Below, piece after piece: positions 1-64,000 of a stretch of DNA of 64,000 nt (its first letter is position 1; every line of letters starts with the position of its first letter). The DNA lies in the NCBI GenBank assembly GCA_001247695.2, contig LGRX02035501.1, forward strand, positions 61,776-125,775, written 5' to 3'. The notes under the pieces were generated by a model that was not told the DNA's origin, did not search any database, and was given only the letters and a program-made list of their open reading frames with translations. This stretch comes from Cymbomonas tetramitiformis (lineage: Eukaryota > Chlorophyta > Pyramimonadophyceae > Pyramimonadales > Pyramimonadaceae). Both the position numbers and the translations under genes were made by a program.

Positions 1-1017
1 TGGGATTAGCAGCGCATGTTTTGTAAAGCAACTTTCCCTTTTCGCCAATAGGCACGCACCTCGTGATGTGGGATTCTAAGTTGGCATTTGTCAACTTAGC
101 TTGGGATGAAACCCAACCACATCGGACTCGTGGTCACTTGTTCACTTGGTCACCTTGAATATGTAAACAAAGTTTGAGGAGCAACGACTTAGTATAAGGC
201 ATCGGCTGTTTTATTTTTATGGGTTTGTAGCTAATTTGCGACCTCTTGAGGTGTGGAAGTCGAGGTTGGTGTATGCCAACCTTGCTTGGGCTCAAACCCA
301 ACCACATCGGACTCATCTCATTCACACTTTTTTTAACTTCACTGCCATGTGTTATATGTTTTTTGTTGAAGTTGGGATGGGTCTTAGGCTGATTTCTTTT
401 TTGGGTTTGAAGTTATTATCTTCGAAGTTATTATCTTCGAACCCAAAAAGAAATTCAGCCATTCCCTTGGAGCCACGCAATACACCTCACACTTGGTAGT
501 TGTATTGCTTGAACATACTTCTATTGATACACACAACGACGAAGCCGCAGGTTGCGTAAAGGTTAAGGTATGTAAGCAAAGATGATTGGAGTGTACGCAC
601 TTTCCGTGAACCCAAAAACGAATTCAACCTAAGACTATGATATAATCCTCACATAAGACGCAACTTTGCATAACTACTGAAGCTACATCAAAGATATCAA
701 TATGAGTCCGATGTGGTTGGGTTTGAGCCCAAGCAAGGTTGGCATACACCAACCTCGATTTCCACACCTCAAGAGGTCGCAAATTAGCTACAAACCCATA
801 AAAATAAAACAGCCGATGCCTTGTACTAAGTCGTTGCTCCTCAAACTTTGCTTACATATTCAAGGTGACCAAATGAACAAGTGACCACGAGTCCGATGTG
901 GTTGGGTTTCATCCCAAGCTAAGTTGACAAATGCCAACTTAGAATCCCACATCACGAGGTGCGTGCCTATTGGCGAAAAGGGAAAGTTGCTTTACAAAAC
1001 ATGCGCTGCTAATCCCA
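1..1017. mobile_element. Foldback-type element with 316-bp inverted repeats
   Basis: Positions 1-316 are the reverse complement of 702-1017 with only a few mismatches. The middle (317-701) is partly self-complementary too: 379-407 pairs with about 611-635. Very long inverted repeats around a short non-coding centre are the form of foldback or long-TIR MITE elements. No transposase is visible; the short frames inside are mirror images of each other and not genes. The left end coincides with the window edge, so the target duplication cannot be seen and the repeat may extend further left. Confidence 0.8.
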
Positions 1018-1625
1018 CCTGCACACTCCGTCGAACGATGAAACAGCAAGACGCAAAACAAATATCACAAGCAAAACACGTGAACAATTCAAGTATCATA
1101 GCAGCCGCACAGACTGCTCGCCCTGTTAGGCGAAGGATTGTTTCTGACGGTTGTGGGCGTCAACCTTCTTTCTTAGTGTGGTCAAGCTCAAGTCAACGGA
1201 CCGCGAACGATAGGGGTGCCCAACTAAAGCTGAGCCGTCCAATATTTTCAGATCGTGAACATCGGAAGGTCCGAAGAGATTTCTGGGGAGCGACGAAGGA
1301 ATATATCATATTTTGATCTCTAGCATGTCGGCTTTTTGATATGGACTGTCGGATTCGGGAAATTACCCGTGTTAAAAATGAACGGACCGTTTTAAGTTGT
1401 GCAGCTCTAGCGAACGATACTGTAGAGTTAAGTACGAAAATAGTGTCATAGCAAATCGCGTGATCAATGGGCTTGGCATGAAATCAGAAGAAATGAATTA
1501 AAAAACCGGGTCGCCGGCTGTGTCTCATCGAACCTGTGATTCCGTCACATGACAGTCGCGATGACTCTGTCATGTTCCGTGAACCTCCGGCGCATCTACC
1601 CTTACCCTTACAAAAAGTGGTACAC
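1018..1625. other. Spacer with no recognisable gene
   Basis: This is unique-looking sequence between two inverted-repeat elements. I see no convincing coding frame, RNA gene or repeat in it. Confidence 0.5.
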
Positions 1626-4008
1626 CTATAGGCGGGTGTACCCTTATTATCACCTTTTTTAAGGTGTAGCGGTGTGGAGCCGCGCGCGCGGTATGGCATC
1701 ATGGGCGATGGATTTTTTTGGTATTTTAGACGTCAAAACCGCCCCATTTTGGTCAAACATGCCGTTTGGGGGTTTGGCCGGCTCTAGGGGTCTCCGAGGC
1801 ATTTTCACTCAAAAAACCAGAGTACCCTTATTATCAAGTGAAAATCCAGTAATAAGAACTCGATAAACGGTTGTAACTCTCAAATATTAGCATGTTTTGG
1901 ACCCATTGGGACCCCATGGGACTAATTTGACCGATACCCCGACATGGGCACCCCTTGCTTGCCCGCCCATACACGCGGGGCGCGGGGGGGTGCTTTCTGC
2001 AATGCACGCGCCGGCGGCACTCACCCAAGGTGGGCCGCGCGGGCGGCCACGGTGCGATACCATAGGCAAAATTTACCATTTAGATGTAGTTTGACGTGTA
2101 CAAAGCCCTGCAACCACCTACCATGTCGCCACATGCCCCCCCGGATGGGCGCAAGCCGCCCCACCAAAACGGGCGAAAATCGGAAAAAGCCAGATTTCGG
2201 CAGTGAGCTTCCCGTGGAATGAGCCCCCTCAAGTGCGACCCGCAGGGGGTATGGACCCCTAAAGCGGGATGTTTTGGACCCATTGGGACCCCATGGGACT
2301 AATTTGACCGATACCCCGACATGGGCACCCCTTGCTTGCCCGCCCATACACGCGGGGCGCGGGGGGGTGCTTTCTGCAGTGCACGCGCCGGCGGCACGCA
2401 CCCAAGGTGGGCCGCGCCGGGCGGCCACGGTGCGATACCATAGGCAAAATTTACCATTTAGATGTAGTTTGACGTGTACAAAGCCCTGCAACCACCTACC
2501 CGATGTCGCCACATGCCCCCCCGGATGGGCGCAAGCCGCCCCACCAAAACGGGCGAAAATCGGAAAAAGTCAGATTTCGGCAGTGAGCTTCCCGTGGAAT
2601 GAGCCCCCTCAAGTGCGACCCGCGGGGGGTATGGACCCCTATAGCGGGATGTTTTGGACCCATTGGGACCCCATGGGACTAATTTGACCGATACCCCGAC
2701 ATGGGCACCCCTTGCTTGCCCGCCCATACACGCGGGGCGCCCATACGGGCGGTGCTTTCTGCAGTGCACTTGCCATGGCTTGCCATTTTTCAAGCAAGCC
2801 TTCGCAGCGGTGCTGAGTGCCTGCGCTTTGCGACCCCTCGATTTCGTGAACAACTCTTGCCTTTTCTTTAGTACTTCACACAATTTCTCGCCGAATTCGT
2901 CACGATTCTTCCCCTCACAAGTTTTGTTTTCTGCAATAAGCCAGTCGCGGAACTCTAGTTCCTCAGCTCTCGTTAACTCCTATTAATACTGGCTTTTACT
3001 CCGTTTTCGCAGTAAGATTAATGTCGATTTACCCCCCAATAACCGCCGGTTTGGCCCCCTTAGACACCCCTACGCAGGGCATTCGACAGCTTACATTGTG
3101 CCGGACGATGTCATGAATAATTTGGTTCCCATCACATTCTCATATGTCGGGATATACACATTTCAAAAGTTGAAACTTAGGCATGCATGTTGTGGAAGTA
3201 CTAAATGTCATGCCAGCATAGGAGTTAAGAGCCTCTGATCGTCACGGGAAGTTTTCGCATTTTCGAAGCCTAGTTGTTCCAACTTGTTTGTCACCATCCT
3301 ACAAATTGTTCGGTGGCTTGAGCGAACGAAATTTTGAAACACTAAGAGCTTGAAATCCCTTGCACTCATTATCAATGCAGTAATCTACGGCTTCCTTGTA
3401 TAGCTCGTCCTCCCGCCCCATGATGGCGGGATAGGGTGAGGCACTTCCGTCGACGTACCTCAAGCAAGGAACGCGTTTCCCGCCTTCGCAGCCAATATCT
3501 CCGTGTATTGCGCCGCAAGAAGATACGCTGGAACATGAAAATGTTTCCAAGTCGTTGCACGTGGACGTCAGGGCCAAGGTTTTTAGGATACATGCTTTCT
3601 CAAGGATTCAAGAGTGACACTGTACCCTTATTATCACGTATACAGGGTGAACTTGCACACTCCAGTTCAAGCGTTGTATTGCGATGCGCACCAAGCCACG
3701 TGGATAAACCATCTTCCATACACCCCAAAAAAGTAATTTTAACTTCTTGTCGAGTTAGATGAAGGTCTGCTATTGGTTTCAGAAGGAGGGGGGATTTTTA
3801 CCGGTTGAGGAGTCCACTATTTTTAGGGTTTTCGCACCATATAAGGCGAATCAGAGCATCGACCGATATATGGGGCGTTTGGGCTTCCAAATTTACTCAA
3901 AAGTCGACTTGGGATAACGGGGTTTGGGCTATATATCGCCGCAAGGCATCGCCCACGGATACAGTGATAATAAGGGTACACTGATAATAAGGGTACACCC
4001 GCCTATAG
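1626..4008. mobile_element. Putative DNA transposon with 27-bp terminal inverted repeats
   Basis: A 27-bp sequence at 1626-1652 recurs perfectly inverted at 3982-4008. Its core gtacccttattatca appears three more times inside, at 1822-1836 and 3622-3636 in one orientation and at 3965-3979 in the other. Repeated subterminal copies of a terminal motif are typical of transposase-binding sites. The 2.4-kb interior holds a GC-rich tandem repeat and no recognisable transposase, so this would be non-autonomous. The TIRs start with ctata and end with tatag, so a TA-type target duplication is possible but not proven. The superfamily is unknown. Confidence 0.55.
1892..2770. repeat. 378-bp GC-rich tandem repeat, 2.3 copies
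   Basis: Copies start at 1892, 2269 and 2649, with spacings of 377 and 380 bp. The third copy breaks off near 2770. Each carries atgttttggacccattggga at its start and a C/G-rich block of ~90 bp. Open frames run through the copies on both strands, but the spacings are not multiples of three and the frames change between copies, so I do not call them coding. The array lies inside the 27-bp-TIR element. Confidence 0.85.
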
Positions 4009-4830
4009 TCTCATCGGTCGATCAGCCTGTTGTGTTCAATCAATCGAATGCTTCAATCGAATGAACACTTGAACAGTCGTGAGACGTGAGTCGAGAGATG
4101 CATGTGTCTCCTCCGCTCGTCCTGTGGATACACGAGACACGACATCGACAGTCTCGAGTCTGCCTGACAGCCTCACGTCAGAGGTCACAGGTCAGTCGAG
4201 TGAGTGAGACGTGAGCACATGAATGAACAGATTCAACTTAAAATGTTCCTGGAGAGTGAAGAATCCTGGGTGTTTGAGGTTCCGACGTGATCTCATAAAA
4301 CCTACATTTATCCTGCGCAAGTCGCCGTGCAGCTCGAATAGGGGCGCTAATCTTCAAATTTATATCTGAGGAGAGACATAACGTATAGCCAATCCCACGT
4401 GCACTTACAGCTTCCGATTCAGCCGAAATGCGCAATATCGCACAGACTATTTTCTTGCTTTCCTTAGTGATATTAGGTTGCCAACCTTGTGAAGCCGCGA
4501 AGAAGGAAAGTAAAAATCTTAAAAAGGTACCAACAACTCGAATCGCCATTTGGCTCGTATGTCTTTTTACGATCTAGAGCTACATGAACTGCAGCACGCT
4601 GTACATATGATGAACACCACCCTTATCGGTATTGTTTGTTAACAGGTCGTTAGCCTCACCGATCCGAAAGTCGAGGCTGCATCAAAGGTGTTACCCCTCT
4701 TTTCTTTTCAAGTGGACAGCCTTTTGTGGACGCCGTTTTAAAAGTTAAGGAGTATGCGTTTGGCGGTCTGTGCTGAAGGGTTTTTCACTTCAGGTCGTGC
4801 ACGTGATAAGCTCCAAGTCTAGAGTAACTT
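4009..4830. other. Spacer with one weak minus-strand ORF
   Basis: 4009-4230 is low in complexity, with repeated gtgagacgtgag and tcgag words. A 103-codon minus-strand frame at 4238-4549 starts with a short hydrophobic stretch (VVGTFLRFLLSFFAAS) that could be a signal peptide. It has no recognisable domain and may be chance. Nothing else is supported. Confidence 0.3.
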
Positions 4831-6271
4831 TTGGTAAAATCTCCTGACTACACGACCATGCTTTCTTGGTTGCAGTTTGCGCTGCAGGAACTTCGTAAGT
4901 TATGCGATTACTGTAGCGAGGAGCTGCGCGACGCATATCAGGTCCGATCCTTGATATCACTTCGCGAATTATCACAGCCGCTCATTCCTCTAAGTTTCGT
5001 GTATACCATCAGAGCTCTCGGTACCTGCGGCAAACTCTTATACAATGTTTGGGGTGATTTGCACGGATTTCCCTTTGAACAACCTGTTTCCCAAGGTTGA
5101 GATATCCGTGAAGCCTCGTGTTTTTCGCAGAATATCAAGATTTCGAAGCTCACTTCTGCGGAAACTCGTCCAACAGCGGTACATACCTCACCGAACAGCC
5201 CTCTCACCCCTGCACTTGCCCCACCCCTAACGATGATACCTTCCTTGCGTTTTCCACGTTGTTTCGTAGACTACAAGCATTGCATGGTGACAAATAAATT
5301 GTGACATCTGCACTTACCGAACTTGAACTCCACGCATATCAGCGCTGGATGCTGTCAGAACTCATGTTTTGTTGGCGTTCTCGTGCAGCTAACTGCAGGA
5401 GCAATGTATTTTCTGGGTGTGGAACTCGAGACGTCAAAACCCTATGAGGGCAAGAGCACAGACTCCCAGGTCAGAACCCTGTGGAACCCTGGGCGTGCTG
5501 CGCCTTTGATACTGTGCTTGTGCGCGCGTGCTTCACAGCGGGGAAGCTGGAAATACAGCAGACCAACGTACACCTCCCCTTTGAATGTGCTTCGTGCTCC
5601 CGTGCCAATATCTTCGGGTGTGCTTTCGCCAAACCCGGATCAGCATAGATTTACGATGCACTCGTTCCATTTGTAGCTGCTATGTCGCACGTTCTTCGGC
5701 CTTCTGTCCGCAAGATTTTGCACTGCGAGGCTGAAGGGTGGTTACTCCCAAGTGACCTGCCGGCGATGTTGTGGTCAACAGGTTCTTGTAGTTTTTGCGA
5801 ACAGCGATGGCACGTATAACGGAATGTCGGTTGAGCGTTCTCCATTTCTGTCCCGTTGAGGATACCCCTTCACCGCAAGTGCTGCCGCGTATGTTGCGAA
5901 CAGTGGTTCAATACTTATGGCAGGATTTTTGTCAAGAAATATGCTTTCAAGCTCTCCACGTCTACTTTGTGCGCTTGATCAACCTCTGTATCACTGAAGA
6001 GAAGCAGCTATTGCTCGTTATGCAGAGAAGAAAAGGTGCGGATCCAGTTTTAAGAAGCCATCTGGATGAAGGTCTGAGGCGTTTCTGCCTTCTGCACTTG
6101 AAGAGGGCGATGCTGGTGTTGCGTGGTCAAATGCTAAATCTGCATACGCACCCGGAATTCTCAATGTATTGTAAAGTTATACCTCTGTATTTTTCTGCTC
6201 AAATGGTGGTTGAGGATATTGATCCCTGCTCACTTCGTGCCTGCCTTGTTGCGGCAAGGCTCCTTAATTGA
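4831..6271 (+). pseudogene. Unrecognised intron-bearing or decaying gene
   Basis: Several stretches read well as protein on the plus strand but not in one frame. Block 1 (4831-5095) ends in the middle of a codon. A 35-nt GT-AG segment (5096-5130) then restores phase into block 2 (5131-5294), a Cys-containing frame closed by a TAA at 5295. Further coding-like stretches at 5310-5820 include CxxC pairs (CASC, CSFC) but are cut by TGA and TAG codons. A 158-codon frame at 5795-6271 is rich in Leu and Arg and ends the region. Either this is a gene with several very short introns or a pseudogene. No family is recognised, and exon boundaries beyond the first intron are ambiguous because two frames compete at 5400-5650. 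Confidence 0.35.
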
Positions 6272-7107
6272 AAGCACGATTCAACATTCAAATTCAAAGC
6301 ACGAAGTCACATCTACATACGATTTGAGGCTTTGATTTGCTCGTCTTGCTTTGCTCTTTGAAGCTTAGTAAACACTGCACTTCCACTTTTACTTTTGTGA
6401 GGCTTGTGACGTTGCTAGAAGTGTGTCGCCCACTACCATATATAGACACATTCTTGAGGAGGAGTTTCCCAGCAAGCAGCAACATGTTGCAAGTCTATAG
6501 GAGAAGAGACTTAGTCCTTACTTTGGCGCATGTGGGTATGATGTTGACGCGTTTATAAACCAATTTAGCACTCAACCTTGCTGCACGTAGCAAAGCTCTC
6601 AAACCCTTGCTCTTTGAAACTCGAAACGCATCTTTGAAACTCGGTTTTCAAAGATGCTTGCCCATTGCCCAATGCGTTCCGTATATATGCGAGTGTAGAA
6701 GCACATGAAACATATTTCCGAACGAAAATATTTTTCGTATGCTCCTAAACTGTTTGCGACTACTGCGAGACTAAACCCGTTGCCTTGCCTTTTCCCCTTT
6801 CCTTTCCCTTCGGACAAGTTGTCCACGGGACGAAATGTACTTTTGAGGCAGCCGCGACGCTTGCGGATCACGTGTCGGGCGACGCGTCTGGCAGTTTCTT
6901 CGACGAGACTTTACCTTGAGACTAGCGGAGGAGATTAGCTATCTCTTTCCGCCTTGCTGGGTCGTATACTAGTTGACGTCGACGTCCACTTCTCCGCCAT
7001 CATCTCGTTAATTCCGTTAGCTGCGGCTCAAACTATGCATTTTTGTTTTTACCCGAAAGCCGAAACGCTAGCCCGGCGTTGCACCATCTACTCTGCGGGG
7101 GTGGCAG
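6272..7107. other. Spacer with no recognisable gene
   Basis: Short overlapping frames on both strands (6294-6938) mirror each other and show no domain. I see no RNA gene or tandem array here. Confidence 0.4.
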
Positions 7108-7249
7108 GACAAAACCTAGTGGTTTTTGTCTAAAATATAGTGAACCTTGTACACTATATCGCCGATCCGGGGTTGACAATATCGTAGACAATGTAATCGA
7201 GTATGATTCCACCCGACGATAATTTGTACAAGTTTCACTAGGTTTTGTC
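7108..7249. mobile_element. 142-bp MITE-like element
   Basis: The 14-bp sequence gacaaaacctagtg (7108-7121) is perfectly inverted at 7236-7249, enclosing about 114 bp of non-coding DNA. A longer form of the same end (7109-7129, 21 bp) is found inverted at 11716-11736, so a related element or a distant partner end lies on the other side of the MULE. No obvious target duplication was seen. Confidence 0.5.
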
Positions 7250-7322
7250 GACTTATTAACAAACTTCGCGCCCCCATTTAAAAGTGTTTACTTATATTGA
7301 TTAATTTCAAAAACTTAAACTG

Positions 7323-7490
7323 TCATATATATATATATATATGCTATATACATATATATATATATGATATATATATATATATGCTATATACATATATATA
7401 TATATATGATATATATATATATATATATGCTATATACATATATATATATATATATATGATATATATATATATATATATATATCGCATATT
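7323..7490. repeat. AT microsatellite
   Basis: Nearly pure (AT)n, interrupted regularly by gctatatacat and gatat blocks, so it consists of several ~60-bp higher-order units. It can fold into long hairpins. Confidence 0.9.
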
Positions 7491-7629
7491 TTATAATTAT
7501 ACAAATATAAACAAGGCCCTACGTACACCATTTATATTCTTGAATAGATGCATCTTTTATATATATATATATGTGCATGAATATATAAATCCTGAAACTG
7601 CGGTATATGTATACAACATCTTATATATG

Positions 7630-7890
7630 GGATAAGTCTACATCGGGGGCCGACATTTCATTTAAATCCACATCGGGGCCGACATCTCATTTTAATCTAC
7701 ATCGGGGCGACACTTCATTTTAATCCACATCGGACATCTCATTTAATACATCGGGGTAGACATCTCATTTTAATCCACATCGGGGCCGACATCTCATTTT
7801 AATCTACATCGGGGGCAGACAGGCCTAAACGTTGCACATCGGGTGTAGACATCTCATTTTAATCCACATCGGGGGTAGACATTTCATAGC
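7630..7890 (+). repeat. Left terminal array of ~29-bp units
   Basis: About nine imperfect units share a cyyacatcgggg core followed by gacatctcattttaat. Spacing varies from 27 to 35 bp because of small indels in the spacer. It is the inverted counterpart of the array at 10893-11176. Confidence 0.85.
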
Positions 7891-7928
7891 ATGCGTAGAC
7901 ACACTTACATCTGAAACCTAACTTGTGA

Positions 7929-10413
7929 ATGCCAACGAAGCCGCATTATTTCTTTTGCATGACATGCGGGAAACACGCAGCAATGCTAAAAGACCACCTC
8001 CAGACCCACTTCCAACAAAACAGCAGCCGAAACGCGCTGCGAGATCCACTGTTGCTCGCGAGGTGGAAGAGGATGTGCGGCCGGCCGCCACTGCTGGCAC
8101 ACCTGACCTAGAAGACCCAGATTTAGACAACAATCTTTTGAAGCTTGCGGGTTGCCTGCCTAACGTTTTACAGCTGGCGCAAGCGGACTTCTTAACCGCG
8201 CATTCAGCGACGTTCCTGATCCCTGGGGATATATTATTTCATCCAGAACATGGCTTTGTTATCTTTGGGCGCACTGGCAGTCGCACTCGCCCCTCCCTCA
8301 CAATTCAGAGCTTCCAACTTGGTGAAGATGTCGCAACACAAATTGAAACCTTGCTTCTTTCACCTGCGGTGTATGATATTGACAACGTCTGCGACCTGCA
8401 GTTCACCAACCTCAACGTCACAACCTTCTCTTGCTCCCGCCGATCCAGCGTCTCGCATTTGACTGTCGGCTTGAAAACTGTTCCCGCGTATCCAGACGGC
8501 ATGGAGGAAATGCTAGCAGAGGCTGCAGCAGCTGCTGAGGCTGAACGCAACAACATGTCTGCCAGCCAGGACGAGGAAGATGCGGAGGACGAGGAAGACG
8601 CGGCGTTACTGAATATATCCGAAGAGGAGGAGGAGGAGGAGGAGGGTGTGGAGGACGAGGCGGTTGGTGTGCAGCAGGGAGGAGCGGCAGCAGAACCAGC
8701 AGAAGCATACACCAATCGGCGGCGTGAGCAGAAGCGCCTGTCTGCTAAGCGGCGTAGGGTCATGCAGGTTGAGGCTGCCACTCGACTAGCACAAGGAGGG
8801 GCGGAGGTTCTACCTCCACGCGAACTGGTTTCCTTGCGAGCTGTTCCTACCAGTGACCTGATCCAGGAGGGGCTCGTTGTTGGCAGCCGCGACAGCGCCC
8901 TTCTTCTGACCGCTGAGGTGGAAGAGCGCGATGGCAAGCTCGCCTCGTATGCCAAGAGTTTCCACAAGGGCTTGGGCAAGTTCTGTGGAAAAGGTCACCT
9001 CCAGTTGCTCGCAGGCTGTGGCGTGGACTCCGAATGCAAGCACTGTGTGGAGTGGAGGCCTGCGCAGGTGAAGGATTCCGAGGGCGCTTGGCGCTGTGTG
9101 TCTTTCCAGGCGCACACCTGCACCGCTCTCAATCAGGTGAAGGCGCGCACTGCCAGCACCGCGTACACACCTGCGCAACTTGCCCCCATCGCGTCGAGGA
9201 AGCTTGTGGAGAACCCTAAGTACGACGCCACCGGCCTGAAAAGCGATCTCCGGCGATATCTCTGCTTGGACCCTACTCGCAGTTTCGTACAAAGCGTCAT
9301 GACCATTGCTAGAGCGAAGCTGAACGGCGATCCTTCAGGGGAGCTGGCGAAGCTGCCTGTACTTGCTCAGCTTCTTCGCGAGCAAGGACACAGGTGCGAG
9401 GTCCACACGCTGGGGGCCAAGGAAATGGAGGCAGTGCTCGTGGATATCGAGCACAAGGAATTCTTGCAGGAGCAGAAGGCGAAGCCTGTAGGTCAGCGTG
9501 ATCGGTGGGATAAAAAAAAGGCTCACAAGTACCCCGTGGAGGAGGGTAAGCAATACTGCCTCGGGTGGTCCTTCGCTCCTTGCACGACGATTCAGACGTT
9601 AGACAAGTGCATTCCTGTGAGCTTTGGGGACGGGGCGCATATGCGCAACAACTCAGCAGGGATCCTGATGAGCACGGTGACTCGGGACGCCAATCACCAC
9701 GTGGTGCCTATGAACTACGCATGTCTCCTCATGAACGAGTGTGAGACCTCGCATAGCATGCAACTGATCTTCTCGAAGGAGGCCTACGGTGACGTCTATG
9801 ACCACCCCGACCGCCGAGAGGTCTCGGATAAGGACAAGGGTTTGGCGGCTGCTTGGGACACCGTGATGTGTAACGGCAGTCTTTTGTTCACCTGTGCTCG
9901 TCACCGTGCGGAGGGTGTGTCCACCACGATCAGGCCTGGCGGCTCGGAAGCCCGGGCGTTGTTTCAGCAAGCGGTGAAGGCACCGACGATCCCGAAGCTT
10001 GAAGGGATCAAGGCTCAGTATTCCACACGCTCAGAGCTGGTGAGTCGGCGCAGTGTGATTGCGGAGTCACGGCATTGTCAGGCTTGCCTTGTCACCATAA
10101 CTTGGCGCATGCGCGGGTGACGGGAAGGAAGTGGGAGGACTACGTGGACCCCTTGAAGACCACCGCTCAGTGGAAGATGCAGTATCCCGCGCATATGGTT
10201 TTCCCTCCTGTGCCAAACTTGCTGGATTGTGAAGCGCACCCTGCTTATGACCCAGACTTGCTGCTCCCACCTGTGGCGGCAAAGAGGAAGGGCCGCCCAA
10301 AGATGCAGAAGCGCAAGCTGGGGGTCTTGGAGAGGATCGGTTCCAAGAAGGCATCCAAGTGCAGCAAGTGCGGTAAAGCAGGACACCGCAGTGATAAGTG
10401 TAATAGAATCTAG
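7929..10413 (+). pseudogene. MULE transposase, frame-broken and probably internally deleted
   Basis: The gene starts at ATG 7929, in a frame with a C2H2-like finger (FCMTCGKH...HLQTHF), then passes to the main frame (open from 7925 to 10120). In the main frame, numbered from 7925, there is an acidic run near residues 225-245. A Cys/His finger follows (C371, C374, H397, C399), of the kind found before MuDR catalytic domains. The MULE catalytic core then has D569 (FGDGAH) and D635 (SDKDKGL), 66 residues apart, and C657-x2-H660. A second frame continues at about 10045: a SWIM finger CDC-x9-CHH (10054-10095), then a GRPK motif and a CCHC knuckle (KCSKCGKAGH...C), ending in TAG at 10411. The segment with the third catalytic acidic residue is missing or too short. 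The frame change sits at gtgagtcggcgcag (10040-10053), which looks like a splice donor fused to an acceptor. Confidence 0.75.
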
Positions 10414-10559
10414 CTTTCCAACTTAGTGCAGTTAAGTTCAATTGCTAAGTGCTCTTAAGTGTTGTGAAGTGTTGAAAAACTTCAGACTAAACTACTGAGA
10501 AGTTGAATTCAGTGCTGAGTGCTGATAAGTTAATGCCAATGAAATTGAAGCATTCTAAG

Positions 10560-10880
10560 ATGAAATAATGCATGCTCACAATTGGCATCACGCATCATTA
10601 AGTGATGCATTTGCACACGGAATATTAATGAATGCTTACAATTGGCATCACTCATCAGCAATTGATGCATTTGAAAGTACATGATGTAATGCATGGATGC
10701 TAGGATGATCTGGGATGTAATGGCGATTACATGATGTAATGATGTAATGATGCAATGATAATGATAATGATGTAATGATGATAATGATGTAATGATGATA
10801 ATGATGTAATGATGTAATGATAATGTAATGATGATAATGATGTAATGTAATGATGAGCATGATCTGGGATTGAAATGCAA
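10560..10880. repeat. Short tandem repeats 3' of the transposase
   Basis: Two ~62-bp copies with acaattggcatcac and gatgcatttg lie at about 10570-10680. A gatgtaat/gataat microsatellite follows at 10685-10865. Frames across it are low complexity and not genes. Confidence 0.8.
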
Positions 10881-10892
10881 TGCATAATTATC

Positions 10893-11176
10893 CCCGATGT
10901 GGATTAAAATGAGATGTCTACACCCGATGTAGATTAAAATGAGATGTCAGCCCCCGATGTAGATTAAAATGGCATGTCAGCCCCCGATGTAGATTAAAAT
11001 GAGATGTCGCCCCGATGTAGATTAAAATGAAGTATCACCCCTGATGTGGATTAAAATGAGATGTCTGCCCCCGATGTGGATTAAATGAAGTGTACGCCCC
11101 GATGTAGATTAAAAATGAGATGTCGGCCTCCGATGTGGATTTAAATGAAATGTCGGCCCCCGATGTAGACTTATCC
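10893..11176 (-). repeat. Right terminal array of ~29-bp units
   Basis: About ten units of ccgatgtrgattaaaatgag with short spacers. The outermost unit changes to gtagacttatcc, matching the outer left end. This is the inverted partner of 7630-7890. Confidence 0.85.
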
Positions 11177-11520
11177 CTATATATATATATATATCTTTTA
11201 TACACACATACCACCTGATATTGTATATATTGTATTTATATTGTTTGTTAAATATAAGTAAAGTAATTAAACACTGCAAATGTTTTTAAAATAATTATCT
11301 TATACATACGTTGTATATGGTCATTTGTATTAATTCATATTGATTTAGGAGATACGACCCCCCCTTCCTCGACCGACTAAAGTCGGGATCGAAGGGGGCC
11401 GGGCGGCGGGGGCGGGCGAGCGGAAGAAAGGGGGCAGCGCCACCCCATCACCCACCCGATGCACGCCACTCTCTAGACAACAAGTTGGGCTCTAGAGCCC
11501 CCCGCTTCTAGGATTTTGCC
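11177..11520. other. Spacer with a GC-rich hairpin
   Basis: An AT-rich stretch is followed at about 11357-11399 by cccccccttcctcgaccgac and its near-complement, giving a hairpin, and then a G-rich tract to 11445. No gene is seen. Confidence 0.5.
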
Positions 11521-11736
11521 TCCACTATATATCCACTATATATTGATTTCCGTCCACAATATTGTGGGTTTTCGTCCACAATATATATCGTGGACAGAAA
11601 CCACAATATAGTGGACGAAACCCACAATATTGTGGACGGAAACCACGATATTGTGGACGAAAACCACGATATTGTGGACGAAAACCACGATATTGTGAAA
11701 CCCACTAGGTTTTGTACAAAAACCACTAGGTTTTGT
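11521..11736. repeat. 21-bp repeat array (gtggacgaaaaccacgatatt)
   Basis: Five near-perfect 21-bp units lie at about 11590-11695. They are preceded by the same motif in inverted orientation, so the block can fold back. It ends in two copies of ccactaggttttgtac; the outer end (11716-11736) is the perfect inverse of 7109-7129. It may be part of a MITE family related to 7108-7249. Confidence 0.7.
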
Positions 11737-11829
11737 ACAGTGTCCCACTCTGCGGTTGGCATTCGAGTGTTATGACTGCGAGGAGACATAGAAGAGTTAT
11801 AAAGGAGAGCGGCGCTTGAACGCCTCCAT

Positions 11830-12335
11830 CAGGCTACAAGGTAGCTGACACGTTCGAGATTCGCCTACGCCGGTGACGCCTACAACACCAGCGCCCGCAG
11901 CCGCTCTGGGCACCGACACAACAGGAGCGGTCAGGGCAACTAGAGCAGCTTATGAAGCTGTTTCTAGGAAGGTGGCCGACGTGTACTCCGGCGGTCGGCA
12001 TCGGAAGTGGGCTAAAGCAATGCGTGGGCACATCCTCGGCGGATCCGATGTGCACAGTGTAATTCGAGGCGGACTACACTGACAAGCGTGGCGATGAAGC
12101 GTTGGTCATCGGCGTGAAGCGAGAGATTGTTTCCGCTGGATTGGAAGTCGGCGTTTTCGACTTCGACAACCCTACGCTTCAGGTGCACGAAGACATCAAC
12201 AAGCGCGTGTACGACACCCTTACGTACCTGGTGGAGCCTGGCCGATGTTGATGTCGCCGGCGAAAGTGCTGAAGGGCTCATCGTCACGGCGGACCGGAGG
12301 TTGTTTGTCCATGTTCAGCACAAAGTCGTGCAAAG
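11830..12335 (+). pseudogene. Decayed coding remnant, possibly gag-like
   Basis: Three consecutive plus-strand stretches read as protein in three different frames. The first (11873-12082) holds a KWAKAMRGHILGG segment. The second (about 12068-12255) is a 60-codon frame with no stop and normal composition. A third continues to about 12335. Two single-base indels would join them. The KWAKAM segment vaguely recalls the W-x-x-x-M of retroelement Gag, but I cannot assign a family. Confidence 0.35.
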
Positions 12336-12861
12336 GCGGAGTCGTCCTCGCCGTCGAAGGCCGTGTGATAGAAATGCGGAGACGCGGAGCGCGTCGGCAT
12401 CCTCGGAGTCTCGAATCTCGCATGTCCCACACGCGATGTCGTCGGCGTTGGGTAATTAGCCGAGTCGTGCCAGTGCCCAGGAGGGCACAGAGCACACTCC
12501 GGCACAAAGGCACTAGAGACCACATCAAATGAAATGCGGTGTGCCCCCGGCCGCCGCGTGTCGTGAGTAGCCCTGCGACAAATTCCCGTCCTTCGCAAGC
12601 GGCTTGGCCGCGAAGCGGCGCTGTCACAAACCGCGGCGTGTCGTGTACTATCGCCGGGTTGTGACACTTGGGACAGTAGTCCTGGTGACGAACACGTGAC
12701 TAGCGCAGTACAGGTCACGGTTATGTGAAAGTAGATATATATCAATATATATAGGGGGTACGTGAACGTACAGGTGGGGGAAAAATAAACCCCCCCTGAT
12801 CATCCATCGTCAATTATATCATCATCATGTGAAGAGTGAGAGACCGACAAATAGAGATTGG
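12336..12861. other. Spacer with no recognisable gene
   Basis: A tgtgacac block near 12660 resembles an LTR start, but I found no partner. Overlapping frames on both strands here are GC-driven and mutually exclusive. Confidence 0.35.
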
Positions 12862-12985
12862 GTCTCCCCCTCCTCCCTCCCCCCTCCACCCCACCACACC
12901 CCATCCCCCTCCCACCCCCCTCTCCCCCTCCCATCCTCCCCCCTCCACCATCCCCCTCCCCCTCACCCCCTCCCCCTCCCCTCCT
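12862..12985. repeat. Polypyrimidine tract
   Basis: About 120 bp of C/T-rich low-complexity sequence (ccctcc, ccaccccc and ccctccccctcc motifs). The Pro- and Gly-rich frames that cross it are artefacts. Confidence 0.9.
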
Positions 12986-14279
12986 TGCTTCGTGTTCCAA
13001 AAGCACATACTTAACGTGCCCGTTTATTCGTCTCGGTATTGGTCTATCCATCTCTATCTTATATAGGGAGGGGGGCTCCACCCGTGGGAGTCTACACCCC
13101 TTGCTTTTCCTCTTCTTTACGGTTTAGGACTTATCTATTATCTACTTATCAAACGACCGCACGAGGTATGGTTTCGGTTGGTCCACTATTCGGAATTCGG
13201 TTTCGTAATTATTTCTAGTATGCTTTTGCTTTCAGTGCATGCTTTCAATACACAATATACAGCGGTTACGGCTTCTTACTTTTATGTTACACTTATTCAG
13301 TTCAGTTCTCATCCCCGAAACTGGTTACACTTCGAGTTCTTATACATTCATGAACTCTTTCCATAACTCAACTGTACTGAGTACTCCGTACAACAGGCTA
13401 GGCACCTCACATCAACATCATTCTGATCGGTCCTACTGTACTCCGTACTGAGTACTCTTGCGTTTTGCACTTAGCCGTTTTTCTATCCATCATATATACT
13501 CCTAGCTAATGCATTTATAGCATGCCCCAACCAAACTTTGAACTGCTACGCCTTTTAAAGCTTCAAAAGCGGGGTGTATCTTCCATAATTTTTTGCCAAT
13601 CGTACATCGATCCTTTGCCACCATAGACATGATATATCTCAAGGTATGCATGTATATTAATCATGTTTGGGTCAAAATACGACTTGGATAATATATATTG
13701 GACACATCACACGAACGCGGTCACATGGGTAAGATATACACATTCCTTAAGTATGGGGATAATTTCGCATTTTGGGCGTGAGTCTTGGTCCATTTTAAGC
13801 TTTAAGGCTAGATCTTTGCCTTGGTGAGCACTTCAGTACTTTAATATGACTTCAAAGTCTCCTTGGGATTTTTTGGGGATTTTTTGAACGGTTAGAACTA
13901 CCGCTAGAGGTTCTAGAATGCGATTTTCAGACCCTGATAATGATATAAATATTGAATTTCGACGGTACTACACCATGGCATGCGCATATGCGGCGATTAA
14001 TCCGGCTAGTATGATATTAAAGGGCTTACAAAATTAGTTTTGGTCATATTCTCGAGGGTTAACAACATACGCACCAACCCGAGCTCGTGTAGCAAGGCCT
14101 AGAGTTGTCGGTACCCTAGATCCTTGTGGTAGGATCTAGCATTTTGATTAAATTTCTGTGAAAGCACCCACCCAAACCACGCTACGATTAAAGGTCAAAC
14201 CATCGACATTTCAAGCAAAGAAATATTATAGATAATTCAAAAGGTTCATAAATATTGCCCCAAAGCATATGCCGGGCCA
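12986..14279. other. Spacer with no recognisable gene
   Basis: AT-rich, with tactgagtactccgta motifs at 13376-13455. No coding frame longer than chance, RNA gene or array was found. Confidence 0.45.
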
Positions 14280-14867
14280 CTATATACGACATACAAGGTC
14301 GCCATGCCCATTTGCGCTAGATTCTTGTGGGAGGATCTGGATTAAGGATAGTAGCCACGAGGTGTTTTCCGGGTCGGCGCGCCACTCAGCAAGGAAATGC
14401 CGAAGGATCTTTTCTATCAAGTCCGAATCCTTCGTGTAAGGGGGGTTACACCAAACGTGTTTCCCGCGCCACTTTTCCTTCAAGCAGTCGGTCCAATAGG
14501 TGTCAACCTGCCGGTTAACGCCCATGGAGTCGCAACACGCGTCAACGTCAAACATCCCGTACTGGGCCGCTATCTCCTCAAAGCGCTCCCTGATCAGCTT
14601 CCAATCCTGGCGATCTACGACCTGGTCGTAGTGGGAGCTACCTTCTGGGGGCTTAACGGGCTCAGGTGCCTCTCCGGCTGCCTTCGGGTGACTCTGGGTC
14701 TCAGGATGGGGGGACTCGTCGGTTTCCGGTGCTCCTCTTGCTGCCTCCGGGTGACTCTGGACTTCTGCTGCGGCCTGTTCCATAGCTCGGTCTGCTCTGG
14801 TCATGACTGCTAGCGATTCGGCATCCCTTAAGGACTTCTCGCCTACTGCTAGGGTGGCAGAACACAC
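14280..14867 (-). CDS. N6-adenine methyltransferase-like protein
   Basis: The frame is 195 codons. Residues 30-80 are a Pro/Glu-rich linker with a repeated SHP-A-A motif. Residues 88-175 carry the recognisable part: DWKLIRERF, then FDVDACCD (106-113), then VWCNPPYT (138-145). NPPY is motif IV, the catalytic loop of adenine-N6 methyltransferases, and a FDVDA-type segment precedes it in the Dam-like domains of phages and retroelements (DIRS and some algal elements). The expected action is methyl transfer from S-adenosylmethionine to DNA adenine. The frame may open after an intron, because a splice-acceptor-like cctagcag lies just inside the 5' end. The C-terminus stops early, so an exon or the tail may be missing. 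It is probably a retroelement-derived domain rather than a host gene. Confidence 0.55.
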   Translation of the reverse strand: MCSATLAVGEKSLRDAESLAVMTRADRAMEQAAAEVQSHPEAARGAPETDESPHPETQSHPKAAGEAPEPVKPPEGSSHYDQVVDRQDWKLIRERFEEIAAQYGMFDVDACCDSMGVNRQVDTYWTDCLKEKWRGKHVWCNPPYTKDSDLIEKILRHFLAEWRADPENTSWLLSLIQILPQESSANGHGDLVCRI

Positions 14868-14975
14868 TATTCGATGAAAATGATATTCTCATGTGAAAAT
14901 GATATTGCCTTATTTACCTCATGATAGGATTAAAAAGCCGCATTTTAACAGTCTGAAAGAACATGCAAGTGCAGG

Positions 14976-15566
14976 TTGTGCATTAGATTTAATGGTTTTT
15001 ACGGTACAAAATTGAGGTCAAATGCACTTTTTCGAAATCTAGGAGGAGTGAAAACACAAAGAGCTTTTGACTCAGAATCTATATACGAATCAGAGCATGG
15101 ATTTGCAATCCCGGATCCCGTGAAATATCCCAAGGGATTCCAGTACATCGAGAAGCGGGAGACGTTTGAGCACGAGGGAAACCCTGAGGCAGACCCTGAG
15201 GTAGAGCTGACGGTGACGGTGCTGGAGGATGACATCAACGCTCACCTCGATCGGGTCACAGATTGGTACCCCGTAATGTCTCACTTGAACCAGTCGATGG
15301 AGACGCATGTGAAGCAAGTAGCGATGTCCAAGCATTCTATGTTCGGCAGCACGCAAATCAACCACTACTTCATGCACTGGACCGTTGCCAATTTCCGGCC
15401 GCAGACGTGGGACCTCTGCGTTAGCATCATGGAGGCTTACAGAAAGTTTGACCTGAAGGGCATGAAAAACCCTTTGGCTTCGAAGACCAAAAAGCGCAAG
15501 GCCTCATCTTCGCCCGCTAGCGGACCCTCCAAGAAAGCTGGCAAAAAGGCCACCTCCAACCGACAG
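14976..15566 (+). CDS. Hypothetical protein exon, truncated
   Basis: This is a convincing plus-strand frame ending at CGACAG followed by gtgaat, a plausible splice donor after 15566. The first ~27 codons may be intron, because AAATCTAG at 15034-15041 looks like an acceptor. The coding part is acidic in the middle, and a basic tail (about residues 165-197) is rich in KKRK and KKAGKK, resembling a nuclear localisation signal. No known domain. Downstream sequence switches at once to the minus-strand gag-like gene, so the rest of this gene is either interrupted by that element or lost. It diverges from the methyltransferase gene, with about 110 bp between them. Confidence 0.45.
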
Positions 15567-16485
15567 GTGAATTACTTTTTACTTCTGCTTCAAACAGTGT
15601 TCTCCCTCCCAGCTGTAGGGCCAAGCTTTTTTCCCACTCGCCTTTGCCCTGCTCTCCAAAGCGCAAGGGACTTGACCGGTCGGACCTCTGACTCTTCCAG
15701 CTCCAGATACCTTTCTAGCGCCCTAATGGCGGGGCGCAGGCGAGCACCTGGCTGCTGGGCCTTAAAGGCTTTCCTAACTCTGGGGGGTAAACGCTGAGCC
15801 CTGAACTTCCAGTGCCCGCGAACTCTCGCAACGTCCGACCCCTGGTTCTCCAAGTGCTGTAGGTAGACTGCCCGTGGCTCAACGTGTGGCTTGACCGGTT
15901 TTTATCCCGGGTGTCCGCACCGGTGATCCAACAGAGCAGCTCCCACGGCTCCTCGGGACGCGGAACCGAGGCGGTCGCTGGGGTTCTGGCGGACTTCCAG
16001 AAGTTCGCCTGCTCTCTCTGGATGCGTTGCTCGACCTGTTCCCGCTCAGGAGGCTCTGGGCTTCCCGTGCGGGTGGCGGCTAGCATGTCCAAATCTCCCT
16101 GTTCACACTCCCTGACCTGACTCTGGTTCCTGAGGTGGCGCCTAGCGCTGCTACTAAGGTGTCTCCCGCACCTTCTCCACCTATCACGCAGCACCTGCAT
16201 CGCTGTGGACGCCGGCGCGGGGCCCTTCTGTCCCCCTGACCCCGCTGTGACGGGGCCCGCGCCCTTTACTGCGGGGAGGGCGCCCCGGGCTGGGGAGCGT
16301 CCTCCTGGACAAAATCCAATCCAATGGCAGCCAAAGCTTCTTCTACCATTGAATCGTCCCCTATTAACGCCAGGGTGTCCTCCAGGAGGCACTTTGCCCA
16401 CTCTTTTGGGCGCAGCTTTGCCTGCGGACAGTCGCGGGCGTAAACGCGTAATGGCCCATGCTCTTGCACAGACGGCAACCCTCGT

Positions 16486-16755
16486 TGTTAGGGATCGCGA
16501 GCAGTCATCAGATGTTGGTGCGTCATCGAAGCTGCCGAATCGCGATCCGTAATTATATCAGAAACTGAATGAGTACCACTGAATGCGGGTCGATGTCATC
16601 ATCAACCCGCGTAGCTCAGTTGGTAGAGCGACTGTGATTCAATCAGGAGGTCATGGGTTCGAGTCCCGTCGCGGATACCATTTTCGCCGCGATGGATTAC
16701 GCTCGACCCATCTCAAACAGTGAAAAATCCCATCACTATTTATAGAGCCCTAAGA
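16486..16755 (+). repeat. 5' LTR of the TRIM element
   Basis: Begins tgttaggg and ends ccctaaga, which form a short imperfect inverted pair. It holds the tRNA-like sequence at 16605-16680 and is identical to 17084-17353. Confidence 0.93.
16605..16680 (+). tRNA. tRNA-like sequence in the 5' LTR, cloverleaf with encoded CCA
   Basis: It is exactly 76 nt with standard tRNA numbering. The acceptor strands ACCCGCG and CGCGGAT pair at six of seven positions (2-71 is C-A). Other parts are a D arm GCTC-AGTTGGTA-GAGC, variable loop AGGTC, T arm ATGGG-TTCGAGT-CCCGT, discriminator A and an encoded CCA. A box tagctcagttgg (16612-16623) and B box ggttcgagtcc (16656-16666) are intact. TTTT follows at 16681-16684, a minimal Pol III terminator. 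The anticodon arm is degenerate: ACTGT/TCAGG pairs only at its three central positions, and the loop GATTCAA has A rather than U at 33. Positions 34-36 read TTC. It is therefore probably a transcribed tRNA-like element rather than a decoding tRNA. Confidence 0.8.
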
Positions 16756-16756
16756 T

Positions 16757-16773
16757 TGGTATTCTCGTAACGG
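16757..16773 (+). other. Primer-binding site of the TRIM
   Basis: TGGTATTCTCGTAACGG begins one base after the LTR. The leading TGG is complementary to a tRNA CCA end. The first ten bases equal those after the chromovirus 5' LTR at 39148, implying the same primer tRNA. Confidence 0.7.
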
Positions 16774-16810
16774 CTCGCAGATTCGGTGTCAGATGTAACG
16801 GCATAAGGCA

Positions 16811-16990
16811 CATGATGTGACCTACGCTAAGATCGCGTATGCTCGGGCACGGTGATGTGACCTGCGCTACGATCGCGTATGCATGGGCACGATGTGACCC
16901 GCGCTGATGACGTGGATTCGGGCTGCATCCCAAGAACTGCGATGCACCTTCGGTGCGATGGGCTGCATCCCAAGAACTGCAATTCGGCTC
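16811..16990. repeat. Short direct repeats in the TRIM core
   Basis: gatgtgacct-cgct-agatcgcgtatgc recurs about every 44 bp, two and a half times. gggctgcatcccaagaactg then occurs twice (16920 and 16962). No frame crosses the core. Confidence 0.75.
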
Positions 16991-17070
16991 ATAGTAAGCT
17001 GCCACGTCATCACATCGACCGAACTGTGATACGAACTGGAACACGAATCGTCAGGTGACGATCTGATTTC

Positions 17071-17083
17071 AAGTGGGGAGATA
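17071..17083 (+). other. Polypurine tract of the TRIM
   Basis: aagtggggagata lies directly before the 3' LTR. It shares ggggagat with the chromovirus tract at 46769-46777. In reverse transcription this purine tract primes plus-strand synthesis. Confidence 0.7.
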
Positions 17084-17353
17084 TGTTAGGGATCGCGAGC
17101 AGTCATCAGATGTTGGTGCGTCATCGAAGCTGCCGAATCGCGATCCGTAATTATATCAGAAACTGAATGAGTACCACTGAATGCGGGTCGATGTCATCAT
17201 CAACCCGCGTAGCTCAGTTGGTAGAGCGACTGTGATTCAATCAGGAGGTCATGGGTTCGAGTCCCGTCGCGGATACCATTTTCGCCGCGATGGATTACGC
17301 TCGACCCATCTCAAACAGTGAAAAATCCCATCACTATTTATAGAGCCCTAAGA
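17084..17353 (+). repeat. 3' LTR of the TRIM element
   Basis: Identical to 16486-16755, as far as I can compare by eye, and followed directly by the target duplication ctcgt. Confidence 0.93.
17203..17278 (+). tRNA. tRNA-like sequence in the 3' LTR
   Basis: The second copy of the 76-nt cloverleaf, 598 bp downstream of the first. A box at 17210-17221, B box at 17254-17264, TTTT at 17279-17282. It shows the same degenerate anticodon arm, as expected if both LTRs were copied from one template at insertion. Confidence 0.8.
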
Positions 17354-19381
17354 CTCGTACTCCGGGGACCCGAGTCGCTGCCCTGTGGGTGTCGGAGTGC
17401 CAGCGGATGTCGCCATGGCCAGCAACTCCTCTGTGACATCTACGTGGGCTAGCAGCTGGATCGAGCGGCTCGCCTTATCCTGGCTCTGCCGTAACTCCCG
17501 CTCAGCTTCTATGGCCCAAGTCAGGAGTTTGTGGCGGTCTTTGCTGGCCGTCCTGCTCAGAGTCAGGACCGAAGAGCCTTGCCTCTCGGCTATAAGGAAA
17601 ACTCTCCTCCTTACCTCTGGTATTAGTCCAGTAAAGAATATGTCCAACAGCTCCTCCTCTGGCACCGGAGTGGTGAGCTCGTGGGCAGCCAGCATGCTTA
17701 CGATGTCGTGAGCGAGGTGCACTCCATCCCAGAACTCGCGGACCGTGCGAGACTGTCTGTCCTGACTCTGACGCACGCGACGCAGGAACGGACCAATCGA
17801 CGTCATCTCCCCTTTGTCGGGCATTACCAGCTGCGCTAAGGGGACCACTCGTCACGTCCAGGGTGAGGCTCTCACCGTCCCGGGCTTCCTTCAACACCGA
17901 AGAAAGCTCGCGGTACTCGGAGCTCAGTGCGCCGAAGCAGTGTCTGGCCACTTCCGACAGCAGGGAGTGGTCTGACAACACCGGCTCCTCACTCCCGCCC
18001 TCCAGCGTGCCCAGACGCGCCATCTCCATGGCGTAGCGCACTGGCTCCAACTCCCGAACCTCCCTGACCTGCCGGACAAACCGAAGGAGCCGACCAAAGA
18101 CGTGGGACGACCCCTCCACCTCCGTGTGGTATTTGTCCACCGCCTTTTCCATGGCTTTGAGGGCTTCCTTAAGGGCATGCTGCTCGTCTTACGACTTGCA
18201 GAGCGTCGGGACTCCCGGATGTAACGAGAGGAATCGGTACGGAAGGTGAACTGGCTGTCGCCATCCCCGTCCTCACCCGGCCCATCGCCGCCAGGACCTC
18301 CGCCCGGACCCCCCGGACCTCCTGGCCCTCCAGGATCATCACCCCCCGAGCCTCCGGGTCCTCCATGACTGCCGACACCGGGCTCCTCCGGGGACTCGTT
18401 TGGCTCCGAGTGCTCAGGTTGAGGGACCATCCCCCCCCCGTCTCCTGGTGTGTCCGTCGCAGCAGCAAGCGGAGGCGGTGACACTACCGGAAAGTTGTCG
18501 AAAGCGCCGGGCCACACGTCCGCGGAGCAAAACCCACACACCGGCAGGTACACAGTCTTCAGGAGTGCCACTACACTTCTCTTAGTGCCCACCTGACATG
18601 TCCACATCTGCACCGGACTCTCCGCGTGCCCGCACCCGCAACGAGCGCAGTTCTCTGTGACGGGCGCTAAGGCCGCCGTGAGACTGTAAACCACCTGGGA
18701 CCCGAGGACTCTGTCATTGTCCGAGACTCTCGCTTTCAGGCACTGCCTGATCTGACTGGTAGGATGCACGCACCCAGCGACCTGACCAAGGGAGCGATAC
18801 CTACGGGCGGCGTCGTAAAACAGGCGCTGGGCGTCGGACCCCGGTTTGCCATGCTCGACCACGTGTGCCCGGAGGGCGGCGCAGACTTTCACTGGAAGGG
18901 AAATGTAGTCCCATGAGTGCGGCGGAAGCGACGCCACGCCCGCGTGTGACTCCTCCGGCGGGCTATGAACGCCCCGGTCCTCGACGTCACAGGTGACGAC
19001 GGAAGCCGGCTCCACCAGCTCATGTCCCTCTCGGGAGATGGGCGTCTCCTGAACCGGACTCGACACTGCCGCTGCAGGCCCTCGAGCGTCTGACTCCACG
19101 GGCCCCGAGGGCGAAGCCTGAACCAGGGCGAGCCTTTGGACTTGTGACTCTATGACCGCCTGCAGCCTCTCCTCTAACTGGGCCTCAGCCGACCTCCGAT
19201 CTGCTGCTCGCCGCTCGTCAGCAGCTATCTGCTGAGCGACGCTCTCGTCGACAGCCAACTGCCTTGCAGTCTCCCGGGCTTCTGAAAGCGCCTCACGCCA
19301 CGCGCGGCAACTAGCACCCGCTTTCAGAAATTCACTACTTGTGTGCGAGCACAAGCAGTTACACCGGCCGAAGCGCGGCAA

Positions 19382-20825
19382 TTTCCGGAATAGGGGGGAC
19401 TAGAGGGCCACACTAGAGGCACGCAAGATCCCAAACCGATCCCGAAATTCAGCAAAAGCTACGCAATTTTTAAAAAAATTGCGCAGCGCTTCCGCCGCGA
19501 AGGGTCGGAATTGCCGAAAATCTGAAGCGATTTGGTTCTTTGGGCACCTGCGGAACGCCGAAACTACGGACTATGCGTGCGTGCGTATGCGTGCCAGTGA
19601 CGACATCGAGTTCGGTTAATTTGAAACCGTATACCGACGTACGGTTAATTTTCAGGCGACGCACTCGATACCGTCGGCTCTAGAAAAAATGCGATACCGT
19701 GTGACACCGTCACCGTCGGTTGAAATTGGGCAACGCCCTCGGGGAAAACCGTAATCGATGCGTGAATTTCCATGACGATACCGCAACCGTCTCGTGCTCA
19801 CAACTGTGCTTCGGGAGCCTTGCTTAGCCTGTGGTGGGAAAGGTCGATTGATGTCTTAGAGAGAACTACTCGGCTGTTGCATCCATTTCAGGAGCGTTCC
19901 GTCCTAGTTCGCATCGCTAGTGTTCACCGAGTCGCGCATTCACCGAGTCGCGCATTCGAGGTCGCGGGGATCTCTCAGCTGGCGGCAGGCGGAATACTCG
20001 CACGAGAAGCTCCTGAAGAAACCTTAATTTGAGCAGGTAACAACAGTCTTTGACTACAGGTCGAGAAAACAAGGAGAAACAAGAATCTAGTCCGCACCTG
20101 ATGAGTGCAAATCAAGCGGACGCTCGTACAAGTTAGAGCATACAAGAACTGCTAGATTAACTCATGATGTATGCTTACTATCAGCAATATTACACAGTAA
20201 ACAAATAAATGGAAGCCCAAAGCTCCAAACGCATTATATATACAATCATGTGTACCATGCGCATGCGAGCATGCAACGGGTAGGCATGTCAACTCGAACA
20301 GCAACGGGAGGGATCGCAATTCAGGAAAATAAACATGTTTAAAACATATATTTGAAACTTACAGTCTGTAAAATATTCTAATCCAATTTTACTGCCTATC
20401 CAATTTACTCGAACAAATTCGATTATCTATCTAGCTACCAGCACAACTAGGATAGCGATGCGGTCCCGCAGCGACATCAGCGGTCAGCCGTTCTAGCAAA
20501 CTCTGCGGTACCCTGCCCGTTCCAGCGGCGACATCTGCGTTTGCGTAACCAAGGCATAGTTAGCACAAACAGGCATAGCAGCATAAACCGGCCTCGTTAC
20601 GATAAATGAAGCACAGCGAATAAACAATTTGCGTATGAGACTCGCCTGCGTGAGTCATCCTCAAGCAAGTACAGTATGGCGGCAGTAATATGCTCGATGC
20701 TCCCGCCTCCTCATGCGCGCTGCAACCGAAACGCCTGCGTTGTTAGCATCAAACACGTACTCATACAATCATATACCACAAGAAACAGAAAAAACTCAGC
20801 GGGGCGAGTTGGCTTTTGACACAGT
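19382..20825. other. Spacer with no recognisable gene
   Basis: Contains a gcaatttttaaaaaaattgc hairpin near 19463 and scattered ataccgt words at 19600-19760. An 86-codon frame at 19772-20032 has no domain. I see no RNA gene. Confidence 0.4.
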
Positions 20826-21470
20826 TTCTGACCTTTGTGTTTGTTTTTACAGTTCGCATGAAACCTTCTGTCATAATATGACATGTGTGACTGTTTTACC
20901 CGATAAATTTGATGACTGACCAGAGCTTGAACAAAAAGTCTCATTAGCTTAATGAGCAGTTCTGCAAAGTTTCTGACCTTTGTGTTTTTTTACAGTTTGC
21001 ATGAAACCTTCTGTCATAATATGACATGTGTGACTGTTTTACCCGATAAATTTGATGACTGACCAGAGCTTGAACAAAAAGTCTCATTAGCTTTATGAGC
21101 AGTTCTGCAAAGTTTCTGACCTTTGTGTTTTTTTACAGTTTGCATGAAACCTTCTGTCATAATATGACATGTGTGACTGTTTTACCCGATAAATTTGATG
21201 ACTGACCAGAGCTTGAACAAAAAGTCTCATTAGCTTAATGAGCAGTTCTGCAAAGTTTCTGACCTTTGTGTTTTTTACAGTTTGCATGAAACCTTCGTCA
21301 TAATATGACATGTGTGACTGGTTTACCCGATAAATTTGATGACTGACCAGAGCTTGAACAAAAAGTCTCATTAGCTTAATGAGCAGTTCTGCACAGTTTC
21401 TGACCTTTGTGTTTGTTTTTACTGTTTGCATGAAACCTTCTGTCATAACATGACATGTGTGACTGTTTTA
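20826..21470. repeat. 143-bp tandem repeat, ~4.5 copies
   Basis: Units start at 20826, 20971, 21114, 21257 and 21398 (spacings 145, 143, 143, 141). Each has ttctgacctttgtg, a T-rich tract ending in acag, the palindromic gtcataatatgac, and cattagcttaatg. Two degenerate copies reappear beyond the MYND exon at 21958-22208. Confidence 0.92.
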
Positions 21471-21513
21471 CCAGGGGTGTAACCAGGAGATCGGGTTGTC
21501 AATATTGTCATAA

Positions 21514-21786
21514 TTGGGCACAACCGACTTTGACTCACCAGTGAAGCTCCCCAACGGCTGGACCGCGTGCTTCACACCAGCCGCTGTTCGCAAGGCAAAC
21601 ACGGATCGGTTTGGGAAGTCCTCGGTGTCAGCACACAAGTGTCTTTGTATAAATTGTGGTAAACAAGGGGAGAAGCGGTGTGGTGGCTGTCACCAAGCAG
21701 TGTATTGTTCCCATGATTGTGCGATAAAGCACTGGAAGTCGTGCCATCGACAGGAATGTAGTAATAAAGCAAAGCTGAAGAAGTAG
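21514..21786 (+). CDS. MYND zinc-finger protein, terminal exon
   Basis: The frame carries a full MYND signature: CLCINCG, KRCGGCHQAVYCSHDC, HWKSCHRQEC. These are the seven Cys and one His that bind two zinc ions. MYND fingers mediate protein-protein contacts, often in chromatin or signalling proteins. There is no ATG in the frame before the finger and a TAA lies just upstream (21511-21513), so this is probably a last exon. actcaccag ending at 21542 is a usable acceptor, giving KLPNGW as the first residues. Stop TAG at 21784. It sits inside the 143-bp repeat field, with ~4.5 units before and two decayed units after, so the repeats may be intron or flank sequence of the same gene. Confidence 0.65.
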   Translation: MGTTDFDSPVKLPNGWTACFTPAAVRKANTDRFGKSSVSAHKCLCINCGKQGEKRCGGCHQAVYCSHDCAIKHWKSCHRQECSNKAKLKK

Positions 21787-21957
21787 GCAAAAACGTACCT
21801 TGCCAACCGTAATTGATCAAGACCAATGTTAATAAAATATGTATATGTGCGCATTGTGTGTGCGTATTGTAAATAAATAGCGCTGCCAGCTGTCTGCACG
21901 CACGGGGTGGGGAATGATTGTAACACATAGAACATCAATGTAAATGAGACTGCGATA

Positions 21958-22208
21958 AATTCGGCGTCTGGCCGGAGCTGTTCAAAAAGTCTCATTAGCT
22001 TAATGAGCAGTTGTGCAAAGTTTCTGACCTTTGTGGTTTTTCTTTACAGTTTGCTTGAAATCTTCTGTCGTAATATGACATGTGTATCTGCTTAAATCGA
22101 TATATTCGGCGTCTGGCCGGAGCTGTTCAAAAAGTCGCATTAGCTTAATGAGCAGTTGTGCAAAGCTTCTGACCTTTGTGTTTTTCTTTACAGTTTGCTT
22201 GAAACCTT
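21958..22208. repeat. Two degenerate 143-bp-type units
   Basis: tcggcgtctggccggagctg replaces the older unit start, then cattagcttaatgagcag and ttctgacctttgtg recur as in 20826-21470. Confidence 0.8.
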
Positions 22209-22734
22209 TACAGCAGAAAGCTTGACAGCATTTGTTTGACCATCATACTCCAAATGTATAAACGGTTTTATTACCATCTTTGTATATGTAAATAATATGT
22301 TTTTATAATGAATAAGAGTATTGTTTCGAATTGCTCATTTTGTTGAAACCCAAAACGTCATAACCTCTTCGTTACTTAGAGTTATGTGAGTTATGACATG
22401 ATATTTCATGCACATACACTCCACTTGACTAGGAAACCTTCACACATATGGATATATCATGCATCCACGACTCAAAATTGATGACTTTGATCATTACCCA
22501 CTACTTTTGCAGGGTCACCATACTAGAAAAATCCCCAAAAAATCATTTATCATCAAAAGTCGTGAATGATGGGAAATTTTCATCCTTAAGACCCTATAAG
22601 TGCACGAAAATCATTATAAGTTCATGAAATATATCAGATACTCGACTAATTGCGGCGCAATGTAGGGTTGCCCTCTGCTGCATAAACGTATATAATCATA
22701 TATATTGCACATCCTGCTATGATACTTCGATTAA
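22209..22734. other. Spacer with no recognisable gene
   Basis: AT-rich unique sequence. I see nothing in it. Confidence 0.45.
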
Positions 22735-23757
22735 AGTCCAAAAAAGGGCCTCGTAGTCCACAACATCGTTACAAATCATCTCCGAGCGATACTCGGTACA
22801 AGGGTGACCATCGGGAGAATCCATGGCATGCTACTTGTGTATGCGTACTAGTACACTGTCTGCTAGGCCTCTGGCATCTCTTCATAACTCGAATATGCAC
22901 CTTAGACATCGACCGGGGTCCCAAAAAATGGGTCTCGTAGTCCACAACATCGTTGTACATCATCACCGAGCGATACTCGGTACAAGGGTGCCCGTTGGGA
23001 GAATCCATGGTATGCTACTTGTGTATGCGTACTAGTACGCTGTCCGCTAGGCCCTGGCATCTCTTCAAAGCTCCAATATGCACCTTAGACATCGACCGGG
23101 GTCCCCAAAATGGGTCTCGTAGTCCACAACATCGTTGTACATCATCACCGAGCGATACTCGGTACAAGGGTGACCATTGGGAGAATCCATGGCATGCTAC
23201 TTGTGTATGCGTACTAGTACGCTGTCTGCTAGGCACTGGTATCTCTTCATAACTCGAATATGCACCTTAGACATCGACCGGGGTCCCCAAAAATGGGTCT
23301 CGTAGTCCACAACATCGTTACAAATCATCTCCGAGCGATACTCGGTACAAGGGTGCCCGTTGGGAGAATCCATGGTATGCTACTTGTGTATGCGTACTAG
23401 TACGCTGTCCGCTAGGCCCTGGCATCTCTTCAAAGCTCCAATATGCACCTTAGACATCGACCGGGGTCCCAAAAAATGGGTCTCGTAGTCCACAACATCG
23501 TTGTACATCATCTCCGAGCGATACTCGGTACAAGGGTGACTATTGGGAAAATCCATGGTATGCTACTTGTGCATGCGTACTAGTACGATGTCTGCTAGGC
23601 TCTGGCATCTCTTCATAACTCAAATATGCACCTTAGACATCGACCGGGGTCCCCAAAATGGGTCTCGTAGTCCGCAACATCGTTATACATCATCACCGAG
23701 CGATACTCGGTACAAGGGTGCCCGTTGGGAGAATCCATGGCATGCTTCTTGTGTACC
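22735..23757. repeat. 183-bp tandem repeat, ~5.6 copies
   Basis: The marker tcgtagtccacaacatcg falls at 22751, 22935, 23117, 23300, 23483 and 23665 (spacings 182-184). Each unit has the hairpin ccgag-cgata-ctcgg and the palindrome gtactagtac. Frames through the array shift between units and are not genes. Confidence 0.93.
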
Positions 23758-24157
23758 CCAACCTACCATGAGATTGATTTGTGTAAACACACTTGTAGGG
23801 TTGGGTTTAACCCGCAACTTATTACCACAAATGGCATCACGCCAACAGGCTCACACCCACAAACATCATTGGCCAACATATACCCCTTGGATATGTGTGG
23901 TCGCCCGGGCAATCTCACGCCAAGAGCTACTCCAAAAAAATTCGTAAAGATGGCCAACTGTTTGAACACCCAGTGCGGAAACCGCAATGTAACAAAAAAT
24001 GCTACCCCCTCGGCAATATGCATCCAATGGGAAGGCGACAAGTGGTTTAGAGGCCAATGGCACAAAAGACAATCATGTTTGGGTCACAAAGTCAACATAA
24101 TATGAAGGGCAGTATGACCGTAGCCTTAAAAGACACCGAAAAAAATTATGGCGTGAA
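23758..24157. other. Spacer with no recognisable gene
   Basis: Contains tagggttgggtttaaccc near 23797. Overlapping frames on both strands look fortuitous. Confidence 0.4.
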
Positions 24158-24205
24158 AGTACTTGTCATAGTACTTTCGAGCTCGAAAGTACTATGACAA
24201 GTACT
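24158..24205. repeat. 48-bp perfect palindrome
   Basis: acttgtcatagtactttcga and its exact complement meet with no spacer at 24181/24182. Each 24-bp arm also holds agtact. It lies directly at the left edge of the truncated chromovirus copy. Confidence 0.95.
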
Positions 24206-24229
24206 GTGGGGCAGTAGCCAATATCCAAA

Positions 24230-24538
24230 GTGCTCAGCCATGGACGTGCTTATGAGTTAGATTTCGGGGATCTCGATATTCGTATCCATCCGGTGCAGCC
24301 TGTATCCAGAATAGAGTTGTATAACGACTCGATTCAAGCACCTTTGCCTCTGCCACAAATGATCACCGAAGAAGGGCAACCACTGTTTGAGATATCACAC
24401 ATACTCTCAGATAAGATCACTAGAGGTGTCAAGTACTATTTAGTGCGATATGCAGGCTACGGCCCTGAGCATGACACCTGGGTCAAAGCCACAGAGCTGA
24501 CCAATGCAGCAGACATGATAGTTGCCTATGAAGGCTGA
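24230..24538 (+). pseudogene. Integrase C-terminus with chromodomain (fragment)
   Basis: 102 codons equal to the last part of the pol frame at 45410-45721. The chromodomain (FEISHILSDK ... YYLVRYAGYG ... DTWVKATEL) keeps its aromatic residues. In chromoviruses this domain reads histone marks and steers integration. Catalytic parts are missing. Confidence 0.85.
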
Positions 24539-25558
24539 CATTATATTAAGCCGCATGCCCTTACTTCTTGTAATATATACTAATACATGTCGATCATCTA
24601 TATACCTTGCTCTTAATGTTCTATCATTATGTTGCATAGAAGCAGGCGACATTGATCCTTCCTTGCTAAAGGTGTAGTGAGCCTTGTATAAAATCATACC
24701 CGTGCACAGATACACACACATGCGAGATATCGTATCTGTGGATAAATAAAAACTGCTAAATGCTACCTTTGCCAGACCGTGGTTTGTCATTCGGATCTTA
24801 TGGCCAGTAATCCGCGCTACCGGATAATACTGAGGTGGACGGAGTTGTGATCCTGAGTTATGCCTGACACACATAACTAAAACGAATTTCACATTAGTAC
24901 GTGTCGAATCCACTCTGAATCGACAGATGTTCGACAAAGCGCGCGTACCGGACCAAATATTGAGGAGTTGAGCAGACCGGGTAAAGGATTATAAGTCCAA
25001 TCCCGTTAAGCAGGGCCACTCCGTTTGCATTAAAAACAAGCCCCCAAAATCGGGCTCCCCGTTGCCGCCTGTGAACCTCCATAGTAGCTTCAGGAGGGGA
25101 GGAAGGGTTGGGTGCACTATATATAACTGTGGAAACATGTACCCAAGGGTTTTCGTCGATCAGTCATATATATAAGGCCGAGAATCGTTCGTTAAATCGT
25201 CGATCATCGTTCGCAAAGGCGTCGACGGCAAGCGCAAAAATATCCGTAACGTAAACCTCGGATACCTTGAATCGTCACTCTGAAATACGATACGCAATTC
25301 ATGGAAACCTTGAAACGTCACTCTGAAATACGATACGCAATTCATGGGGACTACATCCTAAGAACTGTAAGGCTAAATGCCTAAGGTGAGGGTTTAAAGT
25401 GGACTCAGTTCCCCCCAATATCCTAAAAACACCATGAGGGACGCCTCACATCGGTGTAAGAAGACTGGTACCAGCAGCAGCAACAACAACAAAGACATCA
25501 AAGACATATACAAAGGTATGCCCGTTGTGAGGTCACAACTCTTTTAAGAGGGGAGATC

Positions 25559-26173
25559 TGTCAGGGTTATGACCGATGACATATATGTCATACATGTCAT
25601 ACGTGTCATACCTGTCAGACATGTCATACCATGTCATGTCATGTCATGCCATGTCATGTCATGTCATGTCATGTCATGTCATGTCATGTCATGTCATGTC
25701 ATGTCGTGTCATGTCATATATTATAATGACAGACAGTCGTCAGTACGGTCGACTATGACGGACATGTACAATCATACCATCTGTCATTCACTCACCTTGA
25801 GTGACACTTGTCATCGAGAGGCCAGGTTGTGGCATCGAGATGACAAAGCAAGATGAAGTCTTGAAGAACCGAAAGTGTTCGGAGAAAACTCATCTTCGCT
25901 TCTAGCATGTTCTGAACAAGCATGCGAGTATCATGTGGCTTATTCGTTCAGCCGATACTGATTGTTCAACCAATGCCTTGGGTTCACAACCCAATTGTGG
26001 TGGCATCTATGAGATGCGGGGCATTGCGTAAATGAGGTAGCATTGAGCTATAGCAGTCACTTCTGAAGAAGCACTGCACTCATACCCACACAGACGCTGC
26101 GTGAGCTATTAACGTTCCATAATAGTCTCGCTATATATCATATATCCTATCGCTTCCTAGCGAAGCCCTAAGA
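25559..26173 (+). repeat. Chromovirus LTR
   Basis: Starts tgtcagggttatgaccgatg right after the tract gaggggagatc, and ends gccctaaga. It contains a (tcatg)n microsatellite at about 25628-25712. 615 bp against 576 and 601 bp in the larger element; at least part of the difference comes from the microsatellite. Confidence 0.88.
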
Positions 26174-26514
26174 CAGGGGCAGGTGTTCTCGGATACTAAG
26201 ATGATCTCTCTAGATGTCACCCTGCTGAAAAGTGGGCCGAGCCCCTTTGTGGGCGCGCTATAGCAGAGGGAGTAGCCCCTGGTGTTTTCACTAGCCTGCT
26301 TTGCAGGGATACCGCACTCTCAGGACTTTGTCCCCTTTGCTAGCGTAAATGTTTTATTATTATTATTAGATGATATAAAATACTTAGGCGGTGAGTGTTT
26401 TATAGCACACTGACCGCAACCGTGACAACGGACACTGGTGACACCTCGGGCTGAGGGGTGACAGACATGAGACCCACTGTGCCCCCCCCTTACAGTGGGG
26501 GTGGCAAGATTGGG
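26174..26514. other. Spacer with no recognisable gene
   Basis: Has ctatagcagagggagtagcc near 26262 and a (tat)n run at 26352. No gene seen. Confidence 0.4.
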
Positions 26515-26860
26515 CTCCCCGTGACGGGGTTGGGGTTGGGGACGGTGGTACGGGGGCGGGGTTGGGGTTGGGACGGTGGTAGGCGCGGGGTTGGGGTTGG
26601 GGACGGTGGTAGGCGGGGTTGGGGTTGGGGACGGTGCGGTAGGGGCGGGGTTGGGGTTGGGGACGGTGGTAGGGGCGGGGTTGGGGTTGGGGACAGGTGG
26701 TAGGGGCAGGGGTTGGGGTTAGGGGTGGTAGGGGCGGGTTGGGGTTGGGGACGTGGTAGGGGCGGGGTTGGGGTTGGGGACGGTGGTAGGGGCAGGGTTG
26801 GGGTTGGGGACGGTGGTAGGGGCGGGTTGGGGACGGTGGTAGACGCGGGGTTGGGGAGGG
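26515..26860. repeat. G-rich ~30-bp minisatellite with G-quadruplex potential
   Basis: About eleven units of ggggttggggttggggacgg with gtggtaggggc between them. All the G runs lie on the plus strand. Gly/Val-rich frames here are artefacts of the repeat. Confidence 0.92.
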
Positions 26861-27968
26861 AACACCATCCTTCCTACCTGACGCTTTTTGGCAGGGCCCT
26901 TACCATGTGCACCCACTATCGGGAAAGCCAATCAGAACATGCCAGCTCAAAGATGCCATTGCAATACGTCTTTTGTAAGTGCACAAATGGCAAAACACCA
27001 TTGGTTGTCGATGACGAGCGAGCGACAACTTCGAACTTGAAACTTACCGTTACGTTGAGGGGCCCCCGCTTGCGATAGACCAATACGATAGACCAATACG
27101 ATATCGATAGACCAATACTGAGCAACACGGACAGATCCATTAAAATCCATCTTCACGAAAAGATATCTAATGATTTTCATTCGGTAACTGTTGTCGTCGA
27201 TGAGATATTTCAATTTCGATCTCACAGTGACAGTCAATCGGTATATTCCACGATAATATTATGATTGTCGACGTGTCACAGCAATCGAGCTAACATGCTT
27301 TGTGCCGCATGTCGCGGTTGTCGCTATCAGGTCGACAGTTTCTTTCTCTTCCCTCTCCGGCTCTGCCTCTCGAACATCAACATGCAACATCATCGATCAT
27401 GAAATTCATGATCAATATGGAATTATGGATGGAGTATGGAGAACTTGAGATAGGGATAGGGATAGGGTTCAGAACTATTAAGATGGGGTGCCCTTCCTGT
27501 GACGTCAGCATCGTTGTAAATATCAATGATAAACCAATGAAAATGCTCACATTGTGTTGAAATGGGAATGCAGCATTAAAAATAGAAAGAAAAAGGGGGT
27601 GATCAGTTGTGAGCTCGTGACACGTGATCGTGAGGCTCGTGACATGACATGCATGCTATGTCGTGACATGACATGCTGACATGCCATGCCATGCCATGCC
27701 ATGCCATGCCATAATTATGGATATGCCTTTTTAAATACAAAAATTGAAGAAACAAGATTAGATACATATGACAGTGCACAGCCCTGCCCGTGCCCTCTCG
27801 ACTCCACGAACTGCGATGTAATAAAATTCCCGACGCGAGTCCGACGCTGACGCTGCTCATCTCGATCTGCAGATGCAGACTCCACGTGATATATTCCCGG
27901 AAAAACCGTTGCGAAGCTCATTTCCTCAACAAACTTTCTCTTAACCGTCCTCTAAGCACTCAACAAAA
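26861..27968. other. Spacer and 5' flank of the thymosin-like gene
   Basis: Small repeats gatagaccaatac lie at 27074-27118 and a (catgc)n microsatellite at about 27680-27712. The last ~150 bp before 27969 is the likely promoter and 5' UTR, but I see no clear TATA box. Confidence 0.4.
27661..27712. repeat. (catgc)n microsatellite
   Basis: Pentanucleotide run with related acatgc words on its left side. Confidence 0.85.
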
Positions 27969-28210
27969 ATGAACGCCGAAGCTCTCCAAAAGGAAATTGA
28001 AGCAAAGAAGGAGAAGATGACACACGTCGAAGTCGCCGAGAAGAATAGCCTTCCCACGGCCGAAGGTACGGATACGAGTGTGGTTTTTTTTCACTTCTCA
28101 TCACGTGGCCTGTCTCGCAAACTTCCTTGAAACAAATCTGCCTAATTTTTATCCGTAGCTGACGTCTTCACTTTGGTGAAACAGACATCAAGGCCGAGAA
28201 GGAAGGCTAA
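27969..28210 (+). CDS. Beta-thymosin-like actin-binding protein, two exons
   Basis: Exon 1 is 27969-28065 and exon 2 is 28185-28210, joined across a 119-bp GT-AG intron (gtacgg ... gaaacag) that interrupts a Glu-Asp codon boundary in phase 1. The product is 40 residues, the typical length of a single beta-thymosin. It shows an N-terminal amphipathic helix (residues 3-15), then HVE-x-x-EKNSLPTAEDI and a KAEKEG end. In this family the helix and the LKxxET/EKN-LPT region clamp a G-actin monomer, controlling the free actin pool in the cytoplasm. An AATAAA at 28281-28286, 71 bp after the stop, fits as poly(A) signal. Without splicing the frame is lost, which explains why it looks absent in simple translation. 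Confidence 0.85.
28066..28184 (+). other. Intron of the thymosin-like gene
   Basis: GT-AG borders. Removing it restores the conserved LPTAED junction exactly. An earlier tccgtag at 28152-28158 could serve as an alternative acceptor, giving a longer basic tail and losing the thymosin end. Confidence 0.8.
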
Positions 28211-28280
28211 ACATCCTGAAAGACAGCGGTCAAGAACCGCGCAGCTGGTTGTGTCCGAGCACAATGGGATGCTGCACGAA

Positions 28281-28286
28281 AATAAA
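28281..28286 (+). terminator. Poly(A) signal AATAAA
   Basis: Canonical hexamer 71 bp downstream of the thymosin stop codon. Confidence 0.5.
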
Positions 28287-28410
28287 CTGCCCGGCCATCT
28301 ATGTCCGGGTGCTTGAAGCTTGTGCATAGCAAGTTTACACATCGGAGGCGAACTTCTTGCAGTGTATATTTATATCTTTATATAATACACTGTATTATTC
28401 ACTCGCTACC

Positions 28411-28665
28411 TCATGTACTGCGCCAGCACGCTTGCTTTTCTTGATCTAGCCTTTGTCCAGCTTCATCCAGCCGCACCATTTTGAGTTCGTCTTCTTGTAT
28501 TTCTTTATCTTGTTTCTTCCTGTGTGGTTGCTTTAAGTTTGTTACGTCACCAACTTTTCGTTCAATTCTTGCTCTGGTTTTATCTCCTGATAGTTTTGGC
28601 TGGAAAACACGTAACCTGTTTTTTAAAAGAATTTCTGTGGTGGGAATTTTCATATGTGCCAACAT
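28411..28665 (-). CDS. Hypothetical charged protein
   Basis: An 84-codon frame very rich in Lys, Glu, Gln and Arg, with heptad-like spacing over its last 45 residues (KKQDKEIQEDELKMV). A coiled coil is possible. The opposite strand has an equally long hydrophobic frame, so one of the two is a shadow; the charged one looks more protein-like. No family is recognised. Confidence 0.2.
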   Translation of the reverse strand: MLAHMKIPTTEILLKNRLRVFQPKLSGDKTRARIERKVGDVTNLKQPHRKKQDKEIQEDELKMVRLDEAGQRLDQEKQACWRST

Positions 28666-28779
28666 TTCTTACTGGATTAATTTTGACAACAGCAGTTCTA
28701 GCTTTCGGCGCCTTCGTTTGATGCTGAAGAGCTTGCACCACAAACTGAACAAACCTCCCCCTGTCTAATGCTTTCTATC

Positions 28780-30597
28780 TGTAACGGGTTCCACGTTGTA
28801 TTAATCTATAAACACACAATCATTCGGTATTCTCTTTTTCTTTTTGTTGCAGTATTGCTTGCGTGTTAAGTTCATTATTCGCATTCTCGAAGTAGTGAAA
28901 TACGAATTCAATAGGTAGTTCTGAATATTACTTGAAGGCAAGCTCTAAGGTGGTCTTATATATATATATAACGTCTGCAGGATTCATTTTCGAAAACTCC
29001 TCCATTTGTGAGGTTATAAGCTTAGAAGAATTTGACAACACCTGTAAAATTGACATTGTGTAGTACTTGGAGCTATTTCGTTCCCTCACGGATTTTTTGT
29101 CATCTAACGGTTATGGAGTTGAAGCGCAGCGTTTCGCTTCGCATGCACAACGTCTAATGCAGACCTGTGAACTAAGATGAATTGAAGCTTTGCCTTGCAC
29201 CGTCTATATATTATACGATACTTCTCAATTGCATGTTGGTTGATATACCTGTATCAAACTATGAATTGTTTTACAAAACCATGTGTCGTTTTTCAATCTG
29301 TATTTGGAAGCGGACGTTGGGTACGGTAAATTTGGGCACTTAACAGACCTGTGCAACATGTTTGCGCTGCGGCGAATGATATGCATCACACTTACAATGT
29401 GATTCCAAGTTCAGTAGTTCAAATCGGATGGCCAATGAGCCGCCATAATCGATCAAAAATCGGCGATAGGCCTGATCTGGGATTTTTTTGGCGAAAAACA
29501 TGGTCAAACCTGCCCATTCTGCGTTTTTTTCTGCATATGTACAATTATTAGACAAAGTATGAATGATATATCTGAAATAATTGACTGAATACGTCATGTT
29601 TCTGAAAAGTGTGAACATGATTTTTGAGGATCTGCATCACGGGACGTAATCCGCGCAAAAACCCTAACCGGTGCAAACATAGTAACGAGCTCGCTTTTGG
29701 AAAGCGATGCCAGTTGGACTATAGGTTTTGAAAGCTATAAGCTGACTTAAATATCGAAGGATTGTCTGGAGAATTACCGTCGTAAGTTACTTTTTAAGGC
29801 GTGTATGCTAAAACTAGACACATCACTGATTTCGGCAGCACGCCCTGAGTCATGTTGCCTTAATCACGACTTGTGCTTAAGTCAGTTGCAACACGCAATA
29901 GAAAAAAAATGTCCTTGAACTCTCCAGGATCTCTTCCCAAATACACGAGTTGGTTGTGTGCATGCTGGACAAATACTAAAGAGGAGACAGCTCGACGCAT
30001 TGCCAATATTTCTTGGAAAGCGCCGGTATGCGGCACCTGGTTAGTTTTGAACAAGGGTGCACGTTCACCATGTACCATCGGCCTCAAATCACTTTCCTAA
30101 GCGCGCACCCTTCACCCAAACGTATCACAAGGGACCGCGTAGCTTACGATGAGTCACATACCCGCAATCTCAACCTGTGCTATGACAGTGAGGTGCAGCA
30201 AGCAGAAAAACACACCTAAATTTCCAAGGCGTTTGGCCATAATTGAGTGAGTGATATTCGTGCCCCTTTACAAATGCGTGTCTGTCTTAGGTGTTTTGTG
30301 TGACAGGTACACACCGTATGTGGCACGACCAGGCAGGCGGCTTCCGAAAACAGCCTATGGTTGATGCTGAATAGATTGTCATTGCTTTTTCATTGGCTTG
30401 CTTTCTCAGTTGGTAACCTTATAGTAAACTTAGATACTCTCCTTTTCGGAGGGTGAAACAATATGTTGTTATTATTCGCCATATCCAACTACTATGTCTA
30501 AAGGAGGGCAAACTTCGCATCTGGCATCTACGTGGAAACAGAGGCACGTGTTTCCAACTCACAGGGCGTGGCGGTAGGCACCACAGTTGCTTCTATG
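28780..30597. other. Spacer with short unconvincing frames
   Basis: Includes a (ta)n run at 28960. Frames of 60-90 codons at 29340-29620 and 29860-30220 occur on both strands without domains. No RNA gene or array. Confidence 0.35.
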
Positions 30598-30906
30598 CTA
30601 GCCGCTGCGGGCAAAGCATATGCCGCAAAAAAAACCTTCTGCAAAGTCGGCCTGCCCATCTGTTACCACCTCCTGACCGAGATCCGAGGCCTCATCTTGC
30701 TTCTGACTTTCCGTACTTGTCCACTCATCTGCGAAGTGCGTTTTCACATGTGAGAGAGCTTCTGTGATCAGCTCTGGCTTCTTCCCTGAGGGTAAACGAG
30801 TGGCGCCGAAAAATACGAGGATTCCATTTAGGGACTCTACCTTCAGCCCATTCAGGGGTGAGATTCCATTCAGGGGTGAGATGCATTTCCCGTTCCCGGT
30901 CAGCAT
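30598..30906 (-). CDS. SAP-motif-like fragment
   Basis: 102 codons. A duplicated ISPLNG pair near the N-terminus comes from a 17-bp tandem duplication at about 30854-30884. Next is LNGILVFFGATRLPSGKKPE then LITEAL, which follows the second half of a SAP helix-extended-helix motif (L-x-x-x-G-L-P-x-G-K-K-x-E-L-I). SAP motifs bind AT-rich DNA in chromatin proteins. The tail is acidic. The first SAP helix is not obvious, so this may be one exon or a remnant. Confidence 0.3.
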   Translation of the reverse strand: MLTGNGKCISPLNGISPLNGLKVESLNGILVFFGATRLPSGKKPELITEALSHVKTHFADEWTSTESQKQDEASDLGQEVVTDGQADFAEGFFCGICFARSG

Positions 30907-31294
30907 GTATTGCCTTTAGTTTCTCGATATCTCTAACTTAAAATTTGAAAAATTCGCCTGCGGCGGGCAATTTTCGAGACTGGCCGGGCTGGCCGAAACA
31001 GGGCCTGGAAGTTTTGCAACTGCAGCCCGCAAAAGTTTGGGGAAGATATATGCTCTGACGCCTAGGGGCCCGCCACCCCCCTCCCCAGCCTTTGTTTAAA
31101 GCCGGGGTCCCCTCCCCCACGGAACATCTTTTTCGCTCGGGGTATCACCTTGTGTCGTCAAAATGTCACATATTACTTGTATAATCTATAATGTTGTCAT
31201 ACAGTGTGCACACAAATCAAGACAATCATCGAAGCCAAGTACCTTAACACTACCTATTATAGACTCGACGAGCAGTGGGCGCGCATAATATTAA
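30907..31294. other. Spacer with no recognisable gene
   Basis: GC-rich with inverted words gggtcccctcccccac and its partners. No gene. Confidence 0.4.
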
Positions 31295-31755
31295 ACCCAG
31301 ATCTTGCGTCTCGGGCACGGCTCGAGGCCATCCGAGCCCTGCACGCACGTCGAACTCCCCGCCGTGCGCGGCAGGGGTCGTGTGGGGTGCGTCACATGTG
31401 AAACTCCATCAGCGGGTGCTCCGTTGGTCTCGGAAAATTGCTGACGCACGAGAACTTACCCAGATCTTGCGTCTCGGGCACGGCTCGAGGCCATCCGAGC
31501 CCTGCACGCACGTCGGACTCCCCACCGTGCGCGGCAGGGGTCGTGTGGGGTGCGTCACATGTGAAACTCCATCAGCGGGTGCTCCGTTGGTCTCGGAACA
31601 TTGCTGACGCACGAGCACTTACCCAGATCTTGCGTCTCGGGCACGGCTCGAGGCCACCCGAGAGTCCGGAGAGCCCGACGTGCGTGCATCCCGCGACATG
31701 CATGGTGCGGAAGGGCCCGGATGGCTTCGAGCCGTGCCCGCGACGCAAGATCTGA
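31295..31755. repeat. 163-bp tandem repeat ending in an inverted copy
   Basis: acccagatcttgcgtctcgg recurs at 31295, 31458 and 31621, each followed by gggcacggctcgaggccatc. The third unit is cut at about 31670. At 31710-31755 the first ~45 bp of the unit return in reverse orientation (ggcttcgagccgtgcccg ... gcaagatct), so the right end folds back on the array. Confidence 0.9.
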
Positions 31756-33871
31756 CTCCCCTTCCGGACAATCTCCGAACAAAACCCATCGAACGAAGGT
31801 AGCATGCCAAGTGAAAACCGGGAAAGATCCCGCCAGAAGAATACTCCAGGCGCTCTGCTACACCACAATGTGCCTAAAAGCAAACATGTCAAATACTTTA
31901 TTCAAGCGTTCGACAAGTAAAGCGTGCACTACGCAGGACGCAAAAACATTGAGAACTGACAACGTGTGTGCAATTTGAACCATAACCGCAGGAACGATAT
32001 AAACTGATCAGCAGAAGAATGCTCATGTCATCATGCCGTGTTCTCGCACACCAGGCAGCGGTCGGGTCCGCCAGGTTCGGAACGTGAAAAGTATGTCTCA
32101 GACTTGGCTTTCGACTAAGTGTATTTGAACTTCGAAGGAACGCCGACACCTTTCAACAAAAAAAAATTAAGAACGCAAATAATCCTATCGATCTATCGAC
32201 CGACTGCGATTTCCATTCGCTAACTCCAAAAAGAAAGAAATTTTGATGAAATATCTTACCTATTGCACTGTTCAGTGGACAACAACTGTGATGCGCGATG
32301 GCAGACGTAGCCGAAAGATACGAACGCTATGGAAATACATAACATCGCCAGATTGTTCACTAGAGCCCTACAGTTTTCAATCTAACGACGCAAACCTTCC
32401 TGATTGTTTTTCGCAGCTTTCTCATCTCTTGGGCACCCAGGATGACACACACACACACACACACACACATCTCATTCTTGGCAAGGTCATTCGCACAGTC
32501 ACAGTCACATTTCCGTCTTCAGCCATACGAGATGGCGCCATCTGGTGAATGACGCCACTTCCCATCACTAAAAATAAATACAAGTACGGTGTCTACATTA
32601 TTGATTGTAGTGATATACCCCGAATTACTTGGTATATCAGGACAAGGTAATGTCTGACTTAATTATCTGTGTATTGATAAGTGAAGTAACCACCGCTCAG
32701 CTCAAGGTTTTGACCCGAACTAAAACCCGAAACCAGATCGGGAAGTGACAGAGCAATCTGTGACACACTACCCTGCCGAGCTAGTAGGACATATACATCA
32801 GTTAACTGGCCAGGGCACTGGATTTCCCAGGAGGGCTGCCGACATTCCAGTACATCACCACTGTACTAGTAGAGGATGATGTAAAGTCACAGAGCAACGT
32901 CCAATCTCTAGGGCACCATTGAGTAACACAACAGCTTCCTAACTGTGATATTCTGATACAAATACTAGGCAGACTACATCTCAAAACATATACTAAACCT
33001 TCCCCCCCTCCCCGGGATAAGTAGTATACATATAGGTATTTTCTCGGCATTTATGGATATTCCTCTGTGTGATGGTCCGCCACATTTGTCTTAGCATTGA
33101 TGGTAAACATTTACCGCGCTTTTGCTGCGCTCACTTTCGCTCCTTGAGCCAGCGGTGCCAGAGTTCCGTATATTTTGCACACACACACCCCGCGACTATA
33201 TGCGTCGTGCCAGTATGTTGTCGGTCGACACTGTGGCTCGTGCGTCCGTTCATCTAAGGTTTGTTTTGCATGTTTCTTGCCACCCACCCTTCCGTTGCCT
33301 TTCGTAGTTTTCCTCGCCTGCCATTTTGAATGCATGTATGTGTTTGCACTTTATATATCAAAGTTAAGATTGTCGAAAGAATTTTTTTGGAACCTCACAG
33401 AGGACCCAAAAAACACTCACAGTTCTTCAATCGCCAATAGTTTCAAATAACATCCAAATTAACTTACAACTACTTCCCAGTCTCCGTCATATTAGAACTT
33501 GGGAGCATGATCATAGTCAACACTGAGGAAAGAACATCTTCATTAAGCTTTATGCCCCATAGTTATCTCTCAGTGACCTTGGCCAAAATGAACGGCACAC
33601 ATAGATAGTAAGATGTTCCCGATTGAAGTATGCAACTTGTCATCTGCGACTCGTCGTCATTGCACTTAACCCAATCTAAAGCGCCTGACCATGTTCAAAA
33701 ACGAGGATAGAAAAACATGCCCCTGCGTGTGCCAAACAAAACCAGAATTCAATCAGTCCATACTTTCACACCAAGAACAAGCAAGACTCATGGGTAAAAG
33801 TTAGGACGCCCACAGAGATAACGCGATTTGAATACACCACCACTCCAACCATGAGGTCTCTACCCATCAAG
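31756..33871. other. Spacer between the repeat array and the GNAT gene
   Basis: Holds an (AC)n microsatellite at 32445-32469. Short frames on both strands lack domains. I see no RNA gene. Confidence 0.4.
32445..32469. repeat. (AC)n microsatellite
   Basis: Twelve dinucleotide units. Confidence 0.95.
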
Positions 33872-37430
<3,559 letters not shown>

Positions 37431-38570
37431 GTTCGCGATATGGTATGTTGTACGTAAATTGCTGCCAAAGATTGGTTTCAATTCCTCGTCACAGAGATGC
37501 AATCACTCATGCCAGTCTTCCAGCCACTTAGTACACCGCAGGAATGTGGCAATTGATATTTTACACTCAGGGCAATCGCTTCACTGCGTTCTAAATGCTC
37601 TTTTTCGCTTGCGTTGGGAGACTTTCCCTACTGCTAGGTTTTTACTTGTGTTGTTAACGCTGCACTCGGACTGCTCACTCGGACTACTCCGGAACCGGAC
37701 GGGAGTCTCTGAGCCGCGATCGAAGCGATCGAGGTTCGATTATTCCCGAGGTTTGTTACATTTTTGATTTTAGAAAAGCTCAGAGACTCGCCGGTCTTTT
37801 ATGCCAAAAGCTCAATTTTTCGCTCTCTTTCCTGCGGTTTCAGGGCGTCAGCCTGGTTCTGAGCTGTCGCAGTTTGCATAATGCTATTGCCTCAACAAGC
37901 TGTATCCTTGAATTTATTGTCCTAACTGATAGTGAAAACAGTAACTTTATTCGGTTAGACCATATCGTGCCGTAAACGCCCAGGAAGAAACCCTTTAAAC
38001 GAGGGCGTTACGAGGACGTTGAAAAAACATTTGCTGAAAACGTGAACTCTTTTCGTCTATAGATGCTAGTTAGATGATCGGGGACGGGTGATGATGGGGG
38101 CGTTTGAAAGGTGATATTATTCTCTCGAAGTCTCGCACATAGTCCTATCGGTTATGTGTTGTGACGTTGTTGGCCGTTCCGTTGACGTCCAAGTTTGGGT
38201 TTCGCTCCTACGACGAAGCACATGCCGAAAACGTGAACTCCGCAGGTTCATAGATGCTAGATATACAGGGCCGATATATATCTATTTGTCGTTATACTCC
38301 AATATAGGGTTTCGATATCAGAACGGTCGGATTGATAAGATAAAAAGAGATAAACATATACCTGACTTTAAGTTCAGGGATTAGGTTTCGGCCTACGAGT
38401 GACGGTCACCCACACTACTTTAGGATGAGGCAGGTGACAGATTTTAGGTGTCGTTGTGCCAAATCCAGCACACCACCTAGTGTGGGGACCAAACTAGGTA
38501 GCCGAAACAGGAAACGAATGCCTACCGGGAGGCAGAAAAGTCGGTGCTAGCGGGTCAGGAGGCACTGTGT
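37431..38570. other. Spacer upstream of the GNAT gene
   Basis: gaaaacgtgaactc followed by atagatgctag occurs twice (about 38036 and 38227). A 148-codon plus-strand frame (37321-37767) overlaps GNAT exon 1 on the other strand and has no domain. The GNAT promoter should lie at 37431-37800; I see no TATA box. Confidence 0.35.
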
Positions 38571-39146
38571 TGTCAGGGTTATGACCGATGACATATGTGT
38601 CATACATGTCATACCTGTCAGACATGTCATACCTGTCAGACATGTCATATCATGTCATGTCATGTCATGTCATGTCATGTCGTGCCATGTCATATATTAT
38701 AATGACAGACAGTCGTCAGTACGGTCGACTATGACATGTACAGTCATACCATTTGTCATTCACTCACCTTGAGTGACACCTGTCATCGAGAGGCCAGGTT
38801 GTGGCATCGAGATGACAAAGCAAGATGAAGTCTTGAAGAACCGAAAGTGTTCGGAGAAAACTCATCTTCGCTTCTAGCATGTTCTGAACAAGCATGCGAG
38901 TATCATATGGCTTATTCGTTCAGCCGATACTGATTGTTCAACCAATGCCTTGGGTTCACAACCCAATTGTGGTGGCATCTATGAGATGCGGGGCATTGCG
39001 TAAAATGAGGTAGCGTTGAGCTACAGCAGTCACTTCTGAAGAAGCACTGCACTCATATCCACACAGACTCTGCGTGAGCTATTAACGTTCCATAATAGCC
39101 TCGCTATATATCATATATCATATCGCTTCCAAGCGAACCCTTAAGA
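38571..39146 (+). repeat. 5' LTR of the chromovirus
   Basis: 576 bp. Contains paired motifs catacatgtcatacctgtcag and a (tcatg)n run at 38646-38692, shorter than in the 3' LTR. Ends aaga at 39146. Confidence 0.9.
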
Positions 39147-39147
39147 G

Positions 39148-39164
39148 TGGTATTCTCCGACTCG
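39148..39164 (+). other. Primer-binding site of the chromovirus
   Basis: TGGTATTCTCCGACTCG starts one base after the LTR. The first ten bases equal the TRIM site at 16757. Confidence 0.7.
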
Positions 39165-42100
39165 TCAAGGCGACGAACTGAGGACGCATAAAGTGTGAGT
39201 GCAGTGAGTAGAGATATCGAATTTTGTGTGCGCAGGTTGCGGATCGCATATTTCAAACAGGCGTCGCAGTCGCACATATATCAACACATTTCGCATAATA
39301 TCTACCGCTGCGGAATAAACAGCGAAATCAGTGCGCGAGGAGACATCGTCGCAATCGCATTTGTTCACATACACGCCGTCAAAGATAACAGCGCGAGAAG
39401 GTGTGCATACAGCATGCCGATCGCACATATGCGCTGACATCATTCGCAAAATTGTTCGAGATTCGACAAACTGACGCGCAGATGCACAATTTGTCATCAG
39501 TGTATGCTTCGTATACAAAATGGCATTCGTATCACATGCCGTACATCTCTGCGACGAGATACCATCACTATTCACAGCGCGCACATCAGCGATTCATCAA
39601 AGTCGCAATAGATCGCAGTTTGCAGTTTTTGATGCGCATACTGATCTCGTCATCGAAAAATCATTATTTCAAATGGTCGCAAAAATCACTTGTTGACGTG
39701 CGCATGATTATTTTGCTTGACAGTATATGTATACACCTGCTAGACGCATCATAACAGATGACGCGCGATGATGGTATACATAAATGCAGCATGTTACAAT
39801 ATCTGTGATTATCGCACATAAACGATGATGCTCATTCACTATCAAATTCACATACAAGCTTGCAATCGTGAGTGTATACTATATGCTGTGTAAGTAGCTA
39901 CACACACACACACACACTCAGTATGACAACAGATGAAGTGGATGCTATGCAATCATATACGTGTCTACAGCAAATATCATAGTGTGCAGCAAAATCATAT
40001 GAGTGTGCAGTAATTATAATACTTGCAGCACTACACACACACACTTGCAGTATATACTAATCATTCAGTATATACCAAGTGCATGCACCATTCATTACTA
40101 TATTGTGCAGTGATATCATGCCGTTTGACTTCACTTTGTATACATTGACATGTTCATACATTTATGCATTCAGCTTGATCACAATGGCAGCTGTCATGCA
40201 TAAACCAGCTTGACCACGATAGCAGCTGGTATATATGTTCTCATATAACAATGCATCAGACATTGCACATAAGCATACCTGCTGTGCATGTAAACTATAT
40301 TTGAACCCATATGGTGTAAGGTGCCTCTTCAGTGGTCTCAACACAATAATTAGCTCAGTATATCCTGACGCAGGATTTGGGATGGATATACTGTTCTATT
40401 GTGGATCACTGAAAGGAATGCTCACCGGAACCATGTGTAAAATATACCCAAGCAACTCATCACTGCAGATGAGATATGCAAGATTACAATTACTAACCGA
40501 GCTGATATACATCATGTTAGATATACTCTGTGAGTGGTATGCAGATCATCCAATGTGAATAATCAACTTGGTATAGTGCAATAAATCAGCAATTACCTAT
40601 ATACAAGTGTGTGTAGTAGCATAAATCACACACACACACACACACACATACACAGTGTACTCAATCAGAAAGTACCGTACACAAGTCATTGCATACACAA
40701 GTCACTGCAACTTATGTATTAATATCATAAAGTATAATGACATTGCACTGATTCACAAGTGTAATAATCAAGTCACTGACACTACTATGTAAGTTGACAA
40801 CACACTGACTCGAAAGTGTAGTGGTCAAATATCATATTAACTCATAATACATAGTACCATCCAGCTAACACATGTGCGAGCTGGATGTCAAGTGATGGCG
40901 ATACATAAGGGAACAGGATAAGAAACCATGCTGAAGGGCTGGATGGAGAATATCGCTCCAGACCCGAAGGCATTATACAATGCTCAAATAAGCAGCTGGT
41001 CACTGCTGAGCATTGTCCATTCGTCTCACATATCAGCTGGAGCAACTACAACAAGTACATTGCATTATGATAGTTGATTCAAAATTGATCAGCTCAATTT
41101 GCATGTAACATACAGATCAGTTTTCATATGATTTCTGACAATAGTATAAAGGACATTCACACACACATAAATGTGTTGTGTGAAGTTGCTGTGATTGTAT
41201 CCAGCAAAGTCCAGATTTGTTCCAAATGAGATATATCACTTTGATAAATCTTAAGAGCACAGACCTATGCTCAAACAAATCATAGGTTGAGAAATATCAC
41301 TAAAGTGGGTGTTTCCACTTAAGTTGATTAATATATACATAAACCAGAAAAGTACATTTGCTGTGCATGGGTTTAAATCAGTAAAACCCAGAATGCTGTC
41401 AACTATAAATGTTGATATACAGCACAACTCACTTATTTGCTATGAAAAAATATCATATGCAAAAGTGAAGTTCCTTGTAATGATTCTGTACTTACATTTC
41501 ACATTTACACTGAAATATGTCACCACAGCAATATTTCAGACAGCTGAAAAAAGCTATAAAATGGGTGAAAAAGCTCCACGTTTAATTTCAAAATGAAAAA
41601 TGTGTGCCCATTTTATGTAAGATTATGATTTTATACCTATTAAGGTATCAGAAAATCATAATGACACATGTCATATCAGTGTGACACCCTAAAATATTAG
41701 GTGTTGAATATATATGGGTAACGCTATTGCTATGGCAATAAATCGCTCAAAATGCTGTACGTAAAACACATTTTGAAAATTTCGGATTGATTTTTTTTGA
41801 TAAAATGAATGTTTATATATCAAATATCAATCCCTGATTTATGCAGCATGTGTAACGCCCTGTAACAACCCTAAAATTAAATGTGTGTAACAGGGGTGTA
41901 ACGTACCTCCTAAAAAACACTTTACGTTTATGTGGGTATTAAATGCAGTTTTGCTTAAAAATCTTTGCAAAAACGTTATACTGCTTATTTTTTACCTGTA
42001 TTAGGGTTACTGATATCAAGTAACACCCTAAAAACTGTATTGAGTAACAGGGCCACTGTAACTATATATGCCCAAAATGCCAGTTTTATTTCGAAGAACT

Positions 42101-42462
42101 TCGTTTTTTGGCATTATTATATCATGCTAAATCATCATAGACATGATAATACTATGGGCAACAACCCTAAAACTGTAGGGCAACAACCCAAAAACTGCAG
42201 GGCTACAACCCAAGGACTGTAGGGCTGCAACCCTAAAACTGTAACAGCTGATTCCTATAAGGAATGCATGCTGAATGAGGTATTGGCAATTGACAACTGC
42301 CACTGTATCACACACTTCCTTGAGGGGGGAAGAAGGTGGATATATGTACATGCATAACCTCATCATAATATACAGATATACCATATATAACATAGGTATA
42401 TATATATCTTCACACACTCAGTTAGCTGAAGAGATTTTGGTGTTGTGTTTTGTCTTTATTAG
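39165..42462 (+). other. 3.3-kb AT-rich leader of the chromovirus
   Basis: No convincing frame and no recognisable nested element. There are CA runs at 39900-39917, 40024-40040 and 40627-40650. Many gtgtgcag and acacac words and a taacaccct/taacgccctgtaac family fill 41690-42070. A leader this long is unusual for a gypsy element and may hold an insertion that I could not delimit. Confidence 0.45.
42153..42243. repeat. 22-bp tandem repeat, four copies
   Basis: gggcaacaaccctaaaactgt and close variants in direct repeat, just before gag. Confidence 0.85.
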
Positions 42463-43446
42463 ATGGCAGAAGCAGAAGATCCAGATATTCCACCCATCAA
42501 TGCAGATCCGTCTACATGGTTCTTTGACATCTTAGGCTCATATGATGCATACAGTCGTTTCAAGATCCCGAAATGGCACGCTGGTTATGATAATACCCAG
42601 ACCAGATTCGACAAGATAGGGTTTTTCGACAATATCAGCCGAATGAAGCCTGATATGAGCAGATATCGAGATCCTGAAAACGAGCCTCAGGAACCAGATG
42701 AAGAATATACTGCAGACAATCCTCCAATGATTTTCACAGATCCAGATACAGCACCAGCACCATCTCCATCCAGTTTGGTTCCCAAAGTGAAAATGGCACC
42801 ACCAAACCAGTACAAATCAGGAATGGACGCAGAGGTTTGGTTGGAAACCGTGGATAGATACTTCCAATTCACGTATCCAGGAGTTCCAGATAAAGACCTG
42901 ATCACAGTTTTCCTGACCCTCATACAGAATAATGATCGACACTATTTCCAGGTCGTGGCAAATCAACCAGATGCCACATTTGCAGGAATCAGAGAGATTT
43001 TCCTCAGACAGTTTGGTAACCCCCATAAAAGATCAGTGGCTAAAAAACACCTAATGTCACTGAAACAGGAAAACCAGACTTTTTCAGATTATCTACGCAC
43101 ATTCACTTCACTGGCTGCACTGGCAGCAGTTGAACTGGAAGATGTGTTGATAAAGGACAGATTCGTCAACAGCGTAGATCCGGAACTTCGCAGACAGTTT
43201 CATTTACGATTCCTGACAGAGACAGAAAGGAATAATATGTCGTGGTCACTAACCACACAGATATTGCTCGACTTGAACTATGTCGTTCATTCGAAGCAAT
43301 CAGAGACTCTTCATTATCGAGGGCAGAAGGAACAGTCATCTGGAGGGCCAGCCAAAAAGGATCAGGATCAGAGCAGTCATGGCAATTCAGCCTCCAGTGT
43401 CTTATGGTCCTACCGTTGGAAAGCAGCCTCTACGCCGTATGGCTAA
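42463..43446 (+). CDS. Chromovirus Gag
   Basis: 327 codons. Residues 1-105 form an acidic leader with a Pro-rich stretch. Residues 115-255 carry the Ty3 Gag helical domain: AEVWLETVDRYF, then FLRQFGNPHKRSVAKKHLMS and FSDYLRTFTSLAALAAVE. Gag assembles the particle that packages the element RNA. The usual CCHC knuckle is missing: after about residue 310 the sequence runs into the deletion joint with pol, and a stop follows at 43444. The downstream pol frame overlaps it in another phase. Confidence 0.8.
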   Translation: MAEAEDPDIPPINADPSTWFFDILGSYDAYSRFKIPKWHAGYDNTQTRFDKIGFFDNISRMKPDMSRYRDPENEPQEPDEEYTADNPPMIFTDPDTAPAPSPSSLVPKVKMAPPNQYKSGMDAEVWLETVDRYFQFTYPGVPDKDLITVFLTLIQNNDRHYFQVVANQPDATFAGIREIFLRQFGNPHKRSVAKKHLMSLKQENQTFSDYLRTFTSLAALAAVELEDVLIKDRFVNSVDPELRRQFHLRFLTETERNNMSWSLTTQILLDLNYVVHSKQSETLHYRGQKEQSSGGPAKKDQDQSSHGNSASSVLWSYRWKAASTPYG

Positions 43447-45721
43447 AGATGGCAAGTCATCCCTTCGGTCATTCTTGGGCATGGTTGGTCAATTTAGGAG
43501 ATTCATACCAAAGTTCTCCAAAGTTGCCGAACCTCTCAATCGTCTCCTTAAAGATAATGCAGAGTTTGTCTGGGAAACTGAGCAGCAGCAGGCATTTGAT
43601 AACCTCAAAAGTGCCATCTGTAACGCTCCAGTATTACAGCTTCCAGATCAGAAACTGCCATCTATTTTGGAGGTCGATGGATCAGGCACACACGTTGGCC
43701 AAGTATTACTCCAGGATCAAGGAAAAGGTATGAAGCCATGTGGCTATCACAGCGTCACTCTATCCGATACACAGAGACGTTGGCCTATTCCTGAGATCGA
43801 GCTATTTGCCATTGTGGAAGGCTTCCGATTCTTTCGCCACATCTTGTTGGGAGCTCCTGAGACTATTGTACGCTCAGATCATCAGCCACTGGTTTATTTC
43901 CAGACCAAATCCACACTGAGCCCCAAACAGGCACGGTGGTTGGATGAGCTCTCTGAGTACAACTTCCGTATAGAGCACATTGCTGGCGAGAAGAATAAGG
44001 TTGCAGACGCACTCACGCGTATCTCTACACTTTTTGAACTTACTGATTGTCTTCAACACATGGACATCAGTGAAGTCATTCCATCCGCAGATCCTACATT
44101 CATTGCTCTTATATCTTCTTCATCAGCTCATCAGCTACACGACATCATTATATCCGAATATGATCGTGACACATTTGCACAGACTATTTTGGCTAAGCTG
44201 ACATCATCGACTTCATCACAGTCAGTCAGCAGCTACAGCTTCGAGCTCATTCAGGGGTTGATCTATCGTAAGACCATATATGGCAGACAGCTGTACATTC
44301 CACCAACAGCTAAAGTCCCCACAGATGACGGTGAGATCACACAACTTCGCCACATTCTTCTTCATGAGTGCCACTCAGCCACTATTTCTGGTCATGTAGG
44401 CAAAAATCGCATGCTTCATCTTCTGCGTAGCCGGTATTATTGGCCAGGAATGACAACGGCAGCTATCAAGTACATTCGGGAGTGCCCCGTTTGTCAGCGC
44501 CAGAAAACGAGGCGACACAAGCCTTATGGTCAGGCACACATACGATATTCCGTGCCTAAGACAAAATGGCTTGATGTATCTCTTGATTGGATCACTGATC
44601 TGCCTATCACCACTAATGGGCACGACAGTATATTTGTGGTAATGTGCCAATTCTCTCATCGTTGTCATCTCATTCCCTTCAGCATGACCTGGACAGCTCA
44701 GCATACTGCTTCGATATATATGCAGCATATCTTCAAGCTCCATGGTCTTCCGAGGAACATCATCTCAGATCGAGACACCAGATTCACCTCTACATTCTGG
44801 CAAACACTGTGGAAATCTACTGGTACGAGATTGTCCATGACATCGTCACACCATCCACAGTCGAATGCTGCCAATGAGAGAAGCCATGCCTTCATTGAGG
44901 ACATCCTCAGGTAAATTTCAGATTGTTGATTCATGATTTGATTTCACCATCCTCTGGTTTACAAACTGATTAGTAGCATTTTCATTTTCAGGTGTTGTTG
45001 CAATGATACTTCAGCCAATTCGTGGGAGGACAAGTTGCCTCTGGTGGAGTTTGCAATTAACAATACCGTTTCTGCATCAACTGGTTATTCACCATTTTAT
45101 CTCGACTCGATGGCGCAACCACTCTCGCCTCATGATCTGGTTATTACTATTCCGCCAGAAGCTCCTGTTCCAATACAAGAAGCTATTCGAGATCATTTTG
45201 ACCAGTACTCGGCTGTTCATGCCAACGCGGTAGACAACATTTTCCGAGCAGCAGAAATTAGCCAGGCCAGATTCAATAAGACTCACATGCCTAAGCAGTT
45301 CGCAATCGGGCAGAAAGTTCTTTTACGGACCGAGTTTATTCAATGGATTGGTTTGACAGAGGCAGGCAGACACTTTAAGCAGCCATATATTGGGCCGTTC
45401 ACTATTTCCAAAGTGCTTAGCCATGGACGTGCATACGAGTTAGATTTCGGAAATCTTGATATCCGTATTCATCCGGTACAGCCTGTTTCCAGATTAGAGC
45501 TGTACAATGACTCGATTCAAGCACCTTTGCCTCTGCCACAGATGATCACCGAAGAAGGGCAACCACTATTTGAGATATCACATATACTCTCGGATAAGTT
45601 CACTAGAGGTGTCAAATACTATTTAGTACGATATGCAGGCTACGGTCCTGAGCATGACACCTGGGTCAAAGCCACAGAGCTGACCAATGCAGCAGACATT
45701 ATAGCTGCCTATGAAGGCTAA
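43400..45721 (+). pseudogene. Chromovirus Pol: RT end, RNase H, integrase, chromodomain
   Basis: The frame enters at the end of reverse transcriptase (LRSFLGMVGQFRRFIPKFSK), so the YxDD core and protease are gone. RNase H follows (VDGSGTHVGQVL ... ADALTR). The integrase zinc domain HECH...H...CPVCQRQK lies at 44362-44510. The integrase core has D in SLDWITDLP, D in ISDRDTRF and E in NAANERSH. At 44911-44991 an 81-bp GT-AG segment with in-frame stops interrupts the frame; removing it joins EDILR to the WEDKLPLVEFAINN segment. The C-terminus has the GPF/Y-like FKQPYIGPF and a chromodomain (about 45560-45715) with YYLVRYAGYG and DTWVKA. Apart from the deleted front, domains look intact. Confidence 0.85.
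44911..44991 (+). other. Putative intron in integrase
   Basis: Begins gtaaat and ends cattttcattttcag, with a pyrimidine-rich acceptor. Its removal restores the integrase reading. It is 81 bp, a multiple of three, but carries an in-frame TAA at its start. Confidence 0.65.
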
Positions 45722-46765
45722 ACATTATATTAAGCCTTATGCCCTTACTTCTTGTAATATATACTAATACATGTCGATCATCTATACAACCTTGCTCTTA
45801 ATGTTTATCATTATGTTGCATTGAAGCGGGAATTGATCCTTCCTTGCTAAAGGTGTAGTGAGCCTTGTTCAAAATCATACCCTTGCACAGATACGCACAC
45901 ATGCGAGATATCATATCTGTGGATAAATAAAAACTGCTAAATGCTACCTTTGCCAAAACCGTGGTTTGTCATCGGATTCTTGGCCAGTCATCCGAAGCTA
46001 CCGGAGATAATGACTGAGGTAGAAGGAGTTGTGATCCTAAGTTGTGCTTGACAAACATGACTAAATAAATTTCACATTAGTACGTGGCGAATTCATTCTC
46101 ACTCATCGCGATAGATGTTCGTCAAAGCGTGCGTACTGGACAAAAATATTGAGGAGTTGAGCAGACCGGTTAAGGATTATAAGTCCAATTCCGTTAAGCA
46201 GGGCCGCTCCGTTTGCATTAAAACAAGCCCCTTTGTTCGTTTATTATCGAAATCGGGCTCCCCATTACCGCCTAGGATCCTCCAAAGTAGCTTAAGGAGG
46301 GGAGGAAGAGTTGGGTGCACTATATCAGGCCGAGAATCGTTCGAATATAATTCGTTATAATCGTGGGATCATCGATCGCGCAAAGGCGACGACGGCTAGC
46401 GCAAATAATCCGTAACGTAGACTTCGGATGCTTTGAATCGTCTAGCACATACATGATAACGTGTGGATCAATCAGTAATCCAGCGTAGGATTGTATCGCG
46501 AAAACGCTCTTCATTGAACCTTGGAACGTCACTCAACGATACGATTTCCGGAAAGGTGGGCTGCATCCTAAGGACTGTATGGCTAAATGCCTAAGGTGAG
46601 GGACTAAAGTGGACTCAGTTCCCCCCAATAACCTAAAAACACCATGAGGGACGCCTCAAATCGGTGTAAGAAGACTGGTACCAGCAAGAAGCGACAACAA
46701 CAAAGACATCAAAGACATCAAAGACATATACAAAGGTATGCCCGTTGTGAGGTCACAACTCTCTT
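45722..46765. other. 3' non-coding region of the chromovirus
   Basis: About 1 kb between the pol stop and the polypurine tract, conserved in the truncated copy at 24539-25545. No frame. It may hold regulatory or packaging signals. Confidence 0.5.
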
Positions 46766-46778
46766 GAGAGGGGAGATC
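46766..46778 (+). other. Polypurine tract of the chromovirus
   Basis: gagaggggagatc lies directly before the 3' LTR and is repeated before the LTR at 25559. Confidence 0.75.
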
Positions 46779-47379
46779 TGTCAGGGTTATGACCGATGAC
46801 ATATGTGTCATACATGTCATACCTGTCAGACATGTCATACCTGTCAGACATGTCATATCATATCATGTCATGTCATGTCATGTCATGTCATGTCATGTCA
46901 TGTCATGTCATGTCGTGCCATGTCATATATTATAATGACAGACAGTCGTCAGTACGGTCGACTATGACATGTACAGTCATACCATTTGTCATTCACTCAC
47001 CTTGAGTGACACCTGTCATCGAGAGGCCAGGTTGTGGCATCGAGATGACAAAGCAAGATGAAGTCTTGAAGAACCGAAAGTGTTCGGAGAAAACTCATCT
47101 TCGCTTCTAGCATGTTCTGAACAAGCATGCGAGTATCATATGGCTTATTCGTTCAGCCGATACTGATTGTTCAACCAATGCCTTGGGTTCACAACCCAAT
47201 TGTGGTGGCATCTATGAGATGCGGGGCATTGCGTAAAATGAGGTAGCGTTGAGCTACAGCAGTCACTTCTGAAGAAGCACTGCACTCATATCCACACAGA
47301 CGCTGCGTGAGCTATTAACGTTCCATAATAGCCTCGCTATATATCATATATCATATCGCTTCCAAGCGAACCCTTAAGA
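46779..47379 (+). repeat. 3' LTR of the chromovirus
   Basis: 601 bp, nearly identical to the 5' LTR except for a longer (tcatg)n run at about 46860-46918. Confidence 0.9.
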
Positions 47380-48745
47380 TGTGCTCATACTGGCCAGGCC
47401 CCCCCTCCCAAACAGGCAGTGCAGCAGCTGTGCCACTACTTTCTACTGCTGAATTCTGATACACTGAAAACCCGAAACAGAGCCCATCTTGGGGCAACCT
47501 GCACCTACAGCGTCTCAAACTGAAGGCAGGATAATCCCAATCTCGTCAGCACTAGCCACTTTCGCAGCGCCCGGGAGAGCCGGTACCACTGTCACAACGC
47601 CCAAGAGAGCTGGTGCCACTGTCTTCCGAAACACAGTCGGTGCCTGCACCGTCTGAGGATTCATGCGGTGGAGCAAATTGAGAAAGCTCCGATGTCGTCG
47701 TTGTCGATTTCGTCCTGCGTGACCAGTCGATCTCCGTGCCCGAGTTCCACCCCGCCGGCTAGCAACACCGGAACGGTGGGATAGCTGCGGGCGATAGTAC
47801 GCCAGCACCACCGACCTCGTTGTCGGTGTGCTCCGGTGCTGCCGATAAATCATGCGTGGGGCAATTTTGGGTAGAACCCAAACCTCGATCGTCGATTGAA
47901 GATGTGCGCAAGGCTGCTGTCTGCTGGAATTGACACTACGACTAGTTCGTACAGTCTAGTGTCATTCCCAGTGTGTCATCTTCGGTGGCCAGCCAGTGAG
48001 CAGTGACACTCAGCTCGGGTATATCTTGTGTTTTACCCAAGCTTAGTGATCCGTTGTTTCACCGTCGGCAGCGGGTCCCCACTGCCTGTTCAGCTGTTTC
48101 CAGCAGGTTATGGTCCCTCTCACGTTCGCGTGTACTGAATTTTAGCGCAGAATTTTATTTTATTTCCGCCCTATCTTTCGGTTAACACCCTAAGGGCGAA
48201 TTCGTTTTTAGCAGTATGGGATCAGTATGAGGGCGGAAACATCCATAACTACCACGGGTAGTCAACTATTGGATATTTATGAAGTATTAGTGTCCATATT
48301 GGGGACTTGGGCGAGGTCCCTCAACCCTTCAATGCCCACCAAATTCGGTTTATCGAGTGGAGGACTTTGTGGAAAGTGCATAGGTGTTCTGCTGCCAGGT
48401 GACAAAAGCGTACTCTATGGAGAGTGCTCTAAAGGCTTCAAATCAAGGATATGGTATTTTCCCCCATTGGTATACACCATGATACGTCATCGCCCACTCA
48501 TAACATCAAGTCAATAGTGGTGGCATGTTCATGGCGCATGCCCAAAAATGCCCCCAACAATTGTTCAACAGAATTTCCTTAAGTATGGTGATGATGGGTC
48601 ACATATATTCATGTGTGCACATACGGTGCGAGTGATAATGAAGTGTCATATCATCCACTAAGTTCCGCAATATAAGATATGCGAATAATCGTGGCAAATG
48701 GATGTCTAGAACTTGAGTTATTGCCGAAAACGTGAAAATAAGTTC
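47380..48745. other. Spacer with no recognisable gene
   Basis: Short GC-rich minus-strand frames at 47515-47853 and a 96-codon plus-strand frame at 48227-48517 have no domain. An inverted 10-bp pair agggcgaatt (48193-48202 and 48778-48787) might mark a small insertion. Confidence 0.35.
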
Positions 48746-49291
48746 CTAGAAAACAGGATCAGTATGAGCAGTATGGCAATTCGCCCTGGCATCGTAGTTG
48801 TCAATCTTGTCAGCCAGCCTGGTAACCACGGCGGTGTCAAAGCCGATCACACCAGAGTCCAGATTGAAGTTGTCGGTGTTGGCAGCGGTCTCAGAAGCCT
48901 CGGCCTCGTCGTCAGTCGTCGGAGGAGAGTAATCCGGCGACGGGGGAGCACCGTCCACTGGCGGAGGTGGTGGCCACACCGGGATGCGGCGCCAGAAGCC
49001 TTGATGTGCTCGGTGTCTGCCCTGCTGCCTCCGAGGAACTGCAGCGGGTGATATAGCTCCAAAGCTGTCAGCGGTGCATGCCGCCACGGCAGGTAAAGAA
49101 GATGTTACCGCAGACACTGAACCGGCACCACCGACCGGTGTAATATCCACACCTGTAAGCGGGAATGCCGTTGCAGTGTGCATTAAGCACATGCTTACAT
49201 ATACGAAGAGTGCCGGCAGCGCTGCTGCCGTGAGGAAAGTCCACATCGTCGGTCTCCGTACACCACCAACCCGTGGAGCGGGTGGGCCCAT
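48746..49291 (-). CDS. Hypothetical protein with N-terminal membrane segment
   Basis: 181 codons. Residues 16-43 are hydrophobic (TFLTAAALPALFVYVSMCLM), either a signal anchor or a signal peptide, followed by an Ala/Val-rich stretch. Residues 105-135 are a Pro-rich run next to an acidic DDEAEAS segment. The last third has a single LDSGVIGFDTAVVT motif, which faintly recalls the DSG of retropepsins but is not enough to call one. The region is GC-rich, unlike its surroundings. No family is assigned. Confidence 0.3.
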   Translation of the reverse strand: MGPPAPRVGGVRRPTMWTFLTAAALPALFVYVSMCLMHTATAFPLTGVDITPVGGAGSVSAVTSSLPAVAACTADSFGAISPAAVPRRQQGRHRAHQGFWRRIPVWPPPPPVDGAPPSPDYSPPTTDDEAEASETAANTDNFNLDSGVIGFDTAVVTRLADKIDNYDARANCHTAHTDPVF

Positions 49292-50041
49292 AACCTGTTA
49301 GATATATAGTCACGGCTATATACCGGGTTACAGTCAGAATGCTTTCACTTTCGGTAAATAGACTAAGTGTCGGTTAACATAACGAAAGCTCGGCTTATGC
49401 TGGAAACCCTAAACCTGTGACACCCGTACTGTACGAAGTACTAGTACATACCTAGGATAGTGACACACGGTGTGTCACATCCAGTCCACGACAATTGATC
49501 AAGTTCCAGCGGTCGAACGAAAATCACGTGGACATTCATGGAGGCAGAGATTTCCCTCCCCCCCTTTCAGGGGGGTCCGGCAGTCTGCCACTGTGTCACC
49601 CTTCGATCTGTGGTTTCAGTCTAGTTCCGATCTCGATAATTAACTCCCTTACGTCTTTTATTATCTCATCATATGTCTGTAAGCCTCACCCTGAGTGTAC
49701 CACTGTTCAGCTTCAGTTCTTGCTGTAGAGTGATGTATATATATATATATCTCCAGTGTATACTACCCTGCATATTTCTCTCACTCCGTAAGGCGTTGGG
49801 CCTCACTACTGGTCAGTGGTGCCTCGCATCTGCTCTCGGTCATTGATCCCGTTGTTCCAGCGGTCTGATTCAGCCGTTCCGGTTGTTCTTCCCGGCTGTG
49901 TTTTTCGAGCCCGCCGAAACATTCTTCTTCGTTCGTCAGTTTCGCGGCACGATCTTCATTACGGGCTATTCTAGCTCCCCTCTTCGCGTGCTATTCTAGC
50001 GCGTTTGGACCGTCAACATCGCCGACTACGTCATTCCGAGT
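49292..50041. other. Upstream region of the gag-like gene
   Basis: tgtgacacccg at about 49417 could start an LTR of the element encoding the following gag-like frame, with a (ta)n run at 49735 and a TGGTCAGTGG-like site at 49819. No second LTR was found, so this stays unproven. Confidence 0.3.
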
Positions 50042-51901
50042 ATGTCTGCCGACCGCGTTCCGTTGGGCACTCGTCTTCGGGCTGTCCGCAGCGCTGGGGG
50101 CTCTTCCCCCAGTCCCTCACCTACCCAGACGCCCTCCCGCACCGCTCGGGGCGCCGATCCTGAGCCCATTGTGCGCATGTCGTCAGTTAGCACCCGCCCG
50201 ACGCCTGTGTCTCGGGCAGCCACAGACTTCCGCGGATTTCCACGCGGACTCTTCTGTGTGGGAGCCCACCCCTGTTCGTGCTTCGCAACGCGCAGAATAC
50301 GCCGACAAGCTCGACTACGCCTTTACTTACGGCGAGGAGCTCTCCAAGCTCACGAGGTCCCATGGCTTCAAGCCAAACGTGGGCCTCACCCTTGATGTAC
50401 CTGACTCCGAGGCCGACTTCGCCGTCCTCCTGGGCAATATGTCCCACGTTTTCGGCTCCATTTCCCGCGACGAGTTCCTCAAGCTGCTGGATCTGGATTT
50501 CGAGTACGAGGTCTACCACCTCACCCTCAACGAGGTTATCTACGTCGTCCTCCCAACCGTCCTACGCGGTACGACTCTTGCCCTGTACGAGAGGTCTGCC
50601 CTTGCCCACCCCCAGGATGGGCGTTGTGCGCTGCAGCGCCTCCGCTACCACGCGTGGAGGGCCTAGGCGACCCAGCCACGCAGCGGTTATGGGTTCGTCT
50701 CCGCCACATCATCATCAACGAGGACGAGGACCCTTCGCCGCAGCGTACGGTGTTCCGCACCCTTGCGGGTAAACACCGTAAGCTGTACCCCGAGTACTCC
50801 GACCGCGACATGGTGGAGGATCTCCACGTCGTACTCCGCGCATCGGCGGCCGTCTCTCCTCACGTCACCCCCCTTTATCTGGTGGTGCTGAGGGACCTCA
50901 ACGCTGGCCGCCACTTCACCTACGCCGCCCTCGCGCTCTACATCGCCACCGTCTACCGCGACGAGAAGCCCCTGGCTCGTCTGTCTTCCCCGCCTCCTTC
51001 GGAGTCTATCTGGTGGTGGTGCAGGTGGTGGTCGCGCGAAGCACCCTGCATCTTCGGCCATGGCCTTCCGCCGCGAGTTGACCAAGCCGGTGGGGGAATG
51101 GAAGCCGCTGCGGAGCGCCCGCTATCTGACATGGGAGGGCGATAGGACACTGGAGTGCCGTGCGTCACCTGCTTTCGCCTCTTCGCCGTCACCGACGGCC
51201 ATCTCAAGAGCGACGGTATTTGCCCGTACTCCTGCGCTGCCTCGTTTGCCCCTCCTGGCAAGGCCCCTCCTACTGCCAAGCCTCCCCCTTCCACGTTCCT
51301 CCCTTCTCTTCTTGGCCGCCTTCGGCGGCACCGGCAACACATTCCCTGCAGCTGGAGCCTCCTACCACCACAGCCCCCGCGGCGGGATGCTGCACCGCCG
51401 CAGGGTTCCCCTACGGCGGCAACCATGATGACCGTGCGGACCCCTTGGATTCCCTCGCCCTACCTCGATCACGACGCCCCTCCTGCTCTCCAGCTTGATG
51501 GTGCTGGTGGTGCGATGTACTATTCCGCAGCTCTCATCTTCGCTGAGTTCAACGACGAGGGCGATGACAACTGGCCCGCTTTCCGGGCTGGACCCGTCTA
51601 CATCCCGCCCTCGGCCGCAGCAGCAACCTCCGATGCCGCATGTGCACCACCTTCCATCTGGAAAATGGCGAGGCGATCCGGGATCGCTCTTTTCGTGATC
51701 CGGAACGGGATCGATCCCGGAAGGGAAGTTTCTTACGGGATCGTTCCGGCTTCGGCGAAATTACACGATCGTAGAGGGAACGCTCCAGGTACGGGAACGA
51801 TCCTGGAACGCTCCAGGTACGGGAACGATCCTGGAACGCTCCAGGTACGGGAACGATCCTGGAACGCTCCAGGTACGGGAACGGTGGAAGGACAGGTGTG
51901 A
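50042..51901 (+). pseudogene. Gag-like polyprotein fragment with frame shifts
   Basis: ATG at 50042 starts a Ser/Pro-rich leader. A shift near 50230 gives a frame with YADKLDYAFTYGEELSKL and FAVLLGNMSHVFGSISRDEF (to 50666). Another shift gives HIIINEDEDPSPQRTVFRTL and MVEDLHVVLRAS (to about 51000). A last frame (51155-51901) has CVTCFRLFAVTDGHLKSDGI followed by C, a knuckle-like Cys/His set, then Pro-rich sequence. The order of leader, helical domain, Cys/His motif and proline tail resembles a retroelement Gag. No polymerase follows. A 28-bp repeat occupies the 3' end. The shifts could be introns or decay. Confidence 0.4.
51775..51890. repeat. 28-bp tandem repeat, four copies
   Basis: gaacgctccaggtacgggaa plus cgatcctg, repeated directly. 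It lies at the end of the gag-like frame. Confidence 0.9.
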
Positions 51902-52099
51902 TATGCTCAAGATGTCTTCAAGCATTCAAAGAAAGTGTATCATGCACCACACATAAAAAAGGTAAACTTTCAGATCACAAGGCTAGAGGTAAAGGAGGCA
52001 ACTTTTCAAATATGTATATACAAATCCCAAAAAAAAAACACCATACAGTACACTAGGTACTTCATTTGCATGTACTCATACTGTCTCCATTATCAACTA

Positions 52100-53075
52100 T
52101 CACTGACTAGTAAAGTCTTCTTCTTCCTCATCTATACTTCCCACTCCTATTGTGTTTTGGTGTTGAAGAATTTCTGTTAAAGTTGCAGGCCACTTGGCTG
52201 ACTGCGCCAGCTTCACACATGAGTGTACCATATTCCATCTTTTTACTTGGGTAAAAATTCTTGAGTACTCCTTGCTCAAGGTATTTGGCACCTCTATCTG
52301 CACGTCGAAAGTGTCAAAGTGAGTACTAGTTGAAAAAAACGTGTACTCTAACCAAGCAAAAGTACCAAGGAAATGCATACTTACCACAACTTGTGACTTT
52401 GTGGATGAGTTCTCATTTATCTCATACTCGATGGCCCAATCTTTTAAGCTTGGGCCAAGGAGTGCCTTTTCAACACACATTACAGCGAAAGTAAGAGTTT
52501 GGCATCGAAGTTTTGATCTTTCTTTCCGAACACTTTCTTCAAAATAGACCCAAATAGGTCGTTTCCACACTGATCGACCTGGGGGTGTTCAGCTGAAGCT
52601 GCGCTCTTTCTCCACCACGCACCTGTGTGAGTAATATGAAAAGTGAGTATAAACCAAACGAACTATAGAAAGGACTAGAGAAAATAAAGATTGCTGGAAT
52701 GGTTTCATACTTTGTAAGCCTTCTGTGTTATAGTTGTATACACGGTCCTTGTCAACACCAGTAAACGCCTCTGGGTATGCTTGGATGGTCCCTGCAAATA
52801 GTTTTTGCTGTAGCTTGCTGCGTGAGTTCACCCTGACCGAGTTCTTGAGTTGTACATTCAACCCAACTCACTTTTTCACCACGCACTTCTTTTATTTTTG
52901 CAAAAAGTGTTCCTTAATAAGAGGCCTTACCGCTTTCTTGGTGAGATTCCAGCCGTGGCAATCTTTTTCTTTTCCTTGTCCTTCCGTTTCCACGCTATAC
53001 AATATCCTCATGCACTCGCCGATAGTGGTGTCTCCAAAATAATAGCCCTCTGGACCATTTGCCATAGTGTAACTT
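52100..53075 (-). CDS. Unrecognised multi-exon gene, 3' part
   Basis: Four exons can be joined in phase on the minus strand: about 53071-52931, 52843-52711, 52578-52385 and 52297-52100. The clearest intron is 52384-52298 (gtaagtatgc ... gtgcag, 87 bp). Exon ends at 52931 and 52711 also carry gtaagg and gtatga donors. The predicted protein includes YYFGDTTIGECMRILYSVET, KLQQKLFAGTIQAYPEAFTG, a WKRPIWVYFEESVRKE stretch and an acidic end DEEEEDFTSQ. I do not recognise the family. The 5' part is lost in, or lies beyond, the minisatellite starting at 53163. Confidence 0.45.
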
Positions 53076-53162
53076 ACCACTGCGCGAATATTTCCTTCCT
53101 GAGCACACCTTTTACCCAAGCATGTTATACCAGAAACACTCTTGTTCGCACAAGCATAGCAC

Positions 53163-55133
53163 ACGCACGCAAATAGACACTTATCCTAGCATAGGCATAA
53201 CACACGCATACTGAGATACACATATATCCTACCATACCAGAAACACTTGTTGAAAGTAAGGTATAGTACTTGTAAACCACATATTCTACTATACCATAAA
53301 CACTCTTGGAAGTAAGGTATATTTAAACAATATGCCATAGCCATATGCTAACACATATCTTAGCACGGGCATAGCACACGCACATACTGTAGAGATACAC
53401 ACATATCCTAGCACAAGCATAACCCACGCAACTAGAGATACACACATCTCCTAGCATAGGCATAACACAACAGGCATACACAGATATACACACATATTCA
53501 TGCACGGGCATAGCACACGCACACAGATACACACATATTCTAGCACGGCCATAGCACACGCAAAGAGATACACACATATCCTACCACAAGCATAACACAC
53601 GCACACAAAGATACACACATATCCTATACGGGCGCAACACACGCACGAGAGAGATACATATCCTAGCACTGGCATAACAACGCGCGGATGCACATATATC
53701 CTAGCACGGGCATAACACAGGGCACGAGAGATACACATATATCCTAGCACGGGCATAACACGCACACAAAGATACATATATATCCTAGCACGGGCATAAC
53801 ACTGGCACCGAGATACACACATATCCTAGCATAGACATAACATAACAGGCACACACATATACACACATATGCTAGCACAAGCATAGCACACGCAAAGAGA
53901 TACACAAATATCCTAGCACAGGCATATCACACGCACACAAAGATACACACATATCCTAGCACAGGTATAACACTCGTACACAGAGATACACACATATCCT
54001 AGCACAGACATAACACAGGCACAGAGATACACATATATCCTAGCACAGGCATAACACACGCACACAAAGATACATATATATATATCCTAGCACAGGCATA
54101 ACACTGGCACAGAGATACACATATATCCTAGCACAGGCATACCACACACACAAAGATAGTAAGATATATACACACATATACTAGCATAGGCATAACATAA
54201 AAGGCACACACATACTCAGAGGCACAATATTCAGAGGCATAACACACACACCCACACACACACAGATACACACGTATCCTAGCATAGGCATAACACGACA
54301 GGCACACATATGCTAGCACAAGCATAGCACACGCAAAGAGATACACAAATATCCTAGCACAGGCATATCACACGCGCACACAGATACACACATATCCTAG
54401 CACGGGCACCACACGCACACACAAAGATACACATATCCTAGCACGGGCATAACACACAAGATGCATATATCCTAGCACAGGGCATAACACCGCACATTGA
54501 GATACACACCTATCCTAGCATAGGCATAAAACTCGTACACGGAGATAAAAAAATGTCCTAGCATAGGCATAACCCAACAAGCATACACAGATGCACACAT
54601 ACTCATACAAGCACATATCTTAGCACACACACACAGATACACACATATCCTAGCACAGGCATACCACACGCACACAAAGATACACACATATCCTAGCGGA
54701 AGAAGCATAACACTGGCACAAAGATACACACATACCCTAGCAGAGGCATAACACACGTACACAAAGATACACACATATCCTAGCAAAGGCATAACACACG
54801 CATACTGAGATACACATATATCCTACCATACCAGAAACACTTGTTGAAAGTAAGGTATAGTACTTGTAAACCACATATTCTACTATACCATAAACACTCT
54901 TGGAAGTAAGGTATATTTAAACAATATGCCATAGCCATATGCTAACACATATCTTAGCACGGGCATAGCACACGCACACAGAGATACACACATATCCTAG
55001 CACAAGCATAACCCACGCAACTAGAGATACACACATATCCTAGCATAGGCATAACACAACAGGCATATACAGATATACACACATATTCATGCACGGGCAT
55101 AGCACACGCACACAGATACACACATATCCTAGC
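53163..55133. repeat. ~41-bp minisatellite, about 2 kb
   Basis: Units of the type acacatatcctagcacaggc with ataacacacgcacac and agat spacers, roughly 45 copies. A 300-bp block at 53195-53500 with tgttgaaagtaaggtatagt is repeated at 54795-55090, so part of the array was duplicated. Cys- and Tyr-rich frames on the minus strand are repeat artefacts. Confidence 0.92.
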
Positions 55134-55393
55134 AAGGAAATAAACAAAGAGCGTCAACATAAAGAAAAGACTTTCTTCCGCGGATTCAGTATCGCAAATA
55201 GCACAATGCGCGGAGAGCTAACGCGTGAGTAATCCGCGGACAAGCGCAAAGAAAATAGCTTGCCAAGGAAATAAACAAAGAGCGTCAACATAAAGAAAAG
55301 ACTTCCTTCCGCGGATTCAGTATCGCAAATAGCACAATGCGCGGAGAGCTAACGCGTGAGTAATCCGCGGACAAGCGCAAAGAACACAATGCA
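55134..55393. repeat. 130-bp direct duplication
   Basis: aaggaaataaacaaagagcg starts at 55134 and 55264. Both copies carry ttccgcggattcag and gtaatccgcggac, which can pair as a hairpin inside each unit. Confidence 0.92.
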
Positions 55394-56454
55394 TTTTTTC
55401 GGGAAAATCGGACCGAGTAACTTTGACGACGATTTAAGCAAGACATTTCCATTGAAACAAGTTGGTTCTAGACTAATTTGATGGTGGGGAATTCGATGGC
55501 GAACTCCATTTTTCGTAACGCCCTATGAATAGGGCGTTACGCGTGGATATATGTAGGGGGGTATGCGGTCTGTTGAAATATGCGATGCCGTACGGGTGCT
55601 ACGATGATGCGGGAGGCATCTAAATTCATTACCAATGTGTTATCATAGATATGTGTGTGTTAAAAAACAATTTTGAAACATATTTACGGCAAGCATGCAT
55701 TTGTAGGATATTGGCAGCCCATTATTAAACATGCATATTTCATATTCCCCATATGTATTCGCGCGCGCCATAACCATGCAATATGATACACTGTCAGGCT
55801 TGTTTAGAAAATATTTTTCACCGTTTGGCAATAATATTTTGTTTCCTAAGCTTGGGGGTGGGTTACACAGCCAAATGGAGCAGGTTGATATTGCAAATTT
55901 GAGCAAATCTTTACATCTATCATAGGAACACAACCAGGGTTATCGTAGTATATAGTAATACACGCATATCCTTTAGCTATATCGTTACACACGCAAGAAA
56001 GCACTGCACATAGGCTTAGAATAGTCAGAGTTGTATAATATATCACTTATAGCGTTATAGGCAAGGTCGATGAGAAAAACTGAATAAAGTGTATGCTTGC
56101 AAGCATGCGCGTAACCAGATGTTGTTCACTGTGCCACAAGTCAGGAACCCTAAAAGTGAGCATCACATACGAAGCTTCACGACACAAACACTCTACTTGA
56201 GACTGTTGCAAATAAAGTATTGAAACAGCACAGATGACGATTGTATCTTGACGTAAGTTTCTATTCATCGATAAATGCACTTCTCACTATGTATGCTTCT
56301 ATCCAGGTTCGAGAAACCCTGTTCCGTGATGCTTGCATGAATAATGCACCCGTGTCGCCCTTCCATTGGGCTCGTGTTCCCTATCGAACTAAAAACCCTC
56401 ACAAGCCAGGAATAACAACTTGGCTAACTGCTGTCCCTACGATTCCTAACCCTA
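55394..56454. other. Spacer with a hairpin
   Basis: cgtaacgcccta (55514-55525), loop tgaa, tagggcgttacg (55530-55541): a perfect 12-bp stem. No supported gene in the rest. Confidence 0.5.
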
Positions 56455-56580
56455 TGCACTGACTTGATGCTCACGTGCTCACGTGAGCATCAAGTCAGTG
56501 CAGCGGTACGGTCGGGAATCTAACCCGAGCTGGAGAGGGAGGCGAACCCACCCAGACTACCATACCAAAACAATGCTGCA
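56455..56580. repeat. 23-bp-arm hairpin plus tRNA-like block, copy 1
   Basis: 56455-56477 and 56480-56502 are perfect inverted repeats (gcactgacttgatgctcacg core). The adjoining block, read on the minus strand, has gggttagattccc, which is one base from a Pol III B box inside a 5-bp T-arm stem. A related copy lies at 56785-56920. Confidence 0.6.
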
Positions 56581-56784
56581 TGCATTTTGTTTCGACTGTG
56601 TGAGCATGGAAGAGCACTCGCTTCTCAGCTTGACCGAGGCCCCCGCCGCGAGCATCCGTGAGCCAGCCAGCAGATAATTTAGCTCGTACCTGTGAGCTGG
56701 CGAAACGGTTTCATACAAGCGCCGCATAAAAAACAAGTAAAAGAAAGTGGGAGGTCTGTTTGATCAGTGGCTCTTTCATCTGCG

Positions 56785-56920
56785 TGCGCTGAATTGATGA
56801 CCACGTGCTGACCGTCAACACGTGAGCATCAATTCGGCGCACGCAGGGATACGGTCGGGAGTCAAAGCCGAGCTGGAGAGGGAGGACATCCCACCCAGAC
56901 TGCCGTACCTAAAGGCTACG
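56785..56920. repeat. Hairpin plus tRNA-like block, copy 2
   Basis: ctgcgtgcgctgaattgatg is inverted at about 56821-56846 with small mismatches. The adjacent block again ends in an acceptor-like pair, ggtacgg and ccgtatcc on the minus strand. Diverged about 20 per cent from copy 1 by eye. Confidence 0.5.
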
Positions 56921-57434
56921 TCAACGAGTTTAACGAAAATAGTATGATGCAAGTAGATAAGGAAAAGAAATCGAGGACCGTTGACCGAGGTTCGTTCGGG
57001 CAAGAAGGCCCTTTTTCGGATCCTTCGCTGTCACCTTCAATTTCAGTGGAAACTCATGAAAAAAAAAACTGCGATAAACACGTCACACGGGTGTCAACGC
57101 GAGCATAAACCTGAAGTCTGAATTCTAAAGGCATTTAAAAGGTGTCCAAACTTACCATGCCGTCAATGAAGCCGTTGAGACAACGAATAAAAAGCCGCAG
57201 CCCTGATGACAAGAAATGCGCTGCTGCATACACCTGACGACAGAATACGTGCCACGCTGGCAAACACACCCGCACAGCGCTTTCAGAATTTTTATATTTC
57301 AACTAGAAAAATGCAAGGAAGAACAATCCCAAACAGGACGTAATGGGTATCCGCCATTCTTGATAATGCAAAGATGAAGCGGTGTGTCTTCCAGGAAGAA
57401 ATGGAAAATGATCCTCCTAAAGGCCTCAAGCGAT

Positions 57435-57683
57435 TTAACCCCTAAACAGCGGAAACTATTTTGACGTTTCATCATAGCGTTTACGTTTTTGCCCGCCATA
57501 TTTGCTACACCCATCGACAGCTAGCGAGCTTTGCATGTGCTTCGATCAACGTGAAGACCAAAACCTCGAGCTACTATCATACCGAATGCGGTAAATACTG
57601 CTCGAGATATCAAAGGTGAAACATGTCGAACCGTATGAACGGCTTTGGGTCATTATTGACCCAGACCGCTGTTTAGGGGTTAA
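57435..57683. mobile_element. piggyBac-like MITE with TTAA target sites
   Basis: ttaacccctaaacagcgg at 57435-57452 is perfectly inverted at 57666-57683. Read as TTAA plus a 14-bp terminal repeat starting CCCC, this is the signature of piggyBac-type insertion (TTAA duplication, C-rich termini). The interior of about 210 bp has no transposase. Confidence 0.75.
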
Positions 57684-58180
57684 AGATTGCCAAGGAGGGC
57701 TTGGGCCTCTCAAGGTGAATGCCGCAAACCAATAGGATGAAACCAACAATCACAAGATTGGCCAAGATAAGATTGGCGCGGACAAATGTTGGCCCAAGAT
57801 TGGCGCGGATTGCGAGTTCTGGCAGGATACCGAAGTCCCACAGTTGCTGTCCGACTCCGACTCCGACTAAGGTATAAAAGCTCAATTCATCTTACTTAGC
57901 CTTCATTTGCTGCTTACGCTCACCATCGTGCCACCCCTGCCACCTCCTACCAGAGAGTGAGCGACGCGCCTCTACAAACTCGTGATGCCTTCAGGCATGT
58001 AGCACGGCTAGGTGGGCCCGGATTGCATAATCGATGAAAATGACATTTAGAAGTCGCAAGAAGTTTCAAGAAGTACTTAGTGGTTAAAAGAAATCATCTA
58101 GAGGCAATATTTTATATTTTTGATAATTGTAGTGGCCACAGGGCTGCTTACAGGTCGCGGACGGGCTGCCGTACATACAT
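57684..58180. other. Spacer
   Basis: aagattggc words repeat at 57750-57810. The 58020-58180 part is a diverged relative of the following 173-bp unit. No gene. Confidence 0.4.
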
Positions 58181-58900
58181 TGCATATCTTGCGGGCGCGT
58201 GAGATATGCAAATGATACGGGGAAGTTATTAGACGTTGTGAGAAGTATTTAGAGGTCATCCGTAGGCAATGAGAAGCAAAATTTCACATCGGGACATATT
58301 CACGGGGTGCTGGGGAGCTAATTTCGTCTGTAAAATGGCTGCAAAGCAGAAATTGCATATCTTGCGGGCGCGTGAGATATGCAAATGATACGGGGAAGTT
58401 ATTACACGTTGTGAGAAGTATTTAGAGGTCATCCGTAGGCAATGAGAAGCGAAATTTCACATCGGGACATATTCACGGGGTGCTGGGGAGCCAATTTCGT
58501 CTGTAAAATGGCTGCAAAGCAGAAATTGCATATCTTGCGGGCGCGTGAGATATGCAAATGATACGGGGAAGTTATTACACGTTGTGAGAAGTATTTAGAG
58601 GTCATCCGCAGGCAATGAGAAGCGAAATTTCACATCGGGACATATTCACGGGGTGCTGGGGAGCTAATTTCGTCTGTAAAATGGCTGCAAAGCAGAAATT
58701 GCATATCTTGCGGGCGCGTGAGATATGCAAATGATACGGGGAAGTTATTACACGTTGTGAGAAGTATTTAGAGGTCATCCGCAGGCAATGAGAAGCGAAA
58801 TTTCACATCGGGACATATTCACGGGGTGCTGGGGAGCTAATTTCGTCTGTAAAATTGTTGCAAATCAGAAATTGCATGTCTCGCGGGCGCGTGTGATATA
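58181..58900. repeat. 173-bp satellite, four full copies
   Basis: tgcatatcttgcgggcgcgt occurs at 58181, 58354, 58527 and 58700 (exactly 173 bp apart), with a diverged fifth start at 58873. Each unit opens with the near-palindrome gcatatctt ... gagatatgc. Confidence 0.95.
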
Positions 58901-59129
58901 CAATATTAGAAATCACTATGATGAGAAATGTTAGAAGTCATTGCAAGTTATCAGAAGTTATCACAATGCATCATCACATGAATACTTTTACTTTGCCCTA
59001 ATGATACGCATATTATTGCAGTTGCAGGAGTTGGGGCACTAGCAGTTGCCGGGTGGCGGGTGCTCAAATTCAAAGGTGGCTCAAATTCTGCAACTCCTCT
59101 ATGGAGACGCCCGAGGCCCTACCCAAGTC

Positions 59130-59520
59130 CGAGGTATTCAATGGCTGGGTCTGCTGGAGTTGCTGGAGCTTGCTGGAGCTGTTGGAGCTGCTGGAGCTGC
59201 TGGAGTTGCTGGAGCTGTCGGGCCTGTGGTTGCTGAAGGAGCATGGGCTGGGACTGCTGCATTTGCAAAGTCTGGGGAGCTTGCAGCAGAAGGGGTTGCA
59301 GCTGCTGGGTCTGCTGGAGCTGCTGGAGCTGCTGCAACTGCTGGAGCTGCTGGAGCTGTTGCAACTGCTGGGGCTGCTGGAGCTGCTGGAGCTGTTGCAA
59401 CTGCTGGGGCTGCTGGAGCTGCTGGAGCTGTTGCAACTGCTGGGGCTGCTGGAGCTGCTGGAGCTGCTGGAGCTGCTGGAGCTGCTGGAGCTGTTGCAAC
59501 TGCTGCGTCTGGGGTTGTTG
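59130..59520. repeat. Leu-Gln-Gln coding repeat
   Basis: ctgctggag/ctgttgcaa 9-bp units in 36-39-bp blocks. On the minus strand they encode LQQ triplets, and all frames on both strands are open, so the other frames are artefacts. Confidence 0.9.
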
Positions 59521-60136
59521 GAGCAAGAAGGGCTGGGGTTGCAGCGGTTGGAAGGCTTGCTGCAACAACGGAGGCTGGGACGCTTCCTGTCCTACTTGGA
59601 GCATCGGCACCGCCTGAGGCACCGCCTGAGGTTGCTGCTGAGGGCTTTGCTGCTGGGGGGGGAGGGTAGGTGGTGCCTCCGCTGTCGGCGCGCTGGGCGC
59701 ATCTTCCCCTGGGCTTGCCATGAAGTCCGCCACTTGGCGCTCCAAGGCCCGCTGCTGGCGTTCCTCAGCCAGCTTCAGCTGCTGGGTGAAGTGCGCCTCC
59801 TGCTGCTTCAGCATCTTCTGGCTCGCCTCCTCCTGCCTCGCTAACACCGCCGTTAGCTCCTCCACCGTGATTCCCCTCACCGATGGGGCCGCCTCGGTAA
59901 CCTCCGACAGAGCGACAAGCGGTTGAGGGGGGGCCACCGTGCGGGCTGACGACGCCGGCGCCGCGCCCCTCGTTGACGCACGCCCCATGCTTCCGCTGCC
60001 AGCAGAGGATCTGCTCCTTTTTTGACCCTTTGCTGAAGTTTGCGGGCCACCGCCACCCGAGCTCAAGCCCCTACCAACCTTACCCGCCGGCTGCTGCCGT
60101 ATCCGCGGGAGGCTCAACCTCTTCGGCGGGTTTCCC

Positions 60137-60178
60137 TGGGAGTTGGCTCCCGCGAGTTGGCTCCCGCGAGTTGGCTCC
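60137..60178. repeat. 14-bp repeat, three copies, inside coding sequence
   Basis: gagttggctcccgc is repeated three times, and because 14 is not a multiple of three it shifts the frame between the DDYVFVDML exon and the Gln-rich part. Confidence 0.85.
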
Positions 60179-61039
60179 TCAACTTCTTCCTCGGTGGGGT
60201 GCCGGCGGTATCCACGTCCTCGCCCTCGTCCTCCGCCGGGACGGCAATCGCCGACGCACCACCCTGCGGCTCTGCATTCGCACCCCCTCCCCACCGAGCA
60301 AGCATGTCCACGAAGACGTAGTCATCTTGCGTGTACTTCGGCGAGGGGAAGATGTCACCCTGAAGATCCTTTGCCGTCAATTGCCTCACGATCGGAGGCA
60401 AAGAGACACCTGTGAAGAGCCCACAATCGGACGTCGAGCTTGTCAAAAAGAAATTGGGGGCTACCACTTAGACAAAAGCAATTTCACCGCAAGCATGCTC
60501 AGCACCCCCCGCAAGAGTACCGATTCACACAAACAAAGAGAATACCGTACCGTTCTCCAAGCCGTAGTGCTTGTGCAGGTTGATGAGCTTCGGGAAGAAG
60601 ATTCTCGCGCACTCGTACACAATGTCCGACCCCTCTTCAGTCTTGAAGTGGGCGGCACCACGGGCCTTATCCGTGCTCCCCTGGTTGAGCCGGTTCATCC
60701 GGAAGATGTGCGTAAGGTGCGGGGTGGCGTTTCTGCCGTGGATAGGCCCACCGCATATGGTGAACCACCCACGGTCTTTCACGTGCAAGATCGTCCCCGC
60801 AATATACGCGCCCTTGTATACTTGCCCTTGGTGATACACGACGGATCCCCTCTCGAAACGCCCCTTGGACTTTTCCGTGTACCCCTCCTTCCCATGCACC
60901 CCATCCCCCGCCACGTACACCACCGGTGCTAACCGCGGCAGATCACGGTGATGCACCCAACGGGGATAAAAAGCAACACGTTGCTCCAACGTGGCCTTCG
61001 CCCACCCCGGCCAATCCGCGGCAGCGGGCGCCTCCACGA

Positions 61040-61540
61040 CCACCTCCGCCGGTGCGGGCTCTCCCGCCGCGGGGCTCCCCGTGATTGGGGGCGGAGCGAC
61101 TACCACCTCCGCCGGTGCGGGCTCTCCCTCCGCGGGACCCTTTGCGATTGCGGCATCCTCCACGACCACCTCCGCAGGTGCGGGCTCTCCCGCCGCGGGG
61201 CTCCCCGTGATTGGGGGCGGAGCCAACACCACCTCCGCCGGTGCGGGCTTTCCCGCCGCGGGACCCTTTGCGATTGCGGCATCCTCCACGACCACCTCCG
61301 CAGGTGCGGGCTCTCCCGCCGCGGGGCTCCCCGTGATTGGGGGCGGAGCCAACACCACCTCCGCCGGTGCGGGCTTTCCCGCCGCGGGACCCTTTGCGAT
61401 TGTGGCATCCTCCACGACCACCTCCGCAGGTGCGGGCTCTCCCGCCGCGGGGCTCCCCGTGATTGGGGGCGGAGCCAACACCACCTCCGCCGGTGCGGGC
61501 TCTCCCGCCGCGGGAACCTCCGTGCTCGTGGGGGCGGGAG
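61040..61540. repeat. 126-bp coding repeat, four copies
   Basis: gtgattgggggcgga recurs at 61081, 61207, 61333 and 61459. Each unit encodes 42 residues (GEPAPAEVV, ITGSPAAG, IAKGPA motifs), so length changes keep the frame. Confidence 0.93.
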
Positions 61541-62764
61541 CGTCCGCGGGTTGCTCCGCTCCCGACGGCGCTTCCACATCCCCCTCACCAACCTCGGGGC
61601 GTTTGGCCGCTTCAAGGGGCGGTGGCCACGGCAAACTCTGCTGGGACGCGCCTGCCAGCAGCAGGGCGCCCGCTTGCGAGGTTGGGTAGACCGTGCGCTT
61701 CGCCATGCACTCCGGTCTACCACAGTTGTTCGGCTCTTCAAAGCCTTTGGCTAGAAGGCACAGGTTGTGGTAGCTCGCACCGCAGTGCGAGCACTTGTGC
61801 ACTCCACGTCCATCGTCTTGCTCGCAGATGAAGCAGCAGACTTCAGGTGCTGGCGGTGGGGGTGATGGCGGAGGAGGCACGTCGCGCCCACCTAATTCAT
61901 ACCACACCAAAACCATGCGCGTTTACACAAGCAGGGTTTCGGGCATTATCCATACGCATGACTATAGGTTCTACCAACATGTGATTCGAAAAGGTGCTCA
62001 CCATCTTCTTGCCCTGTATAGCATCTATCGTATGCTATTGTCAGGGCATGATCGAAAGCATTCCAATCTAATGCTTTCCTCACCGCGGTCTTCGGACCTG
62101 GCAGCTCCCCCAGTCGTTTCGTCGCCTCCGTGTCGTGCATGTTCACGACAGGGGGCTCCGATCTTCCTCCGCCAGGCTCCTCCACGCATTCCTCGCGACC
62201 GCAGTTGAACAAATCTCTCTTTAGGCCTCTTGCTTGCCTCTTGACACTTAGGGTGGTAGCGAATCCCGCACACCTTGCATCGCGTAACGAAAGCCCCCTT
62301 TTTACAATAGCAGCACCTATCTTCTGGCAGTACCTCTTTGCATTCACCACACTGCACCGCCGGATACTTTTTATTCGCACAGCTAAAGTGAAAGCTCCTA
62401 TTGCAAACCCTACAAGTCTGCGCTGGAATTAGTTTACTGTCGCATCCAACGACATGGCAGCGGTGGTATTCAGGGGCGTTTCGGGACACTCTCGACCCAC
62501 GGGTTCTGGCGGGCGCGTTGTTTCCGCCTCGGTTTCTTGAGGTCATTGCAGTTTCCGAAGTGCTAGCTCTAAGAAATGTTCTTCAAGAATGGCTTCCGCT
62601 CGCTTGCACCAACTGGGGCGCTGAGACGTTGTACCCGTGCTCATAACACGTACTGTCCCATTTTACGCCTGCGCAATGTTACTACTAACACGTAGTGTCC
62701 CATTTTACAGCTGCGCAATGATCCATCGCTGCAGTATCTGTCGCTGCAGTAACTGTGCATGCAT

Positions 62765-63335
62765 GTGTGACGTCAGCTCAGTATAAATCGAGGACAAAAC
62801 CGCCCAAGCATTTCGGGTACGTCGATGGATCCGGGATCGGATCCGACATACGAGAAAAGTTCATGCACGTGTGACGTCAGCTCATTATAAATCGAGGACA
62901 AAACCGCCCAAGCATTTCTCGTACGTCGATGGATCTGGGATCGGATCCGACATACGAGAAAAGTTCATGCACGTGTGACGTCAGCTCAGTATAAATCGAG
63001 GACAAAACCGCCCAAGCATTTCTCGTACGTCGATGGATCTGGGATCGGATCCGACATACGAGAAATGTGCATGCGCGTGTGACGTCATCTCATTATAAAT
63101 CGAGGACAAAACCGCCCAAGCATTTCTCGTACGTCGATGGATCTGGGATCGGATCCGACATACGAGAAATGTGCATGCGCGTGTGACGTCAGCTCATTAT
63201 AAATCGAGGACAAAACCGCCCAAGCATTTCTCGTACGTCGATGGATCTGGGATCGGATCCGACATACGAGAAATGTTCATGCACGTGTCACGTCAGCTCA
63301 GTATGAATCGAGGACAAAACCGCCCAAGCATTTCG
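62765..63335 (+). promoter_or_regulatory. Array of six 104-bp promoter-like units
   Basis: tataaatcgaggacaaaacc or a variant occurs at 62782, 62886, 62990, 63094, 63198 and 63302 (exactly 104 bp apart). In most units gtgtgacgtcagctcattat places a perfect CRE-like TGACGTCA about 6 bp before TATAAA. Some also have CACGTG overlapping the CRE. Each full unit has an inverted pair tttctcgtacgtcg / cgacatacgagaaa around ggatc repeats. It ends 160 bp before the open frame at 63495. Confidence 0.75.
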
Positions 63336-63494
63336 TGGAAGTAAGTATGTGAAAATGCTTGCTGAGAAAGACAAACTTGTATATATTACTATGGATATGC
63401 ATACGCGATATGTCTTGGAATCGGAGCAAACGGTGTAGGAGGGCGCGAATATGGGTGGCAGCACGAAGCGGCGCCCCAATCCCACAAGCTTTAA

Positions 63495-64000
63495 CGGTAT
63501 GACTATCTACACCCCGAAACGTGTGTACAAAAGACATGTGATTGTGCTGCTGTGAGACTTCGCGTCAAGGAAGGGTTTACGTGTGTCTTACTAGATTGTT
63601 TGGTGACAGGGACGCATATCGGGGAAGGGTTATTGAACGTCACGCTCGTGCGGGATCAACGATCGTGGCTATTTGGGGTGTTATGTACGACTCTCCACAT
63701 TACGCTGCTTGCAGTGAGCGTTTTTTTGGCGTTGTGTGGCTCCGACGCTGCCTACAATCCGGGACCGAATTGGGATATTCCTCCGGTTCTTATAGACTTG
63801 TTACCCCTTCTCGTAGAGGTTGGAGATTCCGCTCGCATTATACCTCTTGGAGTGTGGCCCCTGAAAGATGATGATATGGATACGCTTGAGACGTTGGTGG
63901 GGAAGATAGATTTGTTGTGCGAGGCCTGGACATCAGCAAAAGGACAAGGTGATGTTAATCACGCTCACTCAGAGGAGGTTTGTGACGATGTGGAAATGTC
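63495..64000 (+). CDS. Open frame with NPGP motif, runs off the window
   Basis: 168 codons without a stop after TAA at 63492, continuing past the window end. There is no ATG until residue 129, so it may be an exon or use a non-AUG start. Residues 63-83 are hydrophobic (LHITLLAVSVFLALCG) and lead into SDAAYNPGPNW, with NPGP at residues 88-91. Several non-LTR retrotransposons have an N-terminal hydrophobic run followed by a 2A-like DxExNPGP. Here the Glu is Ala, so a skipping function is doubtful. The rest is acidic with no recognised domain. It could be the 5' end of a LINE-like ORF or a secreted host protein. Confidence 0.45.

Follow-up and report, generated by a model that had tools for sequence, protein, structure and literature searches.

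TRIMs with tRNA-like sequences in their LTRs have been described as Helenus ('TRIMp3'), and the main text of that description lists fungi, animals and, as the sole plant, Selaginella (Kojima, 2024; PMC10886601). According to the same text, more than 100 families occur in rust fungi alone; conservation of the A and B boxes, false tRNA calls and helpers that share the primer-binding site (PBS) belong to the class, and Pol III transcription of Helenus is stated to be unproven (PMC10886601).

The element analyzed here was first pointed out in an earlier note, made from the DNA letters alone, which held that it would be a second, independent case, beside Cassandra, of an LTR element that captured a Pol III gene. 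It is not such a case, given that Helenus is already in print (Kojima, 2024; PMC10886601). What the element does, with no claim to be the first in print, is to extend Helenus-type elements to a green alga. Our search of openly accessible papers found no later or algal report on Helenus or TRIMp3.

Structure, copies and a second subfamily

The window, i.e., the whole stretch of 64,000 nucleotides of Cymbomonas tetramitiformis DNA that was analyzed, contains an 868-bp TRIM that is a green-algal member of Helenus (Table 1). The anatomy and coordinates given in the earlier note (identical LTRs, CTCGT duplication, PBS, PPT and no genes) proved exact, and it was correct in reading the element as a miniature LTR retrotransposon whose LTRs each hold a Pol III unit of the tRNA type; the A and B boxes, CCA and TTTT are all present. 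No helper gene was found inside 16486-17353, where the only ORFs of at least 50 aa lying wholly within the element are 102, 59, and 51 aa long. TTTT occurs in the element only in its two LTR copies; this internal shortage is not significant as a Pol III signature (P = 0.81 by shuffling).

Table 1. Positions in the window of the TRIM, its parts and the chromovirus family.
Feature	Position	Strand	Basis
Left target site duplication CTCGT	16481-16485	.	direct reading
TRIM, whole element, 868 bp	16486-17353	+	
5' LTR, 270 bp, TGTTAGGG...CCCTAAGA	16486-16755	+	270/270 bases identical to 3' LTR
tRNA-like unit with A box, B box, CCA (5' LTR)	16605-16680	+	RF00005 47.7 bits; ARAGORN
Rival hairpin: T arm and acceptor 3' strand paired with downstream LTR (predicted)	16653-16711	+	MFE -29.0 kcal/mol; shared pairs kept
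TTTT, possible weak Pol III stop (5' LTR)	16681-16684	+	directly after CCA
Internal region, 328 bp, without helper gene	16756-17083	+	parts 86-93% identical to L027 stretch behind chromovirus-type LTR
PBS TGGTATTCTCG	16757-16767	+	10-nt core common with chromovirus 39148-39157
PPT AAGTGGGGAGATA	17071-17083	+	adjoins 3' LTR
3' LTR, 270 bp	17084-17353	+	270/270 bases identical to 5' LTR
tRNA-like unit (3' LTR)	17203-17278	+	RF00005 47.7 bits; ARAGORN
Rival hairpin, 3' LTR copy (predicted)	17251-17309	+	letters identical to 16653-16711
TTTT behind tRNA-like unit of 3' LTR	17279-17282	+	directly after CCA
Right target site duplication CTCGT	17354-17358	.	direct reading
Second LTR of chromovirus family	25559-26173	+	PPT before; chromodomain-end match 24234-24536
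Ty3/gypsy chromovirus, probable mobilising family, 8.8 kb	38571-47379	+	domain matches, LTRs, PBS, PPT
Chromovirus LTRs	38571-39146 and 46779-47379	+	575/576 aligned columns agree, gaps left out
Chromovirus PBS	39148-39157	+	core TGGTATTCTC as in the TRIM
Chromovirus gag	42463-43446	+	domain match
Chromovirus RNase H and integrase	43280-44914	+	domain matches; one integrase domain just under curated score
Chromovirus chromodomain	45035-45721	+	domain match
Chromovirus PPT	46766-46778	+	similar to TRIM PPT

The genome searched comprises 851.7 Mb in 25,745 contigs; the published assembly of the species is given as 914.3 Mb with 15.3% LTR elements (PMC10675990). Among 2475 candidates, 40 copies were scored, the window copy included, and these were 99-100% identical over the whole or nearly the whole element. 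Many copies with distinct 5-bp duplications exist, as had been expected: a perfect duplication was present in 25 of the 39 loci with two recognizable LTR starts, and since two of these share one site, they represent 24 sites with 24 different duplications. The remaining 14 loci show no such duplication; they include tandem or rearranged copies, one unparsed end and one same-site pair. Every copy read contains the tRNA-like unit. A B box with the LTR end plus TTGGTATY 55-85 nt behind it was found at 382 genome places and the reversed-pattern control at none, with B-box LTR ends that continue differently at just 1 + 1 places. Match lengths of 105-112 bp among the 382 places suggest more than two subfamilies. 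A scan of viral contigs for the conserved LTR motif returned one phage contig, which we judged from its sequence to be a chance match.

A second, diverged subfamily is represented by the element at locus L046, where a related LTR (5028-5319) is accompanied by its own PBS, TTGGTATCGAAGC, and a PPT; another copy lies in L014. For this LTR, 40 of 847 candidates were scored. The interior of the L046 element is about 1 kb long, compared to about 290 bp implied by tandem arrays. Such arrays of tRNA-bearing TRIMs were recognized from the regular spacing of coordinates, with a period of 581-582 bp on contigs C4522, C12738, and C21084, where some of the 847 candidates lie, and of 557 bp on C4521.

Four copies have 6-10 nt of PBS directly behind the 3' LTR, beyond which the sequence is unrelated or belongs to the chromovirus (L027 1368-1380; L042 from 1404; L043, minus strand, near 507; L033 from 1370), and in L033 the reverse complement of a PBS comes after. 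Such fragments might stem from cDNA ends that ran on into the primer, or from mixed tandem junctions. Elsewhere in the window, both strands of 59053-61916 contain long frames of low complexity, with Gln/Leu runs and repeated PAPAEVV units, that match hypothetical Cymbomonas proteins. One of the ORFs there, 60525-61916 on the minus strand, had seven protein matches, six of them named Cymbomonas tetramitiformis.

Probable helper and candidate primer

The window also contains a Ty3/gypsy chromovirus, which probably mobilises the TRIM. LTRs of its type occur three times in the window, two of them bounding the copy at 38571-47379; the flanks of this copy, TGTGT and TGTGC, are the same in four of their five bases. 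One of its two LTRs is 25 bp longer than the other, the difference lying in a TGTCA-rich repeat. No match to an RT domain was obtained in this copy, and Rfam gave no tRNA match in the chromovirus LTRs of the window. The TRIM and the chromovirus share the PBS core, GGGGAGAT ahead of the LTR and the LTR start TGTYAGGG. The border from PPT to LTR reads GGGGAGATA-TGTTAGGG in the TRIM and GGGGAGATC-TGTCAGGG in the chromovirus, and the LTRs end in CCCTAAGA and CCCTTAAGA, respectively. Behind the PBS core, the two sequences differ.

In L027, a chromovirus-type LTR is followed by the 18-nt PBS region of the TRIM and a related interior (86% identity over 74 nt and 93% over 134 nt), and in L058, gag, protease, RT, RNase H, integrase, and chromodomain lie near an LTR of 73% identity. 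Genome-wide, the chromovirus LTR yielded 1892 candidates, with the 40 scored at 98-100%, and 7 of 12 LTR pairs on the same contig were spaced by 9.6-10.2 kb. These observations fit a recently active family able to supply enzymes, and we infer from the sequence similarities that the TRIM may use them. A chromovirus with matching PBS, PPT and LTR ends bears on the open question of what mobilises Helenus.

The chromovirus also bears on the primer. The earlier note had suggested that the tRNA-like unit could mimic a primer, and a reading in which the unit provides its own primer for reverse transcription draws on the encoded CCA and on the pairing of the unit's 3' end with its own PBS in the main subfamily (9 of 11 positions plus one G-U). 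That same PBS core is found in the chromovirus, whose LTRs have no tRNA match; it is better matched by 34 other genome places; and the second subfamily has a different PBS, no CCA and, by eye, no complementarity of the unit to its own PBS. Nor did Kojima (2024; PMC10886601) observe complementarity of this kind in other Helenus. Since the chromovirus shares the PBS core in the absence of an LTR tRNA match and the unit fits its own PBS less well, self-priming is very improbable, and the suggestion of primer mimicry finds no support.

A host tRNA is the likely candidate primer. Exact genome patterns recovered no whole host tRNA gene that fits the PBS of either subfamily, and a strict T-arm pattern joined to GAGAATA, for the main subfamily, matched no place in the genome. 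A looser T arm with GAGAATA matched 34 places, clustered on few contigs, compared to 1 for the control; for the second subfamily, a T arm with TTCGATA matched 12 places, compared to 0 for the control.

The tRNA-like unit and its proposed transcription

The two units are the only Rfam matches in the whole window above the gathering score, which is 29 for the tRNA model RF00005 that they match. The Rfam model and ARAGORN both detect a unit in each LTR. Among 24 scanned loci, there were 13 Rfam matches, all to tRNA and all within LTRs of the two subfamilies. The unit of the second subfamily scored 58.4 bits, above the 47.7 bits of the window unit; it has no CCA and no TTTT behind it, and it may resemble plant tRNA-Ile (AAU).

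The tRNA-like unit is not a sound tRNA. The Rfam alignment of the window unit contains mismatches in the acceptor and anticodon stems, and its cloverleaf has a folding energy within the range of shuffled sequence (z = -0.55), 57 of 200 shuffles being equally good. ARAGORN calls the unit SeC (tca) and the Rfam alignment, as read here, has UUC at the anticodon, a disagreement that leaves no isotype credible. Copies of the element give false tRNA-Sec and tRNA-Ser calls, which would inflate tRNA gene counts for this genome. The encoded CCA is present in the window LTRs as described before, but it is not fixed, being replaced by TCA in 5 of 81 LTRs and, at the end of the unit in the diverged subfamily, by GAGCACTTT. 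The suggestion, made on the strength of the CCA, that the unit was captured from a mature tRNA bearing CCA is weakened because the diverged subfamily has neither CCA nor, by eye, complementarity to its own PBS.

The two subfamilies agree at all 12 positions of the A box and at 9 of 11 positions of the B box. In the same comparison, which covers two subfamilies only and a second LTR that is 4 nt short, identity was 57/73 for the whole unit, 92/119 for the LTR upstream, 52/75 for the LTR downstream, and 11/19 for the anticodon arm, which has decayed. The usual B-box consensus, GGTTCRANNCC, allows both B-box changes. The comparison of the boxes with the rest of the LTR, named in the earlier note as a possible refutation, had a mixed outcome: 12/12 and 9/11 identities in the A and B boxes, 57/73 in the whole unit and 92/119 upstream, and in young copies a unit at least as variable as the rest. 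The 81 young LTRs gave no sign of extra conservation within the unit (20 variants in 76 sites vs. 32 in 194 elsewhere); a unit as variable as the rest is what a young burst would be expected to give and is uninformative on older selection.

The explanation that we consider probable as a whole is that of a non-autonomous LTR retrotransposon of the Helenus kind, transcribed by Pol III, mobilised by the chromovirus and forming a hairpin in its read-through RNA. We infer Pol III transcription from the sequence of the element. Recruited through the two boxes of the 5' LTR, Pol III would often pass the short TTTT of that LTR and stop at the TTTT of the 3' LTR; the resulting RNA would be just under 700 nt long and have a repeat of 80-90 nt at each end. 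A repeat at both RNA ends is needed for LTR reverse transcription. Cassandra RNA is described likewise, with a repeat at both ends, in the main text of Kojima (2024; PMC10886601). The RNA would then be packaged, a host tRNA with a 3' end matching TGGTATTC would prime reverse transcription, and chromovirus proteins would carry out integration.

A simple Pol III scheme is contradicted by the T runs inside the L046 element, which contains eight TTTT starts, all internal, including a run of six T. This copy could hardly give a full-length Pol III RNA. Such T runs, impassable for Pol III, speak for a reading in which these elements are transcribed by Pol II as in an ordinary TRIM and the unit is a passenger, derived from a SINE or tRNA insertion and spread by a recent burst. 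The unit's freedom from constraint among young copies and the decay of the anticodon arm to 11/19 identities point the same way. Against this stand the unchanged A box (12/12) and the agreement of both B-box changes with GGTTCRANNCC while the flanks diverge, the better tRNA score kept in the second subfamily (58.4 bits), and the 382 B-box LTR ends; we regard Pol II transcription with a passenger unit as unlikely.

A predicted rival hairpin and comparison with known systems

In RNA reading from the unit to the LTR end, the minimum free energy (MFE) fold is a long hairpin rather than a cloverleaf, at -45.4 kcal/mol compared to -32.2 kcal/mol when the acceptor is enforced; the corresponding values for the second subfamily are -39.6 and -30.1 kcal/mol. 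Folding thus predicts that the hairpin outcompetes the cloverleaf in RNA reading past the unit. For the hairpin segments of 59-60 nt (MFE of -29.0 kcal/mol in the window), none of 1000 shuffles folded as well in either subfamily (z = -4.59 and -4.92).

The subfamilies share 18 hairpin pairs in a structural alignment set by hand from the two predicted folds, because MAFFT failed to align the 3' arm of the hairpin; the count omits two further predicted pairs per fold. Eleven of these pairs are unchanged, three changed on one side, four changed on both sides and none is broken. The chance of keeping all 18 is P = 0.026 if all changes are transitions and P = 0.0005 if two thirds are, and that of keeping all 18 with at least four double changes, all transitions, is P = 0.0025; the region was picked after its fold had been seen, so these are not the P values of a blind test. 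Among young copies, the hairpin is broken by 3 of 8 departing cells and the cloverleaf by 11 of 15.

We propose from the folds of the two subfamilies that the hairpin may keep read-through genomic RNA from being handled as tRNA. In such RNA, the 3' half of the unit would pair with the LTR sequence that follows instead of completing the cloverleaf, and the hairpin would prevent tRNA-style trimming of the 5' end of the genomic RNA, with RNA ending at TTTT limited to the tRNA-like fold. As the hairpin is possible only past the TTTT, it would serve as a mark of read-through RNA and conceal the tRNA features of that RNA.

The same pattern would arise if the hairpin had no role and were a trace left when part of the tRNA 3' half was copied in inverted orientation, its arms then staying matched through snap-back correction at reverse transcription. 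The downstream arm looks like an antisense tRNA 3' half, a process that corrects palindromes would yield the pattern observed, two subfamilies only are compared, and with transitions throughout the P values are 0.026 for the 18 pairs and 0.0025 with at least four double changes. The failure of any of 1000 shuffles to fold equally well in either subfamily and the constant position of the hairpin speak against a mere trace, which we view as a possible reading of somewhat doubtful standing. More tentative still, and in our judgment improbable, is the stronger form of the proposed hairpin function, in which the LTR would encode an RNA switch: RNA ending at TTTT would adopt the tRNA-like fold only, and longer RNA would refold the T arm and acceptor strand into a hairpin of 18-20 bp. 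If true, the switch would set full-length genomic RNA apart from a decoy or short tRNA-like product and shield the 5' end of the genomic RNA from tRNA processing. The proposed switch can be likened to the R-region hairpins of retroviruses, which treat the two R copies differently.

Several known systems share parts of this organization. tRNA-derived SINEs have the same tRNA-type internal promoter; the element described here differs from them in its paired LTRs, PBS, PPT, and 5-bp duplications. Retrozymes, the TRIM-like elements of plants whose LTRs contain hammerhead ribozymes, are likewise described as small non-autonomous LTR elements with a functional RNA in the LTR; in contrast, no ribozyme family had an Rfam match up to an E value of 1 in 16400-17450. 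Cassandra has a Pol III-type gene in each TRIM LTR (PMC10886601; PMC7215508), as well as tandem arrays and a predicted self-complementary RNA of LTR regions (PMC7215508). The gene is 5S rRNA in Cassandra and tRNA here, and no 5S match above the Rfam gathering score was found in the window.

The closest likeness is with Helenus as set out in the main text of Kojima (2024; PMC10886601). Both are TRIMs shorter than 1000 bp that have a PBS, a PPT and LTRs each containing a tRNA-like sequence; both have 5-bp target site duplications, as in fungal and plant Helenus (here perfect in 25 of 39 loci); both give ARAGORN or tRNAscan hits that do not correspond to genuine tRNAs; and both have several families per genome and a helper that shares the PBS region and not the LTR body. 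The conserved A and B boxes of Helenus can be compared with the 12/12 and 9/11 identities of the boxes between the two subfamilies here. The elements described here differ in the CCA encoded by the main subfamily and in the predicted rival hairpin, and the words 'hairpin' and 'CCA' are absent from that main text by text search (PMC10886601). They further differ in their host, a green alga, and in their probable helper, a chromodomain Ty3/gypsy element with 5-bp duplications, whereas the same text links fungal Helenus to Copia and animal Helenus to Gypsy with 4-bp duplications (PMC10886601).
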